Assembly: GCF_011682235.2 (NCBI RefSeq)
Contig: NZ_CP076718.1
Coordinates: 3,143,868-3,207,867, forward strand
Length of the DNA stretch: 64,000 nt
From: Rhodocaloribacter litoris
GTDB lineage: Bacteria; Bacteroidota; Rhodothermia; Rhodothermales; ISCAR-4553
Reading direction: 5' to 3'
Shown: positions 1 through 64,000 of the stretch, piece after piece
How positions within the stretch are numbered: position 1 is the first letter of the stretch
Layout of the letters: the number at the start of each line of letters is the position of its first letter
Program-made: the position numbers and the translations under genes
Notes under the pieces: model-generated
What the model saw: the letters and a program-made list of their open reading frames with translations, nothing else
What the model was told of the DNA's origin: nothing
Database searches by the model: none

Positions 1-542
1 ACGGGTGGGGGCGTCAGGGCCAGGCGCACGCCGGCGGCCGGGCCGGCGTCGGTGCGCAGGGGGGGCGGGGTGCCGGCCTCGGTCAGCGCGCCGGGCCGCT
101 GGTCCAGCGCCAGCCCCACCACCGGCTCGACCCACGCATACGGGCGCGGCCGGTAGCGCATCCCGCCGTAGAGCTCCTGGCTGAAGACCCGGCTGAGGCT
201 GAACCAGGCCGCCCGGCCCTCCAGGCGGGGTTCGAGCATCGCGGTGCCTGCCCGCGACGCCCGCCAGGCCAGGCGGTTCTCGTCCCGGAAGCTGAGGCGG
301 TCTTCGAAGAGGATGAAGGCGTCCGAGGCGAAGCGGTTGGTGAGGTCGAACGTCCACGCGCCCACGGGCTGGCTGACCTGCAGCGCGGCCGTCCAGCGGT
401 AGCGGTTGACGTCCCGCTCGAAACCGGCTTCGAACTGCCGGACCGGCTGGGCCCGCACGACCGGCACCGCGATCAGCACCGCCAGCACCAGGGCCGTCCG
501 GCGGTACCGCCGTCGCCTCCCTGTTCCCTCGCTTCCGCTCAT
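1..542 (-). CDS. Putative outer-membrane beta-barrel protein (3' end outside window)
   Basis: I do not recognise the family. The translation begins with a basic stretch (MSGSEGTGRRRRYRRT), a hydrophobic core (ALVLAVLIAVPVV) and an Ala-Gln signal-peptidase-like site, so it is probably exported. The mature part alternates polar and aromatic or hydrophobic residues in short strands (for example GAWTFDLTNRFASDAF), as in a small outer-membrane beta-barrel. The gene runs off the left edge, so 180 residues are visible. It lies 106 bp downstream of the HIT gene on the same strand and may be cotranscribed with it. Function unknown. Confidence 0.6.
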   Translation of the reverse strand, partial: MSGSEGTGRRRRYRRTALVLAVLIAVPVVRAQPVRQFEAGFERDVNRYRWTAALQVSQPVGAWTFDLTNRFASDAFILFEDRLSFRDENRLAWRASRAGTAMLEPRLEGRAAWFSLSRVFSQELYGGMRYRPRPYAWVEPVVGLALDQRPGALTEAGTPPPLRTDAGPAAGVRLALTPPP

Positions 543-648
543 GGCATGGATCCTGTCCCGGAGGTCGGAGGCCTGGCCGCCCGGATCGTGTCCGGTCGTA
601 TCCGTCTTCGGGAGGGCCCGCGTTCGGATCGACCCGCAGGGCGGTCGC

Positions 649-996
649 TCAGCCCGGTGGCCAGCGCAGCCGCCGCCCTCCGATCAGGTGCAGGTGCAGG
701 TGGGGTACGGTCTGCAGGGCGTCCGGGCCGTTGTTGAAGACGGTCCGGTAACCTCCGCTGAGCCCTTCCTGCGCGGCCACGCGTTGGGCGACCACGAACA
801 GGTGGCCCACCAGCGGGGCGTCCTCCTCGGTCAGGGCGTCGAGGCTGGGAATGGGCTTGCGCGGGATCACCAGCAGGTGCACCGGCGCCTGCGGGTTGAT
901 GTCCCGGATCACCAGGCAGTGTTCGTCTTCGTAGACGATGTCCGCCGGAATCTCCCGGTCGGCGATCTTCTGGAAAAGCGTCTTGTTCTCGGCCAT
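649..996 (-). CDS. HIT family (histidine triad) nucleotide-binding hydrolase
   Basis: 115-residue HIT-domain protein of the HinT/PKCI type, normal length for the family. The C-terminal histidine triad is seen as HLHLHLIGG, and the N-terminal part has the usual LFQKIADREIPADIVYEDE pattern. HinT-type proteins hydrolyse purine nucleoside phosphoramidates in the cytoplasm; the physiological substrate is often unclear. The start ATG at 996 gives the canonical N-terminus. It is transcribed divergently from the pterin gene block, with a possible Bacteroidota-type promoter at 1030-1060. Confidence 0.92.
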   Translation of the reverse strand: MAENKTLFQKIADREIPADIVYEDEHCLVIRDINPQAPVHLLVIPRKPIPSLDALTEEDAPLVGHLFVVAQRVAAQEGLSGGYRTVFNNGPDALQTVPHLHLHLIGGRRLRWPPG

Positions 997-1029
997 GGCC
1001 TCACGCTGCTCATGAACCTTTCGGGCTCG

Positions 1030-1060
1030 CCAATATACCCCAATCCGTCGTCCGACAAAA
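1030..1060 (-). promoter_or_regulatory. Candidate Bacteroidota-type promoter of the HIT gene
   Basis: Read on the minus strand there is TTTTG, an 18-nt spacer and TATATTGG, close to the -33 TTTG / -7 TAnnTTTG pattern. It lies about 35-65 bp upstream of the HIT start. Two positions differ from the consensus, so this is an inference from pattern only. Confidence 0.35.
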
Positions 1061-1251
1061 GGGTAGAACCATCGACCGGCTCGCCCGTCTCAAGAAGGCT
1101 TCCCGCCTCGTTGCTCGTTGGAACATGTAATCGCCGTGACGGTCTCTCTGTAGCGCGCCGCCCTGATCCTTCCACCCTCCGCAATCCGAAACACGACCCG
1201 CTCGCCGGACCCCGCTACCACCCCGGCCGGTTCAATCGTTCTCCTGCCGCC

Positions 1252-1665
1252 ATGCCCACGGTCTACGTCACCCGGAAGGTTCGCTTCAACGCCGCCCACC
1301 GCCTGCACAACCCGGCCCGATCCGACGCGTGGAACCGGGAGACGTTCGGCAAATGCAACAACCCGAACTGGCACGGGCACAACTACACGCTGGAGGTGAC
1401 CGTCGCCGGCGAGCCGGATCCGGAGACCGGCTATGTGATCGACCTCGGCGTGCTCAAGCGTATCCTCGAGGAAAAGGTGGTGGCCAAATGCGACCACGCC
1501 AACCTGAACCTCGACGTGGATTTCATGCAGGGTGTTCTGCCTTCGACCGAAAACTTCGCCGTGGCGATCTGGCACCAGCTCGTCGATGCCCTGCCTTCGG
1601 GACGGCTGGTGTCGGTGCGGCTGTATGAGACCGAGCACAACATGGCCGAATACCGCGGCGAGTGA
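1252..1665 (+). CDS. 6-pyruvoyl-tetrahydropterin synthase, animal PTPS type
   Basis: 137 residues. Converts 7,8-dihydroneopterin triphosphate to 6-pyruvoyl-tetrahydropterin. The zinc and active-site block reads FGKCNNPNWHGHNYTLEV: a Cys with six-residue spacing to HGH, as in animal PTPS, rather than the short CxxxHGH spacing of QueD. The CDHANLNLDV and PSTENFAVAIW segments and the C-terminal YETEHNMAEYRGE also follow animal PTPS. Start ATG at 1252 was chosen because the family N-terminus begins there; longer upstream open frame is spurious. It sits directly before folE and an SDR gene, which fits a biopterin-type pathway better than queuosine synthesis. Confidence 0.85.
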   Translation: MPTVYVTRKVRFNAAHRLHNPARSDAWNRETFGKCNNPNWHGHNYTLEVTVAGEPDPETGYVIDLGVLKRILEEKVVAKCDHANLNLDVDFMQGVLPSTENFAVAIWHQLVDALPSGRLVSVRLYETEHNMAEYRGE

Positions 1666-1722
1666 CGGCCGTGTTACACGGCCCGATCGCCACCTTTTTT
1701 GTCTCAGCCTGGATAGAACGAC

Positions 1723-2382
1723 ATGAAACCGCAGGAGCGGGGCGTGCAGCGTTTTCCCCTGCACCTCGACGACGACGAAGCAACGATGGAGCCGGCGGCG
1801 GCCGTCGCCTATGACGAAGCGGTGACGGCGGCCCTCAGCGGCCACGTCTATGACATGCTCGCCCGGCTCGGGGAGGACCCGGACCGGGAGGGCCTCCTGA
1901 AAACCCCCGAGCGCGTGGCGAAAGCCCTGCAGTTCCTCACCCAGGGCTACACGCAGGACCCGCGCGCCATCCTCGAAAGTGCCCTGTTCGAGGAAGACTA
2001 CAGCGAGATGATCCTCGTCCGGGACATCGAGGTCTTCTCGCTCTGCGAGCACCACATGCTGCCGTTCTTCGGCAAGGCGCACGTGGCCTACATCCCCAAC
2101 GGCAAGATCGTGGGGCTGAGCAAGATCCCGCGTGTGGTGGACGTGTTTGCGCGGCGGCTGCAGGTGCAGGAGCGGCTGACGATCCAGATCCGCGACGCCA
2201 TCGAGGAGGTGCTGCACCCGCAGGGGGTGGCGGTGGTGATCGAGGCGACGCACCTGTGCATGGTGATGCGCGGTGTGCAGAAACAGCACTCGGTCACCAC
2301 CACGAGCGCCATGAGCGGCGAGTTTCTGCGCAGCACGAGCACCCGCGCCGAGTTCATGCGGCTCATCAACGGCGGCCGCTGA
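1723..2382 (+). CDS. folE: GTP cyclohydrolase I
   Basis: 219 residues, typical length. Opens GTP to 7,8-dihydroneopterin triphosphate, the common precursor of folate and biopterin. Zinc ligand and catalytic regions are seen: [20 protein letters not shown] and the later [12 protein letters not shown]. The N-terminal extension (about 35 residues, acidic) precedes the conserved [19 protein letters not shown] block. It lies 57 bp after the PTPS gene and 46 bp before the SDR gene on the same strand, so the three are probably cotranscribed and FolE product would feed PTPS directly. Confidence 0.95.
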
Positions 2383-2428
2383 GCACGTCCCCGGACCCGA
2401 CCGTTCGACAGACGTTGGAGGAGCAACC

Positions 2429-3130
2429 GTGCCGCACGTCGTCATCACCGGAGCCAGCCAGGGGATCGGTGCGGCCCTCGCCGAAGCCTTTGCCCGCGAG
2501 CCGGAAGCCCGGCTGGCCCTGCTGGCCCGTTCCCGTGACCGGCTCGAAGCCGTGGCCGCCCGCTGCCGCACGCTCGGTGCGGAGACGGCCGTCCACCCCT
2601 GCGACGTGACCGACGACGCGGCCGTCGCGGCCGTGGCCCGGGCCCTGCTCGAGGCCTGGGGGCCGCCCGACGTGCTCATCAACAACGCCGGCCTTTTCCT
2701 GCCCGGCGATGCGCTGGGCACCGGCCCGGACGACTTTCGCGCCCAGCTGGCCGTCAACCTGACGAGCGCCTTCGTGGTCACGCACGCGTTTCTTCCCGCC
2801 ATGCTCGAACGCGGGGAGGGGCACGTGTTCTTCCTGGGCTCGGTCGCGTCCCTGAAGGGGTATCCGCGCGGGGTGGCCTACTGCGCCGCCAAGCACGGCG
2901 TGCTCGGGCTGGCGCGCGCCCTCCGGGCCGACACGATGCACCGGGGCCTGCGGGTGACCACGCTGTTGCCCGGGGCCACCTTCACCCCCAGCTGGGAGGG
3001 GGTGGACCTGCCCGAGGAGCGCTTCATGCCCCCGGAGGACGTCGCCCGGGCGGCCGTCGAGATCTATCGCCTGAGCGAGCGCACGGTGGTCGAAGAGATC
3101 CTCCTGCGGCCCCGCGAGGGCGACCTTTAG
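2429..3130 (+). CDS. SDR oxidoreductase, probable sepiapterin/pyruvoyl-pterin reductase
   Basis: 233-residue classical short-chain dehydrogenase. The NAD(P) motif ITGASQGIG is at the N-terminus, NNAG near residue 88, and the catalytic Ser and YxxxK as YCAAKHG near residue 150. The start is GTG at 2429, chosen because it is preceded by GGAGGAGCAACC and gives the family N-terminus. Context after PTPS and FolE suggests it performs the NADPH reduction of 6-pyruvoyl-tetrahydropterin to tetrahydrobiopterin or a related pterin; that substrate is inferred from neighbours, since SDR sequence alone does not fix specificity. Confidence 0.8.
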   Translation: MPHVVITGASQGIGAALAEAFAREPEARLALLARSRDRLEAVAARCRTLGAETAVHPCDVTDDAAVAAVARALLEAWGPPDVLINNAGLFLPGDALGTGPDDFRAQLAVNLTSAFVVTHAFLPAMLERGEGHVFFLGSVASLKGYPRGVAYCAAKHGVLGLARALRADTMHRGLRVTTLLPGATFTPSWEGVDLPEERFMPPEDVARAAVEIYRLSERTVVEEILLRPREGDL

Positions 3131-3188
3131 GGGCGGATCGGCCGGTGGAGGTGCACCGGTCCGTCGCCGGCCCCGGGAGGAGCCGGCC

Positions 3189-5309
3189 TCAGGCTTCCTC
3201 CAGGGCGGCCGCCTCGGCAACCACCTTGTCCTGCACGTGGCGGGGCATGGGTTCGTAGTGGCTGAAGGTGGCCCGGTGCAGCCCGCGTCCCTGCGTCAGG
3301 GAGCGGAGCGCCGTCGAGTAGCGGTAGAGCTCCGCCTCCGGCACCTGCGCGATGATCTTCTGGAACGGTCCCTCGGCTTCGATGCCCTGGATGCGGGCAC
3401 GGCGCGTGTTCAGGTCGCCCATCACGTCGCCGGTGTAGGCCTCCGGCACCAGGATCTCGACGTTGTAGATCGGTTCGAGCAGCACGGGGTTGGCCTGCCG
3501 GAACGCCTCGCGGAAGCACATCCGGGCCGCCGTTTTGAAGGCCGCCTCGTTCGAGTCGACCGAGTGCATGCCGCCGTCGTAGATGACGACGCGCACGTCG
3601 CCCACCGGATAGCCGGCGATGGGGCCGTTCTGCATGGCCTCGGCCACCCCTTTCTGGATGGCTCCGAAGAACCGTCGCATGTCGATCACACCGCCGACGA
3701 TGGCATCGATGAACTCGATCCTGGCGCCCCAGGGCATTTCCATCTCGGCCTTGCCGCGCACCGTGATGTCGGCGTCGGGCTGGAATTCGCCGTTGAGGGG
3801 TTCCACCAGGAGCGCGATGTCGGCGAACTGCCCGGCGCCGCCGGTCTGTTTCTTGTGGCGATACTTGGCCCGGGCCTTCGTCTGCACCGTCTCGCGGTAG
3901 GCGACCTTGGGGCGGGCGAACTCGACGTCGACGCCGAAGCGGCTCTTGAGGCGGTAGCGGGCGATCTCGAGCTGCATCTCGCCCTGCCCGCCGATGACGA
4001 TCTGGCCCAGGAGCGGGTCGTGCGTGACCACGAGCGAGGGGTCCTCTTCGACGAGCTGGTGCAGGCCCTGGGCCAGCTTGTCTTCCTCGCCTTCCCGCAC
4101 CGGGCGCACGGCGACGCTGTAGCGCGGCTCGGGAAACGCGATGGGTTTGATGACGACCCGGCTGCCCTTGCGCCGCAGCGTGTCGTTGGTGTGGGTGGCA
4201 CGCAGCTTGACGAGGGCGCCCAGGTCCCCCGCCACCATTTTGGCCACCGGGTCCCGCTCGCGCCCGTTGATGGCGTAGAGCTGTCCCAGCCGCTCCATGT
4301 TGCCGGACTGGGCGTTTTCCAGGTCCATGCCCTGTTCCAGCGTGCCCGCATAGACCCGGAAGAAGGAGTAGTCGCCCACGTGCTGTTCGGCCATCGTGCG
4401 GTAGATGAACGCCACCGGTTCGGCGGCCGGGTCGGCCTGGACCGGCTCGCCGGAGGTCGTCTCGGCCGGCGGCATCTCGGCCGGCGAGGGGCACACGTTG
4501 TCGATGAAGCTCATCAGGCGGGTGACGCCGATCTGGTTCGTGGCGCTCGTCAGAAAGATGGGGAAGAGCTCGCGCCGGAGCATCGCCTCGTGCAGGCCCT
4601 GCCGCATCTCGTCCTCGCTCAGTTCGCCCTTCTCGAAGTAGAGCTCCATGAGGGCCTCGTCATTCTCCGCGATGTTCTCGACGAGTTCGTTGTGCAGTTC
4701 TTCCGCCTCTTGCTGGAAGGCCGGGTCGATGTCGCCGAGTGCGGGGTTGCCGTGCTCGTCGAAGGTGAGTTGCTTCATCAGGAGCACGTCGATGATCGAG
4801 CGCGTGCCGGTGCCGGCGGGCAGCTGCACGACCGTTGCGCCCCGCCCGAAGCGCTCCCGGACCTGGCGGACGACGTCGCGGAAATCCACGCCGGGCTTGT
4901 CCATGTGGTTGAAGACGAACATGGCCGGCTTCTGCATCTGCTCGCCGGCCTGCCAGGCCAGCTCCGTGCCCACCTGAACGCCTTCCGCCGCATTGATCAC
5001 GTACAGGGCCGTGTCCGCCACCTTCAGCGCCGCGATGACCTCGCCGACGAAGTCGGGGTAGCCGGGGGTGTCGAGGATGTTGATCTTGTGCCCCTTCCAC
5101 TCGACGTGCAGCAGCGAGGTGAACACGGACATCTGGCGTTCCCGCTCGCTCGGGTGGTAGTCGCTCACGGTGTTGCCTTCCTCGATGCTGCCCATGCGCT
5201 GCAGGGCCCCGCTGGCATGGAGCATCGCCTCCGCGAGCATCGTCTTGCCGCTTCCCTGATGTCCCACCAGCGCAATGTTCCGAATGTGATCCGCATCGTA
5301 GACGTTCAT
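3189..5309 (-). CDS. Elongation factor G-like GTPase (EF-G2 type)
   Basis: 706 residues with the full EF-G domain order. The P-loop is GHQGSGKT instead of the AHxDxGKT of true EF-G, followed by DTPGYPDFVGE (G3) and NHMDKP (G4). The C-terminal domain IV/V region ends with a GDLNTRRARIQGIE-like block. Such EF-G-like paralogues are ribosome-associated GTPases that usually coexist with a canonical fusA; the exact role is not settled. Start ATG at 5309 follows GGGGAGCAAG; the in-frame extension upstream to 6191 is not real, as it overlaps tsaB. A Bacteroidota-type promoter lies at 5438-5467. Confidence 0.9.
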   Translation of the reverse strand: MNVYDADHIRNIALVGHQGSGKTMLAEAMLHASGALQRMGSIEEGNTVSDYHPSERERQMSVFTSLLHVEWKGHKINILDTPGYPDFVGEVIAALKVADTALYVINAAEGVQVGTELAWQAGEQMQKPAMFVFNHMDKPGVDFRDVVRQVRERFGRGATVVQLPAGTGTRSIIDVLLMKQLTFDEHGNPALGDIDPAFQQEAEELHNELVENIAENDEALMELYFEKGELSEDEMRQGLHEAMLRRELFPIFLTSATNQIGVTRLMSFIDNVCPSPAEMPPAETTSGEPVQADPAAEPVAFIYRTMAEQHVGDYSFFRVYAGTLEQGMDLENAQSGNMERLGQLYAINGRERDPVAKMVAGDLGALVKLRATHTNDTLRRKGSRVVIKPIAFPEPRYSVAVRPVREGEEDKLAQGLHQLVEEDPSLVVTHDPLLGQIVIGGQGEMQLEIARYRLKSRFGVDVEFARPKVAYRETVQTKARAKYRHKKQTGGAGQFADIALLVEPLNGEFQPDADITVRGKAEMEMPWGARIEFIDAIVGGVIDMRRFFGAIQKGVAEAMQNGPIAGYPVGDVRVVIYDGGMHSVDSNEAAFKTAARMCFREAFRQANPVLLEPIYNVEILVPEAYTGDVMGDLNTRRARIQGIEAEGPFQKIIAQVPEAELYRYSTALRSLTQGRGLHRATFSHYEPMPRHVQDKVVAEAAALEEA

Positions 5310-5437
5310 ACACTTGCTCCCCTTTGTACCGCACCGGGCGGTGAATCCAACGTGCCACGGAAAAAAGCGCCACACGACCCGGAGCCGGTGGCGTTCTTCG
5401 GAACGCGGGCCTGAAGCCGTCGCACTCCGCAACCCGA

Positions 5438-5467
5438 CAAAGATACGCGTGATGGTGAAATAGTCAA
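5438..5467 (-). promoter_or_regulatory. Bacteroidota-type promoter of the EF-G-like gene
   Basis: On the minus strand TTGAC, a 17-nt spacer and TATCTTTG, which matches the -7 consensus TAnnTTTG exactly. It would give a 5' leader of roughly 120 nt before the ATG at 5309. This is the best example of this promoter class in the window. Confidence 0.55.
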
Positions 5468-5633
5468 GAAGCCGGAGCGGGGCCGGACACATTAACGCGG
5501 CCATCCGGGTTGGAGCGCGGATAGCCGGCCCCGGGCGGATCGCCGCCGTCGCCGGATCCGTCCGGGCCCGCGTATCCTGCGGGCCGTCCTGCCGTTGCGG
5601 AACCGGGCACGGCTTTCGGCTTTTGCACAGCGT

Positions 5634-6362
5634 ATGTCTTGCCTGCTCGCCATAGAGACCGCCACCGACGTGTGCAGCGTGGCCCTGATGCAGCACGGCA
5701 CCGTCGTGGCGGCGTCGACGCTGGTTCGGCCGCGGGCCCATGCGGAGAACCTGGTGCCGATGATCCGCGATGTGCTCGGCTATGCCGGGGTGCCGCCGGA
5801 GCGACTGGAGGCCGTGGCCGTCTCGAAGGGGCCGGGCTCCTATACCGGCCTCCGCATCGGTGTGAGCACGGCCAAGGGGCTGGTCGTCGCGCTGGGGATT
5901 CGCCTCGTGGGCGTGCCTTCGCTCGAAGCCCTGGCCGCACAGCTCGTCCCGGTGACGGCGCCGGGCGACCTGATCTGCACCGCCTTCAACGCCCGGCGGG
6001 ACGAGGTCTATGTCGCCGCCTTTCGGCGGGCCGCGGACGGTCTCACGCCGGCCGCCGAGACGGCGGCCCTGCCGGTGACGGCCCTGGCGGACTGGCTGCC
6101 CTCGCCCGGGGCCGGGCGCCTCTGGCTTGCCGGCGAGGGGGCCCCGGCGGTGGCCGCGGCGTTGCCGCCCGCCCGCCGGGAGGACCTGCACCTGGTCGAT
6201 CCCGCCTGCCTGGTTCCCGATGCCGGCGCCGTGGCCCGCCTCGGCCGGCTCCGCCTGGAACGCGGCCAGACCGAAGACCCCGCCACGTTCGAACCTTTTT
6301 ATCTCAAACCGTTCGTCGCTCGAAAGGCCCCGCGCTCGGCTTTCGAGCGCCTTCCTTTCTGA
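5634..6362 (+). CDS. tsaB: tRNA threonylcarbamoyladenosine synthesis protein TsaB
   Basis: 242 residues of the ASKHA-fold TsaB family, partner of TsaD and TsaE in making t6A37 of tRNA. The N-terminal LAIETATDVCSVAL and the GPGSYTGLRIGVSTAKGL motif near residue 65 are diagnostic. Start ATG at 5634 places the conserved LAIETA right after the initiator. It is followed 77 bp later by accD on the same strand. TsaB is thought to be non-catalytic, bridging the complex; other t6A genes are not in the window. Confidence 0.92.
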   Translation: MSCLLAIETATDVCSVALMQHGTVVAASTLVRPRAHAENLVPMIRDVLGYAGVPPERLEAVAVSKGPGSYTGLRIGVSTAKGLVVALGIRLVGVPSLEALAAQLVPVTAPGDLICTAFNARRDEVYVAAFRRAADGLTPAAETAALPVTALADWLPSPGAGRLWLAGEGAPAVAAALPPARREDLHLVDPACLVPDAGAVARLGRLRLERGQTEDPATFEPFYLKPFVARKAPRSAFERLPF

Positions 6363-6439
6363 GAGCCTGCCGGCGTGGGGCGCTCCCGGCGGGCCGCCCC
6401 CGCCCGGACCGCCCCGCCCGGATCAACCCGAAACCGACT

Positions 6440-7297
6440 ATGGCCTGGTTCAGACGCAAAGAAGCCGGCATCCGCACCGGACGCGCCGAGCAAAACGACG
6501 TGCCGGAGGGCCAGTGGATCAAGTGCCCCGAATGCAAGGAGATCGTCAATCGCCGGACGCTTGAAGAACAGCTGCGTGTTTGCCCCAAATGCGGCTATCA
6601 CTTCAAGATGGACAGCCTGGGCTATTTCCGTCTCCTCTTTGACGACGGTCGCTACGAGCTCTTCGACGAGCACCTTCGACCCGTCGATGCCCTCTCGTTT
6701 GTGGACCGCAAGCCCTACACCGCCCGGCTGCAGGAGGCTTCCCGCAAGACCGGCCTGCACGACGCCGTGCGCAGCGCCGTGGGCCTCGTTGGCGGGCATC
6801 GCCTCTCGGCGGCCGCGCTGGACTTTACCTTCATCGGCGGCTCGATGGGGTCGGTCGTCGGCGAAGTCGTCGCCCGGAGCATCAAACGGGCCTATACCGA
6901 GGAGATCCCTCTGCTCATCATCTCCCAGAGCGGCGGGGCCCGCATGATGGAAGGCGCCCTCAGCCTCATGCAGATGGCCAAGACGAGCGCTCACCTGACC
7001 CGCCTGGCCGAACGCGGCCTGCCCTACATCTCGCTCATGACCAACCCCACCACCGGGGGTGTCACGGCCTCGTTTGCCATGCTGGGCGACTTCAACCTCG
7101 CCGAACCCAAAGCCCTCATCGGCTTCGCCGGGCCCCGCGTCATCCGCGAAACGATGGGGCAAGACCTGCCCGACGGCTTTCAACGCGCCGAGTTTCTGCA
7201 GGAGAAGGGGTTCATCGACTTCATCGTGGACCGCCGCCACCTCCGGACCCGGCTCATCCACCTCCTCGACCTGGTCCTGGAGCCGAAGTCGTCCTGA
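6440..7297 (+). CDS. accD: Acetyl-CoA carboxylase carboxyltransferase subunit beta
   Basis: 285 residues, normal for AccD. It transfers carboxyl from biotin to acetyl-CoA, the first step of fatty-acid synthesis. An N-terminal four-cysteine zinc ribbon is visible (KCPECKEI and VCPKCGYHFKMDS), followed by the crotonase-type core with SQSGGARMMEG, LMTNPTTGGVTASFA and GFAGPRVI. Start ATG at 6440 is supported by the canonical MAWFRRK N-terminus. A strong hairpin terminator lies immediately downstream at 7315-7349. Confidence 0.96.
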   Translation: MAWFRRKEAGIRTGRAEQNDVPEGQWIKCPECKEIVNRRTLEEQLRVCPKCGYHFKMDSLGYFRLLFDDGRYELFDEHLRPVDALSFVDRKPYTARLQEASRKTGLHDAVRSAVGLVGGHRLSAAALDFTFIGGSMGSVVGEVVARSIKRAYTEEIPLLIISQSGGARMMEGALSLMQMAKTSAHLTRLAERGLPYISLMTNPTTGGVTASFAMLGDFNLAEPKALIGFAGPRVIRETMGQDLPDGFQRAEFLQEKGFIDFIVDRRHLRTRLIHLLDLVLEPKSS

Positions 7298-7314
7298 GGC
7301 CCGCATACCATGTA

Positions 7315-7349
7315 AAACGCCCGGCACCGCCATGCGGCACCGGGCGTTT
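7315..7349. terminator. Hairpin terminator after accD, possibly bidirectional
   Basis: Perfect 10-bp inverted repeat AAACGCCCGG / CCGGGCGTTT with a 15-nt loop that can itself pair partly. The A-rich and T-rich flanks are short, so it may work weakly in both directions, between accD (+) and the converging ATPase gene (-). Confidence 0.7.
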
Positions 7350-7470
7350 ACAGCTACTGGATAGACATCACCCTTTAAGAGGCCTAGAGTAGCTCACCCG
7401 CTCCCAATATAGGCGCCTGCGGGGCAAAGGCAAGCCGGTCTTCGACCAACCCGCTTTTTCTTTCGACGAA

Positions 7471-9633
7471 TCAGAGGGATCCGCCCGTGACGCGCAGGAG
7501 CTCCTCGATCGACGTGTCGCCCATCTTGACCACCTCGCGGGCGGAGTCCTGCAGCGTCAGCATGCCTTCCTTGACGGCCTGGTCCCGGAGCGCCTCCTCG
7601 TCGATCATGTCTTCGGCTTCCATGATCATGCTCCGGATCGTTCGGGAGAAGAGCATGGCCTCGGCAACGGCCCGGCGGCCCTTGTAGCCGGCGCCCCGGC
7701 AGGTTTTGCAATGCGGGTCGTTCCCCGGCCGGTAGAAGGTCGTCGCCGCGATCTCTTCCGGTTTGAAGCCCAGATGCCCGAGGAGGTCGTGGTCGAGGTC
7801 CGTGTCCACCGTCTTGCAGGTGGGGCAGAGCTTGCGGATGAGCCGCTGCGCCACGACCAGGTTGATCGCGTACGCGATCAGAAACGGCTCCACCCCCATC
7901 TTGTAGAGCCGGCTGACCGCACTCGGGGCGTCGTTCGTGTGCAGCGTCGAAAACGTCAGGTGCCCCGTGTTGGCCAGCTTGATCGCCAGCTCGGCCGTGG
8001 CCCGGTCGCGCATCTCCCCCACCATGACGATGTCCGGGTCGTGCCGCAGAATGGCCCGCAGCGCCCCCTCCAGGTCGAGCCGGTGACTGAGCTTGATCTG
8101 CCGCACGCCCTTGATGATGTACTCGACGGGGTCCTCGACCGTCAGCACGTTGACCTTGGGGCTGATGACCTGGTGGAGGGCCGCCACGAGCGTGGTGCTC
8201 TTGCCCGAGCCGGTCGGGCCGGTCAGGATGACCATGCCGTGCGGCTCGCGGATGGCGGCGTTGAAGCGTTTGAGGGCGACCTCCAGCATGCCGAGTTCGC
8301 GCAAGTCGGTGAGGACCTTGCGGTCGTCGAGGACGCGGATGACGATGCTTTCGGCGCGGATTTCCTGGGCGGCGGAGGCGATCGGGAGGACGGAGACGCG
8401 GAAGCGGATGAGGGCGCCGTCGATCCAGCGCTGGATGAAGCCGTCCTGCGCGATGTCCCGGTCGAAGCGGTCGACGCCCGCGGCGTTGTCCTTGGCGACG
8501 GCCAGGAAGGCTTCCGGATGGATGCGCTCTTCGGTGTGCCAGCGTTTCAGCTCGCCGTCGATGCGGAAGTGGATCTCGATCTGCCGGTCGGGGTTGGGGT
8601 AGATGTGGATGTCCGAGGCGCCCTGGTGCACGGCATCGACGAGGGCGGCCTCGAAGAGGTTGATGAGGGAGGAGCGGCTGATTTCGGCTTCGAGGGCCTC
8701 CTCGTCGATCAGCTCGTTCTGCCGGTCCTCGTAGCTCATCCCCAGGTCGAAGGCCATGGGGTCTTCGTTGAGGCGTTCGAGGAACTCGTTCTTGCCCAGG
8801 AACGCCTGCGTGATGAGCGAGGTGATGACCGACTCGGGGGCGTAGCGAAGCTCGAACCGCCGGACCGCCAGCTGCTGCAGGAGGTGGTTGACCTCGGGCC
8901 GGGCGGGGTCGTTCGTGGCAAAGATCCAGCGCAGCTCGCCCCGGTAGGGCTCCTTCTCCTGGGCCACGGGCAGCACGAAGAGGTCGATCATCTGATCCCA
9001 CTGCTCCTCCGTGAAGACTTCGTTGATCCCCCGGAGGAACTGCAGGGTTTCGTCTTCGCGGAGCTGGATCTCTTCGAAGGCGTAGACGCGGGCCGCCACG
9101 GCATAGAGGCGCTCCCGGTCGAGCTCCTTGTCGCGGGTCAGCACGCGCCACAGCGGCGTCTTGACGCCTTCGCGGCGCATGCGTTTCCACTGTTCGAGGG
9201 CCAGACGGACCTTCTTTTCCGGGACGATGCCCTGGGCCATCAACTGCGTCACCACGCGGTCCCGGCGAACCAGCATGGCAAACTCGTCGCCCGGGTCGGC
9301 CGGCGCCGGGTGACGCGGGTAGGGCGGTCGCGGCGGGGCCACCGCCGCCGGCGCGGCGCCGGGTGCCTCGGGCTCCACATCGACCGGATAGCCGTCGCCG
9401 CCGGCCTCCAGGTCGGCGTCCGGTGAGGGGCCGGGTTCCCGCTCGAACGAGGGGGGCGGTTCCAGGTAGACCGCTTCGGTGTCGGCGAAGAGATCGTCGT
9501 GCCGGGCCGGAGCCTCATCCGCCAGCTCATAGGACTCCGGAGCCTCCGGTGCCGAGACCGTGGCGTTGTCCAGCAGGCGCTGTATTCGCCGAAACTGCTG
9601 GCGAAAACTGAAACTCTCCGTTTTTTCTCTCAT
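7471..9633 (-). CDS. GspE/PulE/PilB-type secretion or pilus assembly ATPase
   Basis: 720 residues. Hexameric cytoplasmic ATPase for type IV pilus extension or type II secretion. A variable, acidic and proline-rich N-terminus (to about residue 130) precedes an N1/MshEN-like region and the motor. Walker A GPTGSGKSTT is near residue 471, the Asp box and Walker B region DPDIVMVGEMRD near 525, and a tetra-cysteine zinc module (CPTC near 604, CKTC near 641) marks the GspE/PilB subgroup as opposed to PilT. Start ATG at 9633 gives MREKTES; the longer open frame upstream lacks support. No other pilus gene is adjacent, so pilus versus secretion role cannot be decided here. Confidence 0.88.
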   Translation of the reverse strand: MREKTESFSFRQQFRRIQRLLDNATVSAPEAPESYELADEAPARHDDLFADTEAVYLEPPPSFEREPGPSPDADLEAGGDGYPVDVEPEAPGAAPAAVAPPRPPYPRHPAPADPGDEFAMLVRRDRVVTQLMAQGIVPEKKVRLALEQWKRMRREGVKTPLWRVLTRDKELDRERLYAVAARVYAFEEIQLREDETLQFLRGINEVFTEEQWDQMIDLFVLPVAQEKEPYRGELRWIFATNDPARPEVNHLLQQLAVRRFELRYAPESVITSLITQAFLGKNEFLERLNEDPMAFDLGMSYEDRQNELIDEEALEAEISRSSLINLFEAALVDAVHQGASDIHIYPNPDRQIEIHFRIDGELKRWHTEERIHPEAFLAVAKDNAAGVDRFDRDIAQDGFIQRWIDGALIRFRVSVLPIASAAQEIRAESIVIRVLDDRKVLTDLRELGMLEVALKRFNAAIREPHGMVILTGPTGSGKSTTLVAALHQVISPKVNVLTVEDPVEYIIKGVRQIKLSHRLDLEGALRAILRHDPDIVMVGEMRDRATAELAIKLANTGHLTFSTLHTNDAPSAVSRLYKMGVEPFLIAYAINLVVAQRLIRKLCPTCKTVDTDLDHDLLGHLGFKPEEIAATTFYRPGNDPHCKTCRGAGYKGRRAVAEAMLFSRTIRSMIMEAEDMIDEEALRDQAVKEGMLTLQDSAREVVKMGDTSIEELLRVTGGSL

Positions 9634-9860
9634 ACCAGGCACTCCAGCGGCGCATCTCACCCGGACGCCCCCGGGGGCAGGGGCGGGGAAGCTTCGCCCT
9701 GTGTATCGGCGCGGACAGGGCACAGTTAAGCCTGGAATGCCAGTCTCGCGCCGGGACGGCGGCTTCGTCACATTTGCCCGGGGATGGCGGGTTGCATCCC
9801 GGGGCGCCCGGGCGCGTACGAAGCGACACGCACGGTTTCATCTTTTTTTTCGCTACGGCT

Positions 9861-10124
9861 ATGCCCTGTCTGCTTGCTCTTCTGGCACTGTTCGTGCCGC
9901 GCCTCGTCATCCTGGGGCTCTGGTTCTTCACCCGCTGGTTCGAAGGACTTTTCGACACCCTCCTCTGGCCGGTTCTGGGCTTCCTTTTCGCTCCCACCAC
10001 CCTGCTCTGGTACAGCGTGGTGCAGAACGTGTATGACGGCACCTGGGGAACGCTTCAGATCATCGTCCTCGTCATTGCCGTCATGATCGACTTTTCGCCC
10101 TCCGCCGGCAGGCGGAAAAAATAG
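9861..10124 (+). CDS. Small integral membrane protein, unknown function
   Basis: 87 residues with three likely membrane segments: MPCLLALLALFVPRLVILGL, a central stretch around LLWPVLGFLFAPTTLLWY, and IIVLVIAVMIDF, then a basic tail GRRKK. Start ATG at 9861 is the first that leaves a membrane-like N-terminus. I do not recognise a function. It is divergent from the ATPase gene and followed by a promoter region for the thioesterase. Confidence 0.65.
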   Translation: MPCLLALLALFVPRLVILGLWFFTRWFEGLFDTLLWPVLGFLFAPTTLLWYSVVQNVYDGTWGTLQIIVLVIAVMIDFSPSAGRRKK

Positions 10125-10213
10125 GCCAGGTTCGTGAACGGGAGCCTTGCGCGGCGCAACGGCGGATCCCTTCCCTTCGCAATCCGCCTTCCCCGCATCC
10201 TTTGGACCCGCCC

Positions 10214-10247
10214 TTTGAGAAAGTTCGGCGCCGAACGCCTATCTTTC
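10214..10247 (+). promoter_or_regulatory. Promoter with palindromic operator, upstream of acyl-ACP thioesterase
   Basis: TTTG at 10214-10217 and TATCTTTC at 10240-10247, separated by 22 nt, close to the Bacteroidota -33/-7 pattern. The spacer contains a perfect 14-bp palindrome, GTTCGGCGCCGAAC (10223-10236), placed where a dimeric repressor would block polymerase. The regulator is unknown. Confidence 0.45.
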
Positions 10248-10283
10248 CGGAGGGTTTTGTTCGTCCGTCGATGCTCGCCTACC

Positions 10284-11060
10284 ATGCCGCCGTCCGCCGA
10301 TCCGTGGCAGGAGACGTTTCGTGTTCGCTCCTATGAAGTGGAGCCGGGGGGGCATGCCTCGGTGCAGACGCTCTGTCACTACTTCGAGGAAGCCGCCGGC
10401 AACCATGCGCAGGCGCTGGGTCTTTCGGTGGAACAGCTCGCCTCGCAGGGCCTGACGTGGGTTCTCTCCCGCCTGCACGTGCAGGTGGCGGCGTTTCCCC
10501 GGTGGCGGGACACGGTGCGCGTGACGACGTGGCCTTCCGGCCAGAACGGCCTCTTCGCCCTGCGCGAGTTTCAGGTCCACGACGAGGGCGGGCGGCTGCT
10601 GGCACGGGCAACGAGCGGGTGGGTGATGATCGATGTGCAACGGCGGCGCCCCGTGCGGCTCCCCGGCTTCCTCCGGGCCTACCTCTTCCCCCGCCCCGAC
10701 CGGGCCGTCGAGGACGACTTCACCCGCCTCCGGCCGCCTCCGGACGGCTACGAACGGGCGCGTCGCTTCCACGTCCGCTACAGCGACCTCGATCTCAACC
10801 GCCACGTCAACAACGTGCGCTACGTGGAGTGGGCCGTCGAGACGCTGCCGCCGGCGTTCCTCGAAACGCACCGGCTCGCCGGGCTGGAGATCCACTTCCG
10901 GGCGGAGACCGGATACGATGCCGCCGTGATCGCCGAGGCGGCATCCGACGCGGCGGCCGGCACCGGAACCGGCTTCTGGCACCGCCTCCGGCGCGAGGAC
11001 GACGACCAGGACGTGGCCGTGGCCCGGACCCGCTGGCGGCCCGCTGCCCCTTCGGACTGA
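10284..11060 (+). CDS. Acyl-ACP thioesterase (FatA/FatB-like, double hotdog)
   Basis: 258 residues. Hydrolyses acyl-ACP to free fatty acid, ending chain elongation. The N-terminal hotdog has a FEEAAGNHAQALG segment; the C-terminal hotdog has RYSDLDLNRHVNNVRYVEW near residue 165-180, where the Asn/His of DLNRHVNN correspond to catalytic residues of FatA/FatB-type enzymes. Start ATG at 10284. It heads a plus-strand run with mscS (23 bp later) and the SCP2 gene, suggesting a membrane-lipid related operon. Confidence 0.87.
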   Translation: MPPSADPWQETFRVRSYEVEPGGHASVQTLCHYFEEAAGNHAQALGLSVEQLASQGLTWVLSRLHVQVAAFPRWRDTVRVTTWPSGQNGLFALREFQVHDEGGRLLARATSGWVMIDVQRRRPVRLPGFLRAYLFPRPDRAVEDDFTRLRPPPDGYERARRFHVRYSDLDLNRHVNNVRYVEWAVETLPPAFLETHRLAGLEIHFRAETGYDAAVIAEAASDAAAGTGTGFWHRLRREDDDQDVAVARTRWRPAAPSD

Positions 11061-11083
11061 CCGACCACCAGACCGCTTGCGTC

Positions 11084-11941
11084 ATGGATACGACCTGGGT
11101 TCAAACGATGCTCGATCTCGTCACGGCCTATGCCCTCAACGTCATCGGCGGGGTGCTGTTGCTCATCGGCGGGTGGGTGGTGTCGAAATGGGTGCACCGC
11201 GGCGCGGCCCGGAGCCTCGACCGGACCCGGCTCGACCCGACGCTCGCCCGGTTCTTTGCCAATGCGGCGCGCTGGCTCGTGCTCATCTTTGCCGTGCTGG
11301 CCTCGCTCGAGCTCTTCGGCGTGCAGACGACGAGCTTCATCGCCGTGCTCGGAGCGGCCGGGCTGGCCGTCGGCCTCGCTTTTCAGGGCACCCTGTCGAA
11401 CTTTGCCGCCGGCGTGCTCCTGCTCATCTTTCGTCCCTTCCGCGTCGGCGACGCCGTCCGCATTGCCGGGCAGACGGGCAAGGTCGAGGAGATCGATCTG
11501 TTCATGACCAAGCTGGATACGTTCGACAACCGCCGGCTGATGATCCCCAACAGCAAGATCACCGGCGACGTCATCGAGACGATCACGTTCCATCCGATCC
11601 GTCGTGCGGACGTGGCCGTGGGCACCGAGTACGCGGCCGACCTGGACCGCGTCCGCAGCGTGCTCGAACGGGCGGCCGCCTCGGTCGAAGGGGCCCTCGA
11701 CGACCCGCCCCCGCAGGTCGTGCTCACGGGACTCGGCGCCTCGTCCATCGACTGGGAGGTGCGCCTCTGGGCTCCGACGTCCGACTTCCTGGCCGTTCGG
11801 CAGGCCGCCCTGCGTGCCGTCAAGCAGGCCCTCGACGAGGCCGGCATCGGGATCCCCTTCCCGCAGATGGACGTGCACCTCGATCCGGCGGATACCCGCC
11901 CGGCGACACGGCCCCCCGGACCCGCCGGCGAGAAAACCTGA
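11084..11941 (+). CDS. Small-conductance mechanosensitive channel, MscS family
   Basis: 285 residues, the size of E. coli MscS. Three N-terminal membrane segments: NVIGGVLLLIGGWVVSKW, a middle one around WLVLIFAVLASLELFGV, and the pore-lining helix GAAGLAVGLAFQGTLSNFAAG, rich in Gly/Ala as expected. This is followed by the beta domain (RPFRVGDAVRIAGQTG) and the conserved IPNSKI. Protects the inner membrane against hypo-osmotic shock. It lies 23 bp after the thioesterase gene and 43 bp before the SCP2 gene. Confidence 0.93.
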   Translation: MDTTWVQTMLDLVTAYALNVIGGVLLLIGGWVVSKWVHRGAARSLDRTRLDPTLARFFANAARWLVLIFAVLASLELFGVQTTSFIAVLGAAGLAVGLAFQGTLSNFAAGVLLLIFRPFRVGDAVRIAGQTGKVEEIDLFMTKLDTFDNRRLMIPNSKITGDVIETITFHPIRRADVAVGTEYAADLDRVRSVLERAAASVEGALDDPPPQVVLTGLGASSIDWEVRLWAPTSDFLAVRQAALRAVKQALDEAGIGIPFPQMDVHLDPADTRPATRPPGPAGEKT

Positions 11942-11984
11942 TTTGAAAGGAGCCGAACCCGTCATCCACAACCCGGAGCGAGCC

Positions 11985-12314
11985 ATGGCCATCGAAACCC
12001 TGCAAGACCTCTTCGAAGCCTACAAAGCGAACTTCGTCCCGGCGCGGGCCGAAGGCATCGAGGCCACCTTTCAACTGCATCTCAGCGGGGAAGGGGGCGG
12101 CGACTACGTCCTCCGCGTCCAGGACCAGGAACTGACCATCGAGGAAGGCGTGGCCGAGAACCCGACGACGACGCTCAAAAGCTCGGTCGAGGACTGGATC
12201 AACCTGAGCCTGGGCAAGGCCAACCCGATGACGTTGATGATGACCGGCCGGCTCAAGGTCAGCGGTTCCATCCCCATGGCGACCAGGTTCCAGTCGATGT
12301 TCCGCACGGGTTGA
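11985..12314 (+). CDS. SCP2 sterol-binding-domain protein
   Basis: 109 residues, a single SCP2-like lipid-carrier domain. The fold is indicated by the EATFQLHLSGEGGGDYVL strand region, the DWINLSLGKANPMTLMMTG segment and the RLKVSGSIPMATRFQSMF C-terminus. Bacterial stand-alone SCP2 proteins bind hydrophobic ligands, but their roles are poorly defined. It is the third gene of the thioesterase-mscS run. Start ATG at 11985; a GGAGC-type ribosome site lies about 15 nt upstream (CGGAGCGAGCC). Confidence 0.8.
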   Translation: MAIETLQDLFEAYKANFVPARAEGIEATFQLHLSGEGGGDYVLRVQDQELTIEEGVAENPTTTLKSSVEDWINLSLGKANPMTLMMTGRLKVSGSIPMATRFQSMFRTG

Positions 12315-12325
12315 GGGCGTGGCGC

Positions 12326-13684
12326 TCAGGCGCGCATGCGCTGGTGCTTGCGGACGATGCGGAAGGCCATCTCCAGGGCCTGTTCCCCGTTGAGGCGGGG
12401 ATCGACGTGCGACTTGTAGGCGCGCTCGAGGTCCGCCTCGTCGAGGCCGCGGGCCCCGCCGATGCACTCGGTCACGTCCTCCCCGGTCAGTTCGAAGTGG
12501 ACGCCTCCGAGGTGCGTGCCCATCGCCGCGTGGATGTCGAAGGCCTGTTCGAGTTCGGCCAGGATGTTCTCGAAGCGGCGGGTTTTGAGGCCCGACTCGG
12601 TGGTTTCGGTGTTGCCGTGCATGGGGTCGCAGCACCAGAGCACCATGCGGCCGGTGGCCCGGACGGCTTCGATGAGGGGGGGGAGGCAGTCGCCGATCCG
12701 GTCGGCGCCGAAGCGGGTGATGAGCGTCAGCCGGCCCGGTTCGTCGTCCGGGTTGAGCCGGTCGAGGAGGTCGCACAGCCAGGAGGGGGTCATGTCGGGC
12801 CCGACCTTGAGGCCGATCGGGTTGGCGATCCCGCGGGCGTATTCGACGTGGGCGCCGTCCGGCTGCGCCGTGCGCATACCGATCCAGGGGAAGTGTGTCG
12901 AGAGGTTGTAGGCGCCGGGGCGGTGGGCCACGAAGCGGGTCAGCGCTTCCTCATAGGGCAGCAGGAGCGCCTCGTGGCTCGTGTAGAAGGTGACCCGTTC
13001 GAGGGCGTGCAGCGGGGCGTCCGAGACGGTTTCCATGAAGCGGATGGCCTCGGCGATGGCGTCGACGATGTGGCGATAGTCGGCGGCCAGGGGGGAATGC
13101 TGGACGAAGTCGAGGTCCCAGTATTCGGGGTGGTGCAGGTCGGCGAAGCCGCCTTCGGCCAGGGCGCGGATGAAGTTGAGCGTGAGCGCCGAGCGGCTGT
13201 AGGCTTCGAGCATGCGCCGGGGATCGGGGCGCCGTTCGTCGGCGGAGAAGCCGGGTCCGTTGATGATGTCGCCCCGGTAGCTGGGCAGCGACCGGCCGTT
13301 GCGCGTCTCGACGTCGGCCGAGCGGGGCTTGGCATACTGGCCGGCCAGGCGCCCGACGCGGACGATGGGCAGGCGCAGCCCGTAGACGAGCACCAGGCTC
13401 ATCTGCAGCAGCACCTTGAGCCGGTTGGTGATGACGGCGGCGCTGCATTCGTCGAAGCGTTCGGCGCAGTCGCCGCCCTGGAGCAGGAAGCGCCGGCCGG
13501 CGGCGGCTTCGGCCAGCTGCTGTTTCAGGCGTTCGACCTCCCACGAGGTCACCAGCGGTGGCAGGGCGGCCAGGTGGGCCCGTACCGTCTCCAGCGCTTC
13601 CGTATCCTCGTAGTCGGGTTGTTGCAGGGCCTCCCGGTCCCGCCAGGAGGCCGGGTGCCAGTCTCGAACGGAAGGAACGACCAT
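12326..13684 (-). CDS. 3-deoxy-7-phosphoheptulonate synthase, class II (plant-type DAHP synthase)
   Basis: 452 residues. First enzyme of the shikimate pathway, joining phosphoenolpyruvate and erythrose 4-phosphate. Class II features seen: LLQGGDCAERFDEC near residue 66, VRVGRLAGQYAKPRS near 110, SYRGDIINGPGF, WIGMRTAQPDGAHVEYARGI, KVGPDM, and VLWCCDPMHGNT near 345. Length and motifs exclude the class I AroFGH type. It converges on the SCP2 gene with 11 bp between them and has no aromatic-pathway neighbour. Confidence 0.94.
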   Translation of the reverse strand: MVVPSVRDWHPASWRDREALQQPDYEDTEALETVRAHLAALPPLVTSWEVERLKQQLAEAAAGRRFLLQGGDCAERFDECSAAVITNRLKVLLQMSLVLVYGLRLPIVRVGRLAGQYAKPRSADVETRNGRSLPSYRGDIINGPGFSADERRPDPRRMLEAYSRSALTLNFIRALAEGGFADLHHPEYWDLDFVQHSPLAADYRHIVDAIAEAIRFMETVSDAPLHALERVTFYTSHEALLLPYEEALTRFVAHRPGAYNLSTHFPWIGMRTAQPDGAHVEYARGIANPIGLKVGPDMTPSWLCDLLDRLNPDDEPGRLTLITRFGADRIGDCLPPLIEAVRATGRMVLWCCDPMHGNTETTESGLKTRRFENILAELEQAFDIHAAMGTHLGGVHFELTGEDVTECIGGARGLDEADLERAYKSHVDPRLNGEQALEMAFRIVRKHQRMRA

Positions 13685-13766
13685 CTTCTAGAGCGTTGCA
13701 GTGTTTGGGTTTCGGATCCCGCAGGACCCCGGCGGCCGGTGGGCCGGCGCACGGACGCGCCGTCGT

Positions 13767-14726
13767 TCAAGCGAGGATGTTGCGGAGGGTGGCCAGGCTC
13801 ACGTTGCGCCCGGAGAGGAGGACGACCACCGGCCCGGCGGGGGGAGGCACGTCGCCGGCGAGGCAGGCGGCCACGGTGACGGCGGCGGAAGGCTCGACGA
13901 GGTAGCGGTGGTGGTCGAGCATCCATCGAACGCCTTCGCGGAGGTCTTGCTCCGGGACCAGGGCGACGTGGTCCACCCGGTCCCGGAGCACCGCGAACGG
14001 CAGCACGCCGAGCCCCCCTTCCAGGCCGCCGGCCACCGTCTCGACGGGCGGCATCTCGGTCACGGCCGCGCCGCGTTCGAGCGAGCGCAGGAGGGCCGGC
14101 GAGGCCGCGAGCTGGCAGGCGACGAGCCGGGCGTCCGGCAGCCGTTCTTTCACATAGAAGCCGAAGCCGCCGGCAAGCCCGCCGCCTCCGACGGGCAGGA
14201 GGAAGGTGCGTGCTTCCGGCACGTCGGCCAGCACTTCGGCGGCCACGGTACCCCCGTTGCCGGCCATGACGTGCGGGTCGTCGTAGGCGCTGAGGAAGGG
14301 CAGGCCCGCCCGCGCCGCCTCCTGCCGTGCCCAGGCTTCGGTGGCATCATAGCCGGAAAAGGCCGACCTTACGACGCGGGCGCCCAGCGCCTCGATCGCC
14401 CGGAGCTTGGCCTCGTCCACGCCGGCGGGGACATAGATCGTCGCCGGAATGCCCAGCCGGTGGGCGGCATGGGCCAGCCCGATGCCGTGGTTCCCGGCCG
14501 AGCAGGTAGCCACCCCGTGCCGGCGGTCGGCTTCGGACAGCTTCGAGAGCGCGAAGAGGGCCCCCCGTACCTTGAACGAGCCGGTCAGTTGCAGGCATTC
14601 GAGCTTGAGGTAGACGGGCACGCCGAGCCGCGCCGAGAGCAGGGGGGCGGGCTCCACCGGCGTCCGGCGGACCTGCCCGTCGAGGAAGGCGACGGCCTCG
14701 TCGATCAGGCCCAGATCGAGTGTCAT
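13767..14726 (-). CDS. PLP-dependent threonine/serine dehydratase-like enzyme
   Basis: 319 residues, fold type II PLP enzyme lacking an ACT regulatory domain, so closer to catabolic threonine/serine dehydratases or serine racemase than to biosynthetic IlvA. The PLP lysine is in QLTGSFKVRGAL near residue 50, the substrate loop is SAGNHGIGLA near 77, and the phosphate-binding glycine run is PVGGGGLAGG near 175. Start ATG at 14726 is 33 bp from the divergent coaE start. Exact substrate cannot be set from sequence. Confidence 0.85.
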   Translation of the reverse strand: MTLDLGLIDEAVAFLDGQVRRTPVEPAPLLSARLGVPVYLKLECLQLTGSFKVRGALFALSKLSEADRRHGVATCSAGNHGIGLAHAAHRLGIPATIYVPAGVDEAKLRAIEALGARVVRSAFSGYDATEAWARQEAARAGLPFLSAYDDPHVMAGNGGTVAAEVLADVPEARTFLLPVGGGGLAGGFGFYVKERLPDARLVACQLAASPALLRSLERGAAVTEMPPVETVAGGLEGGLGVLPFAVLRDRVDHVALVPEQDLREGVRWMLDHHRYLVEPSAAVTVAACLAGDVPPPAGPVVVLLSGRNVSLATLRNILA

Positions 14727-14759
14727 GAATCGCTTTTCAACCTTGTCCTGTATCACGGT

Positions 14760-15383
14760 ATGGTGAAAACCCTCGGCGTCACCGGCGGGATCGGCAGCGG
14801 CAAGACGACCGTGTGCCGGATGCTCGAAGCCCTCGGCGCCCGTGTCTTCTACGCCGACGATGAGGCCAAGCGCATCATGGCCGAGGACCCGGCGGTCCGG
14901 GCCGAGCTGGTCGACGCGTTCGGCCCGGCCAGCTACGACGCCGCAGGGCGACTGAACCGGGCCTACCTGGCGCAGCAGGTCTTCGGGGACGAGGCGAACG
15001 TCGCCCGGATCAACGCCATCGTGCACCCGCGCGTCTACGCCGCCTTCGAGCAGGCCCGGCGCCGGGCGGAGGCCGACGGCGTCCCGCTGCTCGTCAAAGA
15101 AGCCGCCCTCATCTTCGAGACCGGCGGCGACCGCCACCTCGACGCCGTGGCCGTGGTCGATGCGCCCGTGGAGGAGCGCATCCGCCGGGTGGCGGAACGC
15201 GACGGTGCGACCCCCGGGCAGGTGCGGGCTCGCATGGCACACCAGTTGCCGCCCGAAGAACTCCGGCGCCGCGCCGACTTCGTCATTGAGAACGACGGCG
15301 ACCTGGCGCACCTCCGCCGGCAGGTGGAACGGCTCTATCGTACCATGACCGGCCGGCAGACCGGGGCGCCGGGGACGGGCTGA
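14760..15383 (+). CDS. coaE: Dephospho-CoA kinase
   Basis: 207 residues, typical length. Phosphorylates the 3'-OH of dephospho-CoA in the last step of coenzyme A synthesis. The P-loop GVTGGIGSGKTTVCRML starts at residue 6; YADDEAKRIM, NAIVHPRVY and KEAALIFETGGDRHLD follow in the expected order. The initiator ATG at 14760 gives MVKTLGVTGG. Divergent from the PLP lyase and convergent with the esterase, which ends 5 bp after it. Confidence 0.95.
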   Translation: MVKTLGVTGGIGSGKTTVCRMLEALGARVFYADDEAKRIMAEDPAVRAELVDAFGPASYDAAGRLNRAYLAQQVFGDEANVARINAIVHPRVYAAFEQARRRAEADGVPLLVKEAALIFETGGDRHLDAVAVVDAPVEERIRRVAERDGATPGQVRARMAHQLPPEELRRRADFVIENDGDLAHLRRQVERLYRTMTGRQTGAPGTG

Positions 15384-15388
15384 CCGCT

Positions 15389-17068
15389 TCATTCGCCGCC
15401 GGGAAGCACCGTGGGGGCGAGCGTGACGACCCCGGTGGCGCGGATCGCTTCGGCGGCCTCGGGCGGCAGGTGCCAGGCGTCGTCGAAGCGGCCCGCGGCG
15501 ATGAGGTTCTCCCGGCTCCCTTCGAACAGGAGGAAGTCCGCATCCCCGGGAAGCTGGAGGGCCACGACGCCCAGCCCGAAGCGGAAGGCGTCGTCGCGGC
15601 CGTGCCACCAGGGCAGCCCGGCGCTGACGAGCACGTAGTGGCCCTCGTGGGGATAGACGTAGACCAGCCCGTACCGGTCCGTGGCCGCATCGTCGAGGTG
15701 GAGGGGCAGGCGGTCGGCGAGCCGGGCGATGAGGCGGTTGGTTTCCTTCGTGCCGAAGAGGACCAGGCTGCCGCTTTCGAGATCGCTGGGCCGCACCTCC
15801 TGGTCCGAGATGATGCGGGGGAAGACCATCACCCGTCCCCAGAACGGCCCGCGGTAGACGGACCAGTTGCCGGCCTGCTCGGCCACCGCCCGGCGGGCGG
15901 CCAGCACGTCCTCGCCGGGCTCGCCGGCCGTGCCGTAGACGTAGACGTGCCGCCCGGCCACGGCCGCCGTCATCGGTCCCTCGGCGCCCGGGCGTTTGCC
16001 CCGTGCCGGGGCCGGGCCAACCTGCCAGCGCCCGCCGTCCCGGTGGAAGGAGACGGAATCCGCCGCCGGCACCTCGAAGCGCTCACCGTCGAGCTCGACG
16101 GCGAGCGCCTGACCGGCGTCGAAGCGCGGGTGGCCGGAAAGGTGCAGCGTGAAGCCGTCGAGGGCGCCGGTGTCGATCCGGAGCCGGTTCGGGCCGGTGA
16201 ACCGGGCGTCGATGCGGGCCGGGGTGCCGGGCGTGAAGGCGTCGAGGCGGAGCCAGTAGGCCCGGCGGGCGGCATAGCGCGCGGTGACGAACCGCACCCG
16301 CTCGGGGTAGGGGTTGCGCTCGAAGCGGGCGAACCAGTCGAAGATGCGGCCGCCTTCGTAGGCCTGCACCCAGCTGTCGTGCCCGACGCCCTCGTACTCC
16401 TCGTAGGCGACCTGCGTGTCCAGCGCCTTCAGGCTGTCCACCCAGGCGCGGGTGCCCTCGGGGCGTACGACCGGGTCGGCGCCGCCCTGGAAGAAGTGCA
16501 CGGGCAGGTTGAGCGCGTTCGGGGCCAGCGTCCAGGTGCCGGGGGGCGGGGCCGGGCACACCGGCGCGATGGCTGCCCACAGGTCGGGCCGGGAGAGCCC
16601 GATCCACAGCGTGCCGCCGCCGCCCATCGACAGGCCGGTCAGATACATCCGGTTCTCGTCGATGGGGAAGCGCCGCCGCACGTCCGCCACCACGTCGAGC
16701 ACGTCCTTCTCCGCGATGCCCTGGTAGCCCATCGTGCCCCGGGCATAGGGCGAGACGACGATGAAGTCCACGTCTTCCCATGCGGGGAAATAGCGGCTGG
16801 CTTCTACGTCCGTCTCGTCGCCCGCATTGCTTTTGCCGAAGACGCGCCGGAGGTTGAGCCGGTGGTTCGAGCCGGCGCCGTGCAGGCTCACGACCAGCGG
16901 GTACCGCCGCGTCTCATCGAAGCCCGGCGGGAGGTAGATCGCATACGGCTGCTCTGTGTCGTCCACGTCGGAGAAGAAGGTGAGCACCTGCGGTCCCGGT
17001 GGCAGTTTCTGTCCGGGGGCAGGGAAAGCGAGGAGCGAGAACACAAGCAGGGGCAACAGGCGTTTCAT
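15389..17068 (-). CDS. Secreted alpha/beta-hydrolase esterase (PHB-depolymerase/feruloyl-esterase-like)
   Basis: 559 residues with an N-terminal signal peptide (MKRLLPLLVFSLLAFPAPGQ). The first half is an alpha/beta hydrolase: YPLVVSLHGAG near residue 60, the nucleophile elbow GLSMGGGG near 150, an acid region around FQGGADPVVRPEG, and the catalytic His in EGVGHDSW near 235. The second half (about 270-559) is a separate beta-rich region of unknown role that may bind substrate. Likely acts on esters outside the cytoplasm; substrate unknown. No T9SS sorting motif was seen at the C-terminus. Confidence 0.78.
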   Translation of the reverse strand: MKRLLPLLVFSLLAFPAPGQKLPPGPQVLTFFSDVDDTEQPYAIYLPPGFDETRRYPLVVSLHGAGSNHRLNLRRVFGKSNAGDETDVEASRYFPAWEDVDFIVVSPYARGTMGYQGIAEKDVLDVVADVRRRFPIDENRMYLTGLSMGGGGTLWIGLSRPDLWAAIAPVCPAPPPGTWTLAPNALNLPVHFFQGGADPVVRPEGTRAWVDSLKALDTQVAYEEYEGVGHDSWVQAYEGGRIFDWFARFERNPYPERVRFVTARYAARRAYWLRLDAFTPGTPARIDARFTGPNRLRIDTGALDGFTLHLSGHPRFDAGQALAVELDGERFEVPAADSVSFHRDGGRWQVGPAPARGKRPGAEGPMTAAVAGRHVYVYGTAGEPGEDVLAARRAVAEQAGNWSVYRGPFWGRVMVFPRIISDQEVRPSDLESGSLVLFGTKETNRLIARLADRLPLHLDDAATDRYGLVYVYPHEGHYVLVSAGLPWWHGRDDAFRFGLGVVALQLPGDADFLLFEGSRENLIAAGRFDDAWHLPPEAAEAIRATGVVTLAPTVLPGGE

Positions 17069-17210
17069 GGGAGGGTCCAGTCATGGGCGTGGTGGAGGAC
17101 CCCATTTTACGCACGCCATACCGTGATCTCAATTCTCCCGCTGCACTTTTCAGGTAGGCATGGCACAAGGAGGCGTGTTGAGCAAGGGCATCGAGAGGAA
17201 CGATTTTAGG

Positions 17211-17234
17211 CCACGAAGACACAAAGACACAAAG
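17211..17234. repeat. CACGAAGACACAAAG-type dispersed repeat remnant
   Basis: The intergenic stretch between esterase and methyltransferase contains CCACGAAGACACAAAG followed by ACACAAAG, a short tandem of the form (R)ACACAAAG. Very similar degenerate sequences are scattered in intergenic DNA of many Bacteroidota and Chlorobiota genomes. Its origin and role are unknown to me. Confidence 0.5.
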
Positions 17235-17299
17235 GGAAGGCCAGGGTGCTTTCATCCTTCCAGCCTTCACTATTCAATCTCCCATCCTACCTGTCCCCT

Positions 17300-18049
17300 A
17301 TGTCGTTTCGTGATCATTTTTCTGCAGTGGCGGAGGCGTACGCCCGGTACCGCCCCGGCTATTCGCCCGCCGTCTTCGCCTTTCTGTCCGGACGGGTGCC
17401 GGTGCATGAGCGGGCCTGGGATGCCGGGACGGGGAACGGGCAGGCGGCACTCGGGCTGGCCCGGCACTTCGACGAGGTCGTCGCCACGGATGCCAGCGCC
17501 CGGCAGATCGAGCGGGCCGTGCCGCACCCGCGCATCACCTACCGCGTCGAACCGGCGGAGCAGACCACCCTGGCCGGGGCCTCGGTCGACCTGGTGACGG
17601 TGGCGCAGGCCCTCCACTGGTTCGACCTCGACCGGTTCTACGCGGAGGTGCGCCGGGTGACGCGGCCCCACGCGGTGCTCGCCGTGCTGGCCTACGAGAT
17701 GTGCACCGTCACGACGGCGGTCGATGCGGTCGTAGAGCGGTACTACCGGGAGGTGCTGGACGCCTACTGGCCGCCGGAGCGAGCGTACTACCTGCGGGGC
17801 TATGACGTGCCGTTCCCGTTCGCGCCGCTGGAGACCCCCTCGTTCGTCTACGAAGTGGACTGGGACCTGGAGACGTTCCTGGGGTATCTCGGGACGTGGA
17901 GCGCCGCACGCCGCTATGTGGAGGACCGGGGGGAGGATCCCCGCGAGGCGATCCGGCGCGACCTGACGGCGGCCTGGGGCGCTCCCGGCGCGAGGCAGCG
18001 CATCCGCTGGCCCCTGATCCTGAAAGTCGCCCGGGTGCACGGCGGATGA
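17300..18049 (+). CDS. Class I SAM-dependent methyltransferase (methyltransferase type 11)
   Basis: 249 residues. The SAM-binding motif I is AWDAGTGNGQAALGL near residue 39, an acidic end of strand 2 lies in VVATDASARQI, and the post-motif region is VDLVTVAQALHWFDLDRF. HWFD(L) after motif IV is typical of the trans-aconitate/YcgJ-like group. Substrate unknown. Start ATG at 17300 aligns with the usual FRDHFSAVAEAYARYRP opening. Confidence 0.85.
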   Translation: MSFRDHFSAVAEAYARYRPGYSPAVFAFLSGRVPVHERAWDAGTGNGQAALGLARHFDEVVATDASARQIERAVPHPRITYRVEPAEQTTLAGASVDLVTVAQALHWFDLDRFYAEVRRVTRPHAVLAVLAYEMCTVTTAVDAVVERYYREVLDAYWPPERAYYLRGYDVPFPFAPLETPSFVYEVDWDLETFLGYLGTWSAARRYVEDRGEDPREAIRRDLTAAWGAPGARQRIRWPLILKVARVHGG

Positions 18050-18066
18050 ACAGCCCGGGCTTTCCT

Positions 18067-18103
18067 GTAGGCCAGGGGGCGCACCCGCGAAGGGTGCGGC
18101 TAC
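18067..18103. repeat. REP-like palindromic intergenic element, copy 1
   Basis: Nested inverted repeat: outer GTAG/CTAC, inner CGCACCC (18080-18086) and GGGTGCG (18092-18098) with a GCGAA loop. A related, more degraded copy is at 48905-48965. It lies between two plus-strand genes and could fold in mRNA. Confidence 0.55.
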
Positions 18104-18133
18104 ATCGCGCTGCACAACGACACCTTCAATAGC

Positions 18134-18736
18134 ATGGCCCAGCGCTCTATCATGGATCTTCCCCGGCTCGGCCCCGAAGTCCCGCAACGTGGAAACGCCT
18201 TCACGCGATGGCTCGGGCGGACGGTGCTCCGCCTGATGGGATGGCGCATCGAAGGCACGCCGCCGAACCTGCGGCGGTTCGTCATCATCGGGGCACCGCA
18301 CACGTCCAACTGGGATTTCGTCGTGGCCATGGCGGCCGCCTTCGCGCTGGACCTGGACGTGCACTGGCTGGGCAAGCATACGCTGTTCCGGGGGCCGTTC
18401 GGCCGGCTTTTCCGGTGGATGGGCGGCATTCCCGTAGACCGCTCGCGGGGGCAGGGCGTGGTCGAGGCGGCCGTGGCGGCGTTTCGCGCACGGGAGCGGT
18501 TCGTCCTGGGCCTCTCGCCCGAGGGGACGCGCCGCAAGGTGGACCAGTGGAAGACGGGCTTCCACCGCATTGCCACGGGGGCCGGGGTGCCCGTCGTGCC
18601 GGTGATCCTGGACTATGGCCGCAAGGCCGTCGTCATCACCCCGCCGTTCCATCCCACCGCCGACGTGGCCGCCGATCTGGCGACGCTCCGGCGGCGCTAT
18701 CAGCCCGGGCAGGCCCGGTATCCGGCGTACTTTTGA
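18134..18736 (+). CDS. Lysophospholipid acyltransferase family protein (PlsC-like)
   Basis: 200 residues. The acyltransferase block I HxxxxD is present as PHTSNWDF near residue 56, block II around LFRGPFGRLFRWMGGIPVDR, and block III as LSPEGTRRK near 135, with a VPVVPVILDYG strand near 158. It likely acylates a lysophospholipid or related glycerol backbone at the inner membrane. The family includes 1-acylglycerol-3-phosphate acyltransferases, but the HTSNWD variant belongs to a subgroup of less certain substrate. Start ATG at 18134. Confidence 0.82.
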   Translation: MAQRSIMDLPRLGPEVPQRGNAFTRWLGRTVLRLMGWRIEGTPPNLRRFVIIGAPHTSNWDFVVAMAAAFALDLDVHWLGKHTLFRGPFGRLFRWMGGIPVDRSRGQGVVEAAVAAFRARERFVLGLSPEGTRRKVDQWKTGFHRIATGAGVPVVPVILDYGRKAVVITPPFHPTADVAADLATLRRRYQPGQARYPAYF

Positions 18737-18833
18737 TGAGAGGGGGGCGTCCGGGGGCTTAAGTGACGCCGGCGAGGGGCGATACGAGAAGCGAAAGAGG
18801 TTTTGCAGGGCCGAGTGGGCCGGAGGCGTTTCC

Positions 18834-20096
18834 ATGCGATTGGTCAGGGCATTGAGGCCGGGCAGGAGGCTACGTGCACCTCAATACGAGCGGCTGCTGG
18901 AGATCAGCGTGCGGCTCAACACGATGGAGGACCTGGACGACCTCCTGCAGTACATCATCGAGACGGCGGCGGGCGTGCTGGACTGCGAGGCCGCCTCGCT
19001 CCTGCTCTTCGAGGAGGAAGGGGGGTGCCTTCGCTTCGCTGCCGCCACGGGGTCCGACCCGGTGGCCATCCGGCGCATCCTGGTTCCCCTGGATGGCAGC
19101 ATTGCCGGCGCCGTCTTCACCGAGAACCGTCCCCGCCGCATCGACGACGTCCGCGCGGTGGACGGGCACTTCGACGGGGTGGACCGGCAGGTCGGTTTCC
19201 GGACGCGCTCCCTGCTCGGTGTGCCGATGCGCATCGACGGCCGGCCCACGGGCGTGCTGGAGGCGCTCAACAAACGCACCGGCGCTTTCACGGACGCCGA
19301 TGCCGAGGTGCTTACCATCCTCGCCGCGCACGCGGCCATTGCGTTGCGGAACGCCCGGCAGCGGCAGGCCCTGCAACAGGCCTACGATAAACTGGCCTCG
19401 TTCGACCGCCTGAAGTCGGATTTCCTGGCGCTGGCCTCCCACGAGTTGCGTACGCCGCTGGCGGCGATCACCGGGGTGCTGGACCTGCTCCGCGCCGAGG
19501 TCGAGGGGCCGCTGGCGTCGTTCGTAGAAGATGCGGGGGCCGCTGCCCGGCGCATGCGCGAGGTCATCGACGTGATGGGTTATCTGGAGCGCATCCGCAC
19601 GGGCGGGCTGGAGGCATCGCTCCATCCGGTGTGCCTGAACGCCTTGATCGAGTGCATCGACCTGGAGATGAAACCGGAGGCCCGCCGGCGAGGGCACCGG
19701 GTGACGCTGGACCTGTCGGCGCCGAGCGTGTGTGTGCCGGGTGATGAGGGGATGCTACACCGCGTCTTCACCAGCCTATGGTCGAACGCATTGCGCTTCA
19801 CGCCGGAGCCGGGCGAGATCACCGTGCGCCTGTGTGTGGAGGACGACCGGGCGCACGTCGCCATCCGAGACACCGGCATCGGCCTCGCGCCGGAACACCG
19901 GGAGCGCATCTTCGACGAGTTCTTCTAGGTCGAGGACCACATGACACGCCGCGAAGACGGCCTGGGCCTGGGCCTGACGCTGGCGCGCCGCTTCGTGGAG
20001 ATCCACGGGGGCCGGCTCTGGGCCGAGAGCGAGGGGCCGGGGTGTGGCAGCACGTTTCACGTGGCGCTGCCGCTGGCCGTGCCGGGGCGTGCCTGA
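18834..20096 (+). pseudogene. GAF-domain sensor histidine kinase interrupted by an in-frame amber codon
   Basis: A GAF domain (about residues 20-185), a short coil, HisKA with SHELRTPLAAI near 205, and a HATPase domain. The N box (SNALRFTPEPG), G1 box (DTGIGLAPEH) and F box (FDEFF) are intact, then TAG at 19926-19928 stops translation after 364 residues. Reading on in the same frame gives [20 protein letters not shown] and a normal C-terminus to TGA at 20094-20096, so the G2 box is lost from the truncated product. Gln (CAG) is usual at the stop position, suggesting a single C-to-T change, a sequencing error or, less likely, readthrough. Its 3' end overlaps the converging gene by 40 bp. Confidence 0.85.
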
Positions 20097-21265
20097 TCAC
20101 GGGGGTCGGCCTGGGCCTTGAGCATCCGGGCCGCCCGGGTGTAGCCCCCGCCGGCCCCGTCGACGAAGTGGACCTGCGCGCCCATCCGCTCGTAGACGAG
20201 GCAGGTCATCAGCGCGCTATCGGCCACGTGGAGGCCGTAGCGCAGCGTGCCCTCTTCCCGCTCCGCCTCCAGAAACGCCTGTAACGCGGTGCGGGCGGCA
20301 GGAGGACCCTGGAGCACCATGCGTAGCACGGCGTCGAGTTTGCGGTAGTCCGTTGTGGCCTCGATACGGCCGGGGTAGTCGCGCCAGCGGGTCGGCCCGG
20401 TGCGCACATCGAAGCGGATGAAGAGCAGCAGGAGGAACTGCTGGAACCAGATCTTGAGCGTGTAGGCGAGCCGGCGGAGCGGGGCCTCCGGCACGCGCAC
20501 CTTCGGTTCCATGGCGTGCAGGTACGGCAGGCTGAACGATGCCCGGAGCCGGTCCGCGACGACGGGCCGCCGGTCGGTTTCGGGGCCGTAGCACCGGTCG
20601 ATGGCGTCGAGGACGCGGCGGTAGGTGGCGTGCACGTCCGGCCCGAGGGCCTCGACGAGGAGCGTTACGGTCTCGCCGTGCCGCGCGCGGATGGGACGCC
20701 AGCGGCATTCGATGCCGGTGCAGTCGGGCGCGGGGGTGCCGGGTTCCGGGGCGAAGCGGTAGGCTCGTCCGTCCACGGGGTCTTTGATGCGACGCTCGGC
20801 CTCGGGTAGCCCGTCGCCCAGCAGGATAGCCTGGGCATAGCCCGGGTCCGGTGCGTAGCGGCAGAGCGTGAGGGTGTGGCCGGCGGCATACAGGTCGGCG
20901 ACCGGCACGGCGCCGGCGCGCAGGCGCAGCCCGTAGGCCGCCTCCGCCTGCCGCTGCATGCCCGTCAGGGCGCGCCGCAGGGCCGGAAGGCATGAGGCGG
21001 GGGCCAGCAGCGTGGCGCCGTCGCCGCCGAAGACGAAGGGCAGCGAAACCGGTGCGGCGGCATTGAGCGCCGCCGCGATGCACGCCGCCCCGACGAAGTT
21101 GACCGCACGGTACCGCCCGGCCTCGACGGCCGCCGTCGAGCCTTCCACGTCCGCCACGAGGACGTACCAGTCCGGCGGCACCGGGTGGTGGTGGGCCGGG
21201 TCGGCCACGTCCCGGAAGTCCGTCACGGCGGGCAGGCGGGCGAAGAAGTCGTCGTTCGAGGTCAT
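20057..21265 (-). CDS. DUF3095-like protein with nucleotide-cyclase-like N-terminus
   Basis: 402 residues. The N-terminal segment [19 protein letters not shown] resembles the first metal-binding strand of class III nucleotide cyclases, and [13 protein letters not shown] resembles their second strand with its Gly-Asp turn. The length and composition fit the DUF3095 family as I know it. Catalytic activity is not established and I see no full set of cyclase base-binding residues. It ends inside the 3' end of the broken histidine kinase and starts 17 bp below the pullulanase stop, on the same strand, so cotranscription with it is likely. Confidence 0.65.
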
Positions 21266-21281
21266 GGTGCCGGCCCGGCGT

Positions 21282-24005
21282 TCATTCCCGCACCCAGATC
21301 TTCACGCTCGTCGGCGGCAGGGTGAGGTCATGCGCGGCGCTGCCGTCGAGCGTCGCGTCGGGGCCGTCGAGGCCGGCGATGTGGTCGACGCGGTCGGCGT
21401 CGGCGATGAGGCGCCAGGTGTCGCCGGGCAGCGTCACGCCGGTGAAGGTCTGCTCGGCGCCGGAGGTGTTCACGAGCACCAGCACGCGGCCGTCGACCAC
21501 ATAGCCGAGCAGGTGCGGGTCCTCGGGGAGGATCCACCGGTAATAGCCCTCGGGCACGGGCTCCGCCCGGCGAAACACCTTGCCGGCGTCGCTCATCCGG
21601 AAGGCGATCAGCCCCTTCCAGTACGCCAGCATGCCGGCGTAGTCGTTCGGCCCGTCGGTGCGGCCCACGTTCTCCCAGACGAACCGGTTGGGAGCCCGCA
21701 GGTTGTACGTGTCGTCCCGCCCTTTGAAGTGGATGGGGCCGCCTTCGATCTCGCGCTCGAACTCCTCCAGCGGGGCCAGGCCCTTGCTCCGCATCATCTC
21801 GGTGCCGCCGTGGAGGACGACGGGGCCGACGGTGGTCATGAGCAGCGTCGCGGCGATCTTGTAGGGGCCGGCGTCCACGCCCAGGTTGCCGTTCCAGTCC
21901 TGTACGGCGAATCGGTCGGCCAGCGCCCAGTTGTCATGGATGTCCAGGTAGGCGATGCCCTGGTTGGGGGAGGCGGCTTCCTCGGGGTAAGCGTTGGCGA
22001 GCGCCCGCATGGCGTCCTCGCGGAGGGCGGCGTTGCCCCCGGCATAGCCCCGATCCGTGGCCTTGTCCACCAGGCGGAAGGGAGAGCCGATGAAGGCATC
22101 TCGGGTGGCATCCTGGAAGAAGGTGATCGGGGCGTCCTCCTTGTACCAGTCCCAGTCGGGGTTCTTACGGACCTCGGGGTCGCTGGCGTCGATCCAGGGC
22201 TCGCCGTAGAGGATGATGTCCTCGGGCAGCGCGGCCTTCAGCAGGTAGAGCGTCTGCTCGTCGATCTGCCCGGCCAGGTCGATGCGGAAGCCGTCGACGC
22301 CCAGCTCCTCGACGAACATCCGGCACTGGTCGATGAGCCACCGCTGCACCATCGGCCGGTCTTCGGTCTTGACCTCGTTGCCGAAGGGGCCGATGTGCTC
22401 CAGGTTTTCATCGGTGCGGTAATAGTAGGGTTTGTCGAGGGCGTTGAAGTTGAACAGGAAATGGCGGCCGTCCATGTTCTCGCCGGTGTGGTTGGGCACC
22501 AGGTCGATGATGACGGCCATGCCGGCGTCGTGGAAGGCTTCGACGAGGGCGCGGAACTGCCGGCGCTCGGTGCCCGGCGGCGTCCCTTTCTGGCGGTAGC
22601 GGCTCTCCACCGCGAAGGCGTGCGTGGTCCGGTAGCCCCACTGGTAGTTCTCCCGGTCGATGCCCATGGCCTGCGCGAAGGGGTCGTCGGCAAAGGCGGC
22701 CTGCCAGGCGTCGTCCGGGTAGTGAAGGTACTCCTGCACGGGCATCAGGTGGACGACGTTGACGCCCAGCTCCTTGAGGTAGTCGAACCCGACGGGCTCG
22801 CCCCGGCTGTTGGTCAGGCCCGGGGTGACCATGGCGGGAAACGTCCCTTTGAGGTCGTCGTCGACGGGCAGGAGGTCGGTGAAGTCCTGCACGTGCACCT
22901 CGTAGGCGACGACGTCTTCCATCCGGGGGCGGCCCCCGCGTACGGGGCGTGGCGGGGCCTCGGTGCGCCATACGCGCGCCTTGCCGAACGAGTCGAGGCT
23001 GACGCGGGCATACGGGTCGGTGACCTGCACGGGGTGGGTGCCGAAGAAGAAGTTGCCGGGGTCAGGCGGGCCGTAGACGCGGAAGTCGTAGTACACGCCG
23101 TGGTGATCGCCGGGCTGCCGGGCCTCCCAGACGCCGCCCCCCACGGGCGTCATGTCGACCACGGCGTCGGCCTCCTCGGGTTGCTGATCCGGGTGGAGGT
23201 AGAGGTAGAGCGCCACCCGCTCGGCCCGGGGGGCGAAGAGGCGGAAGGTGGTCTCGGCGGCATCCTCACTCACGGTCGCGCCGAGCGGGAGGTCGCTGTA
23301 GAGGGTGCGGAAGGAGGGATCGCGGCGGACGAGCGCCTTCAGCCCCTGATCCGGCAACGCCAGATAATAGACGCGCCGCCAGTCCAGGTCGAAAGCCGGG
23401 ATGAGGAGGGTGCGGGAGGCCGTGTTCGGGAGGACGGCGGCCAGCGGGATCACGTCGCCCCGGGCGTTGGTCAGGCGGTAGGCCGCCGGGTCGAGCGGGC
23501 GCGTGACGCCGTCGCCGGAGACGTCGGCCCAGACGGCCCGCGGCCCGGCGATCTCGGCCTTCAGCGTGGGCGGGGTGACGCCGTGGAGGAAGACCAGGTT
23601 GCCCCCCTCGGCGTTGGGCGCCCCGGCCGGCGGGTCGAGCCAGATGCCGTCGTCGATGCGGTACTTGAAGGGGGTCCCCGGGGCCAGGCTACGGTAGGCC
23701 GGGTTGGGCACGGCCAGCACCCACACCCCGCCGTCGCGGGGGCGAAGCTGCCAGGCGGGCAGGTCCATGTTGCCGTCCCAGCTGCGGAACGGGCCGGTCA
23801 CCACCACCCGCTCGGGCCGCACGCCGTACAGCCCGGCGTCGAACACGAAGTACGTGGTATCCCCGGCATGGACGTACCCCTGCCGCCGGGCCTCGTCCGT
23901 CAGCGGCTGGCCGGGCGCCGGGGCCACCGGCAGGGCGAGCGCCAGGAGCAGGAGCGAAGGAAGGACAAGAAAGCGAGAGACGATGGATCGGGGGATCCGG
24001 GGCAT
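21282..24005 (-). CDS. Secreted type I pullulanase (GH13)
   Basis: 907 residues with an N-terminal signal sequence (RFLVLPSLLLLALALPVA). Beta-sandwich modules occupy about the first 370 residues (including a CBM48-like TTFRLFAPRAERVALYLY), followed by a GH13 barrel. The pullulanase signature appears as YQWGYRTTHAFAVESRY near 495. Conserved region I is DLVPNHTG, region II with the nucleophile Asp is GVDGFRIDLAG near 595, and the acid/base Glu is YGEPW. It cleaves alpha-1,6 links of pullulan or branched starch outside the cytoplasm. Start ATG at 24005; 131 bp separates it from argH upstream, so it may be read from the arg transcript or its own promoter. Confidence 0.9.
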   Translation of the reverse strand: MPRIPRSIVSRFLVLPSLLLLALALPVAPAPGQPLTDEARRQGYVHAGDTTYFVFDAGLYGVRPERVVVTGPFRSWDGNMDLPAWQLRPRDGGVWVLAVPNPAYRSLAPGTPFKYRIDDGIWLDPPAGAPNAEGGNLVFLHGVTPPTLKAEIAGPRAVWADVSGDGVTRPLDPAAYRLTNARGDVIPLAAVLPNTASRTLLIPAFDLDWRRVYYLALPDQGLKALVRRDPSFRTLYSDLPLGATVSEDAAETTFRLFAPRAERVALYLYLHPDQQPEEADAVVDMTPVGGGVWEARQPGDHHGVYYDFRVYGPPDPGNFFFGTHPVQVTDPYARVSLDSFGKARVWRTEAPPRPVRGGRPRMEDVVAYEVHVQDFTDLLPVDDDLKGTFPAMVTPGLTNSRGEPVGFDYLKELGVNVVHLMPVQEYLHYPDDAWQAAFADDPFAQAMGIDRENYQWGYRTTHAFAVESRYRQKGTPPGTERRQFRALVEAFHDAGMAVIIDLVPNHTGENMDGRHFLFNFNALDKPYYYRTDENLEHIGPFGNEVKTEDRPMVQRWLIDQCRMFVEELGVDGFRIDLAGQIDEQTLYLLKAALPEDIILYGEPWIDASDPEVRKNPDWDWYKEDAPITFFQDATRDAFIGSPFRLVDKATDRGYAGGNAALREDAMRALANAYPEEAASPNQGIAYLDIHDNWALADRFAVQDWNGNLGVDAGPYKIAATLLMTTVGPVVLHGGTEMMRSKGLAPLEEFEREIEGGPIHFKGRDDTYNLRAPNRFVWENVGRTDGPNDYAGMLAYWKGLIAFRMSDAGKVFRRAEPVPEGYYRWILPEDPHLLGYVVDGRVLVLVNTSGAEQTFTGVTLPGDTWRLIADADRVDHIAGLDGPDATLDGSAAHDLTLPPTSVKIWVRE

Positions 24006-24136
24006 GGGGGCAGGCGGTTTCGAGGGACGGGAAGACCAGGGGAACGGGCGGCCCGCTGAAGGGCACCCTGGTCCCGCACGGGCTGCGGTTTGCTTCGGGG
24101 AGGAATATAGCGCCGGCGCACACAAAGGGCGACCGT

Positions 24137-25441
24137 TCATGCCGGCTCCAGCCAGTCCCGGTGGGCCTCGAGGCGCCGGCGGAGGAGGTCCGGGCGGCCC
24201 CGGCCGGGGAAGCCGTCCACCCGGTAGGCGGCCAGGGCGTCTGCGGCGTCCGGCGCGGCCCGCGTCCCGACGGCCTGTGCGGCCTTGCGGTAGGCCTCGC
24301 GGAACGGCACGCCGTCGCGGACCAGTTCCAGGGCGTGGGCTGTGGCATACAGCTCGGGTGTGCAGGCTTCAGCCAGCCGCTCGCGGTCGAAACGGAGTCC
24401 GGGCACGACGTGGTTCATCGCCGCGAGCAGGTCGCCGGCCAGCAGGGTGCACCGCATGACGGCCTCTTTGGTCAGCTGGAGGTCGCGGTGGTAGCCCGAG
24501 GGCAGGTTGGCCGGGAGCGTGAGCAGCACGTTCATCTCGGCCAGCAGGCGGTGGTACGTGGCCCGCGCCAGCTCCAGCACGTCGGGGTTCTGCTTCTGCG
24601 GCATGATGCTGCTGCCGGTGCAGTATTCGGCCGGAAGCTCCACGAAGCCGAACTCGGCGCTGTTGAAAAGCACTAGGTCGGACGCCATCCGGTTGAGCGT
24701 GGCGCCCACCTGCACGAGCGCGTGCGCCACGTGCAGTTCCAGCTTGCCGCGCGAGAGCTGGACGGCCGTCACGTGGGTCTGCACGCCGTCGAAGCCCAGC
24801 CGGCGGGCGACCTCCTCACGGGGCAGCTCGAGGTAGGGCACGCCGTACCCGGCGGCGCTCCCCAGCGGCGAGACGTTGACCTGCCCTGCCGCGTGGCGGA
24901 GCGCGTCGAGGTCGGCCAGGAGGCATTCGGCATAGCCCAGCGCCCACTGCCCGGCCGTGGTGGGCATGGCCCGCTGGAGGTGGGTGTAGCCCGGCATCAG
25001 GGCGTCGTCGTAGGCGTCGCCCAGGCGGCAGAGGGCCTCGGCGAGGGCGTGCACCTGCCGGCCCCGCGCCCGGAGTTGCTCGCGGAGAAAGAGACGGAGG
25101 GCGGTCAGCACCTGGTCGTTCCGGGAGCGCCCCGTATGGATCTTCTTACCCACCTCGCCCAGGTGTTCGGTCAGGTACGTCTCGATCACGGTGTGGCAAT
25201 CCTCGTCCGCCGGTGTGACGGTGACGTGGCCGGCTTCGTAGTCTGCGAGAAGCTGCCCCAGGGCGTCTTCGATCCGGGCAAACTCCTCGGCGGAGAGGAG
25301 GCCGATCTGCGCCAGCCCCCAGGCGTGGGCCCGTGTCCCTTCGATGTCGTAGGGCAGCAGAAGCGTATCCCAGCGATAGTCTTCCCCCACGGTGAACCGC
25401 GTCACCCAGTCCTCGACGCGCGTGTCTTTCTGCCAGAGCAT
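24137..25441 (-). CDS. argH: Argininosuccinate lyase
   Basis: 434 residues. Splits argininosuccinate to arginine and fumarate, the last step of the pathway. The signature GSSIMPQKQNPDVLELAR near residue 270 carries the flexible catalytic loop, with TGRSRNDQVLTALRLFLRE near 108 and TAGQWALGYAE near 160. The start ATG at 25441 is 8 bp after the argE stop. It is the last gene of the minus-strand arginine operon. An upstream open frame extends to 26191 but overlaps argE and is not coding. Confidence 0.94.
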   Translation of the reverse strand: MLWQKDTRVEDWVTRFTVGEDYRWDTLLLPYDIEGTRAHAWGLAQIGLLSAEEFARIEDALGQLLADYEAGHVTVTPADEDCHTVIETYLTEHLGEVGKKIHTGRSRNDQVLTALRLFLREQLRARGRQVHALAEALCRLGDAYDDALMPGYTHLQRAMPTTAGQWALGYAECLLADLDALRHAAGQVNVSPLGSAAGYGVPYLELPREEVARRLGFDGVQTHVTAVQLSRGKLELHVAHALVQVGATLNRMASDLVLFNSAEFGFVELPAEYCTGSSIMPQKQNPDVLELARATYHRLLAEMNVLLTLPANLPSGYHRDLQLTKEAVMRCTLLAGDLLAAMNHVVPGLRFDRERLAEACTPELYATAHALELVRDGVPFREAYRKAAQAVGTRAAPDAADALAAYRVDGFPGRGRPDLLRRRLEAHRDWLEPA

Positions 25442-25449
25442 GGGCCTGT

Positions 25450-26526
25450 TCAGGTTGATGCTTCGTGCGTGGAAAAATAGGCCCGGATGATGCGTTTGTA
25501 CACCGCCACGGCCTGCTCGACCTCGGCGACGGCGATGTGCTCGTCGGCGGTGTGGGAGAGGGGGCTCTCGCCGGGCCCGATCTTGACGGTGGGCACGTCG
25601 GCCAGGAAGATCCAGTCGGAGGCCGTGGGTGAGCCGAAGGGCTCGGCCTCGGGGAGCGCGGTGCGGCAGGCCCGCACGATGCGGGCGTCGGGCGACGTGG
25701 CGACGGGGATGAGGCGCTTGCTGTAGACCTCCACGTCGGACTCGACGTGCCGGGCGATGTATTCGGTCAGTTCCTTGTGCGTGTAGGCGGGCGTGGAGCG
25801 GATGTCGAGCGTGAGGGTGCACCGGTCCGGGATGACGTTGTTCTTCGTCCCGCCCTCGATCATGGTGACGTTGACGGTGGGGGGGCCGAGGAACGGGTCG
25901 GCGCGGTCGAACGTGAGGCGCTGGAGGGCGAGCACGTCGCGGGCGGCGCGGACGATGGCGTTGTCGCCCAGGTGGGCGCGGGCGGCGTGGGCGCTCCGTC
26001 CACGGGCGTGGAGCTTCAGGATGAGCAGCCCCTTCTGGGCCACGCAGGGCCGCAGGCCGGTGGGCTCGCCGACGAGGGCGGCGGAGAGTGGCGGCAGGTG
26101 GGGGCGCAGGTCCTGCAGGCCGTTGTAGCCGCCCCCGCCTTCCTCGCAGGCCGTCAGCGCCAGCAGGAGGCGGCCGTTCCGGGGCTGCCACCCCTCGTGC
26201 GCCAGGTCGAGGAGCGCCGTCATCATGGCCGCGCCGCTGGCTTTGGCATCCACGGCACCGCGTCCGTAGAGCCGGCCGTCCACCTCGGTAGGGGTGAAGG
26301 GGTCGTAGGGATGGTCTTCGGAGGGGGGCACGACGTCCAGGTGGGAGTTGAGCAGGAGCGTGTCCGGCCCTTCGCCCAGCCAGGCGTAGACGTTGTTGGC
26401 GTGGCGCCCCACGTGCACCCCGGCGGCCCGCAGCCGGGCCTCCACGAAGTCGGCGATCGGGCCTTCTTCGAGGCTGAGCGAGGGGAAGCGGATCAGGTCC
26501 TTCAGGAGGGCGACGGCGTCGGACAT
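25450..26526 (-). CDS. argE: M20 family acyl-ornithine/acyl-citrulline deacylase
   Basis: 358-residue M20 zinc peptidase fold. Metal and catalytic motifs: LLNSHLDVVPPS (first His and Asp) near 66, YGRGAVDAKASG with the bridging Asp near 95, TACEEGGGG with the catalytic and ligand Glu near 125, and a final His in ESPLSHTADEH. Next to an acyl-ornithine transcarbamylase, its likely substrate is N-acyl-citrulline rather than N-acetylornithine; this follows from pathway logic, not from a residue I can point to. It starts 4 bp after the argB stop. Confidence 0.85.
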   Translation of the reverse strand: MSDAVALLKDLIRFPSLSLEEGPIADFVEARLRAAGVHVGRHANNVYAWLGEGPDTLLLNSHLDVVPPSEDHPYDPFTPTEVDGRLYGRGAVDAKASGAAMMTALLDLAHEGWQPRNGRLLLALTACEEGGGGYNGLQDLRPHLPPLSAALVGEPTGLRPCVAQKGLLILKLHARGRSAHAARAHLGDNAIVRAARDVLALQRLTFDRADPFLGPPTVNVTMIEGGTKNNVIPDRCTLTLDIRSTPAYTHKELTEYIARHVESDVEVYSKRLIPVATSPDARIVRACRTALPEAEPFGSPTASDWIFLADVPTVKIGPGESPLSHTADEHIAVAEVEQAVAVYKRIIRAYFSTHEAST

Positions 26527-26530
26527 GGCT

Positions 26531-27343
26531 TCACGGGAGGATGCGCGTGGCGCGGCGGCGTTCGAGCAGGTCGTCCGGCGCGAGGACATACACGTCGGGG
26601 ATGCCGGCCCGGAGGGCTTCGAAGGCGACGGCGAGCTTGACGCGCATGCCGCCCTGGATCCACCCGTCGGCCACGCCCCGCTCGAACGTGGCGGCGTCGC
26701 ACCGGTCGAGGAGGGAAGCCGGATCGGACGGGGTGCGACGGAGGCCGCCGGCTTCGGTCACCAGGAGGAAGGCGGCGGCCCCGAGGGCGGTGGCCAGGTG
26801 CCGGGCCACGGTGTCGGCATTGACGTTGTACACCTGCCCGGCTGCGTCGATGCCGAGCGGCGCGATCACCGGGACGAAGCCGCCGGCCAGCAGGGCCGCG
26901 ACGATGCCGGGGCGCACGGCCTCTACGTCGCCCACCCAGCCGAAGTCCACCGTCTCGCCGTCGACCTGCCAGGGGGGGCGGCGGACGACGCGGACCAGCC
27001 CGCCGTCGGCGCCGGAGAGGCCGGCGGCCGGCACCCCGTGGCGGTGCGCCTGGGCCACCAGGTGGGTGTTCAACTCACCCCGCAGGGTCCACCGGATGAT
27101 GTCGAGGTCGAGGTCGGACGTCACGCGGCGTCCGTGGACGATGCGGGGCTCGTGCCCCAGTCGCCGCGCCATGGCTGTGGCCTGCGGCCCGCCGCCGTGT
27201 ACCAGCACCACCGGCGTCGTCTCACGCAGCCGTGCCACGGCCGCCCACAGCGGATCGAGCCGCTCCGGCTCGGCCACGAGCGCCCCGCCCACCTTGACGA
27301 CGACGGGCCGGGCGGCCTCCCTTCCATGGGGGTTCAACGACAT
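26531..27343 (-). CDS. argB: N-acetylglutamate kinase
   Basis: 270 residues, amino-acid kinase fold. The N-terminal VVVKVGGALVAE and VLVHGGGPQATAMA hold the nucleotide and acyl-glutamate contacts; VIAPLGIDAAGQVYNVNADT near 165 and the WIQGGMRVKL segment near 230 are conserved. It phosphorylates N-acylglutamate, second step of the pathway, and is often arginine-inhibited in organisms with the cyclic route. Given the transcarbamylase present, the acyl group could be acetyl or succinyl. Start ATG at 27343 is 20 bp after the argF' stop. Confidence 0.92.
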   Translation of the reverse strand: MSLNPHGREAARPVVVKVGGALVAEPERLDPLWAAVARLRETTPVVLVHGGGPQATAMARRLGHEPRIVHGRRVTSDLDLDIIRWTLRGELNTHLVAQAHRHGVPAAGLSGADGGLVRVVRRPPWQVDGETVDFGWVGDVEAVRPGIVAALLAGGFVPVIAPLGIDAAGQVYNVNADTVARHLATALGAAAFLLVTEAGGLRRTPSDPASLLDRCDAATFERGVADGWIQGGMRVKLAVAFEALRAGIPDVYVLAPDDLLERRRATRILP

Positions 27344-27363
27344 GGTTGATGGCCGGGAATGGT

Positions 27364-28413
27364 TCAGTCCAGGACGAAGGCGGGGCCGAAGACCTCCAAC
27401 CGGGGATGCGGGAGCCCCCACAGGTGTTCGAGGATGGCTTTCTGGGCGTGCAGGCGGAACTCGGCCTGGAGCAGGTGGATCGCCTGCGGCCCGTCGAGGA
27501 CGGCGTCGTCCACCACCACCCCGCGCCGGACGGGCAGGCAGTGCATGAAGACCCCGTCGCGGGTGCGGGCCATCCGTTCGGCCGTCACGCGCCAGCCCCG
27601 GTGCGACGCGCGCAGGGCCGCCTCGGCGTCGGGGTCCGTGTACCGAAGCCGCCCGCCCCAGGCTTTGGCGTAGATCACCTCGGCCCCGTCGTAGGCCGCG
27701 TCCGGGTCGTCCGTCTCCTCCACGGCCGTGCCGTGGGCGGCCGCATACGCCCGCGCCGTTTCCATGACGCCCTCATCCAGCTCGAACCCCGCGGGACGGG
27801 CTACGGTGACGTGCATCCCCAGCCGGGCCGCCGCCAGCAGGGCCGAGTTCGGGACGGCCATGGGCAGCGCCTTCGGGTGATACGCCCAGGTCAGCACGAA
27901 CCGCCGGCCCCGGACGTCGCCGTCGAAGCGGGTGGCGAGGGTGGCGGCGTCGGCCAGGGCCTGGCAGGGGTGGTAGAAGGCGGACTCCAGGTTGACCACG
28001 GGCACGCCGGCATGGCGGGCGAAGGTGTGCAGCAGGGCGTCGGTGCGGTCCTGCTCATAGTCGGTGCCGGAGGCGAAGAGGCGCACGCCGAGGGCGTCGT
28101 AGTACCGCGACAGCACCCCCACGGCCTCGCGGATGTGCTCGGCCTCGTCGCCGTCCATCACCCCCTCGCCCCAGGCAAAGCCCCACGTGCCGGAGCCTGG
28201 CGTGATCGTCGTGGCGTGGGCGCCGAGTTGCACGGCCGCCAGCTCCATCGACGTGCGCGTGCGGAGCGAAGGATTGAAGAAAATCAGCGCAATGCTCTTG
28301 CCGCGGGCGGCCTCCGTCCACGTCTTCCCGGCCCGGTAGTGGGCCACGGCGGCCGTCAGGCACCGCCTCCATGTCGCGTCATCGAGCAAATGCCAGTCGA
28401 GCAGGTGGGGCAT
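27364..28413 (-). CDS. N-acyl-ornithine transcarbamylase (AOTCase/SOTCase type, ArgF')
   Basis: 349 residues. Carbamoyl-phosphate motif is FFNPSLRTRTS near residue 45 and the ornithine-side motif is MHCLPVRRG near 290. The segments TWAYHPKALPMAVPNSAL and IYAKAWGG, and the GVMDGDEAEHIREA loop near 84-97, match N-acetyl- or N-succinylornithine transcarbamylases rather than ordinary ArgF. In this loop the specificity position (Glu92 in the Xanthomonas acetyl enzyme, Pro90 in the Bacteroides succinyl enzyme, from memory) is Ala91. This implies acylated citrulline as an intermediate, with ArgE acting after it. Preceded by a heptamer-repeat spacer of 107 bp after argD. Confidence 0.85.
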   Translation of the reverse strand: MPHLLDWHLLDDATWRRCLTAAVAHYRAGKTWTEAARGKSIALIFFNPSLRTRTSMELAAVQLGAHATTITPGSGTWGFAWGEGVMDGDEAEHIREAVGVLSRYYDALGVRLFASGTDYEQDRTDALLHTFARHAGVPVVNLESAFYHPCQALADAATLATRFDGDVRGRRFVLTWAYHPKALPMAVPNSALLAAARLGMHVTVARPAGFELDEGVMETARAYAAAHGTAVEETDDPDAAYDGAEVIYAKAWGGRLRYTDPDAEAALRASHRGWRVTAERMARTRDGVFMHCLPVRRGVVVDDAVLDGPQAIHLLQAEFRLHAQKAILEHLWGLPHPRLEVFGPAFVLD

Positions 28414-28438
28414 GCGGTTCTAGGGTTTACGGGTTTCG

Positions 28439-28473
28439 CGTTGAACGTTGGACGTTGAACGTTGGACGTTGGA
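28439..28473. repeat. Tandem heptamer repeat (CGTTGRA)x5 inside the arg operon
   Basis: Five contiguous heptamers, alternating CGTTGAA and CGTTGGA, between argD and argF'. A related run occurs at 53393-53420 between ettA and intI. The same type of short tandem is seen in intergenic DNA of other Bacteroidota-like genomes. It is the only sizeable gap within the operon (107 bp). Confidence 0.7.
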
Positions 28474-28520
28474 CTACTCCCGCATCGTCGTGTATAGTTC
28501 ATGATGAGCGGAACCAATCC

Positions 28521-29705
28521 TCAGGCGCCGGGAACGGCCTCATCCTGGTAGACCGCGAGGAACGTTTCGATGAACGTGTCGAGGGCGTCGTCCGGGGTGT
28601 TGAGGGGGGGCATGAGACGGAGGACGTTCGGATCGTCGGCGCCGCCGGCCAGGATGCCGGCTTCGCGGAGGCGGGCGATGACGGGACGGGCGGGGCCGTC
28701 GAGGACGAGGCCGAGGAGGCAGCCCCGCCCGCGCACCGCCCGCACGTGCGGCGCCAGGGCCGTGGCGAGGCGTGCGTGGATTGCCTCGGCCCGGGCCATG
28801 AGGGCCTCGTCCCGGATCGTCTCCAGCGTGGCCGTCACCGCCGCCATAGCCAGCATCCCCCCGCCGAAGGTCGTCCCCTGGTCGCCGGGCTTCACGGTGG
28901 CGGCGATGGCGTCGGCGACGAGCACCGCCCCGACGGGCACGCCCGAGCCGAGGCTCTTCGCCAGCGTGATCAGGTCGGGCCGCACGCCGAGCTGCTCGGC
29001 GATGGAGAACGTGCCGGTGCGCCCCACGCCGGTCTGCACCTCGTCGAAGATCAGGGCCACGCCGTGCCGGTCGCACAGCCGCCGGAGTTCCTCGAAGTAG
29101 GCCGGTGGCGCCTCGGTGACGCCGGCCATGCTCTGGATGGGCTCCAGGATGACCGCGCCGATGTCGTTCCGCCCGGCCAGCACGCGGGCCACGGCGTCGG
29201 CGTCGCCGAAGGGGACGAACGTCGTCTCGGGAAGCACGGCGGCGTAGGGCTCCCGGTACTTCGGGTTCCACGTCACGGCCAGGCTGCCGAGCGTGCGCCC
29301 GTGGAAGCCGCCCTCGGTGGCGATCACGCCGGGTTTGCCCGTCCACGTGCGGGCGAGTTTCAGGGCCGTCTCGTTGGCCTCGGTGCCCGAGTTGCAGAAG
29401 AAGACGTGGCGCAACCCTTCCGGCGCCATCGAGGCCAGGAGCGCCGCCGCCCGCGCCCGGACGGGGCTATAGACCACGTTCGAGTAGAACATCAGCGTGG
29501 CCGCCTGCGCCTGCACGGCCTCGACGACGCGCGGCGGGCAATGGCCGAGCAGGGTAACGCAGTGCCCGCCGTAGAAATCGAGGTAGCGGTTTCCGTCCGT
29601 GTCCCACACGTAGATCCCCTCGCCACGCTCGAGCGCGATGGGGTACTTGGCATACGTGGGGATCTGGAACGAGTCTTCGAGGCGGAGGATGTCCGGGGTG
29701 TTCAT
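28521..29705 (-). CDS. argD: Acetylornithine (acyl-ornithine) aminotransferase
   Basis: 394 residues, class III PLP aminotransferase. FFCNSGTEANETALKLAR near residue 100, GGFHGRTLGSLAVT near 130, the cofactor-binding Asp in LIFDEVQTGVGRTG near 220, and the PLP lysine in LAKSLGSGVPVGA near 248 are all present. Transfers the amino group from glutamate to N-acylglutamate semialdehyde. Its ATG (29705) overlaps the argC stop by 4 bp (ATGA), so translation is probably coupled. Confidence 0.92.
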   Translation of the reverse strand: MNTPDILRLEDSFQIPTYAKYPIALERGEGIYVWDTDGNRYLDFYGGHCVTLLGHCPPRVVEAVQAQAATLMFYSNVVYSPVRARAAALLASMAPEGLRHVFFCNSGTEANETALKLARTWTGKPGVIATEGGFHGRTLGSLAVTWNPKYREPYAAVLPETTFVPFGDADAVARVLAGRNDIGAVILEPIQSMAGVTEAPPAYFEELRRLCDRHGVALIFDEVQTGVGRTGTFSIAEQLGVRPDLITLAKSLGSGVPVGAVLVADAIAATVKPGDQGTTFGGGMLAMAAVTATLETIRDEALMARAEAIHARLATALAPHVRAVRGRGCLLGLVLDGPARPVIARLREAGILAGGADDPNVLRLMPPLNTPDDALDTFIETFLAVYQDEAVPGA

Positions 29706-30769
29706 GGGGTGATGGCGGGGTTGGATACCGGAGTGGGGAGGAGGCCGGCCGTCTCGGGCAGGCCCAGGACGAGGTTCATGTTCTGGACGGCCTGGCTGGC
29801 CGCCCCTTTGAGGAGGTTGTCCAGGGCGAAGCCCACGACGAGGTGGCCGTCGCGGAGGGTCCAGCCGAGGTCGCAGAAGGGCGTGCCCACGGCGTACCGC
29901 AGTTCGGGGAGGGTGCCGGGCCAGCAGCGCACCGCCGGGGCGGCGGCATAGGCGTCTTCGTACCAGGTGGCGATGTCGGCTTCGGTGAGGCCGCCCGGCA
30001 GCGCGATGTGGGCCGTCCCCCAGATGCCGCGCGTCCAGGGGCCGGAGACGGGCACGAAGGCCACGTGGGCGTTCGGTCCCAGCGTCTGGAGCACCTCGGG
30101 CAGGTGCTGGTGGGCGAGCACCTTGTAGGCCCGCACGTTCCCGTCGCGGGTGGGGAAGTGGGTGGTGGAAGAGGGACGGGTGCCCGAGCCGGAAGCGCCC
30201 GTCAGGGCCGTCACGGCGGCGTCGAGGCGGGGCAGATGGCGGGCGAGCGGCCAGAGCGCCAGCGCCAGCCCCGTGGCGAAGCAGCCGGGGTTGGCGATGT
30301 ACGGCGTGGCGTACGGGGCGTGGACCTCCGGCAGCCCGTAGGCAAAGTCGGAGAGCCGTTCGGGTGCCGGGTGGCTGAAGCCGAACCACCGGTCGTAGAC
30401 GTCCGGGTCGCGGAAGCGGAAGTCGGCGCTCAGGTCCACGATGGCGCCTGCGTAGCCGGCCTCGAGCAGGCTGGCCACGGCCCGCGCTCCCTGCCCGTGC
30501 TCGGCCGCGATGAAGACGACGTCGAGCGTGTCGAGCGGCAGGTCGTCGCCGTCGGAGAAGGCCAGGTCGGTCTGGCCGCGCAGGGCCGGGTGGGCCGTCC
30601 AGACGGGCTGCCCGGCAAAGGTGCGGCTGGTGACGACCTCGAGCGTGACGTGTGGGTGTGCGGTGAGCAGGCGGATCAGCTCGCCGCCCGCGTAGCCGGC
30701 GCCGTGGAGGAGGGCCACCCGGGCCGGTGGCCGGTCGGTCGAGGTTTCGCGGAACGGTGGGTTGGTCAT
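29702..30769 (-). CDS. argC: N-acetyl-gamma-glutamyl-phosphate reductase
   Basis: 355 residues. Rossmann motif VALLHGAGYAGGELIRLL near residue 18 and the catalytic cysteine in YIANPGCFATG near 150. SGASGSGTRPS-like ALTGASGSGTRPSSTTHF and the His of AHQHLPEV follow as expected. It reduces N-acylglutamyl phosphate with NADPH. It overlaps the upstream P-loop gene by 4 bp and argD by 4 bp, showing tight coupling of three genes. Confidence 0.92.
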   Translation of the reverse strand: MTNPPFRETSTDRPPARVALLHGAGYAGGELIRLLTAHPHVTLEVVTSRTFAGQPVWTAHPALRGQTDLAFSDGDDLPLDTLDVVFIAAEHGQGARAVASLLEAGYAGAIVDLSADFRFRDPDVYDRWFGFSHPAPERLSDFAYGLPEVHAPYATPYIANPGCFATGLALALWPLARHLPRLDAAVTALTGASGSGTRPSSTTHFPTRDGNVRAYKVLAHQHLPEVLQTLGPNAHVAFVPVSGPWTRGIWGTAHIALPGGLTEADIATWYEDAYAAAPAVRCWPGTLPELRYAVGTPFCDLGWTLRDGHLVVGFALDNLLKGAASQAVQNMNLVLGLPETAGLLPTPVSNPAITP

Positions 30770-31875
30770 AGGGCGACTCCGGCAAGGGCGTAGGGGACGG
30801 TGGAGAGCGAAGCGCCGGCCACGGCGCGGGCGACCGTCTCGACGAGCGCCCCGGTGTCCTGCAGGGCGTTGTGCGCCGGGATGCCGAGCGCGTTTTGAAT
30901 ATACTGCTTGCCGACGGCGTTGTCCGTCACCGGGCCGACGATGGCCGTGATCGGGGCGCGGTAGCGGTCGCGGAAGAGGTGGTCGGCGGCCCAGGCCCCG
31001 GCCAGGTCGGTGGCGGCGACCACGTGGGCCCGCGTGAAGCGCTGCAACTCCTTGTCCAGCAGCAGGTCGTCGACGCCATAGTAGCCGATGAAGCCGTCGC
31101 CCAGTTCGAGGACGATCACGTCCGGGACGGCTTCGTTCAGGTGGGCGATGATGCCCTTGGCGAAGGGGGCCATGTCCTTGTTCGTCGAGGCCACCACGCC
31201 GGCGTCGTTGAACGTGGCGCAGGCCACGGCGCCGCTTTCCTGCATCATCCGCACGTCACGGCGGAGGGAGGCCCCGGTGAGCTTGGCGGCCGCCACGCGC
31301 CAGCCCCGTTCCGTCAGCCCCCGCACGATGTGCGCGGCGGCGTGCGTCTTGCCGGTGTTCATCGCCGTGCCGCTGACCATCACGAGCGGGGCCGAGTGGG
31401 AGAGCGTAAAGGCGGGTTCGAGCGCGTAGTCCTGGATGCGGGCGTGGGCCCGGGTATCGTCCAGCTCGACGAGCGCGGCGCCGAGCACCTCCACGCGCAG
31501 CGCCGGCCCCAGGTCGGGGTGGTCGGAGGTGCACAGCCCGATGATGCCGCCCATGTTGAGCAGGTGGAGCACGTCGCCGGGGGCGATGCGGCGGGGGATG
31601 CGGCCGCTGTATCCCTTCAGGGCCTGCCGCTCGCCCAGCGTGCCGACGAACACCATGTCTTTTCGGACGGTGTGGAACGTGCCGTCGGCGGCTTCGAGCT
31701 GGTTGTAGCCCTGTTTGTCTTCGAGCGCCCGCACCACCACACAGTACCCCTCCTCGGCGACGAGGTAGGGGGCGACGGCGACGGGGTTGGTGAGCGGGCA
31801 CCGGCCGGTGCTGGAGGCGATGAGGTCGACCGGCCGGCGATGCCGGCCGTTGGAGGCAAGGATGGAAAGGGGCAT
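30766..31875 (-). CDS. P-loop protein of unknown function embedded in the arginine operon
   Basis: 369 residues. About 150 N-terminal residues form a beta-rich region (GDVLHLLNMGGIIGLCTSD), then a P-loop domain with Walker A SGTAMNTGKTHAAA near residue 177, in the style of dethiobiotin synthetase/MobB/DUF1611 proteins, and VIVLELGDGFIGYYGVDDLL as a probable Walker B region. The gene starts 2 bp after the argG stop and overlaps argC by 4 bp, so it is an integral operon member. No argA or argJ is present, so a link to acyl-glutamate supply or to regulation is possible but purely speculative. Confidence 0.7.
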   Translation of the reverse strand: MPLSILASNGRHRRPVDLIASSTGRCPLTNPVAVAPYLVAEEGYCVVVRALEDKQGYNQLEAADGTFHTVRKDMVFVGTLGERQALKGYSGRIPRRIAPGDVLHLLNMGGIIGLCTSDHPDLGPALRVEVLGAALVELDDTRAHARIQDYALEPAFTLSHSAPLVMVSGTAMNTGKTHAAAHIVRGLTERGWRVAAAKLTGASLRRDVRMMQESGAVACATFNDAGVVASTNKDMAPFAKGIIAHLNEAVPDVIVLELGDGFIGYYGVDDLLLDKELQRFTRAHVVAATDLAGAWAADHLFRDRYRAPITAIVGPVTDNAVGKQYIQNALGIPAHNALQDTGALVETVARAVAGASLSTVPYALAGVAL

Positions 31876-31877
31876 CG

Positions 31878-33101
31878 CTACGTGTCTTTCTGGGTGGGGG
31901 TGGAGACGGCGCCCTGACGGGCCCGGTGGGCGAGGTAGGCCTGCAGGCCGTAGATCCGTGTGAAGCCGCGGGCGTCGCGGGCGTCCCAGAGCTGGTTCGT
32001 CTCGCCGTAGGTGGCCACGCCCGCGTCGAACATGGAGTGGGGGCTGTCGCAGCCGAGGACGCTCACCTGCCCCTTGTGCAGGCGCACCCGCACGGTGCCG
32101 GTGACGACCTCCTGCGAGGCGTCGAGGAACGCCTCGATGTCCCGCATGACGGGGTCGAAGTATTGCGCGCCGTGGAGCATCATCCCGTAGAAGTCGGCCA
32201 GGTGGTTCTTCTGGAACTGCTGCCACTGGGTCAGCACGATCTTCTCCAGCTCCCGGTGGGCGGTGATGAGGATGAGGGGGGCCGGGGCTTCGAAGGCCAC
32301 CCGCCCCTTGATGCCCAGGATGGTGTCGCCCACGTGGATGCCGCGCCCGACGCCGTGCCGGGCACCCAGGTCGTTGAGCGTCTCGATGAGCGTCACCGGG
32401 TCGAGCGTGCCCCCGTCGAGGGCCACGGGCAGGCCCTTCTCGAACGCGATCGTCAGGTCGAGCGGCGCGTCCGGCGCCTCGGCCGGGGCGACGGTGTCCG
32501 GGTAGGCCGCCTCGGGCAGCGGGTCGTGCGTGGTGAGCGTCTCGCGCCCGCCGATGGTGGTGCCCCAGAGGCCCTTGTTGATCGAGTACGTCGCCTTCTC
32601 GGCCGAGGCATGGAAGCCCCGCTCGGTCAGGTAGGCGGCCGTCTCGGGGCGGCTCAGCCCCAGGTCGCGGATGGGGGTGAGGATCTCGAGGTCGCCGCCG
32701 AGGATGCGCAGGGCCACGTCGAAGCGGACCTGGTCGTTGCCGGCGCCGGTGGAGCCGTGCGCCACGGCCCGGGCGCCGAGCTGGCGGGCGGCCTCCGCCA
32801 CGTGCCGGGCCTGCACCACCCGCTCGGGTCCCACGCACAGCGGGTAGACGCCGCCGCGCAGCACGTTGCCCTTGATGAGGTAGCTCAGGAGGTCGTCGTA
32901 GAGGTCGCGCCGGGCGTCGAGGGTCAGGTGCTTCGCCGCGCCGAGCTCGAGCGCCTTCGCCTCGAGTGCCGCCGCCTCCTCGGCCGTGAGGCCGCCGGTG
33001 TTCACGGTGACGGTGTACACCGGCTCGCCGTAGGTCTCGGCCAGGTAGGGGACGCAGAAGGACGTGTCGAGCCCGCCGCTGAAGGCCAGTACGATGGACA
33101 T
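31878..33101 (-). CDS. argG: Argininosuccinate synthase
   Basis: 407 residues. Ligates citrulline and aspartate with ATP. The N-terminal PP-loop LAFSGGLDTS starts at residue 5; the citrulline/aspartate-binding segment HGSTGAGNDQVRF is near 117, ATYSINKGLWGTTIGG near 172, and GRGIHVGDTILGIKGRVAFE near 260. The start at 33101 gives the standard MSIVLAFSGG. The same frame is open upstream to 33203 through the attenuator; I reject that extension because no family member starts that way. First enzyme gene of the operon, 32 bp after the leader terminator. Confidence 0.95.
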   Translation of the reverse strand: MSIVLAFSGGLDTSFCVPYLAETYGEPVYTVTVNTGGLTAEEAAALEAKALELGAAKHLTLDARRDLYDDLLSYLIKGNVLRGGVYPLCVGPERVVQARHVAEAARQLGARAVAHGSTGAGNDQVRFDVALRILGGDLEILTPIRDLGLSRPETAAYLTERGFHASAEKATYSINKGLWGTTIGGRETLTTHDPLPEAAYPDTVAPAEAPDAPLDLTIAFEKGLPVALDGGTLDPVTLIETLNDLGARHGVGRGIHVGDTILGIKGRVAFEAPAPLILITAHRELEKIVLTQWQQFQKNHLADFYGMMLHGAQYFDPVMRDIEAFLDASQEVVTGTVRVRLHKGQVSVLGCDSPHSMFDAGVATYGETNQLWDARDARGFTRIYGLQAYLAHRARQGAVSTPTQKDT

Positions 33102-33132
33102 GGTAAGCTTGGTCTGGGATGAACGGATGGAC

Positions 33133-33164
33133 AAAAAAAAACGCCGATTCCGGAGGAACCAGCG
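33133..33164 (-). terminator. Intrinsic terminator in the argG leader (attenuator stem 3:4)
   Basis: Minus strand: CGCTGGTTCC, loop TCC, GGAATCGGCG, a 10-bp stem with two G-T pairs, then nine consecutive T (33141-33133). It sits between the leader peptide stop (33190) and the argG start (33101), so it can only end transcripts heading into the arg operon. Confidence 0.75.
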
Positions 33165-33268
33165 CTTCGCCGAGGGCAAGACGTACGATCTATCGCCTGT
33201 CACGTACCCCGAACCAGCACGCTTTCCTCCGACGCGGCGGCTTCACGCGTCGCGTACGTCGAGAAAAG
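33146..33268 (-). promoter_or_regulatory. Alternative RNA structures of an arginine attenuator (segments 1, 2, 3)
   Basis: Three pairings can be drawn by eye. Segment 1 (33268-33261, CTTTTCTC) pairs over 8 positions with segment 2 (33229-33222, GAGGAAAG, one G-U). Segment 2, extended (33231-33220, CGGAGGAAAGCG), pairs with the 5' arm of the terminator (33164-33151): 4 bp AGCG/CGCT, a two-base bulge, then 8 bp CGGAGGAA/TTCCTCCG. The latter would destroy the terminator. Segment 1 lies just before arginine codons 13, 14, 16 and 17 of the leader peptide, so a ribosome waiting there would cover it and free segment 2. Confidence 0.65.
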
Positions 33269-33297
33269 AGGGCGATATCGGGATGGCTCGTTGTCAT
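33190..33297 (-). CDS. Arginine-rich leader peptide of the arg operon (35 aa)
   Basis: Too short for routine gene calling. The translation is MTTSHPDIALFSRRTRR continuing VKPPRRRKACWFGVRDRR, then TAG. Ten of 35 residues are Arg, in clusters at 13-17 (RRTRR), 22-24 (RRR) and 32-35, using several Arg codons (CGA, CGT, CGC, CGG, AGG). It ends 26 nt before the intrinsic terminator upstream of argG. A promoter-like TTGACA-18-TATCAT ends 10 nt before the ATG, so the message would be nearly leaderless, which fits the lack of a ribosome-binding site. Function inferred: a translation sensor for charged tRNA-Arg. Confidence 0.65.
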   Translation of the reverse strand: MTTSHPDIALFSRRTRRVKPPRRRKACWFGVRDRR

Positions 33298-33307
33298 GAC
33301 GGCGCGA

Positions 33308-33337
33308 ATGATACGGGGCTTTAAGCGCCCCTGTCAA
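33308..33337 (-). promoter_or_regulatory. Promoter of the arginine operon
   Basis: On the minus strand TTGACA (33337-33332), an 18-nt spacer and TATCAT (33313-33308). The -35 box is a perfect match and the -10 differs at one or two places. The spacer contains the inverted repeat GGGGC...GCCCC. Predicted start of transcription is about 33301, 2-6 nt from the leader-peptide ATG. Confidence 0.6.
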
Positions 33338-33481
33338 GGGAAATGTTTCCCGAAGGAGAAGAGAAGCCCGGGATCCCCGCCCGTCCGGCGAAGCGAAAGC
33401 GCTTTTTTCGCCTTGGGGGGGCGGTGTGTGTATGTATGAAGTTTTGGTGGAAGGGAGGTCGGGGAACGCCAAAGAGGCCCG

Positions 33482-34105
33482 TCAGACCGCCGCCAGGGTG
33501 TTCAGGCGGGCGAGCAGGAAGTCGGCGATGGTCTGGTGGGCCATGCTCAGGGTTTTGCGCAGGTCGGCGTCCGGGGCGTTCAGGTGCCCGGTGACCACCT
33601 TGATGAGATGACAGGGGAGCCCGTGGGTGGCCGCCACGTAGGCGATGGGGTAGCCCGCCATGTCGATCATGTCGGCGATGCGTTGCCAGTAGGTGCGTTC
33701 CTGCTGGCCCTGCACCAGGTGATCCTGGGTGACCAGGGTGCCCTGCGGCAGGTCGTCGAAGGGTACGTCGAGGGGCATGCGCGGGTAAGCGGGCGCGGCC
33801 AGCTCGATCCGGTCGCCTTCGAGGACCTGGGCGGCGGCGACCACCGTGCCGACCGGCAGCCGGTCGGTCAGCGCGGTGCAGGTACCGATGTGCAGCAGGC
33901 GCGTCAGGCCGACGTCCTCCTTGAAGTGCTGCAACATGCGTTCCGTCCGGAGCGTCGTCTTGATCTTACCCAGGCCCGTCAGCGTCACCAGCAGCATGTC
34001 GTCGTGGAGCGTTTCCCCTTCGCTGAGGCCGTCGAACCGCCCCCGCTCGTACTTTTGAAGAAACGGTGCAGCTTCCTCTTCGGTGGAGAAAACGATGCCG
34101 AGCAT
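33482..34105 (-). CDS. Nucleoside phosphorylase/MTA-SAH nucleosidase superfamily protein, atypical
   Basis: 207 residues of the PNP/UDP phosphorylase fold. Seen: TGLGKIKTT near residue 43, LLHIGTCTALTDRLPVGTVV near 70-90 in place of the usual GxAGxLxxxLxxGDVV. The substrate-binding region reads DMAGYPIAYVAATHGLPCHLIKVVTGH; where MTA/SAH nucleosidases have xMEGAAVAxVA and a final SD, the Glu is replaced and the catalytic Asp position is Gly. Activity is therefore doubtful or changed. The 185 bp below its stop include the arg promoter region; I see a weak hairpin near 33394-33420 there but no clear terminator. Confidence 0.65.
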   Translation of the reverse strand: MLGIVFSTEEEAAPFLQKYERGRFDGLSEGETLHDDMLLVTLTGLGKIKTTLRTERMLQHFKEDVGLTRLLHIGTCTALTDRLPVGTVVAAAQVLEGDRIELAAPAYPRMPLDVPFDDLPQGTLVTQDHLVQGQQERTYWQRIADMIDMAGYPIAYVAATHGLPCHLIKVVTGHLNAPDADLRKTLSMAHQTIADFLLARLNTLAAV

Positions 34106-34207
34106 TGAACCAGGCCGAGGATTCGAAGTAAGAAACCGGCGCCTGCGTCGTCGCCGGGGCGCACGTATATTAACGTAGCGCGGTTGAAAACGAAAATCGC
34201 CGGGGGT

Positions 34208-35164
34208 ATGAAAATCGTCGAGCTACTGGACCGGGCCAGCGAGACGCTGATCTCCTACGAAATCATTCCCCCGAAGCGGGGTGGCTCGGTGGCGCAGATC
34301 ATGGAGATCGTCGCGTCGTTGATGGAGTTCGAGCCACCGTTCATCGACGTGACGAGCCATTCGGCGCAGGTCTATTACGAGGAGATGCCGGACGGCACGT
34401 GGCGTCGGCACGTCAAGCGGAAGCGGCCCGGTACGCTCGGGCTCTGTGCGGCAATCAAGGGGCGTTTCGGGGTCGAGACGGTGCCGCACCTGCTCTGCCG
34501 GGGTTTCACGCGCGAGGAGACCGAAGATGCCCTCATCGAGCTCAACTACCTCGGCATCCACAACGTCATGGCCCTTCGCGGTGACGACAACGGCTTCAAC
34601 AAGCCCGTTCTGTTCAACCGCTCCCGGAATGAATATGCCATCGACCTCGTGCACCAGATCGCCGAGATGAACCGGGGCCGCTATCTCGAAGAACTCATCG
34701 ACGCGGCGCCGACGGACTTCTGCATCGGGGTGGCCGGTTATCCGGAGAAGCACTTCGAGGCGCCGAACCTGATGTGGGACATCCTGAACCTGAAACGCAA
34801 GGTGGACGCCGGCGCCCATTACGTGACAACCCAGATGTTCTTCGACAACCGCGCCTTTTTTCACTTCGTCGAGCGGTGCCGGGATGTGGGCATCACCGTG
34901 CCGATCATTCCCGGGTTGAAGATCCTCACGAGCAAAAAGCAGCTTCAGACGCTGCCGAGCCGCTTTCACGTGGAAGTGCCCGAGGCCCTGGCCGCCGAGG
35001 TCGAGGCGGCCCGGGACGAGCAGGTGCCGGAGATCGGCATCGAATGGGCCCTCCGGCAATGCGAGGAACTGCTCAACGCGCAGGTCCCCTGTATCCATTT
35101 CTACATCATGCAGACGGCGGCGCACGTGAAGCGGGTGGTGGGAGCCCTGCGCAAGATGGCCTGA
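34208..35164 (+). CDS. metF: Methylenetetrahydrofolate reductase
   Basis: 318 residues. FAD enzyme making 5-methyl-THF for methionine synthesis. Motifs: SYEIIPPKRGG near residue 18, NVMALRGDD near 120, VAGYPEKHFEAPNL near 175, AGAHYVTTQMFFDN near 205 and GLKILTS near 240. I choose ATG at 34208; a TTG 24 nt upstream in frame is an alternative. The gene ends just before a strong bidirectional terminator. No methionine gene is adjacent. Confidence 0.93.
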   Translation: MKIVELLDRASETLISYEIIPPKRGGSVAQIMEIVASLMEFEPPFIDVTSHSAQVYYEEMPDGTWRRHVKRKRPGTLGLCAAIKGRFGVETVPHLLCRGFTREETEDALIELNYLGIHNVMALRGDDNGFNKPVLFNRSRNEYAIDLVHQIAEMNRGRYLEELIDAAPTDFCIGVAGYPEKHFEAPNLMWDILNLKRKVDAGAHYVTTQMFFDNRAFFHFVERCRDVGITVPIIPGLKILTSKKQLQTLPSRFHVEVPEALAAEVEAARDEQVPEIGIEWALRQCEELLNAQVPCIHFYIMQTAAHVKRVVGALRKMA

Positions 35165-35197
35165 GGGCGGGGCGGGCGACCCCGTTGGGGGGCCAGC

Positions 35198-35230
35198 AAA
35201 AAAGCCCCGTCCGGGGAGGAACGGGGCTTT
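35198..35230. terminator. Bidirectional intrinsic terminator between metF and hpf
   Basis: AAAGCCCCGT and ACGGGGCTTT form a perfect 10-bp stem with a 10-nt loop; the 5' side has an A6 run and the 3' side TTT followed by GCGGGG. It suits the two converging genes. Confidence 0.8.
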
Positions 35231-35242
35231 GCGGGGAGCTTT

Positions 35243-35557
35243 TCAGGCGCGGCGGCGGTGGTGCCGGTTGGTGCCGCGCAGTTTCTCCTTGTAGCGCAGG
35301 AGCTGGCGACGCAGCTGTTCCGTGCACCGATCCACGGCCTCGGCATGGGTGGTGGCCGTCTCCCGGGCGGTGAGTTGCTGGCGGTAGACGTTCAGGATGA
35401 TTTCGGCCTGCCGGTCGCCCACCTGGCCGTTGGTGAGCACGACGTGGGCGTCGGTGATCCCGTCGTAGTAGCGCTCCAGCCAGGCCAGTCTTTCCTTGAT
35501 GTGTTGCTGGAGTTCGCTCGGCGCATGAAAGTGGCGTGCCGTGATCTGGGTTTGCAT
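35243..35557 (-). CDS. hpf: Ribosome hibernation-promoting factor, short HPF/YfiA type
   Basis: 104 residues, one S30AE domain. Reads MQTQITARHFHAPSELQQHI then VVLTNGQVGDRQAEIILNVY and HAEAVDRCTEQLRRQLLRYK, ending in a basic tail RGTNRHHRRRA. Binds the 30S decoding region and inactivates ribosomes in stationary phase. Short form, with no long-HPF dimerisation domain. GGAGGACTTCTC before the ATG is a good ribosome-binding site. Confidence 0.92.
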   Translation of the reverse strand: MQTQITARHFHAPSELQQHIKERLAWLERYYDGITDAHVVLTNGQVGDRQAEIILNVYRQQLTARETATTHAEAVDRCTEQLRRQLLRYKEKLRGTNRHHRRRA

Positions 35558-35590
35558 GAGAAGTCCTCCACCCTGCTTGGAAATCGTTGG

Positions 35591-35651
35591 AAAGGGCGCG
35601 CGGGTGCGCGGCCCTTTATGATTGGTTAATCACGGGGAGGGGGATTGTCAA
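35591..35651 (-). promoter_or_regulatory. Candidate hpf promoter and leader hairpin
   Basis: On the minus strand TTGACA (35651-35646), a 17-nt spacer and TAACCA (35628-35623), followed by a GC-rich hairpin at 35617-35591 (AAAGGGC ... GCCCTTT with inner GCGC arms). The hairpin could be the end of the ybeY transcript or structure in the hpf leader; it lacks a T run. Confidence 0.35.
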
Positions 35652-35665
35652 TGGGGCGGGTCAAT

Positions 35666-36106
35666 TTATTCGGCGGAGAGGGCGGCGAGGTACCGGTCTT
35701 CCAGCGCCCGCAGGGCGGCGCGTTCGGCGGGGGTGGCGTCGTCGTGGCCGGCGAGGTGCAGCAGGCCGTGGACCACATAGCGGCGCACCTCTTCTTCGAA
35801 GGAGGCACCGAATTCCGCATGGCGTTCGGCGGCCGTGTCGAGGTCCACATAGACTTCGCCGGCGCGTTCCGGTGTTGCTTCGTCCGAGAGGTCGAACGAG
35901 AGCACGTCCGTGTGGTAGTCGTGGTTCAGGTAGGTGCGGTTGAGTTCGAGCACGGTGGCGTGGTCCGTCAGGATGATGCCGACGTACTGCCAGCGCACGC
36001 CTTCGGCGGCCAGGACGTGGCGGGCGAGCCGTTCGAGGGCGGCTTCGTCCACGTCGTAGGACGGGTGCTCGTTGGCGATGAGGAGCTCGGGGGCGTTTTC
36101 GGGCAC
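35666..36106 (-). CDS. ybeY: Endoribonuclease YbeY (rRNA maturation)
   Basis: 146 residues. The zinc-binding motif HGLLHLAGHDD near residue 110 is the family signature, and NRTYLNHDYHTDVLSFD near 55-70 is also conserved. Acts in 16S rRNA 3'-end maturation and ribosome quality control. Located upstream of hpf, so two ribosome-related genes are neighbours on the same strand. Confidence 0.93.
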   Translation of the reverse strand: MPENAPELLIANEHPSYDVDEAALERLARHVLAAEGVRWQYVGIILTDHATVLELNRTYLNHDYHTDVLSFDLSDEATPERAGEVYVDLDTAAERHAEFGASFEEEVRRYVVHGLLHLAGHDDATPAERAALRALEDRYLAALSAE

Positions 36107-36121
36107 GCAGGGCGGCGGGCG

Positions 36122-36577
36122 TCAGCCCAGGTCATCGAAGAGGGATTCCGTCATCGACAGGGCCACGCTGCTCATGATCATCTCGGGCGGCAGCCGGGTG
36201 AAGTCCGTCGAGAACAGCCGGTCGTCGACGTTGGCGTAGAGCGAGCAGCCGGCCTCGCGTTCGACGACCAGGCCGTTGGTGCGGCCACCGTGTTTGGCGA
36301 CGAAGATGACCTCCCCCAGTTCCTTGCTCGCCAGAAAGCCGGTGCAGCCCTGGAGTTGCAGGAAGGAACTCGGTGCATAGACCGAGACCAGGTTGGCCGG
36401 TTGCGTCGACGACAGTTCCGGCGGCAGCGCCAGGGCCATCTGGATCTCTAGCGTCAGGCGGCGGCCGCTGGGCGCGTCGTGCAGTTCGAAACGAACCAGC
36501 GAGCCGTCGCGCTTGGGCGTGACACCGAGCACCGATGCGATCCGTTCGACATCGGCGTCAGAGAAAGCGAACGCCAT
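36122..36577 (-). CDS. Conserved-looking hypothetical protein
   Basis: 151 residues, no signal peptide or membrane segment. The C-terminal half (SLYANVDDRLFSTDFTRLPP) and an amphipathic N-terminus (SDADVERIASVLGV) look like a folded cytoplasmic protein. I do not recognise the family. Start ATG at 36577 avoids a low-complexity extension. It stops 15 bp before the ybeY start, so the two are likely cotranscribed. Confidence 0.6.
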   Translation of the reverse strand: MAFAFSDADVERIASVLGVTPKRDGSLVRFELHDAPSGRRLTLEIQMALALPPELSSTQPANLVSVYAPSSFLQLQGCTGFLASKELGEVIFVAKHGGRTNGLVVEREAGCSLYANVDDRLFSTDFTRLPPEMIMSSVALSMTESLFDDLG

Positions 36578-36717
36578 AGTACTGCAGGATTGGGGGAGAC
36601 GCACACGAAAGCCACCGGCACACCGGCACCGCACCGCACGCGCGGCCAGGGGTGCCCGGGCGGAAGCGGCCTGCAGGAAGATAGGCGATGCCCCCGGCAA
36701 AAACAACGCGGCGAGGC

Positions 36718-37068
36718 CTACGACGACTGCGACAGCGAAGCCGTGACGGAGCCAGGGACCGGCGGTGTGGCCTGGAGCAGGCTGGCGTCGAGGGTGCTGC
36801 CGTTGTTGATCGCCGCGGCGACGGCCGCCGGGTCGAGCGAAGGACGAATGACCTCGTTCGTTCCCCGGACCGCGTGGGCGTGCAACCCCTTCGGACCGTC
36901 ATGTAACTCGTACTCGACAACCTCGCCCGTGCGAAGCGTCTTGAAACGCTTCTCGGAGATGATCTGGGTGTAGTGGACGAAGATGTCAGGCCCCTGATCC
37001 GGGTTCAAGATAAAGCCGTAACCTTTCTTTGCGTCGAACCACTTGACGACACTGCGCTGAACCTTCAT
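36718..37068 (-). CDS. Cold-shock domain protein with C-terminal extension
   Basis: 116 residues. The cold-shock domain covers about residues 1-70: VKWFDAKKGYGFI (RNP1-like KGYGFI) and DIFVHYTQI (RNP2-like). The remaining 45 residues (Ala/Ser/Thr/Pro rich) are an extension not found in 70-residue CspA proteins. Nucleic-acid chaperone activity is expected. AGGAGGCCTATC before ATG at 37068 is an excellent ribosome-binding site. Confidence 0.88.
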   Translation of the reverse strand: MKVQRSVVKWFDAKKGYGFILNPDQGPDIFVHYTQIISEKRFKTLRTGEVVEYELHDGPKGLHAHAVRGTNEVIRPSLDPAAVAAAINNGSTLDASLLQATPPVPGSVTASLSQSS

Positions 37069-37669
37069 GATAGGCCTCCTCGAATTGGTGCGAATCAACG
37101 GTCTTAAAGGGTGGAACAGGCAGGGACCGGATCTTTCTGGAGGATGTCCGGGCACCGCCGGGCGACGTGCAGGCTGAAACGTCAGAGCTCCGTACGAAAC
37201 CCGTTTGGGGTGCGGCGGGCATCATCAGCGTGAACCGGTACGGGCCGGTATAGGTGAGCCTGGATCGTGGCAGTACACCGCAAGGACGGCTGGCCCCTGC
37301 TGACACAATCACGACGGGCAAGGAGGAACTGACATGCCGGGAGGCAATCCAACACGAGGTAATGCCGGTCAGGGGCGCGCCGGGGAGACAGCATTACGGG
37401 AAACGGTTGCCTCGCCGTGAGAGAGAGGAAAGCCTGCCACGAAAGCTTGAATTTCTCGCTGATTGTCTCTGGAGAAACAATATAGAATGCGGGACTTGAA
37501 TGTGTCAACAGCCTTGTGGATTGAAACGGCCGGTCGGTTCTTGCATTTTGGTGTCGCCGTGAGAATTTTTCTCCTTATCGTGTTTTCCGTATGCGCCCGT
37601 GTATGGCAAGGACCGGCCCTCCGGCTCTCCGGCGGCCTGGCGCGGGCGGTTGAATGACCGGGAGGGGAT
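37069..37669. other. Gene-free stretch upstream of the cold-shock gene
   Basis: About 600 bp without a supported gene; base composition is less GC-rich in its second half. It must contain the promoter and possibly a long 5' leader of the cold-shock gene (minus) and the promoter of the DUF423 gene (plus). No tRNA-like fold, attC or clear terminator was seen. Confidence 0.5.
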
Positions 37670-38041
37670 ATGCAACGTTTTTTGCTGATCGGCGCGATAG
37701 CGGCGGGGCTGGCCGTGGCGGCGGGGGCTTTCGGGGCGCACGCCCTGGCCGGGCGGGTGCCGCCGGCGCGGCTACAGGCGTTCGAGACGGCGGTGCGCTA
37801 CCAGATGTACCACGCCCTGGCCCTGCTGGTCGTCGGCTGGCTCGGGCGGACGTGGAGCCTGTGGCAGCTGGAGGGGGCGGGCTATCTGTTCACGGCCGGT
37901 CTGCTCCTGTTCTCGGGCAGCCTCTACCTGCTCGTGCTGACCGATACGCCGTGGCTCGGAGCCGTGACGCCCTTCGGCGGCGTCGCCTTCCTGGGGGGCT
38001 GGACGCTGCTCGTCTGGGCTGTGCTGGCGGCCCCCCGTTGA
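37670..38041 (+). CDS. DUF423 family small membrane protein
   Basis: 123 residues with about four membrane segments. The N-terminus LLIGAIAAGLAVAAGAFGAHAL and the following ETAVRYQMYHALALL are the DUF423 (YgdD-like) signature, and the C-terminal TPFGGVAFLGGWTLL is also typical. Function unknown in the family. Start ATG at 37670. Confidence 0.85.
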   Translation: MQRFLLIGAIAAGLAVAAGAFGAHALAGRVPPARLQAFETAVRYQMYHALALLVVGWLGRTWSLWQLEGAGYLFTAGLLLFSGSLYLLVLTDTPWLGAVTPFGGVAFLGGWTLLVWAVLAAPR

Positions 38042-38055
38042 GGGGAGCCGGGCCG

Positions 38056-38415
38056 TCAGGCGGCCTCGTCTTCCTCGAAAAGCAGCGTGATGCTGGGGGT
38101 GAGGCCGTGGGTGCGGGCCAGATCGAGCAGGACGCGGGCCACCTCGGTCGGGCTGTCGTACGTGCCATACTCGTTGCTGTCGACGGCCAGGGCATAGCCG
38201 ATGTCGTCGTCTTCATCCGGTACGTACGTCTCCCACTCGGTGGCTTCCTCCACGACGAAGACGCCGTCTTCGGGCACGTACGAGGCGATGAAACGCTCCC
38301 GGGCCGCGGTCCGGTCGATCAGGCTGAGGTTGCCCAGGGCCCCGTATTCCTCATCATAGAAAAGCGTTTCGGCGATCAGACGGAGCGTGAAATCGTCGAG
38401 GTCGAAGGCGGGCAT
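38056..38415 (-). CDS. Acidic hypothetical protein
   Basis: 119 residues, strongly acidic, including VPDEDDDIGYALAVDSNEYG. No signal peptide or known motif recognised. It converges with the DUF423 gene (14 bp between stops) and lies downstream of lipB on the same strand. Function unknown. Confidence 0.5.
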   Translation of the reverse strand: MPAFDLDDFTLRLIAETLFYDEEYGALGNLSLIDRTAARERFIASYVPEDGVFVVEEATEWETYVPDEDDDIGYALAVDSNEYGTYDSPTEVARVLLDLARTHGLTPSITLLFEEDEAA

Positions 38416-38510
38416 GATGCAAGCGGGATGATGGGCGGAAAAGAACCCGGCACACGCGGCGCCGGACCCGGGGCCGGGGCGTGCCGGCCTGACCGGCTCG
38501 ACGGTACAAA

Positions 38511-39302
38511 CTATGATCCGGCAGGTTCCGCTTCAAGATAGTGGGCCAGGAAATCGTGCGTGCCCGCCGGATCGAGGACGGTGGTGCGGGCCTGGAACCG
38601 CCGGGCGAAATGCGCGATGAGGCGCGTGCGCACGGCCGCCTCGTCGACGGGCCGGCCCAGCTCGCGGGCCAGCGACGTCACCCCCCGGTCGGCAATGCCG
38701 CAGGGGACGATGTGGGAGAAATAGGAGAGGTCGGTGTTGAGGTTGAGGGCGAAGCCGTGCATGGTGACCCAGCGGCTGCACCGGATGCCCATGGCGCAGA
38801 TCTTGCGTTCGGGGCCCCGCGCGTCCGGCCCGACCCAGACGCCGGTACGCCCTTCGACGCGGCCGGCGGTGAGGCCCTCGTCGGCGCAGGTCTGGATGAC
38901 GACTTCCTCGAGCTCGCGCAGGTAGCGGTGGATGTCGGTGAAGAAGCGGTCGAGGTCGAGGATCGGGTAGCCCACGAGTTGCCCTGGCCCGTGGAAGGTG
39001 ATGTCGCCGCCGCGGTCGATGTGGAAGAAGGTGGCGCCCCGTTCCGCCAGGGCCGCTTCGGAGAGGAGCAGGTGGGCGGCGTTCCCGTTCTTGCCCAGCG
39101 TGTAGACGGGCGGGTGCTCCACGAGCAGCATCACATGGGGCAGCGGTTCGGGTGGTTCCCGGCGCTTGGCGGCAATCAGCCGGGCCTGCAGGCGTTGCTG
39201 CAACGCCCAGGCCTCCGCGTAGGGCACGCGCCCGAGCGGGCACACGACCACATGCTCCGGCGCCGTGTTCCGGCGTTTTCCCTGATCCCGGCTCATGGGC
39301 AT
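38511..39302 (-). CDS. lipB: Octanoyl-[ACP]:protein octanoyltransferase
   Basis: 263 residues. Transfers octanoyl from ACP to lipoyl domains, first step of lipoate synthesis. [10 protein letters not shown] near 75, [18 protein letters not shown] near 97, the catalytic Lys in [20 protein letters not shown] near 165, and the acyl-thioester Cys in [14 protein letters not shown] near 205 are all present. Start ATG at 39302 is preceded by CGGAG; a second ATG two codons later is possible. It ends 95 bp from the next gene and begins 30 bp after the sprA stop. Confidence 0.94.
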
Positions 39303-39332
39303 TTCGGCTCCGGGGTTTGCGTTGCTACGGCG

Positions 39333-42300
39333 TCAGTTCTGGATGTTCACCCGGATGTTGAAGTTCCCCTGGATGTTCGTGGCCGAGGGCTGGCGGCTGT
39401 CTTTGCTGTCGAACTGCTCGTAGCGCAGCGTGAAGTTGGCCGAGACGCGGTTGCTGAACTGGTAGGAGATCTGGGGCGAGATGACCAGCCGCGTGTGGTC
39501 CGTGATGAGCGAGACGTTGGGATCTTTGAGGGCGTCCTCGAGGACAAATTCGCTGCCGCGGGTGGCGGCGTCGATCAGGGCCCGGCGCAGCAGGAAACGC
39601 TGGTTGCTGGTCTGCGAGCGCGAGACGGTCAGGCTGAAGCTGATGCGGTTGTTGAGCCGCTTGCCCCCCAGCAGCGGGATCTTCAGGCCGGTTTTCTGGA
39701 AGCTGGCCGTCACCGAGAGCTCCCGGGTTTCGTTCTGGCTGACCTCGAAGTTGCTGGTGCTCAGGGAGAAGGCGTTGCTCGTGTTGAAGGCGATGTTGGT
39801 CTGGATGCGTCCTTTCCAGCTGATGTCCAGCCCGATGAGGGGCTGAAACCGTTCGTTGATCCGGATGGTGCCGGCTTCGGTCAGGGGGAGGGTGAACTGG
39901 ATGCGCCGGGTGCCGAGGTCGAACGTGCCCAGCGAGTCGCCTCCGGCCGCCAGGGTGTTGGTGCGGTAGTCGGCGCTGTAGTCGGCGCTGTAGCCGTGGC
40001 GGAGCGTCAGGCTTTGCGTGAGGCTGCGGAGCAGGGGCCATTTCGAAAGCCCCGAGTAGTTGACGTTCCAGCCGGGCATGGGGAAGGGGAGCAGGCCCTG
40101 GTCGTCGAGCGGTCCCAGGCCCGTCGTGAAGGCGGAGCGGAAGTCCTCGGCGACGGACTGGTTCGTCAGCACGACCCGGCCGTTGCCGTCTTCGTCGCCG
40201 AGGAGGGGGTTGGCCGGGTCCGGCTGATGGGCGAGGTCACGCTGGTAGGTTTCCAGTTGCCGGCGGAACAGGTCGAGGTAGGAGGCCCCGAAGGTCCAGA
40301 CGCTGGCGCGGTTGCTGCCGCTTTCCGTCTCGGTGATCTCGATCCGGCCCGGGTCGTCGGGGGGGCGGCGGTAGGTGAGGGTGCGTCCCTGGTTCCAGTC
40401 CACGCTCCAGTTGAGGTTGATCTGCAGGGACGGGCTGGGGTTGAGGGCCGTGCGGCCCTGGATCCGGTTGGTGTTGTCGAACTGGTCGGCCACCTGCAGC
40501 GTGGGGTCGATGAGGCGGTTCTCGAGCGGGAGCGTGCGCTCGAGGCCGAAGCGGTAGCCCAGCGAGGGGCCGTTGCCCCGGAAGGCGTCGAAGAGGCTCC
40601 AGGGGGAGAGGACACCCGTGCTGTCGGCATTGAAGCGGCCGACGTTCGAGGAGCGGGCGCTGCGCGTGCCGGAGTAGGTGAGGGTCAGATCCCGGACGCC
40701 GGTGACCGCGAGCACCAGCTTGCGCATCAGGGAGACCGGGTCGGGCAGCGGGACCTTCAGGCCGCCACCCTCGTCGTCCTCTTTTTCTTCGGCCTGATCC
40801 TCCTGCCCGGCTTCGCCCTGTTCCGTCTCGGGTTTCGGTTTGAGCTGTTCGGCCCGGCGGCGTTCGGCCTCGCGTCGACGGCGTTCCTTCTCGGCCTGGG
40901 CCTGGCGTTCGGCTTCCTCGAGGGCCCGGTAGAAGGCGAACTTGCGCCAGAAGTCCTGCAGGCGCAGCGTGACGCCGCCGCGCACGTCGAACTGGTTCGA
41001 GACGGCGGCCCCGGTGTTGCGCCCGACGGGCCCGTTCTGCCATCCGAACTGGGCGCTGTAGACGACGTCCTGGAGGTTGATCCAGCTGAGCACGCCGCTG
41101 CGCGAGAGCTGGGGGCGGAACGTGGCCGAGAAGCGTTGCTCGTGCCGTTCGGTGCGGACCCCGTCGGCGCCCTTGAAGAACTTGGCGAACACCTCGTCGG
41201 CCGGGCGCACGCGCAGGCGCGCCAGCTCGAAGGCGTTGCGGCCGATGTCTTCCGCTTCGATCAGTCCCTGGGCCAGGGCCTCGTCCAGGTTGAGCCCTTC
41301 GAACGTCTCGACGGTGCCGGTGCTGTCGCGCGTCACCACGGAGAAGAGCGTGTCCACGCCGACGGCGTTCAGGCTCTGGTTCGTCGACATGTCGAAGCTC
41401 AGGTTCAGGAAGCCGAAGGGGTTGTACTGCAACTGGAAGTTGCGGCTGTGGGTGAAGGCGTGCTGCTCGCGCAGGGGGAAGGCGACGGGCTCCGGCAGGG
41501 CGTCTTCGGCGAGGAGGTCGCCTTCGCGCGGGCGGTCCTGCGTCTGGGAGAAACTGCGGGTGGCCGTACCGGAAGCCGAGAGGGACTGCGGCAGGTAGTT
41601 GAAGCGCAGGTCGCCCAGGAGCCCGAGGAGGGGAAGCTCGTCCAGGAACCAGAAGGGTCGCACCGTCTTCGGGCGCGGGACGTTCAGGCGGTAGCTGAGC
41701 GTGCTGGACCACCGCCAGGTGTCGTTGAGCCGGAGGGAGGGGCTGCGGGCGTCGGTGTCGCTGTAGGCATAGGTCAGGGCGAGGCCGTCCAGGGTGTAGC
41801 GCAGCAGCCCCGAGCGGGAGCCCTGCTTGCCGAAGCGGGTGGTGAACGAGCGGGTGAAGCTGCGCGTCTCGGCCGCCTCGATGGCCCGCTGCTTTTCGAG
41901 GGCTTTCTGGGCGGGGTCCAGGTCGTCCCGTTCTTCGATCTGGGCGAGGATCTCGTCGAGGCGCACGTCGCCCCGGGTCGGGGAGAAGCGCGGGCGCGTG
42001 CGGTTCGACTGGATCTGCAGCGAGACGGGGATCGACCAGCCGTAGCGCTCGGGGAGGAGCTTGTCGGCGTTGACCTCGGTCAGGAGGCTCCAGTTCGTCA
42101 GGTCCACCTGGTCCCGTTCGCCGAGCGTGCTCGAGAGCGAGCCGAAGCCGTCGGTCCGGGTCTGGAAGTTGGCCTTGACGCGGCCGAAGTCGGCCAGCTT
42201 GACGTCGGCGTTGACGAGGGCGGCCCAGCCGTTCTGCTCGTCATAGCCGGAGACGCGCAGCTCGTTGACCCAGATGGTGACGTCTTCGAGGATGTCTTCG

Positions 42301-45300
42301 AGGGCGTTGCTCGTCGAGTCGGCGGGGTTGCGCAGGCCGATGACGATGGTGTTGATGCGGCCGAGCGAGGGGTTTCCCCGGATGGCCAGGCGCGTTCCCG
42401 GCGGGGCGAACGCTTCGGCGTCGGGCACGTCCGGGGCCACGAGGGAATCTCCCCGCACGTTCCAGAAGACCTCTTCGGTGGGTACGCCGAGGCGGTCCCG
42501 GGCCACCTTGAGCTGGTTGAGGGCGCCCAGGACCAGGTTCATCGAGTTCAGGTCCAGGATGCGCCCGTCGAATTCCCGGTTGGTCTGCCAGAGTTCGTCC
42601 TCGTCGCCGGCGGTCTCGCTGCTGGGCGTCAGCGGCTGTTCGTACTCATAGTAGTCGTTGGTCTGGTTGGCCCCCAGGCGAACGAAGAGGCGCACTTTGC
42701 GGCGGGCTTCCTCCTTCGGCAACGCGGTCAGGTCCACCCCGTCGGCGGTGCGGCCGTGCATGTGGACGAACATGCGGAGGTTCGCGTACTTGAGCAGGTC
42801 CAGGCCCTGGTTGTAGGTGCGGAAGATGGCGCGCTGCTGGCCCGGGCGCAGGTGCTCGACCCGGAAGACGAGCGACTGCTCGCGGGCGTTCTGGGTGCCG
42901 CCGGTGGCCAGCCGCGTCTGGCTGACGATGGCGCCGAGGGGGGGACGGTAGAGGCTGTTTTCCTCGTTGTTGATCGAGGAGATCGTCGTGCGGGTGGGGC
43001 TGGCCGTCGTGTCGGCGGGCGTTTCGCGCTCGAGCGTGACCTGTTCGGATTTCTGCCACTGGCTGCCCACCAGTTCGAGCGTGGCGAAGCGGATCGTGAT
43101 GGGCACCTCGTGGCCCGTCGTCCAGATCCGGATGGACTCGATCAGGCTGAAGTCCCGGATGTCGCCTACCCGGCGGGTGTAGTTCTGCACGGGGATGCGG
43201 ATCTGGTACCACCCCGTCCGCCGGCCGGTCTGCGTGTCGACGATCTCGCCGACGACGAAGTCGTTGACGCGTTCCGGGGCGGCCAGCGAGTCCAGGATGG
43301 CTTTGCTCAGCGGCACCTCGTACTGGAAATAGCTGTTCTCGGTGTCGATGGCCGAGTTGAGGTTGCGGTCCTCCGAGTCGGGATAGCGGGAGTTGCCGCG
43401 CTTGATGGAGGTGTTGTTGGCCAGCTGGTTCTGGGTCTCGAAGGCATTCAACTCGTGCCCGGCGAACCAGCGGGTGAAGCGCTGCTGGAAGGTGGCGCGG
43501 TTGGGGAAGAAGGTGGGGTCGTCGAAGAAGCGGTCGTTGGCGAAGTAGTGGTAGTCGTCCCCGGAGGGGTCGGCCAGCGCTTTGGCGACCTCGGCCTGGT
43601 AGCGGGCATCCCCGCTGACGGCCGTGATGGCGTCGAGGAAGTGCCGGAAGTGTTCCTGTTCGGTCTTCGAGTAGGTGCCGTCCGTGACGTAGGAGGGCAG
43701 GCCGTCGAGGCCGAGGTCTTCCGTGCGGCGGGAGGCGTCGTCGATGTCGACGGCGCTGTTCTGGGAGCCGTTGGGCGTTCGCCCCCAGGGGCCGACGGCG
43801 GCCGGGTTGAAGTCGCTCAGGGAGAGGCCGTCCTCGTTGTTGAGCTTCTCGTCGGGGAGGATGTCTTCCGAGATCGACCCGAGGTCCACGTACAGCTTGG
43901 CGTCGCGCCCGGCGTCGCCGGTGGGATTTTCGGGGAAGGGGCGGATGATGAACTCGACGAAGTCGATGTTTTTCAGGCTGAAGTCGGTGAAGCCTTCGGG
44001 CAGGCGCTGGGCCATGCCGCCCCAGGCGTTCTTCGGGTTGTCGAGGAAGCCCTGGAGGTCGGTGGTGTAGTTGTAGGGGCCGCGTTCGGAGGGGTTGAAG
44101 TAGAGGTCGAGCGTCTGGAGCGTCTGGTCGATCTCGGCGCGGGTGTCCCGGTTGGGGAAGACGTCGCGGATCTGGACGATGTCGACGGCTTCCAGGTCGT
44201 AGACAGGGACCCCGTTGAGCTGGGAAAACATGTTGGCGTTGATCGTGTACCATCCGAAGCTGCCGCGCCAGGTGGTGCGGAGGGAGTCGGCCCGGGTACC
44301 GGGTACGACGCCGTCCCGGTCGATGGCGCCGATGGAGTCGGGCGGGGAGGCCAGTTGCCAGGCGCCGGGCTGTTTGAGGGAGAAGGTGTTTTCGAAGCCC
44401 TCGAAGTCGTCGATGTAGGAGATGCCGCGGAGCTCGTCGCCGTTGAAGTCGCGGCCGGCGTTGCGCAGGTTGCGCCGGGTGCGTTCGAAGGCGAGGGTTT
44501 CATTGGAGCCGGGGCGGAGCTGGGCGAACTCGCCGGTGACCGAGATGGCGCTGGGGGCGCGGGTCTGCACCAGCGGCAGCAGGTCGATGGCGCGCGTGAG
44601 CCAGCGCGGCTCGAGCCGGAGCGTGCCGTCCACCCCCCAGATCGTGTTCTGGATGGGTTCTTCGCCGATGCGGTACTTGTCGATGGGGGACTTCTGGCTC
44701 AGGCGCATGACGGTGGCGCCGAGGCCGAAGTTTTCGTTCAGGCTGTAGTCGGCCCGCAGGCCGAGCAGGGTTTTCTTCTGCAGGTTGAAGAACGAGTTTT
44801 GCTCGTACTCGATGTTGATGTCCCGCCCGGCGGTCAGGTAGGCGGGGTTCGTGATGGTGAGGGTGCCGCCCTGGTAGTCGACGACGAAGTCGGTGCCTTC
44901 GTTGAGGGGGGTGCCGCCCGAGGTGACGCGGACGGAGCCGGGCACCAGGCCGGCATAGGCCCGCAGGTCGTAGAAGGCCTGCACGGCCCCGCGGTAGGAG
45001 CCGCGGATGCGGTAGACGTCGTGCTGCGTGTCGCGCCGGGCATTCTCCTTTTTCTGGCGGTAGAGGCTGGAGAAGACGAACAGGTTTCTGGCCTCCTGCT
45101 TTTCCTGCTCGGAGCCCCCGCCCTGTTCGATGAGCCGTTCGAGGCGGCCGCCGAAGGGTTCGAGGAAGGGGAAGATGAGGCGGCCGTTGCCGGGGTCGAT
45201 GGTGTAGTTGACCAGGTAGTCGAACTGGTCGTCCGGGCGGGGGGCCTGGTCGGTGTTGAGCCGGTCGAGGCCCAGGAGCTGCAGCAGCGTGGCCTGCCCG

Positions 45301-47108
45301 CCGACGCCGGGCAGGGTCTTCGAGGCCGTCTTGCCCGGGGGTTCGTAGAAGATCTGGAGGTTGAACTCGTTCGGGTTGATGCCGCTGCCGGGGAAGCGGT
45401 AGATGTTGCGGAGCTGGAGGTACCAGACGGCCGGGTTGAAGCCGGTCTCGGGGGCGGGCTGGCGCAGCTGGACCGGGCGCAGGAGCTTCAGCACCAGCTT
45501 GTCCTCGTTCTGCCCGCCGCCCGAGCCGCCGGTGCCCGTCGAGAAGTCGCCGACCTGGACGGAGCGCCCGTTTGCGATGTAGCGGAAGCTGACGGCCAGG
45601 GCTTCGTTTTCGAGCAGGCGCTGGCGCAGCGAGATGAAGCCGAGCACTTCGTCGAGGGTGTAGTCCCGTCCCCGTTCGAGTTTTTTGAAGCGGCCGACCT
45701 GGAAGTCGGCGCCGGTGAGGCCCTTGACGTCTTCGAGGTAGGAGGCCGGGGCGGCGTTGCCGTCGCGCAGCTGGGTGTCCAGCTCGCCGCCGGGGGTGTC
45801 GTCATACTGGTCGAGGGCGGGGTCGGGCAGCACCGTGGCGGTGTAGGCGTTGGCCTCGGTGAGCAGGCGCGGGTCTTCGGCCAGGTCCACCACGGCCACG
45901 GCCTGGCGGACGTTTTCCTCCTCGGGGGTCGTCGGTTGCAGCTTCCACACCTCGATTTCGGCGATGCGCTCGAAGCCGTTGGCCACGCGGAGGTTGGGCG
46001 GGTCGGAGAGGGCGTCCTCCCAGCGGTTGCGGAAGTAGTAGGCCAGGAAGAAGTGGGTTTCGTCTTCGTAGTCGGTGGGTTTGAGGTCGAAGTTGGTTGT
46101 CTCGGAGCCGCCGCTGATGGAGAGGCTGTTGGCCTGGCCCTCCTGCTGGCTCATGACGGTGGTCAGGTAGAGGCCGCCGATCTGGAACTCGCTCTTGATG
46201 CCGAAGAGGCTCTGGCCGCCCCGGATGAGGGAGGAGGGGGTCTGGAGGAAGACGTTGCCGGCCTCGATCTTCCGGATGATCTCGTCCTCGTAGCCGGTAT
46301 ATTCGAGCTTGATCTGGTTCTGGAAGTCGAACTGGCTGTTCGAGTCGTAGTTGACGTCGATGCGGAGCTTGTCGCCGATGGTGCCGTTGATGCCGAGGCG
46401 GAGGTCCTGCTTGAAGTCGGGGTCGAGCTGGGAGGCCCGCCCGGTGATGGCCACCTGCTGGTCGCTCTTGCGGTAGTCGAAGCCGGCGCGGATGTCCGCC
46501 TGCCCGTTGACGCGGAGGTCGAGTTCGTTTTTGCCGAAGATGGTGGTGAAGGCGCTCTCGCGCCCGCCGGGCACCACGACGCTGATGCCGAGGCCGCTTC
46601 GCTGGCTGCGGTTTCGCTGGCGGGCGCGCTGGTCGTAGAGCTCCCGCCAGTTCCGGGAGAGGTCGTGCCGGAGGCGGGCCCGGCGGTACGCGGCCAGGTC
46701 GAGCACGACGGGATGCCGTACGTCCTGGCCGGCCACCTGCTCGCGGATGACGTAGGCCTGCTCCGTGGAGTCGAGGGCGATCCGGTGTTGCCAGATCCGG
46801 CTCGGCCCGAGCGAGAGCGGAGACCGGGAGCGGGGAAAGAGCGACGCCGAGGGGCGATCCCGCCGCCACCGGGGCAGGTACCTGGCGGCCAGGCCCGTAT
46901 CCGGCAGGGCGATCGTCGTGTCGGAGGCCGGCCGCGCCACGTGCACGCTGTCGGTGTCGGCCCGGGCGATGTAGAAGCCGCCCGGCTGCCCCGGCGGGAC
47001 GAAGCGGCCGGGGGCCGCCATGCCCGCCAGCGCCGCCAGCAAGACCAGCACACCGGCTGCCAGCGCCGCCACGAAGCGTAGCGGGTGGGGACGCGCCTGC
47101 CTGACCAT
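39333..47108 (-). CDS. sprA: SprA, outer-membrane translocon of the type IX secretion system
   Basis: 2591 residues, the size of SprA/Sov. A hydrophobic N-terminus (FVAALAAGVLVLLAALAGMA) is a signal sequence. The protein is dominated by alternating beta-strand segments with aromatic and Asn/Asp turns, as in the 36-strand SprA barrel. Early conserved pieces include LGISVVVPGGRESAFTTIFG, RIDVNYDSNSQFDFQNQIKL and LIRGGQSLFGIKSEFQIGGL. In the T9SS it forms the exit channel for cargo bearing C-terminal sorting domains, such as those encoded near 56-62 kb. Start ATG at 47108 chosen; a GTG nine codons upstream is an alternative. Confidence 0.93.
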   Translation of the reverse strand: MVRQARPHPLRFVAALAAGVLVLLAALAGMAAPGRFVPPGQPGGFYIARADTDSVHVARPASDTTIALPDTGLAARYLPRWRRDRPSASLFPRSRSPLSLGPSRIWQHRIALDSTEQAYVIREQVAGQDVRHPVVLDLAAYRRARLRHDLSRNWRELYDQRARQRNRSQRSGLGISVVVPGGRESAFTTIFGKNELDLRVNGQADIRAGFDYRKSDQQVAITGRASQLDPDFKQDLRLGINGTIGDKLRIDVNYDSNSQFDFQNQIKLEYTGYEDEIIRKIEAGNVFLQTPSSLIRGGQSLFGIKSEFQIGGLYLTTVMSQQEGQANSLSISGGSETTNFDLKPTDYEDETHFFLAYYFRNRWEDALSDPPNLRVANGFERIAEIEVWKLQPTTPEEENVRQAVAVVDLAEDPRLLTEANAYTATVLPDPALDQYDDTPGGELDTQLRDGNAAPASYLEDVKGLTGADFQVGRFKKLERGRDYTLDEVLGFISLRQRLLENEALAVSFRYIANGRSVQVGDFSTGTGGSGGGQNEDKLVLKLLRPVQLRQPAPETGFNPAVWYLQLRNIYRFPGSGINPNEFNLQIFYEPPGKTASKTLPGVGGQATLLQLLGLDRLNTDQAPRPDDQFDYLVNYTIDPGNGRLIFPFLEPFGGRLERLIEQGGGSEQEKQEARNLFVFSSLYRQKKENARRDTQHDVYRIRGSYRGAVQAFYDLRAYAGLVPGSVRVTSGGTPLNEGTDFVVDYQGGTLTITNPAYLTAGRDINIEYEQNSFFNLQKKTLLGLRADYSLNENFGLGATVMRLSQKSPIDKYRIGEEPIQNTIWGVDGTLRLEPRWLTRAIDLLPLVQTRAPSAISVTGEFAQLRPGSNETLAFERTRRNLRNAGRDFNGDELRGISYIDDFEGFENTFSLKQPGAWQLASPPDSIGAIDRDGVVPGTRADSLRTTWRGSFGWYTINANMFSQLNGVPVYDLEAVDIVQIRDVFPNRDTRAEIDQTLQTLDLYFNPSERGPYNYTTDLQGFLDNPKNAWGGMAQRLPEGFTDFSLKNIDFVEFIIRPFPENPTGDAGRDAKLYVDLGSISEDILPDEKLNNEDGLSLSDFNPAAVGPWGRTPNGSQNSAVDIDDASRRTEDLGLDGLPSYVTDGTYSKTEQEHFRHFLDAITAVSGDARYQAEVAKALADPSGDDYHYFANDRFFDDPTFFPNRATFQQRFTRWFAGHELNAFETQNQLANNTSIKRGNSRYPDSEDRNLNSAIDTENSYFQYEVPLSKAILDSLAAPERVNDFVVGEIVDTQTGRRTGWYQIRIPVQNYTRRVGDIRDFSLIESIRIWTTGHEVPITIRFATLELVGSQWQKSEQVTLERETPADTTASPTRTTISSINNEENSLYRPPLGAIVSQTRLATGGTQNAREQSLVFRVEHLRPGQQRAIFRTYNQGLDLLKYANLRMFVHMHGRTADGVDLTALPKEEARRKVRLFVRLGANQTNDYYEYEQPLTPSSETAGDEDELWQTNREFDGRILDLNSMNLVLGALNQLKVARDRLGVPTEEVFWNVRGDSLVAPDVPDAEAFAPPGTRLAIRGNPSLGRINTIVIGLRNPADSTSNALEDILEDVTIWVNELRVSGYDEQNGWAALVNADVKLADFGRVKANFQTRTDGFGSLSSTLGERDQVDLTNWSLLTEVNADKLLPERYGWSIPVSLQIQSNRTRPRFSPTRGDVRLDEILAQIEERDDLDPAQKALEKQRAIEAAETRSFTRSFTTRFGKQGSRSGLLRYTLDGLALTYAYSDTDARSPSLRLNDTWRWSSTLSYRLNVPRPKTVRPFWFLDELPLLGLLGDLRFNYLPQSLSASGTATRSFSQTQDRPREGDLLAEDALPEPVAFPLREQHAFTHSRNFQLQYNPFGFLNLSFDMSTNQSLNAVGVDTLFSVVTRDSTGTVETFEGLNLDEALAQGLIEAEDIGRNAFELARLRVRPADEVFAKFFKGADGVRTERHEQRFSATFRPQLSRSGVLSWINLQDVVYSAQFGWQNGPVGRNTGAAVSNQFDVRGGVTLRLQDFWRKFAFYRALEEAERQAQAEKERRRREAERRRAEQLKPKPETEQGEAGQEDQAEEKEDDEGGGLKVPLPDPVSLMRKLVLAVTGVRDLTLTYSGTRSARSSNVGRFNADSTGVLSPWSLFDAFRGNGPSLGYRFGLERTLPLENRLIDPTLQVADQFDNTNRIQGRTALNPSPSLQINLNWSVDWNQGRTLTYRRPPDDPGRIEITETESGSNRASVWTFGASYLDLFRRQLETYQRDLAHQPDPANPLLGDEDGNGRVVLTNQSVAEDFRSAFTTGLGPLDDQGLLPFPMPGWNVNYSGLSKWPLLRSLTQSLTLRHGYSADYSADYRTNTLAAGGDSLGTFDLGTRRIQFTLPLTEAGTIRINERFQPLIGLDISWKGRIQTNIAFNTSNAFSLSTSNFEVSQNETRELSVTASFQKTGLKIPLLGGKRLNNRISFSLTVSRSQTSNQRFLLRRALIDAATRGSEFVLEDALKDPNVSLITDHTRLVISPQISYQFSNRVSANFTLRYEQFDSKDSRQPSATNIQGNFNIRVNIQN

Positions 47109-47461
47109 ACCGGACCCGTCGGGATTGGATCGCACGAAACCTGGGTGGATAATGATACTGCTTCGATGACTACACCGGTGCCACGGTACGCTCCGGTCAT
47201 CTCCGGGCGTTCTGCCTCAAGCAAGAGGTGTGGCCATACCGTTCAGGTTCGTAGCAAGCGGCGCGTATAAGCGGTCGAGGAAAAGGGTGTTCGAGAAAAA
47301 AAAGTTCGTCCGGCGTCCGGGCGGGTCCGGCAAGGCGGCTCAAAGCGGTCGGAAAGCTAACGTTTGCGCCGGTCGGCTTCAAGAGCAAAAAGGAGGGCCT
47401 TGCACAATCAATGGAGGCTCCACACAGGCCGGGACGGGTGCCCTTCTTTACCGTACCGTCG

Positions 47462-47469
47462 TATTTTTG
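47462..47469 (+). promoter_or_regulatory. TAnnTTTG-type -7 element in the sprA/NTF2-like intergenic region
   Basis: TATTTTTG matches the Bacteroidota -7 consensus and lies 61 nt before the ATG at 47530; the -33 region is poor. The intergenic stretch 47109-47529 (421 bp) otherwise shows only A-rich patches near 47291-47298 and no gene. Confidence 0.3.
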
Positions 47470-47529
47470 TTCTGGCCGGGTTCCGGCAGGCGGAACCGTT
47501 GAAGAACATCCCGTAACAGGATCGGAAGC

Positions 47530-48027
47530 ATGATACACAGCTTAAACACAGGGGGGGCGCTGGCGGGCGGAATCGCGCTGGTGCTGCTGGTGGTCTGGCC
47601 GGGAAGCGGGTGCACCCCGCCGGCGCCCGGCGAAGGGTTCGATCCCGCTGCCGAGACGCGGGCCGTCCGGGACGTCCTGCTGCGGCAGGTCGCCGCCTGG
47701 AACGAAGGCGACGTCGAGGGCTTCATGGACGGCTATGCCCGCACCGACTCGCTCCGCTTTGCCTCGGGCGGCTCGGTGCGCCGGGGATGGCAGGCCACGC
47801 TCGAGCGCTACCGCGCCGCCTACCCGGGGCGCGACGCCATGGGCACCCTGTCCTTCGACAGCCTGGAGGTGCACGTGCTCTCTCCCCGCTGGGCCACCGT
47901 CTTCGGGCGCTGGCACCTCCGGCGCAGCGGGGGCTTCGAGGACGCCGGCGGCCTCTTCACCCTGATCCTCGAAAAGCGACCCGAGGGCTGGCGCGTCCTC
48001 TACGACCATACCTCGTCCGGGTCGTAA
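47530..48027 (+). CDS. NTF2-like (DUF4440/SnoaL-like) putative lipoprotein
   Basis: 165 residues. The N-terminus (GGIALVLLVVWPGSGC) ends in a lipobox-like Gly-Ser-Gly-Cys, so it may be lipid-anchored. The rest is an NTF2-fold domain: LLRQVAAWNEGDVEGFMDGY near 50, RYRAAYPGRDAMGTL, and a final WRVLYDHTS strand, as in DUF4440 proteins. Function unknown. It is followed 33 bp later by an SDR gene. Confidence 0.75.
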   Translation: MIHSLNTGGALAGGIALVLLVVWPGSGCTPPAPGEGFDPAAETRAVRDVLLRQVAAWNEGDVEGFMDGYARTDSLRFASGGSVRRGWQATLERYRAAYPGRDAMGTLSFDSLEVHVLSPRWATVFGRWHLRRSGGFEDAGGLFTLILEKRPEGWRVLYDHTSSGS

Positions 48028-48060
48028 TCCGCTACCACCCCCATCTGACCTGACAGCCTC

Positions 48061-48729
48061 ATGCTGGAAAACAGGCTCATCGTCGTCACCGGCGCCGGCG
48101 GCCGCCTGGGCCGGCGCATGGTACAGGACTTTGCCCGGCACGGGGCCACCGTGGCCGCCGTGCTGCGGCGTGAGGCGGCGGCGCCGTCCGTGCCGCAGGA
48201 GGACGGCGTCCACCTCTTCTTTGCCGATGCGACCGAGGAGGCAGCCGTCGAGGAGGTGTTCGGGGCGATTGCCCGGCAATGCGGCCCGCCGGATGCCCTC
48301 GTCCACACCGTCGGCGGCTGGGAAGCCCGGCCGTTTCTGGAGACGACGGCGGCGCAGTGGGACGCCATGCTGCGCGTCAACCTGACGTCGGCGTTCCTGT
48401 GCTTCCGGGCGGCGGCCCGTGTGATGCAGGCCGGCGGGCGCGGCGGACGGCTCATCGGCATCGCCGCCGGGCAGGGCGCCGACCGGGGCGCGGCCGAGCA
48501 GGCCGCCTATTCCGCCGCCAAGGCCGGCGTCATCCGCCTCGTCGAAGCCGTCGCGGCCGAGTTTGCGGGTACGGGCCTCACCGCCCACGCCATCGCCCCG
48601 TCGATGATCCTGTACGACGAGGACGGCGACAAGGGCGTCCGCGCCGCCGACCTGGTGGCCCTCTGCCGCTACCTGTGCACGGACGCGGGCGCGGCGCTCA
48701 ACGGTGCCACGCTCCGGGCCTACGGGTGA
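48061..48729 (+). CDS. SDR family oxidoreductase
   Basis: 222 residues. Nucleotide motif VVTGAGGRLGRRM near residue 8, a His-Thr-Val-Gly-Gly in place of NNAG near 84, and catalytic YSAAKAG near 150. The C-terminal APSMILYDEDGDKGVRAADLV is somewhat shorter than in most SDRs. Substrate unknown. Its last 84 bp are repeated at 49630-49713, about 0.9 kb downstream, in a decayed copy. Confidence 0.82.
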   Translation: MLENRLIVVTGAGGRLGRRMVQDFARHGATVAAVLRREAAAPSVPQEDGVHLFFADATEEAAVEEVFGAIARQCGPPDALVHTVGGWEARPFLETTAAQWDAMLRVNLTSAFLCFRAAARVMQAGGRGGRLIGIAAGQGADRGAAEQAAYSAAKAGVIRLVEAVAAEFAGTGLTAHAIAPSMILYDEDGDKGVRAADLVALCRYLCTDAGAALNGATLRAYG

Positions 48730-48904
48730 GGGTGCGTGGTCTCGGGCCGGTCTGGTTTTCCCGCGTCGAGCGTACCTGTTTTTATGGCACTTCCTGTTGC
48801 GCGTTGCAAAAGGAAAGGGTAGCATATGGAGGCGGTCATTGGTGTGGATGGTTTAGCTATCGTCCGATACGATGGCCAGACATCTTGGAGTCCATACCGA
48901 CCCT

Positions 48905-48965
48905 GTAGCCGCGGGCTTTGGCCTGGCGATGGCCGATGGGGTACCCCCGTGAAGGGTGCGACTAT
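48905..48965. repeat. REP-like palindromic element, copy 2 (degenerate)
   Basis: Begins GTAGCC and ends GAAGGGTGCGACTA, sharing the C(G)CGAAGGGTGCG(G/A)CTA tail with the element at 18067-18103. It lies in the 387-bp gap between the SDR gene and hicB, which otherwise holds no gene. Confidence 0.45.
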
Positions 48966-49116
48966 CTGTCTGTCCATTCGAGAGGAAGCCTTCCATAGCT
49001 ATGCTATCAGGAGGCGTTATGTAGGATAAGACGATCGCGCCCCCACCGGCGGCAACCGCCAACGCTTCCAGTCGTTCTATGACGGGATGTGCCCTAAAAC
49101 CAAACGTAATAACAGT

Positions 49117-49332
49117 ATGAGCCGGGACTATAATGTCGTCATCGAGCGCGACAGTGAAGGATACTATGTTGCCTCTGTACCGAGTCTGCCGGGCTGCCAT
49201 ACGCAGGCGAAATCGCTGGACGTGCTCATGGAGCGCATTCGAGAGGCAATCGAACTCTGCCTGGAGATGGAGCAAGACGAAGAGGAGGAGCTGGACTTTG
49301 TGGGCGTGCAGAAGGTACGCGTAGCGACATGA
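49117..49332 (+). CDS. hicB: HicB family antitoxin
   Basis: 71 residues of the short HicB/UPF0150 type. It starts YNVVIERDSEGYYVASVP, followed by SLPGCHTQAKSL, the typical partial RNase-H-like fold; a C-terminal DNA-binding region is minimal. ATG at 49117 chosen because it directly precedes the conserved block. The stop overlaps the hicA start by 4 bp (ATGA). Here the antitoxin gene precedes the toxin gene, an order often seen for this subtype. Confidence 0.88.
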   Translation: MSRDYNVVIERDSEGYYVASVPSLPGCHTQAKSLDVLMERIREAIELCLEMEQDEEEELDFVGVQKVRVAT

Positions 49333-49553
49333 CGAAGCTACCGAGCCTCACGGGCAAAATGATCATAAAGGCTTTGGGGAAGGCTGGCTTCAAGGTGGTG
49401 CGTGTGAAAGGGAGCCACCATTTTCTGCGCCATGAAGACGGGCGGACTACGGTGGTGCCAGTTCATGCGGGAGAGACGATCGGCCCGGGCTTGCTGTCGA
49501 AGATCTTGCGCGACTGTGAAATGACGCGGGCCGGGTTTCAGGCCTTGCTGTAG
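49329..49553 (+). CDS. hicA: HicA family mRNA-interferase toxin
   Basis: 74 residues, a double-stranded-RNA-binding-like fold. The catalytic His lies in VKGSHHFLRHEDGR near residue 30, and TVVPVHAGETIGPGLLSKIL is the conserved second half. The toxin cleaves mRNA and is neutralised by HicB. Translationally coupled to hicB. The pair sits between an intact SDR gene and a decayed second SDR copy. Confidence 0.9.
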   Translation: MTKLPSLTGKMIIKALGKAGFKVVRVKGSHHFLRHEDGRTTVVPVHAGETIGPGLLSKILRDCEMTRAGFQALL

Positions 49554-49617
49554 GCCCATGAAGATGAGGTGTTTCGGGGGGAAGGCTTGTTCCTCCAAGG
49601 AGAGCCGGTTTTATCCT

Positions 49618-49713
49618 GCCGGGCAGGGCGCCGACCTGGTGGCCCTCTGCCGCTACCTGTGCACGGGCGCGGGCGCGGCGGTGGGCGGCGCCACGCTCCG
49701 GGCCTACGGGTGA
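49618..49713 (+). pseudogene. Decayed second copy of the upstream SDR gene
   Basis: Bases 49630-49713 match 48646-48729 with 6 differences in 84 by eye, including the stop codon. Bases 49618-49635 match 48466-48483. The two blocks are fused at GCCGAC, which occurs at both places in the intact gene, so 168 bp (56 codons) were lost between these six-base repeats. The remainder of the copy is absent. Confidence 0.75.
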
Positions 49714-49714
49714 G

Positions 49715-50887
49715 TCACCCCAGCGGGTCGCGCACGTCCACGTAGCCTTCGTGCCACGTCGAGGTGATCGGCAGGCCGCGTTCGATGACGTGGGAGCAGA
49801 ACATCGCCTTCGGCACGACGCACTCCGGTGGGGCGGCGCCGCTGCCGGGGACCTCGCCGGCCGCGAGCATGTGGGCCACGGTGGCCGTCGGGATGCTGGT
49901 GCAACGCTTCATGGCCGTCATGTGGGTCGCCTCGTCGTAGCGGTCGATCATCTCGTAGACGAGCGAGGCCTCTTTGCCCTCGAGCAGGCCGTGGATGACC
50001 ACCCGCAGGAGGACGGCGTCGCGGTGCTCGCCCCCGAGGCGCTCGGTCATGCGGCGGATGAGCACGTCGCGGTAGGTCAGGTGGGTGCGCACGTCGATGA
50101 GGCGCTCTTCGGCGAAGCCCAGGCCCAGGACGAACGCCATCTGGCTGGCGTGGCCCGGCCGGCGGATCGTCTTGTGGTCGAGCGTCCGGACCCGCCCGGC
50201 CAGTTCCTCGGCGAGCATGGAGAGGCTGCCGGCGGTGCAGAAGGCCTCCATCTCGTCGAACGTATCGAAGCGGATCGTCTCCAGGCGGGTCAGCGGGGCA
50301 CACCGGACCACCTGCCCGTCCTCGATCAGGTGCACGTCGTTCGTGTAGTCGTCGATCACCTTGTGGGCCGACCACGAGATGCGAAAGTTGAAGGGCGGCT
50401 CCGGCTCCAGCGGCACGTCGCCCACGCGCAGGTGGGCGGCCTCGACCTCGTCGAACTGGCCGATCCCGAGCAGGCACAGGATGTTGACCAGGCCGGGGGC
50501 CAGCCCGCAGTTGGGCACCACCCACACCCCTTTTTCCCGGGCGGCTGCGTCGAGGGCCAGCTCCTGCCGGACGATCTCGTCGTTGCCGCCGAGGTCGCAG
50601 AAGTGGGCGCCCAGCTCGATGCTCATCTCGGCCAGTACGGGGTTGGCCTGGGGGGCCGCACAGCCGATGATGCAGGCGCTCCCCTCGGCGATGGGCGCCA
50701 GCACGTTCAGGTCGCGGGCATCCACCTGGAACGAGCGCAGCCGGGGATCCTGCACCATCTCGTGGAGCTGGCGGAGGGCGCGTGCACGTGCGTCGCACAC
50801 CTGCACCTGCGTCACCGTCTCGTGCTGGACGAGCTCGTGGGCGATGGCGGACCCGATGGAGCCCGCCCCGATGATGGTGATTTTCAT
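49715..50887 (-). CDS. Saccharopine dehydrogenase family / lysine-6-dehydrogenase-like protein
   Basis: 390 residues. Rossmann motif ITIIGAGSIGSAIAHEL at residue 3, then FQVDARDLNVLAP and CAAPQANPVLAEMSIELGAHFCDLGG near 75-95, and VPNCGLAPGLVNIL near 125, all typical of the LYS9-like group. This family includes lysine 6-dehydrogenase and saccharopine reductase; the substrate here is not decided. It converges tightly on the SDR remnant (stop codons 1 bp apart). Confidence 0.82.
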   Translation of the reverse strand: MKITIIGAGSIGSAIAHELVQHETVTQVQVCDARARALRQLHEMVQDPRLRSFQVDARDLNVLAPIAEGSACIIGCAAPQANPVLAEMSIELGAHFCDLGGNDEIVRQELALDAAAREKGVWVVPNCGLAPGLVNILCLLGIGQFDEVEAAHLRVGDVPLEPEPPFNFRISWSAHKVIDDYTNDVHLIEDGQVVRCAPLTRLETIRFDTFDEMEAFCTAGSLSMLAEELAGRVRTLDHKTIRRPGHASQMAFVLGLGFAEERLIDVRTHLTYRDVLIRRMTERLGGEHRDAVLLRVVIHGLLEGKEASLVYEMIDRYDEATHMTAMKRCTSIPTATVAHMLAAGEVPGSGAAPPECVVPKAMFCSHVIERGLPITSTWHEGYVDVRDPLG

Positions 50888-51017
50888 ACGGCTTGCTCTG
50901 GCCTGGTCCTCGATGCGCCCGCCAAGATACGCATCGCCCCGGAGGAGAAAATGAGGCGAACGGGAAGAATTGCAAAATGAAAGGGCTTCCGGGTCTGCCA
51001 GCTACCGGGACAACGGT

Positions 51018-51464
51018 CTACAAACTATCCCCGCCGTGCGATCGGGCCGGCGGTGTCACGGGGCCGGCGGGGGCGGGCGCTCGGGCAGGCGGTCGAGGTT
51101 GAGCCAGGCCCGGGCCCCGGCGAGGTCGCGAAACAGGCGTCTCCCGCCCCGACGTCGCCATCAACGCCTTGAAAGCCTTCGCCATGGCAAGGTCTATTTC
51201 GCGCCATCCGACCAGGGCACACCGGCCGAAGCCGATCACGCTGCGGGCCTCCTTTTCCATCGAGGCCACGTCGTGCAGGGTGTCCCAGTCGAGGTCGAGT
51301 GTTTCGATGTACAGCCCGTTCCACAGCTCATGGAAGCCCGGCGTCCATGCCGGGTCGTCATAGAGTTGCATGTTCGCATGGATGATGTCTTCGCCGGTCA
51401 CGTCGCCGTAGAGCCAGACGAAGCCGGTCCGCAGGGCGGGATCTACGAGGGTCTGGTACGGCAT
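51018..51464 (-). pseudogene. Small STAS/SpoIIAA-like protein with probable C-terminal frameshift
   Basis: The first 110 residues look like a conserved cytoplasmic domain (GFVWLYGDVTGEDIIHANMQ, then HELWNGLYIETLDLDWDTLH, then GRCALVGWREIDLAMAKAFK). After about residue 113 the frame becomes Pro/Arg-rich. One frame over, starting near 51146, the DNA reads LFRDLAGARAWLNLDRLPER and stops at 51056-51058, the kind of ending such proteins have. So a single-base indel near 51140-51160 seems likely, either real or a sequencing error. Function unknown. Confidence 0.55.
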
Positions 51465-51703
51465 GAAGGGCTGGACGGCAGGTGGCGGTGAAGGGCAATC
51501 GGGGGAACGCCGGGGAGGGGCAGGGGATCACGCCGAAAATACGGCATAGCCGGGGCGGGGTCCAGGGCGAGGGTCTCTCCCGGTACCTGGTCCTACTTGC
51601 GTCATCGCAATTCGCCGGAAACCCACACCCGCGCCAGAACCCGGACGGAGGCAGGCGGCTATACGTCCCTCTGGTTCTCCCCACCGTGTAGCCGGCGAAG
51701 ACG

Positions 51704-53380
<1,677 letters not shown>

Positions 53381-53392
53381 AGGACGTTTGCC

Positions 53393-53420
53393 GGTTGAAC
53401 GTTAAACGTTGAACGTTAGG
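53393..53420. repeat. Tandem heptamer repeat between ettA and the integron
   Basis: Four heptamers: GGTTGAA, CGTTAAA, CGTTGAA, CGTTAGG, related to the (CGTTGRA)x5 run at 28439-28473. It marks the boundary between the core chromosome and the integron region. Confidence 0.6.
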
Positions 53421-53485
53421 AGTTCTCCGGCGTTACTGCTCAGTGGTCCGGACGTGTGATCGCCTCCACGTCTTCCAGGCACGCC

Positions 53486-54448
53486 TCACCGGTCGAGCGG
53501 GCTACGGACCGTGGTGCCCCGGTTCAGCACGTGCGTATAGATCATCGTCGTGCGCACGTCCTTGTGGCCGAGCAGCTCCTGGACGGTGCGGATATCATAC
53601 CCGTCTTCGAGCAGGTGCGTGGCGAAGCTGTGGCGGAACGTGTGGCAAGTGACAGGTTTGCTGAGGTTGGCCTGCCTTCCAGCCTTTCGGACGGCTTTCT
53701 GGATCACCGACGGGTGAAGATGGTGGCGACGCAGGACGCCGGAGCGTGGATCACGCGAGCGCTGGGAGGCCGGAAAGACGTATTGCCACCCCTCGCTGTA
53801 ACCCGCGTTCGGGTACTTTCGGGCGAGCGCGTACGGCAAGGGCGCTTCACCAAAGCCGGCTTCGAGATCTTCCTCATGCAGCAGCCGGACGCGCTGCCAT
53901 TGCCTTTGCAAGGGGCCATGAAGACGGTCGGGCAACAGGGTGATCCGATCCTTGCCTCCCTTGCCGTCGCGCACGACGAGTTGCCGGTAGCCGAAGTCGA
54001 GGTCCTTGACGCGCAGCCGCAGGGCCTCGAGCAGGCGCAAGCCCGAACCATAGAGCAACTGGACGACGAGCCCCGGGGGCCCGATGAGATGGGAGAGGAC
54101 ATCGCCTACCTCGTGGCGGGTCAGCACGACCAGCAACCGTCTGGGACGTCTGGCGCGGGCGTACCCACCGAAGTCACCGAGTTCTCTGTGCAACACATGG
54201 CGATACAGGAAGACGAGGGCGTTGAGGGCCTGGTTCTGTGTGGAGGCCGCCACCTGCCGCACTTCGGCCAGAAAACTCAGGTATTCGCGCACGTGTGAAG
54301 CCCCGAGTTGTGCCGGATGACGCTTGCCGTGAAAGTAGATAAACCGTTTGATCCACTGGACATAGGCTCGTTCTGTGCTTATACTGTAGTGCCGGGTCCG
54401 GCAGACGGACCGAACCTGATCGAGCAACCGGGGTGAAGACGGGTTCAT
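53486..54448 (-). CDS. intI: Integron integrase (tyrosine recombinase)
   Basis: 320 residues. N-terminal SAM-like domain with [21 protein letters not shown], then the catalytic domain: [18 protein letters not shown] (first Arg), [13 protein letters not shown] (HxxR), LLGHKDV and the nucleophile Tyr in [12 protein letters not shown]. The extra segment of integron integrases, absent from XerC/D, is seen as [20 protein letters not shown] followed by RKYPNA. It inserts and excises gene cassettes at attI and attC. Transcribed away from the cassette array, the normal arrangement. All catalytic residues are intact. Confidence 0.93.
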
Positions 54449-54631
54449 GGTGCTTCATGGGAATATGTGTAAGATATGTTGGTATTATATGGCCCGTGGC
54501 GGTATATTGTCAAGCAGGACCGAGAGGTAAGTGCTTGATTGTAGGATGTTTTGCCGGGATGGCGGGCGGGTAATACATGGCCACGGGGCGCGTTGTAACA
54601 CGGCCCATGGCGGGTTAATAATAGGTTAGGC
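54449..54631 (+). other. attI region and start of the cassette array
   Basis: Between the intI start and the first cassette boundary GTTAGGC (54625-54631; the recombination point would be after the G). It holds related motifs ATGGCCCGTGGCGG (54490-54503), CATGGCCACGGGGCG (54576-54590) and CCATGGCGGG (54606-54614 region), which could be integrase-binding direct repeats. The boundary is fixed by its exact complementarity with the R'' box of cassette 1. Confidence 0.6.
54593..54621 (+). promoter_or_regulatory. Candidate cassette promoter (Pc)
   Basis: TTGTAA, a 17-nt spacer and TAATAA, reading into the cassettes, just before the first cassette boundary. Four of six matches in each box. Position is right for an integron Pc, though that is an inference. 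Confidence 0.35.
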
Positions 54632-54646
54632 GCACGGAGAGGCAAG

Positions 54647-54997
54647 ATGGAACCCATATTCGATCGCACAGGAGCTGTCGTCGGTTGGCTCCACGAGGGC
54701 CGCATCCTTGATCGGTCGAACCGATATCGCGGTTTTGTCAAGGGCGACGCAGTCTATGCGATGGGCGGCCAATATCTGGGCCGCTTTCGGAATGGATTCT
54801 TCAGGGACAGGTCAGGTGGAGCTGTGGCGTTCATTCAGGGCGCATCAGGAGGTCCCCTCCTCCCGATCACACAGATCCCTCCTGTACCTCCGATACCACC
54901 CATTCCACCCATCAACCCTGTTCCGCCCATCCCGCCCATTCCACCGGTTGATTCCCTGTCTTGGGGTGTCGATTGGGACGAGTTCTTAAACGGGTGA
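54647..54997 (+). CDS. Cassette 1: beta-flower-like protein with proline-repeat tail
   Basis: 116 residues. The first 75 residues are a series of short beta hairpins (GAVVGWLHEGRILDRSNRYR, GDAVYAMGGQYLGRFRNGFF), like the small 4-fold beta-flower proteins frequent in integron cassettes. Then a run of IPP/VPP repeats (about residues 78-103) and an acidic, aromatic tail WGVDWDEFLNG. Function unknown. The gene fills its cassette: start 21 bp after the boundary, stop 9 bp before the attC. RBS AGAGGCAAG. Confidence 0.8.
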   Translation: MEPIFDRTGAVVGWLHEGRILDRSNRYRGFVKGDAVYAMGGQYLGRFRNGFFRDRSGGAVAFIQGASGGPLLPITQIPPVPPIPPIPPINPVPPIPPIPPVDSLSWGVDWDEFLNG

Positions 54998-55005
54998 GCA
55001 ACGGT

Positions 55006-55077
<72 letters not shown>

Positions 55078-55090
55078 GGCTCTCCAAACG

Positions 55091-55825
55091 ATGAAAGTGA
55101 ATTGGGTCGGCGCGTATAATCGCGTCTTCGAGATCATCGACAAGCGCGAGCCGGACGGCTGCTACTTCTCAGGTCCTCGTTTCATCGACAAGGTCCGCGA
55201 GCTGGACCCTTACTTCCCGAACTATAAGCAGTATCTGAACGACCGACAGGCGAGCGGAAACAGCACGAGCCGCCGCGACTTCTTCTACGACATCCTCATG
55301 GGGTTGAGCGAGGGCAACCGGGTGCGTTTACTGAACTCAATTCTGGATGAGGTCGCCTATTGTGACCAGCGGGTAGCCAGCGACGTCCGGGCCATGCTAG
55401 CTGGTGGTGATCCCGGACCAACTGCAACTGTCCCAGCGGAGGCGTGGAATTCTGATCGACTCAAGAAGTATCTCGGGCAGATCGACGCGAGCATCGCTGA
55501 GCGCGAGTTCAATAGGGCAGTCACGCTCTGTTACACTTGCCTTGAAGGGTTCTACAAGGCGTTTGTCAGAAAGCACATTCCAGAGCAAGCGCGCCAGGAT
55601 GAGATCATCAAGCTTTCCCGAGCCATTCAGAAGCATCTCCGCACGACGCTGGACTCATACCCGGATGAGGCGCTCAGCATGATCAACCACGTATCGTACA
55701 CGGTGGACAAAGCTCGAAACGGGTTCAGCGAGTCGCACTTTGATGAAGAGGCTGCTCGCTGGCTCGCAAGCTACATTCGAGACCTAACCAACAGTCAGAT
55801 ACGGTTGCTCATTCACTTTCTCTAG
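55091..55825 (+). CDS. Cassette 2: Abi/HEPN-like putative defence protein
   Basis: 244 residues, no signal peptide. The N-terminal 110 residues are helical (RRDFFYDILMGLSEGNRVRL). The C-terminal half (SDRLKKYLGQIDASIAEREF, RAVTLCYTCLEGFYKAFVRK) resembles the C-terminal domain of abortive-infection proteins, ending ARNGFSESHFDEEAARWLAS. RNGFSESH fits the Rx4-6H pattern of HEPN ribonucleases. A phage-defence role is plausible but not shown. Start 19 bp after the cassette boundary at 55071. Confidence 0.65.
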   Translation: MKVNWVGAYNRVFEIIDKREPDGCYFSGPRFIDKVRELDPYFPNYKQYLNDRQASGNSTSRRDFFYDILMGLSEGNRVRLLNSILDEVAYCDQRVASDVRAMLAGGDPGPTATVPAEAWNSDRLKKYLGQIDASIAEREFNRAVTLCYTCLEGFYKAFVRKHIPEQARQDEIIKLSRAIQKHLRTTLDSYPDEALSMINHVSYTVDKARNGFSESHFDEEAARWLASYIRDLTNSQIRLLIHFL

Positions 55826-55844
55826 CTTTCTCTAGCACAGAGCC

Positions 55845-55979
55845 GTATAACCCGCGGCTGCAGGCGGACGCAGGGCTTCACGGTCTTGCTTCGTTCTACC
55901 TGCGCCACTTACACTGCCTCGTTCGACCGGCTTTGCTGCCCTGCGCCGCTGAGCCGCATTCTGTTAGGCGCCTACAGGG
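55845..55979 (+). repeat. attC site of cassette 2
   Basis: R'' box GTATAAC (55845-55851) is the exact complement of the GTTATAC at the start of this cassette; R' box is GTTAGGC (55973-55979). Inner arms CGCGGCTGCAGGCGG/GCAGGGC and GCCCTGCGCCGCTGAGCCGC can pair. 135 bp, a long attC. Confidence 0.9.
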
Positions 55980-56020
55980 GTAAGTTTTCCAATCCTAAGC
56001 CAGTGGGGAGGTAATACGAG

Positions 56021-56443
56021 ATGAAAAACATTTATGACACTTTACAAAAGGTCTTTTTGACGGCTTTCATAGTAACCTGCCTCTCGGGCTGTCTTCTTTC
56101 TGCGGATGATCACAGTGGAAGTGTGATATACGGCCATTGGGTACGTGAACCAGAGAAACCGGAATTAAACGAGCCATGGGAGCGACTAATCTTTAACCAG
56201 AGCGGATATTATACGCGTTCGGTATTTGACTATTTCGAGGGTGAGTGGAAGTCGTCCGGTGACTCTTTAAAGTTTGAAGTTACGGAAGACAGCCTTCTTT
56301 TGCAGGAAGCACCCGGGAAGCCTCTTATAGCGCACGAACTGGTCAGACTTACAGGAGAACAGTTAGAATACAAAGTATTGGTGAGCAATGAGGAAATCCT
56401 GCTCACATGGCGAAGACCGCGTACGGACGATCCTGGGTACTGA
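56021..56443 (+). CDS. Cassette 3: putative lipoprotein
   Basis: 140 residues. N-terminal signal with lipobox (FIVTCLSGC), then a small beta-rich domain (GHWVREPEKPELNEPWERLI, NQSGYYTRSVFDYFEGEWKS) with the look of a lipocalin-like DUF. Composition is distinctly less GC-rich than the chromosome. It begins 42 bp after the cassette boundary at 55979, but no attC follows it; the next gene starts 53 bp on. Function unknown. Confidence 0.7.
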   Translation: MKNIYDTLQKVFLTAFIVTCLSGCLLSADDHSGSVIYGHWVREPEKPELNEPWERLIFNQSGYYTRSVFDYFEGEWKSSGDSLKFEVTEDSLLLQEAPGKPLIAHELVRLTGEQLEYKVLVSNEEILLTWRRPRTDDPGY

Positions 56444-58815
56444 GATGGGCTCGCCTGTCTTCAACCTATGCACTTAAATCTCCGTGAGGTGTAACCATGA
56501 CTTTTCTAACCAACTGCTCAATGGAATACCTGCATGAGGTCCGTCAATCGCGCCTCTTCGCGGTGAGTTTAATGATCTGCATTTTGCTTCTTAGTGCAAA
56601 GATTGCGGATGCACAAACATGGACCTGCTACACTGAAACTTCGGGGAGCGCTGCTAAATATGGTTCAGGAAGCTCGTGTTCGTATCCATACACCCCTACC
56701 AATGTATCATATAAGGTGAGAATTTTTGTTCATGTGGTACGCCGAACAGATGGAACGGGTGGGCTTACTTCCTCGCAGGTCACCAACGCCATAAACAAAA
56801 TGGAATCGGATTTTCAATCCGCAGGGATAACCTTTGACCAAATCGGTTCAGGAGAGGTCAGAAGCGATTACTACTACAATTTCGATAATTCCAAGTTCAC
56901 CGGCTTGATTGGTCAAAATCCTCACGATGACGCGGTTGACATCTACCTGCTCCCTGTTGGCAATTATGGGGGTCGAGCTTCCGGGATTCCTGGAAAGGCT
57001 TTGGTCTTGGATGGACAGTATGCTGGAACAAGTGTGCTTTCACATGAAATGGGTCATGCGCTGGGGCTTTTTCATACGCACAGTGGGCGAGGTTGCGGGG
57101 ACTTTGCTAATTGCCAGGAGGCGGTAGATGGATCAAACTGTTGTGAATGTGGAGATCTGGTTTGCGATACCCCGGCTGATCCTTGCCTCTCAGGTAGAGT
57201 AAACACTTCGTGTCAGTACATTGGACCATCAGGGTTCAATCCTGACATTGGAAATATCATGGCTTATACGCTCCCCTCCTGCATGACTCATTTCACAAAC
57301 GAGCAATATTCGCGGGCGCTTTCCGAAACAGTCAACAAACTTCAGGATGTCTTATCGGAACTGACAGCGAGTACAAATCTCACAATCTCCTCAGGACAAA
57401 CGTGGAGTCTGAAAAATGCGACGGTGAAGCTGGCCTCTGGGAAGCGGATCTATGTTTACGGCACGCTCAATGCTGACAACACTACCTTCACCGCCAGCGG
57501 CAGCGCCTGGAGTGGAATCGTCTTCAACAGCGGGTCCACGGGCACCATCGACGGCAGCACCCTTCAGGCTACGAGCGGCTACGCCGCCGTCCAGATCTCC
57601 AGCGCCTCGCCCACCCTCTCCTACTCCACCATCAGCAGCAACACCATCGGCATCTCCGTCAGCGGAAGCAGTAGCTCACCCTCCATCCACCACAATACCA
57701 TCACCAGCGGCAGCTACGGCCTGCGCTTCTACGACGCAGGCGGCAACGTCTACAACAACACCATCACCAACACCAGCCAGGCCAGTACCGCCGTCATCAC
57801 CTCCGTCTACGCCGATCCTTATCTCAGTTCCTCAGGCAGTGCCGCCGGTCACAACAAGATCCACGGCTTCTGGCAGGGCCTATGGGCCGAGACCGCCGCG
57901 ACGATCTGGACTGGCTCGGGGACCAATTGCATCTACAACAACACCTCCTACGACGCCTTTGCAATGGACGGCGGCGTGATCTACGCTGAGAACAACTGGT
58001 GGGGCGGCGGCGCACCCTATGTCGATACGGACGAAACGGGCATCGTGGACTACACACCCTACCTGACCGGTGGATCGTGTCCGGCCTCGGGAGCTTCGAA
58101 GATGCAGCAGGTGGTTTCGTCCGATGCTTCGAGCGCAGCAGAAGATCTCCAGGGGCAGCTTCTGGCGGCCAAGTGGAAGGCCGTCGAGGGGCAGTATGCG
58201 GCGGCCGCCCGGCTGTTCAAGGCGATTGTAGAAGCGGCTCCCTCATCGCAGGAGGCAGGCGTGGCACTGGTTGAGTTGGGGCGTCTGGCGCGTCAGCGAG
58301 GCGACGCGGCGCTGGCCTCGTACCTGAGCGGCCAGGTGAGTGCCGGGCACACGCACCGGGCGACGGTGCTGGGGGTGCTCATTGGCTACCACCGAGCACG
58401 GAGCGAGGAAGCCGCCGCTCTCGCGTTGGCGACGGCGCTGGAGCAAGAGTACCCCGGGACGTGGCAGGCTTTCTACGGGCAGTGGCAAATGTTCCAGATG
58501 CATTTGGAGGCTGGGCACTACACAGATGCGTCGCAGGTATTGGAGCGGATGGAGCCGACGCGGGAGGCAGAGGCCTACGAGTTGGCCCTGGCGCGTGAAC
58601 GGTTGGCCGAGGTGGCAGGCGTGCACTTTGCGGAGGGGCCACCCGAGGCCCCTGCCAAACAAGGATCGCCGGAGGCGGGCGTGGAGGTGGCCGTCTACCC
58701 GAACCCATTCAATCCGGCGACGACGATTCGATACGAGCTAGTGCTGCGTCAAGGATCATCTGCCGGGTAGGATAGTAGCTTCAACAGTCGCTCACTCCTG
58801 AAGCCACTTCCTGCC

Positions 58816-59289
58816 ATGGCCAAAAAATACTGCGTCACGCTCAATGACAGTGAACGCCAGCACCTCGATGACCTCATTGAGCGGCGTTCAAAAGGTGTCC
58901 CGCCGGTCAAACGAGCCTTCATGCTGCTCAAAGCAGACCAGAGCCAGGGCGCACCGGCCTGGACCGATGAACGCATCGCCGAAAGCTACAACGTCAGTGT
59001 CCGAACCGTCGAGCGCTTACGTCGGCGCTTCGTCGAAGAAGGCTTCGAGGTGGCTCTCTACGGCAAAAAACGCGAACCGGTTAAAGAGAAGATCTTCGAC
59101 GGGCAGGTCGAGGCTCATCTGGTGGCCCTGCGCTGTTCAGAGCCGCCGGAAGGCTTTGCCCGGTGGTCGCTCCGCCTTCTGGCTGACCGTATGATCGAAC
59201 TCGGTTACGTCGAATCGATCTCGCATGAGAGCGTGCGGCAGTTGCTTAAAAAAACGAACTCAAGCCCTGGCGCGTTAAGTCGTGGGTAA
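58816..59289 (+). CDS. IS630 transposase, 5' frame (OrfA, DNA-binding part)
   Basis: 157 residues in frame, of which about the first 146 belong to the transposase. Helix-turn-helix region WTDERIAESYNVSVRTVERL near 55-75, typical of IS630 N-termini. The frame passes through A7 (59248-59254) near LLKK; a -1 shift there continues as NELKPWRVKSWVIP, the usual IS630 junction, into the DDE part. Without the shift it ends with SSPGALSRG. Confidence 0.88.
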   Translation: MAKKYCVTLNDSERQHLDDLIERRSKGVPPVKRAFMLLKADQSQGAPAWTDERIAESYNVSVRTVERLRRRFVEEGFEVALYGKKREPVKEKIFDGQVEAHLVALRCSEPPEGFARWSLRLLADRMIELGYVESISHESVRQLLKKTNSSPGALSRG

Positions 59290-59321
59290 TTCCTCAGGCC
59301 GATGCCGCCTTCGTCTGCCAG

Positions 59322-59945
59322 ATGGAGCAAGTGCTCGATGTCTACGCCCGGCCCTACGACCCGCTCCGACCGGTTGTGTGCCTCGACGAAGCGCGCAAGC
59401 AACTCATCAGCGAGGTGCGACAGCCCTTCACGCGTGCCGACGGGGTGCGGCACGTGGATTACGAGTACAAACGCGAAGGGACCCGCACGCTCTATATGCT
59501 CTGCGAGCCCCTGGGCGGCTTCCGGAAGGTGCTCGTCAAGGAGCGTCAGGACCGTTTGACCTGGGCTCGTGTGGTGGCCCACCTCGTCGAAGACCTCTAT
59601 CCAGACGCCGAGACGATCACGCTGGTTCAGGACAACCTCTCCGCGCACACCGCCTCGGCGCTCTACGAGGTCTTCGACGCCGAGCGCGCCCGGCGCATCG
59701 TGCGCAAGTTGGAGATAGTCTCGACGCCGGTGCATGGTTCGTGGTTGAACATGGCCGAGATCGAGCTTTCGGTGCTGGTTCGTCAGGGTCTCTGTCGCCG
59801 CATCGGCAATGCATCGCAGTTAGAGGGCGAGATCGCCGCCTGGTACGAGGCGCGCAACGCAAAGCAGCGGGGTGTAGACTGGCAGTTCACGACGGCGGAT
59901 GCGCGGGTGAAGTTGAAGCGGCTATACCCGTCAATTATAACTTGA
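59322..59945 (+). CDS. IS630 transposase, 3' frame (OrfB, DDE catalytic part)
   Basis: 207 residues counted from the first ATG; the true product probably begins with OrfA and joins at the A7 slippery run. DDE endonuclease features: VVCLDEARKQL (first Asp), LVQDNLSAHTASAL (second Asp) and LNMAEIELSVL (Glu). Stop TAA/TGA is 8 bp before the right inverted repeat. Confidence 0.88.
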   Translation: MEQVLDVYARPYDPLRPVVCLDEARKQLISEVRQPFTRADGVRHVDYEYKREGTRTLYMLCEPLGGFRKVLVKERQDRLTWARVVAHLVEDLYPDAETITLVQDNLSAHTASALYEVFDAERARRIVRKLEIVSTPVHGSWLNMAEIELSVLVRQGLCRRIGNASQLEGEIAAWYEARNAKQRGVDWQFTTADARVKLKRLYPSIIT

Positions 59946-60156
59946 CACAGCACTAGCCCAGGCAGGGCCGGTGGTGCTCAAGGTGTATGACGTGTTAGGG
60001 CGCGAGGTGGCCACGCTCGTCGATGGGATGCAGCAGGCGGGATCGCAAGAGATCCAGTTTGAGGGTGCTGATTTGGCCAGTGGGCTGTACGTATATCGGC
60101 TGGAAGCGTCGGGGCAGATCGTAACAGGGCGGATGCTCTTGCAGAAGTAGAGCGGC

Positions 60157-60300
60157 GCATAACCCGGCAATTCAGCGGACACAGGGCACGTCAGCAATCA
60201 CCTGTACGATGTGCTCCGTAGCATCGTAGGGGTCGTACTTGCAGGGCGTTGCTTCGCAGCCCTTTGCCGCTGATCGCCAAGACGTTATGCGCCTGAAATT
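60157..60300 (+). repeat. attC site after the metalloprotease cassette
   Basis: R'' box GCATAAC (60157-60163), R' box GTTATGC (60294-60300), with inner arms CGGCAATTCAGCGGACACAG and CCTTTGCCGCTGATCGCC pairing imperfectly. 144 bp. R'' does not complement the TTAGGC at the upstream cassette boundary (55973), so the stretch between is not a single original cassette. Confidence 0.85.
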
Positions 60301-60567
60301 AAGAACGGAAGCTTTGTATGCTGTGATGCCGTACCCATCATTCGAATCGATCACTGCCATGACGGACCGCTCTGCCCACGTTTCGCATCTCACCCTGCTG
60401 TTCGTTGGCCTATTCCTGTTTGCATCAGCACAGGCACAGGATTGCCCATTCACCGAAAGCGATGCTATCGCCGACACGCTCAATCCGAAGGGCTATTATC
60501 CGCTGGAAATCAATATTGTTCATGAGTATGTGAACAGGAGTGGACCCTTTATCGACTATCTACTTAG

Positions 60568-62013
60568 CTCGACTTTGTCCTTATGCGGCATAGGCCAACG
60601 TGCTGGTTAGCCGCTCAAACAAGGGCCTTGGGATTTTCAACATTTCGGTTCGCTCATGCGACATCGGAAAATCCATAGCTCGCCAGAGCACCATCCGTAC
60701 GCCGGCCAGCGCGTCACTGAAGGTCGGATGGGGTTTGTCGTACCATGCGCTCCGAGCCACGGTCAACTCCCCCTCGGCATGCAGGCGATCGGCCATCAAG
60801 GCAACCAGCGAGAAGAGCCCCAACAGACAGGGCGTCGTGCGCAGGATCGCCGGATCGGACCACTGACGCTGCGTCTCAAACCCGAGGTGGCGACGCACTT
60901 CCTCGAAGGTCACCTCTACCGACCAGCGCCGAACGAACCACGTAAGTATGTCTACGGCGCACGCCTGTTGATCCGTGCACAGAAACCCTTTCGGCTCAAG
61001 GCGTCCGGCCGGATCGCGCACGAGGACCCACCGCAGCGGTACGACCGGCAGGCCGCTGTGGTACCAGAGGGCGCATCCGGTAGCCACGTCCACCTCGTAG
61101 GCTTCTCTTCCATACCACTGGCTCACCTGGAAGCGTCGCCACGCGGTCTTTTCGTCCGAGAGGATCTCGTGCAGCGAAGGCAAGCGTCGGCCCTTCTTCC
61201 GGGGCCGTCCCACCTGACCGGGCTTGCGCGGCGGAGCCGGCTCGTAGAGGGCCGCGTCGAGTCGCAGGCGCGTCACGACGGTGACGTGCTCGCCTACAGC
61301 GGCCAGAAACTCAATCGCCGAAAAACTGCTGTCCGCGGTGACAACGATTGGCCGGGCGGGCAGCCAGCGCTTCAGTTGCAACAGCATCTGCCGCGCCCAA
61401 TCGGTCAGCTTCTTATGCTGCTTTCCAGCTTCGGTATGATAGCGTTCGCTGGGACAGAGCACCGTCAGAAACGGCAGCGCCCAGACCCGCTCAGCCCAGG
61501 GGATGCGCGGCAGGTACATCAACGAGAGCCAGCGCAGCCCGCTGGCCTTGACGAAGTGGCCTCGGCTCGAACGTACCGGGTCGCGGTAGATGCCCTTGGC
61601 GTTGATCTTGACCCCGCGCCGGCGTTCGATGGTCTCGTCGATGCCAAAGACCAGCGGCCCCTCGTCTGCACGATCATGGAAGGTCTCGATGAGCATGGTC
61701 AGCAGGATCTGGGCCGCCCGGCGGGCCGACCACGTGGCCCGATTGAGCACGCGGTGATAGTTCTGGAATGTGGTGAGCGCACTCAGCCCCATCACGCGCA
61801 GGGCACTGGCCACTGTACGGCGACCCGGTGCGAGGATCGCCCCGGCCACGAGCACCTGAGCGTGCTGAAAGACGGACTTGGAGAACAGCGGCCGGAAGGC
61901 TATCATGAAAGCAGTAAACGCGGGAGGCATCGTAGGCACCGGTCATCCCTTTGGGCGAAGAGATGATCAGCTTACGGTGGCCTCCCCGTTTGCGTCAATT
62001 GGACAAAGTCGAG
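60568..62013 (-). mobile_element. IS701-family insertion sequence
   Basis: 1446 bp. Inverted repeats CTCGACTTTGTCC (60568-60580) and GGACAAAGTCGAG (62001-62013) match perfectly over 13 bp. Flanked by CTTAG on each side (60563-60567 and 62014-62018); TTAG fits the YTAR target of IS701. One transposase gene on the minus strand. Family call rests on transposase style and target. Confidence 0.85.
60581..61930 (-). CDS. IS701-family DDE transposase
   Basis: 449 residues from ATG at 61930 (a GTG three codons upstream is also possible). Recognisable blocks: HAQVLVAGAILAPGRRTVAS near residue 25, NYHRVLNRATWSAR near 60, FGIDETIERRRG near 95 with the first catalytic Asp, VVTADSSFSAIEFLA near 195 with the second, and WSVEVTFEEVRRHLGFETQR near 340 with the Glu. 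The stop codon abuts the left inverted repeat. Appears intact. Confidence 0.87.
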   Translation of the reverse strand: MPPAFTAFMIAFRPLFSKSVFQHAQVLVAGAILAPGRRTVASALRVMGLSALTTFQNYHRVLNRATWSARRAAQILLTMLIETFHDRADEGPLVFGIDETIERRRGVKINAKGIYRDPVRSSRGHFVKASGLRWLSLMYLPRIPWAERVWALPFLTVLCPSERYHTEAGKQHKKLTDWARQMLLQLKRWLPARPIVVTADSSFSAIEFLAAVGEHVTVVTRLRLDAALYEPAPPRKPGQVGRPRKKGRRLPSLHEILSDEKTAWRRFQVSQWYGREAYEVDVATGCALWYHSGLPVVPLRWVLVRDPAGRLEPKGFLCTDQQACAVDILTWFVRRWSVEVTFEEVRRHLGFETQRQWSDPAILRTTPCLLGLFSLVALMADRLHAEGELTVARSAWYDKPHPTFSDALAGVRMVLWRAMDFPMSHERTEMLKIPRPLFERLTSTLAYAA

Positions 62014-62831
62014 CTTAGACAAGAAGTTGTAGCCGACACGCTTATTGATGAAGATCTGTTCTATAAGCTCAAAGTGATTTCATTCGACGCTGAAAACACC
62101 ACGATTATCACAGAGACAGACACGTCCTATTACTATCGAGCCGTCATTAATGGGGTCCTGTCTAGCTGGACCCCCGAGGCAGGAAAAACTGAAAGCGAAA
62201 TTCAATTCTTCCGAGACTTCAACACCTGTTATACGCACGCCAACAGGCCGGATGGGATTATCGTGCAAGGAGCCTACGACACCACGTTCACGTTTCCGTC
62301 GGGCGAATCCTCTACTCTGGCGGCCGTGAAGGAATTCGTCTTCATTCTACCTCAGGCTAGAGAAACACAGGAATATGGCTATGGAATAGGACTCCTACAC
62401 AGCGGGGGAGAACCTAGCGTGAGTACAACGCTGACCTATGCCCGGATCGGTGGGCAAGAGTACGGCACTCCACTCGATTCGCTCTTCGACATCCGGGTAA
62501 GTCTCGAATCGCCATCGCTTCCCAAAGAGACATTTAGCCTGTCGGCATACCCGAATCCGTCGTACGCTCTGACCCATTTTGCTCTGGTGCTAGCTCAGTC
62601 TGGCCGTGCCTCCATACGAGTTTACAACGTGCTGGGTCAGCTTGTCGCCATGCCCCTACAGGATGTTTACCTACCGATAGGCAATCACACGATTGAATGG
62701 AACGCTGAGGCTGTAACTACCGGCGTGTATTTCGCCGAGCTTTTCGTCGAGGGTCACCCTGTAGCAAAAAGCAGTGTCGTTGTCACCCGGTAGATCCGAG
62801 GACGTGCTTTCACATCTGGCATAATCCGTGG

Positions 62832-63250
62832 ATGCTCCATTTCAAGAACGGCCTTTTTCTAACTCATTACCCAACTCCAACAGATAGAGTGACTTATACC
62901 ACACTGAAACAGCGGTTTCCTGCGTCGTTACGCGGTGTTTTCTTGCTCATGCTGATAGGAATTGCCTTTCCCTTGAGCGTCTTGGGCCAGGAGACGTCCT
63001 GTGCCCATGGAAATATCCAGTGGACGCAGAGCCAGATGCAAGCCATGCTGAGTTCGCAGGCTGAGGTGCCGACCTCTGGTCAGTTCAGAGCACTCATCGT
63101 TTTTGTCAGGTTCAAGGACGACACGTTCAACGACACGTGTAACGACAAGTGGCTCGCCTGGCACACGAGTGACATGCTGCCCGATATGGCGCATGACTTC
63201 CTCGCTCCAGGTGGAGCAGGCGGTCAGGCACGAGTTACATTCGGAAGTTG
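62832..63250 (+). pseudogene. N-terminal fragment of a secreted protein, possibly M6-type metalloprotease, cut by IS256
   Basis: About 139 residues before the insertion. A signal-like segment (RGVFLLMLIGIAFPLSVLGQ) is followed by RALIVFVRFKDDTF and a DMAHDFLAPGGAGGQARVTF stretch that recalls the start of M6 (immune-inhibitor-A) proteases. The frame then enters the IS256 end and stops at 63344. The remaining part lies beyond the IS, outside the window. The start at 62832 is uncertain. Confidence 0.6.
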
Positions 63251-63274
63251 TGTACGGGCATCAATGAAAAAGGC

Positions 63275-63329
63275 GGCGTATCCTGATGATTGTCCAGATC
63301 ATCATCCTCAACGCAAGGAGGGATACGCC
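63275..63329 (+). promoter_or_regulatory. Hairpin covering the IS256 transposase ribosome-binding site
   Basis: GGCGTATCC (63275-63283) pairs with GGATACGCC (63321-63329), and inside it TGATGAT (63284-63290) pairs with ATCATCA (63298-63304). The 3' arm abuts AAGGAGG, the ribosome-binding site of the transposase. Such a structure could limit translation from outside transcripts. Confidence 0.5.
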
Positions 63330-63333
63330 ACCC

Positions 63334-64000
63334 ATGAGACATGATAACGTTCACCCGCTTCAAAGTCATCAGGCTTCTTCAAACGCGCTGGTCGACGACC
63401 CGCTCACCGAACTGCTGCGCCGGGGAGCACGCAAGCTGATCGAAGAAGCCATTCATGCCGAACTGGACCTGATGCTCGAGAGCGTCGCACACCTGAAGGA
63501 CGAGGCCGGACGTCGCCGCGTGGTCCGCAACGGCTACCTGCCTGAGCGCTCGGTCCAGACCGGCATCGGGGAGGTCACGGTCAAGGTGCCTCGGGTTCGA
63601 GACCGTGCCAAGACGGCCCAGCAGAAAATCCGCTTCACCTCCTCAATCCTGCCGAAGTACATGCGCAAGACGCGCTCGCTGGAAGCACTCATCCCGTGGT
63701 TGTATCTCAAGGGCGTCTCGACCGGCGACTTCTCAGAGGCGCTGGCAGCGCTCTTGGGCACGGATGCACCTGGGCTGAGTCAGCCGACGATCTCTCGCCT
63801 GAAGGCAGCCTGGAAGCAGGAGTACGAGGCCTGGAGGCAACGCGACCTCTCACAGAAGGAGTACGTTTACGTCTGGGCCGACGGCGTCTACTTCAACGTG
63901 CGCATGGACCAGGAAGCGCAGTGCATCCTGGTGATCATCGGCGCGACGAAGGACGGCCGCAAGGAGCTCATCGCCATTGAGGACGGCTACCGCGAGTCGG
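63334..64000 (+). CDS. IS256-family transposase (3' end outside window)
   Basis: 222 residues visible. Mutator-type features: LIEEAIHAELDLMLESVAHL, VVRNGYLPERSVQTGIGEV, VKVPRVRDRAK, SLEALIPWLYLKGVSTGDFS and YVYVWADGVYFNVR with the first catalytic Asp. ATG at 63334 follows AAGGAGGGATACGCCACC. No frame damage in the visible part, so it is probably an active or recent copy. Confidence 0.9.
   Translation, partial: MRHDNVHPLQSHQASSNALVDDPLTELLRRGARKLIEEAIHAELDLMLESVAHLKDEAGRRRVVRNGYLPERSVQTGIGEVTVKVPRVRDRAKTAQQKIRFTSSILPKYMRKTRSLEALIPWLYLKGVSTGDFSEALAALLGTDAPGLSQPTISRLKAAWKQEYEAWRQRDLSQKEYVYVWADGVYFNVRMDQEAQCILVIIGATKDGRKELIAIEDGYRES

Follow-up and report, generated by a model that had tools for sequence, protein, structure and literature searches.

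Organization of the region upstream of argG in Rhodocaloribacter litoris

The window (the whole stretch of DNA that was analysed, 64,000 nucleotides of the Rhodocaloribacter litoris genome) carries an operon for arginine biosynthesis on its minus strand. The first gene of the operon is argG (31878..33101), which starts with an ATG at 33101, and the remaining genes occupy positions 24137..31881; these are a P-loop protein placed as gene 2 between argG and argC (30766-31881), argC (30769-29702), an argD-like aminotransferase (29690-28521), an N-acetylornithine carbamoyltransferase (28413-27364), argB (27421-26531), an argE/dapE-like gene (26589-25450), and argH, the last gene, which ends at 24137. 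The P-loop protein gave only weak matches (DUF1611, E = 1e-4).

An earlier note on this DNA had claimed that argG is preceded by a promoter, a 35-codon frame with ten Arg codons and a terminator with a run of nine T residues, and each of these elements, as well as argG, was located on the minus strand at the positions proposed. The promoter (33308..33337) is formed by the − 35 box TTGACA (33337-33332), an 18-nt spacer and the − 10 box TATCAT (33313-33308); 11 of the 12 consensus bases are present, and shuffles of the region contain on average 0.1 such sites. The gap between the − 10 box and the ATG (33297) of the leader peptide ORF MTTSHPDIALFSRRTRRVKPPRRRKACWFGVRDRR (33190..33297) is 10 nt. 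This ORF comprises 35 codons, ten of them for Arg, and ends with a TAG at 33192-33190. Codons 13-17 (CGA CGT ACG CGA CGC; 33247..33261) form the first Arg cluster, which is the predicted stall site; all five had been taken for Arg codons, and this is true of codons 13, 14, 16 and 17 but not of codon 15, which encodes Thr. The second Arg cluster, codons 22-24 (CGT CGG AGG; 33226..33234), overlaps the start of segment 2. The intrinsic terminator (33133..33168) consists of the 3:4 hairpin (33168-33138), with a folding energy of -18.2 kcal/mol, and the T9 run (33141-33133), which the hairpin overlaps.

The pairing segments lie on the same strand. Segment 1 GCCCTCTTTTCTC (33261..33273) is the best ungapped partner of segment 2 TCGGAGGAAAGCGTGCT (33216..33232), which is common to the 1:2 hairpin and the 2:3 antiterminator, and segment 3 AGCGCTGGTTCCTCCGG (33150..33166), which includes the 5’ arm and the loop of the terminator, pairs with segment 2 in the antiterminator. 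The three pairings proposed previously are therefore present, and their best ungapped versions overlap the coordinates given at that time. The 1:2 hairpin is seen in the unconstrained fold of the window leader. In single-genome tests against synonymous shuffles, the 2:3 pairing of the window was better than the shuffled sequences (p = 0.007), whereas 1:2 was not significant (p = 0.53); hence, the case rests on comparative data.

The Arg leader is conserved in the order Rhodothermales

The regions upstream of argG were compared in 88 genomes of the order Rhodothermales, in which argG was found in 14 families. In 67 of these genomes, which represent 13 of the 14 families, argG is preceded by an Arg-dense short ORF and then an intrinsic terminator. 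The element is also carried by two genomes from a second order of the class (MVQVSSHMTALRRSRRGKVPRWVNGRRMGWAPS and MAKHTAHIARVRRSRRGGAPRRVNGRCVARKAV), in whose leaders the 2:3 pairings span 15 positions. An intrinsic terminator is located behind each of the 66 distinct leaders that were scored. Of 87 upstream regions, 54 contain an ATG-initiated ORF with at least five Arg per ten codons, versus 3.6% of the dinucleotide shuffles, and 29 of the 87 combine an Arg-rich ATG ORF with a good promoter nearby, versus 0.2% of the shuffles; given these rates, chance is excluded as the explanation of the conserved layout.

Among the 88 argG regions, those without the Arg leader belong to family f15, to one genus of f5 and to a few individual genomes. 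The members of f15 (e.g. L023, L026, L028, L126-L128) have argG but neither the Arg leader nor the repressor ArgR, so that types of control other than the attenuator may act on the arg genes in parts of the class. In the genus of f5 that has no Arg leader (g23; L010 and L116), a PadR-like frame seemingly adjoins argG on its upstream side, as judged by eye. No convincing Arg leader with a terminator was detected at 77 argG loci from other groups, including Balneolaceae. An internal TGA in some of the argG matches was discarded as an effect of alignments that overrun the real stop, which was so in both cases checked.

Co-evolution of the alternative pairings

Given that shuffle tests on single genomes have low power (among 66 leaders, p < 0.05 was obtained with synonymous shuffles for 2:3 in 15 and for 1:2 in 10), family-level swap tests with reversed controls were added. 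The pairing of segments 2 and 3 was scored within and between families using 29 lineages and 2000 permutations. The native sum of 2:3 complementarity was 661 and the swapped value 543 ± 18, and none of the 2000 permutations reached the native sum; when segment 3 was reversed, native and swapped values were about the same (p = 0.13). For the 1:2 pairing the signal was weaker than for 2:3, with a native value of 523 versus 474 ± 16 after swapping (p = 0.001), and a p of 0.23 in the control with reversed sequence. A compensatory case is provided by L134, which pairs UAUGCGGAU with AUCCGUAUG, and L130, which pairs CAUACGGAA with UUCCGUAUG: the last pair is altered on both sides, and the 3’ arm of the terminator changes too. 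These comparisons indicate that segments 2 and 3, as well as segments 1 and 2, have co-evolved. Relatives were expected to retain the Arg codons and to keep all three pairings through compensatory changes, and this was borne out in 13 families and in a second order.

Reading frame and codon choice of the leaders

Of the codons in the leader frame 22% are for Arg, versus 10-11% in the two alternative frames, the motif CGACG appears 123 times in frame versus 9 times out of frame (132 in total), and an in-frame CGA-CGN codon pair is present in 66 of 67 leaders; all these figures are somewhat favoured by the fact that the leaders were picked by Arg density. The in-frame bias, together with the conservation of the frame, indicates that the leader is a translated sequence. 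The choice of Arg codons also differs between the leaders and argG: CGA accounts for 44% of the leader Arg codons (223/503) versus 7% of those of argG (82/1102), and CGG for 5% versus 29%. RNA-structure constraints could contribute to the codon bias of the leaders.

In the R. litoris genome the only tRNA-Arg genes found were ACG, CCG and CCT. According to the decoding rules, one inosine-bearing tRNA reads CGA, CGT and CGC; with this set of genes, the three codons should therefore all depend on a single inosine-bearing tRNA. CGG is decoded by a different tRNA, and its avoidance in the leaders is consistent with a sensor that responds specifically to the single isoacceptor tRNA-Arg(ICG).

These data bear on two other ways in which the leader could act. 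The Arg-rich nascent peptide might by itself arrest the ribosome, or respond in the exit tunnel to free arginine or to a different ligand, as in the speFL/TnaC type of leader. Basic nascent chains can slow translation, and the speF gene of Salmonella has a leader with Arg codons and alternative folds (PMC6386406); nonetheless, we consider this explanation improbable, given that the peptides show little similarity between families outside the Arg cluster, that the position and the spacing of this cluster differ among leaders, and that the strong choice of CGA points to decoding and not to the chemistry of the peptide. Somewhat less probable still is that a repressor or an activator binds the repeated CGACG as a DNA operator, the reading frame being incidental. 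The repeats are strongly conserved at the nucleotide level, and another regulator might exist given that ArgR is absent, but 123 of the 132 copies of the motif are in frame, the motif lies downstream of the promoter within an intact ORF, and an operator leaves unexplained the terminator and the co-evolving 1:2 and 2:3 pairings.

Effect of the ribosome position on the predicted folding

The stalling of a ribosome that decodes the Arg codons, which is the reading we favour, was modelled in 55 leaders by folding the RNA up to the terminator loop with the ribosome footprint masked. The probability that the 5’ arm of the terminator is engaged in the antiterminator was 0.71 with the ribosome on the Arg codons, 0.58 with no ribosome and 0.56 when it had reached the stop codon, and in 44 of the 55 leaders the antiterminator was favoured by a ribosome on the Arg cluster and not by one at the stop codon. 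The gain of the Arg position over no ribosome was 0.123 for the real leaders, and at most 0.024 in 12 of 12 sets of synonymous shuffles. In the window, the fold yields 1:2 when the ribosome is absent or at the stop codon, and 2:3 when it is at codon 13, 14 or 17; a ribosome placed at codon 16 or 22 gives a best fold other than the simple 2:3 helix, and the equilibrium changes little (0.65 when no ribosome is present, 0.65-0.76 with the ribosome on the Arg clusters). The stalled-ribosome logic put forward in the earlier note thus holds in the constrained folding model, both for the window and across genomes. A ribosome that has reached the stop codon would cover little of segment 2, and for this reason termination must rely on the re-formation of 1:2.

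If the terminator were unregulated and the leader ORF only set the basal expression, there would be no purpose in the selection that acts on the complementarity of 2:3 and of 1:2 and on the CGA-CGN codons, which makes this proposal very improbable. The least credible explanation is a ligand-binding riboswitch or a T-box with an accidental ORF, since, even though T-boxes control arginine genes in some Firmicutes (PMC1262725) and alternative terminator and antiterminator folds exist here, no Rfam family, and hence no T-box or amino-acid riboswitch, matched the window at the gathering thresholds, there is no aptamer-like conserved core beyond the Arg codons, the segments and the terminator, and conservation extends to the ORF and its frame.

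Position of the promoter relative to the leader ATG

A good promoter match was found for 46 of 65 leaders versus 4.6% of the shuffles, and in 36 of these 46 leaders the − 10 box ends 6-10 nt ahead of the ATG, so that transcription is expected to start within a few bases of this codon. For the window leader, the ATG is expected at the transcript start or no more than about 4 nt from it, and judging from the promoter sequence the sensor peptide should be leaderless, as the earlier note had suggested; the position of the promoter agrees with this in most of the relatives. Leaderless attenuator peptides have been mapped in Actinobacteria and rhizobia (PMC8079986, PMC7298713), and therefore this trait in itself is not new.

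The trp leaders of Rhodothermales likewise begin close behind the − 10 box (e.g. MINPAAHTNGSWWWHHASRGPVRM, 6 nt). Leader ORFs with a run of Trp codons (e.g. MQRTPVHTSPDARLWWWSPAQAVGRTGRYVP) were observed near trpE in L202, L193, L196, L197 and L204, and also in L192 and L200; L202 belongs to the R. litoris genome itself, upstream of trpE at G000:C1:520589. In several genomes these ORFs are 6-8 nt from the − 10 box and, where scored, a T run follows 44-67 nt past the stop codon. From their sequences, leaderless trp attenuators seem to be general in Rhodothermales. A search for leaders with runs of His codons close to hisG, and with runs of Leu or Ile/Val codons close to leuA, gave none.

Distribution of ArgR

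In descriptions of bacterial arginine biosynthesis, control is usually assigned to the repressor ArgR, or to T-boxes in some Firmicutes. A search with the ArgR profile (PF01316) gave no match in 112 of 114 Rhodothermales genomes, and a genuine ArgR was found in only one (G036), being missing from the other 113. The five PF01316 matches in the R. litoris genome were rejected as ArgR since they correspond to a single repeated transposase-like ORF, whose equal-scoring copies are located at G000:C1:1038804, 1710955, 1964970, 2268027 and 2452640; this ORF encodes a short HTH with matches to transposase HTH families as well, and a DDE-transposase-like frame comes after it (L174). A transposase-like HTH can thus exceed the PF01316 cut-off and imitate ArgR in automatic annotation. 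Given that the profile search gave no genuine ArgR in its genome, the operon of the window does not fit an ArgR regulon.

In G036, argR is located immediately upstream of argG (G036:C181:2467-2619, L173), the Arg leader is absent, and argG is only 51% identical to that of the window; a transfer of the regulator plus the gene, or contamination, is possible. In the rest of the phylum sample, ArgR matches were found in 92 genomes, not counting that of R. litoris. Neither of the two Balneolaceae argG regions read has a leader, and Balneolaceae genomes are not among the ArgR matches listed. Tentatively, ArgR may have been lost before the attenuator originated.

Discussion

We conclude that the arg operon of R. 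litoris is very probably controlled by an arginine-specific transcription attenuator of the ribosome-mediated type. RNA polymerase would start at the leader ATG or a few bases from it, and the ribosome would translate an essentially leaderless mRNA. When arginyl-tRNA is ample, the ribosome would pass the Arg cluster, 1:2 and 3:4 would form, and transcription would stop at the T run ahead of argG. Under a shortage of arginyl-tRNA, in particular of the one tRNA-Arg(ICG) expected to read CGA, CGT and CGC, the ribosome would stall on CGA-CGN and cover segment 1; segment 2 would then pair with segment 3, the terminator would not form, and argG-X-argCDF'BEH would be transcribed. A broader proposal, for and against which we see the balance as about even, is that in this ArgR-less lineage an arginine attenuator runs the whole arg operon by means of a leaderless sensor peptide, in which the almost invariant codon pair CGA-CGN, decoded solely by tRNA-Arg(ICG) through the weak inosine-adenine pair, acts as a dedicated starvation sensor.

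The logic of the attenuator itself is already known, given that it works like the trp and his attenuators. As in trpL and hisL of Escherichia coli, a leader ORF rich in codons for the end product, the mutually exclusive pairings 1:2, 2:3 and 3:4, and an intrinsic terminator precede a biosynthetic operon. In contrast with this type of attenuator, described for Trp, His, Leu, Thr, Phe and Ile-Val, the amino acid is arginine and the lineage is a different one; in addition, the peptides are longer (median 33-34 codons) and essentially leaderless by prediction, and segment 2 pairs with the loop of the terminator as well as with its 5’ arm. The trpL1 and leuL leaders of Streptomyces lividans and trpL of Sinorhizobium meliloti resemble the Arg leaders in that the ORF is at the 5’ end of the transcript (PMC8079986, PMC7298713), but they concern other amino acids and lineages, and the leaderless state of the Arg leaders is predicted from promoters.

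Regarding arginine, the closest likeness is orf34 of Salmonella speF, in which a ribosome pause at consecutive Arg codons switches the RNA structure and low arginine increases expression (PMC6386406). Unlike the system proposed here, its target is an ornithine decarboxylase, the control involves Rho, access to the RBS and RNase G, a Shine-Dalgarno sequence is present, two Arg codons suffice whether rare or frequent, and there is no intrinsic-terminator switch ahead of arg biosynthesis genes (PMC6386406). In rbfL of Staphylococcus aureus, Arg codons of a leader peptide also sense arginine limitation; however, the outcome is translational repression, in which the RBS of a biofilm regulator is blocked, and the codons are AGA/AGG (PMC13009471). 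The carA gene of Pseudomonas aeruginosa, which serves arginine and pyrimidine synthesis, is preceded by a short peptide too, but for this peptide a possible attenuation by pyrimidines is reported, with an effect of arginine at the level of transcription (PMC4997734).

In the open literature, to which the search was confined, Arg-codon leader peptides were found only for Salmonella speF and S. aureus rbf; since both represent other mechanisms and targets, no precedent for arg biosynthesis was found there. A survey of Actinobacteria saw no RNA elements for arginine, arginine is unmentioned in the main text of a broad terminator survey, and it is not among the amino acids given in the openly available comparative surveys of classic attenuators. 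The available part of a flavobacterial transcriptome study contains clues to leader peptides before amino-acid operons and does not name arginine. The arginine specificity and the lineage of the attenuator thus appear to be undescribed in the open literature, and an earlier description may exist in a subscription paper.

If arginine is sensed by a trp-like switch in a group devoid of ArgR, one control logic stands in for another. Such a switch would also extend the list of amino acids known to be sensed by attenuators, and would offer a clean natural system in which to study the codons and isoacceptors that are selected in evolution to sense starvation.
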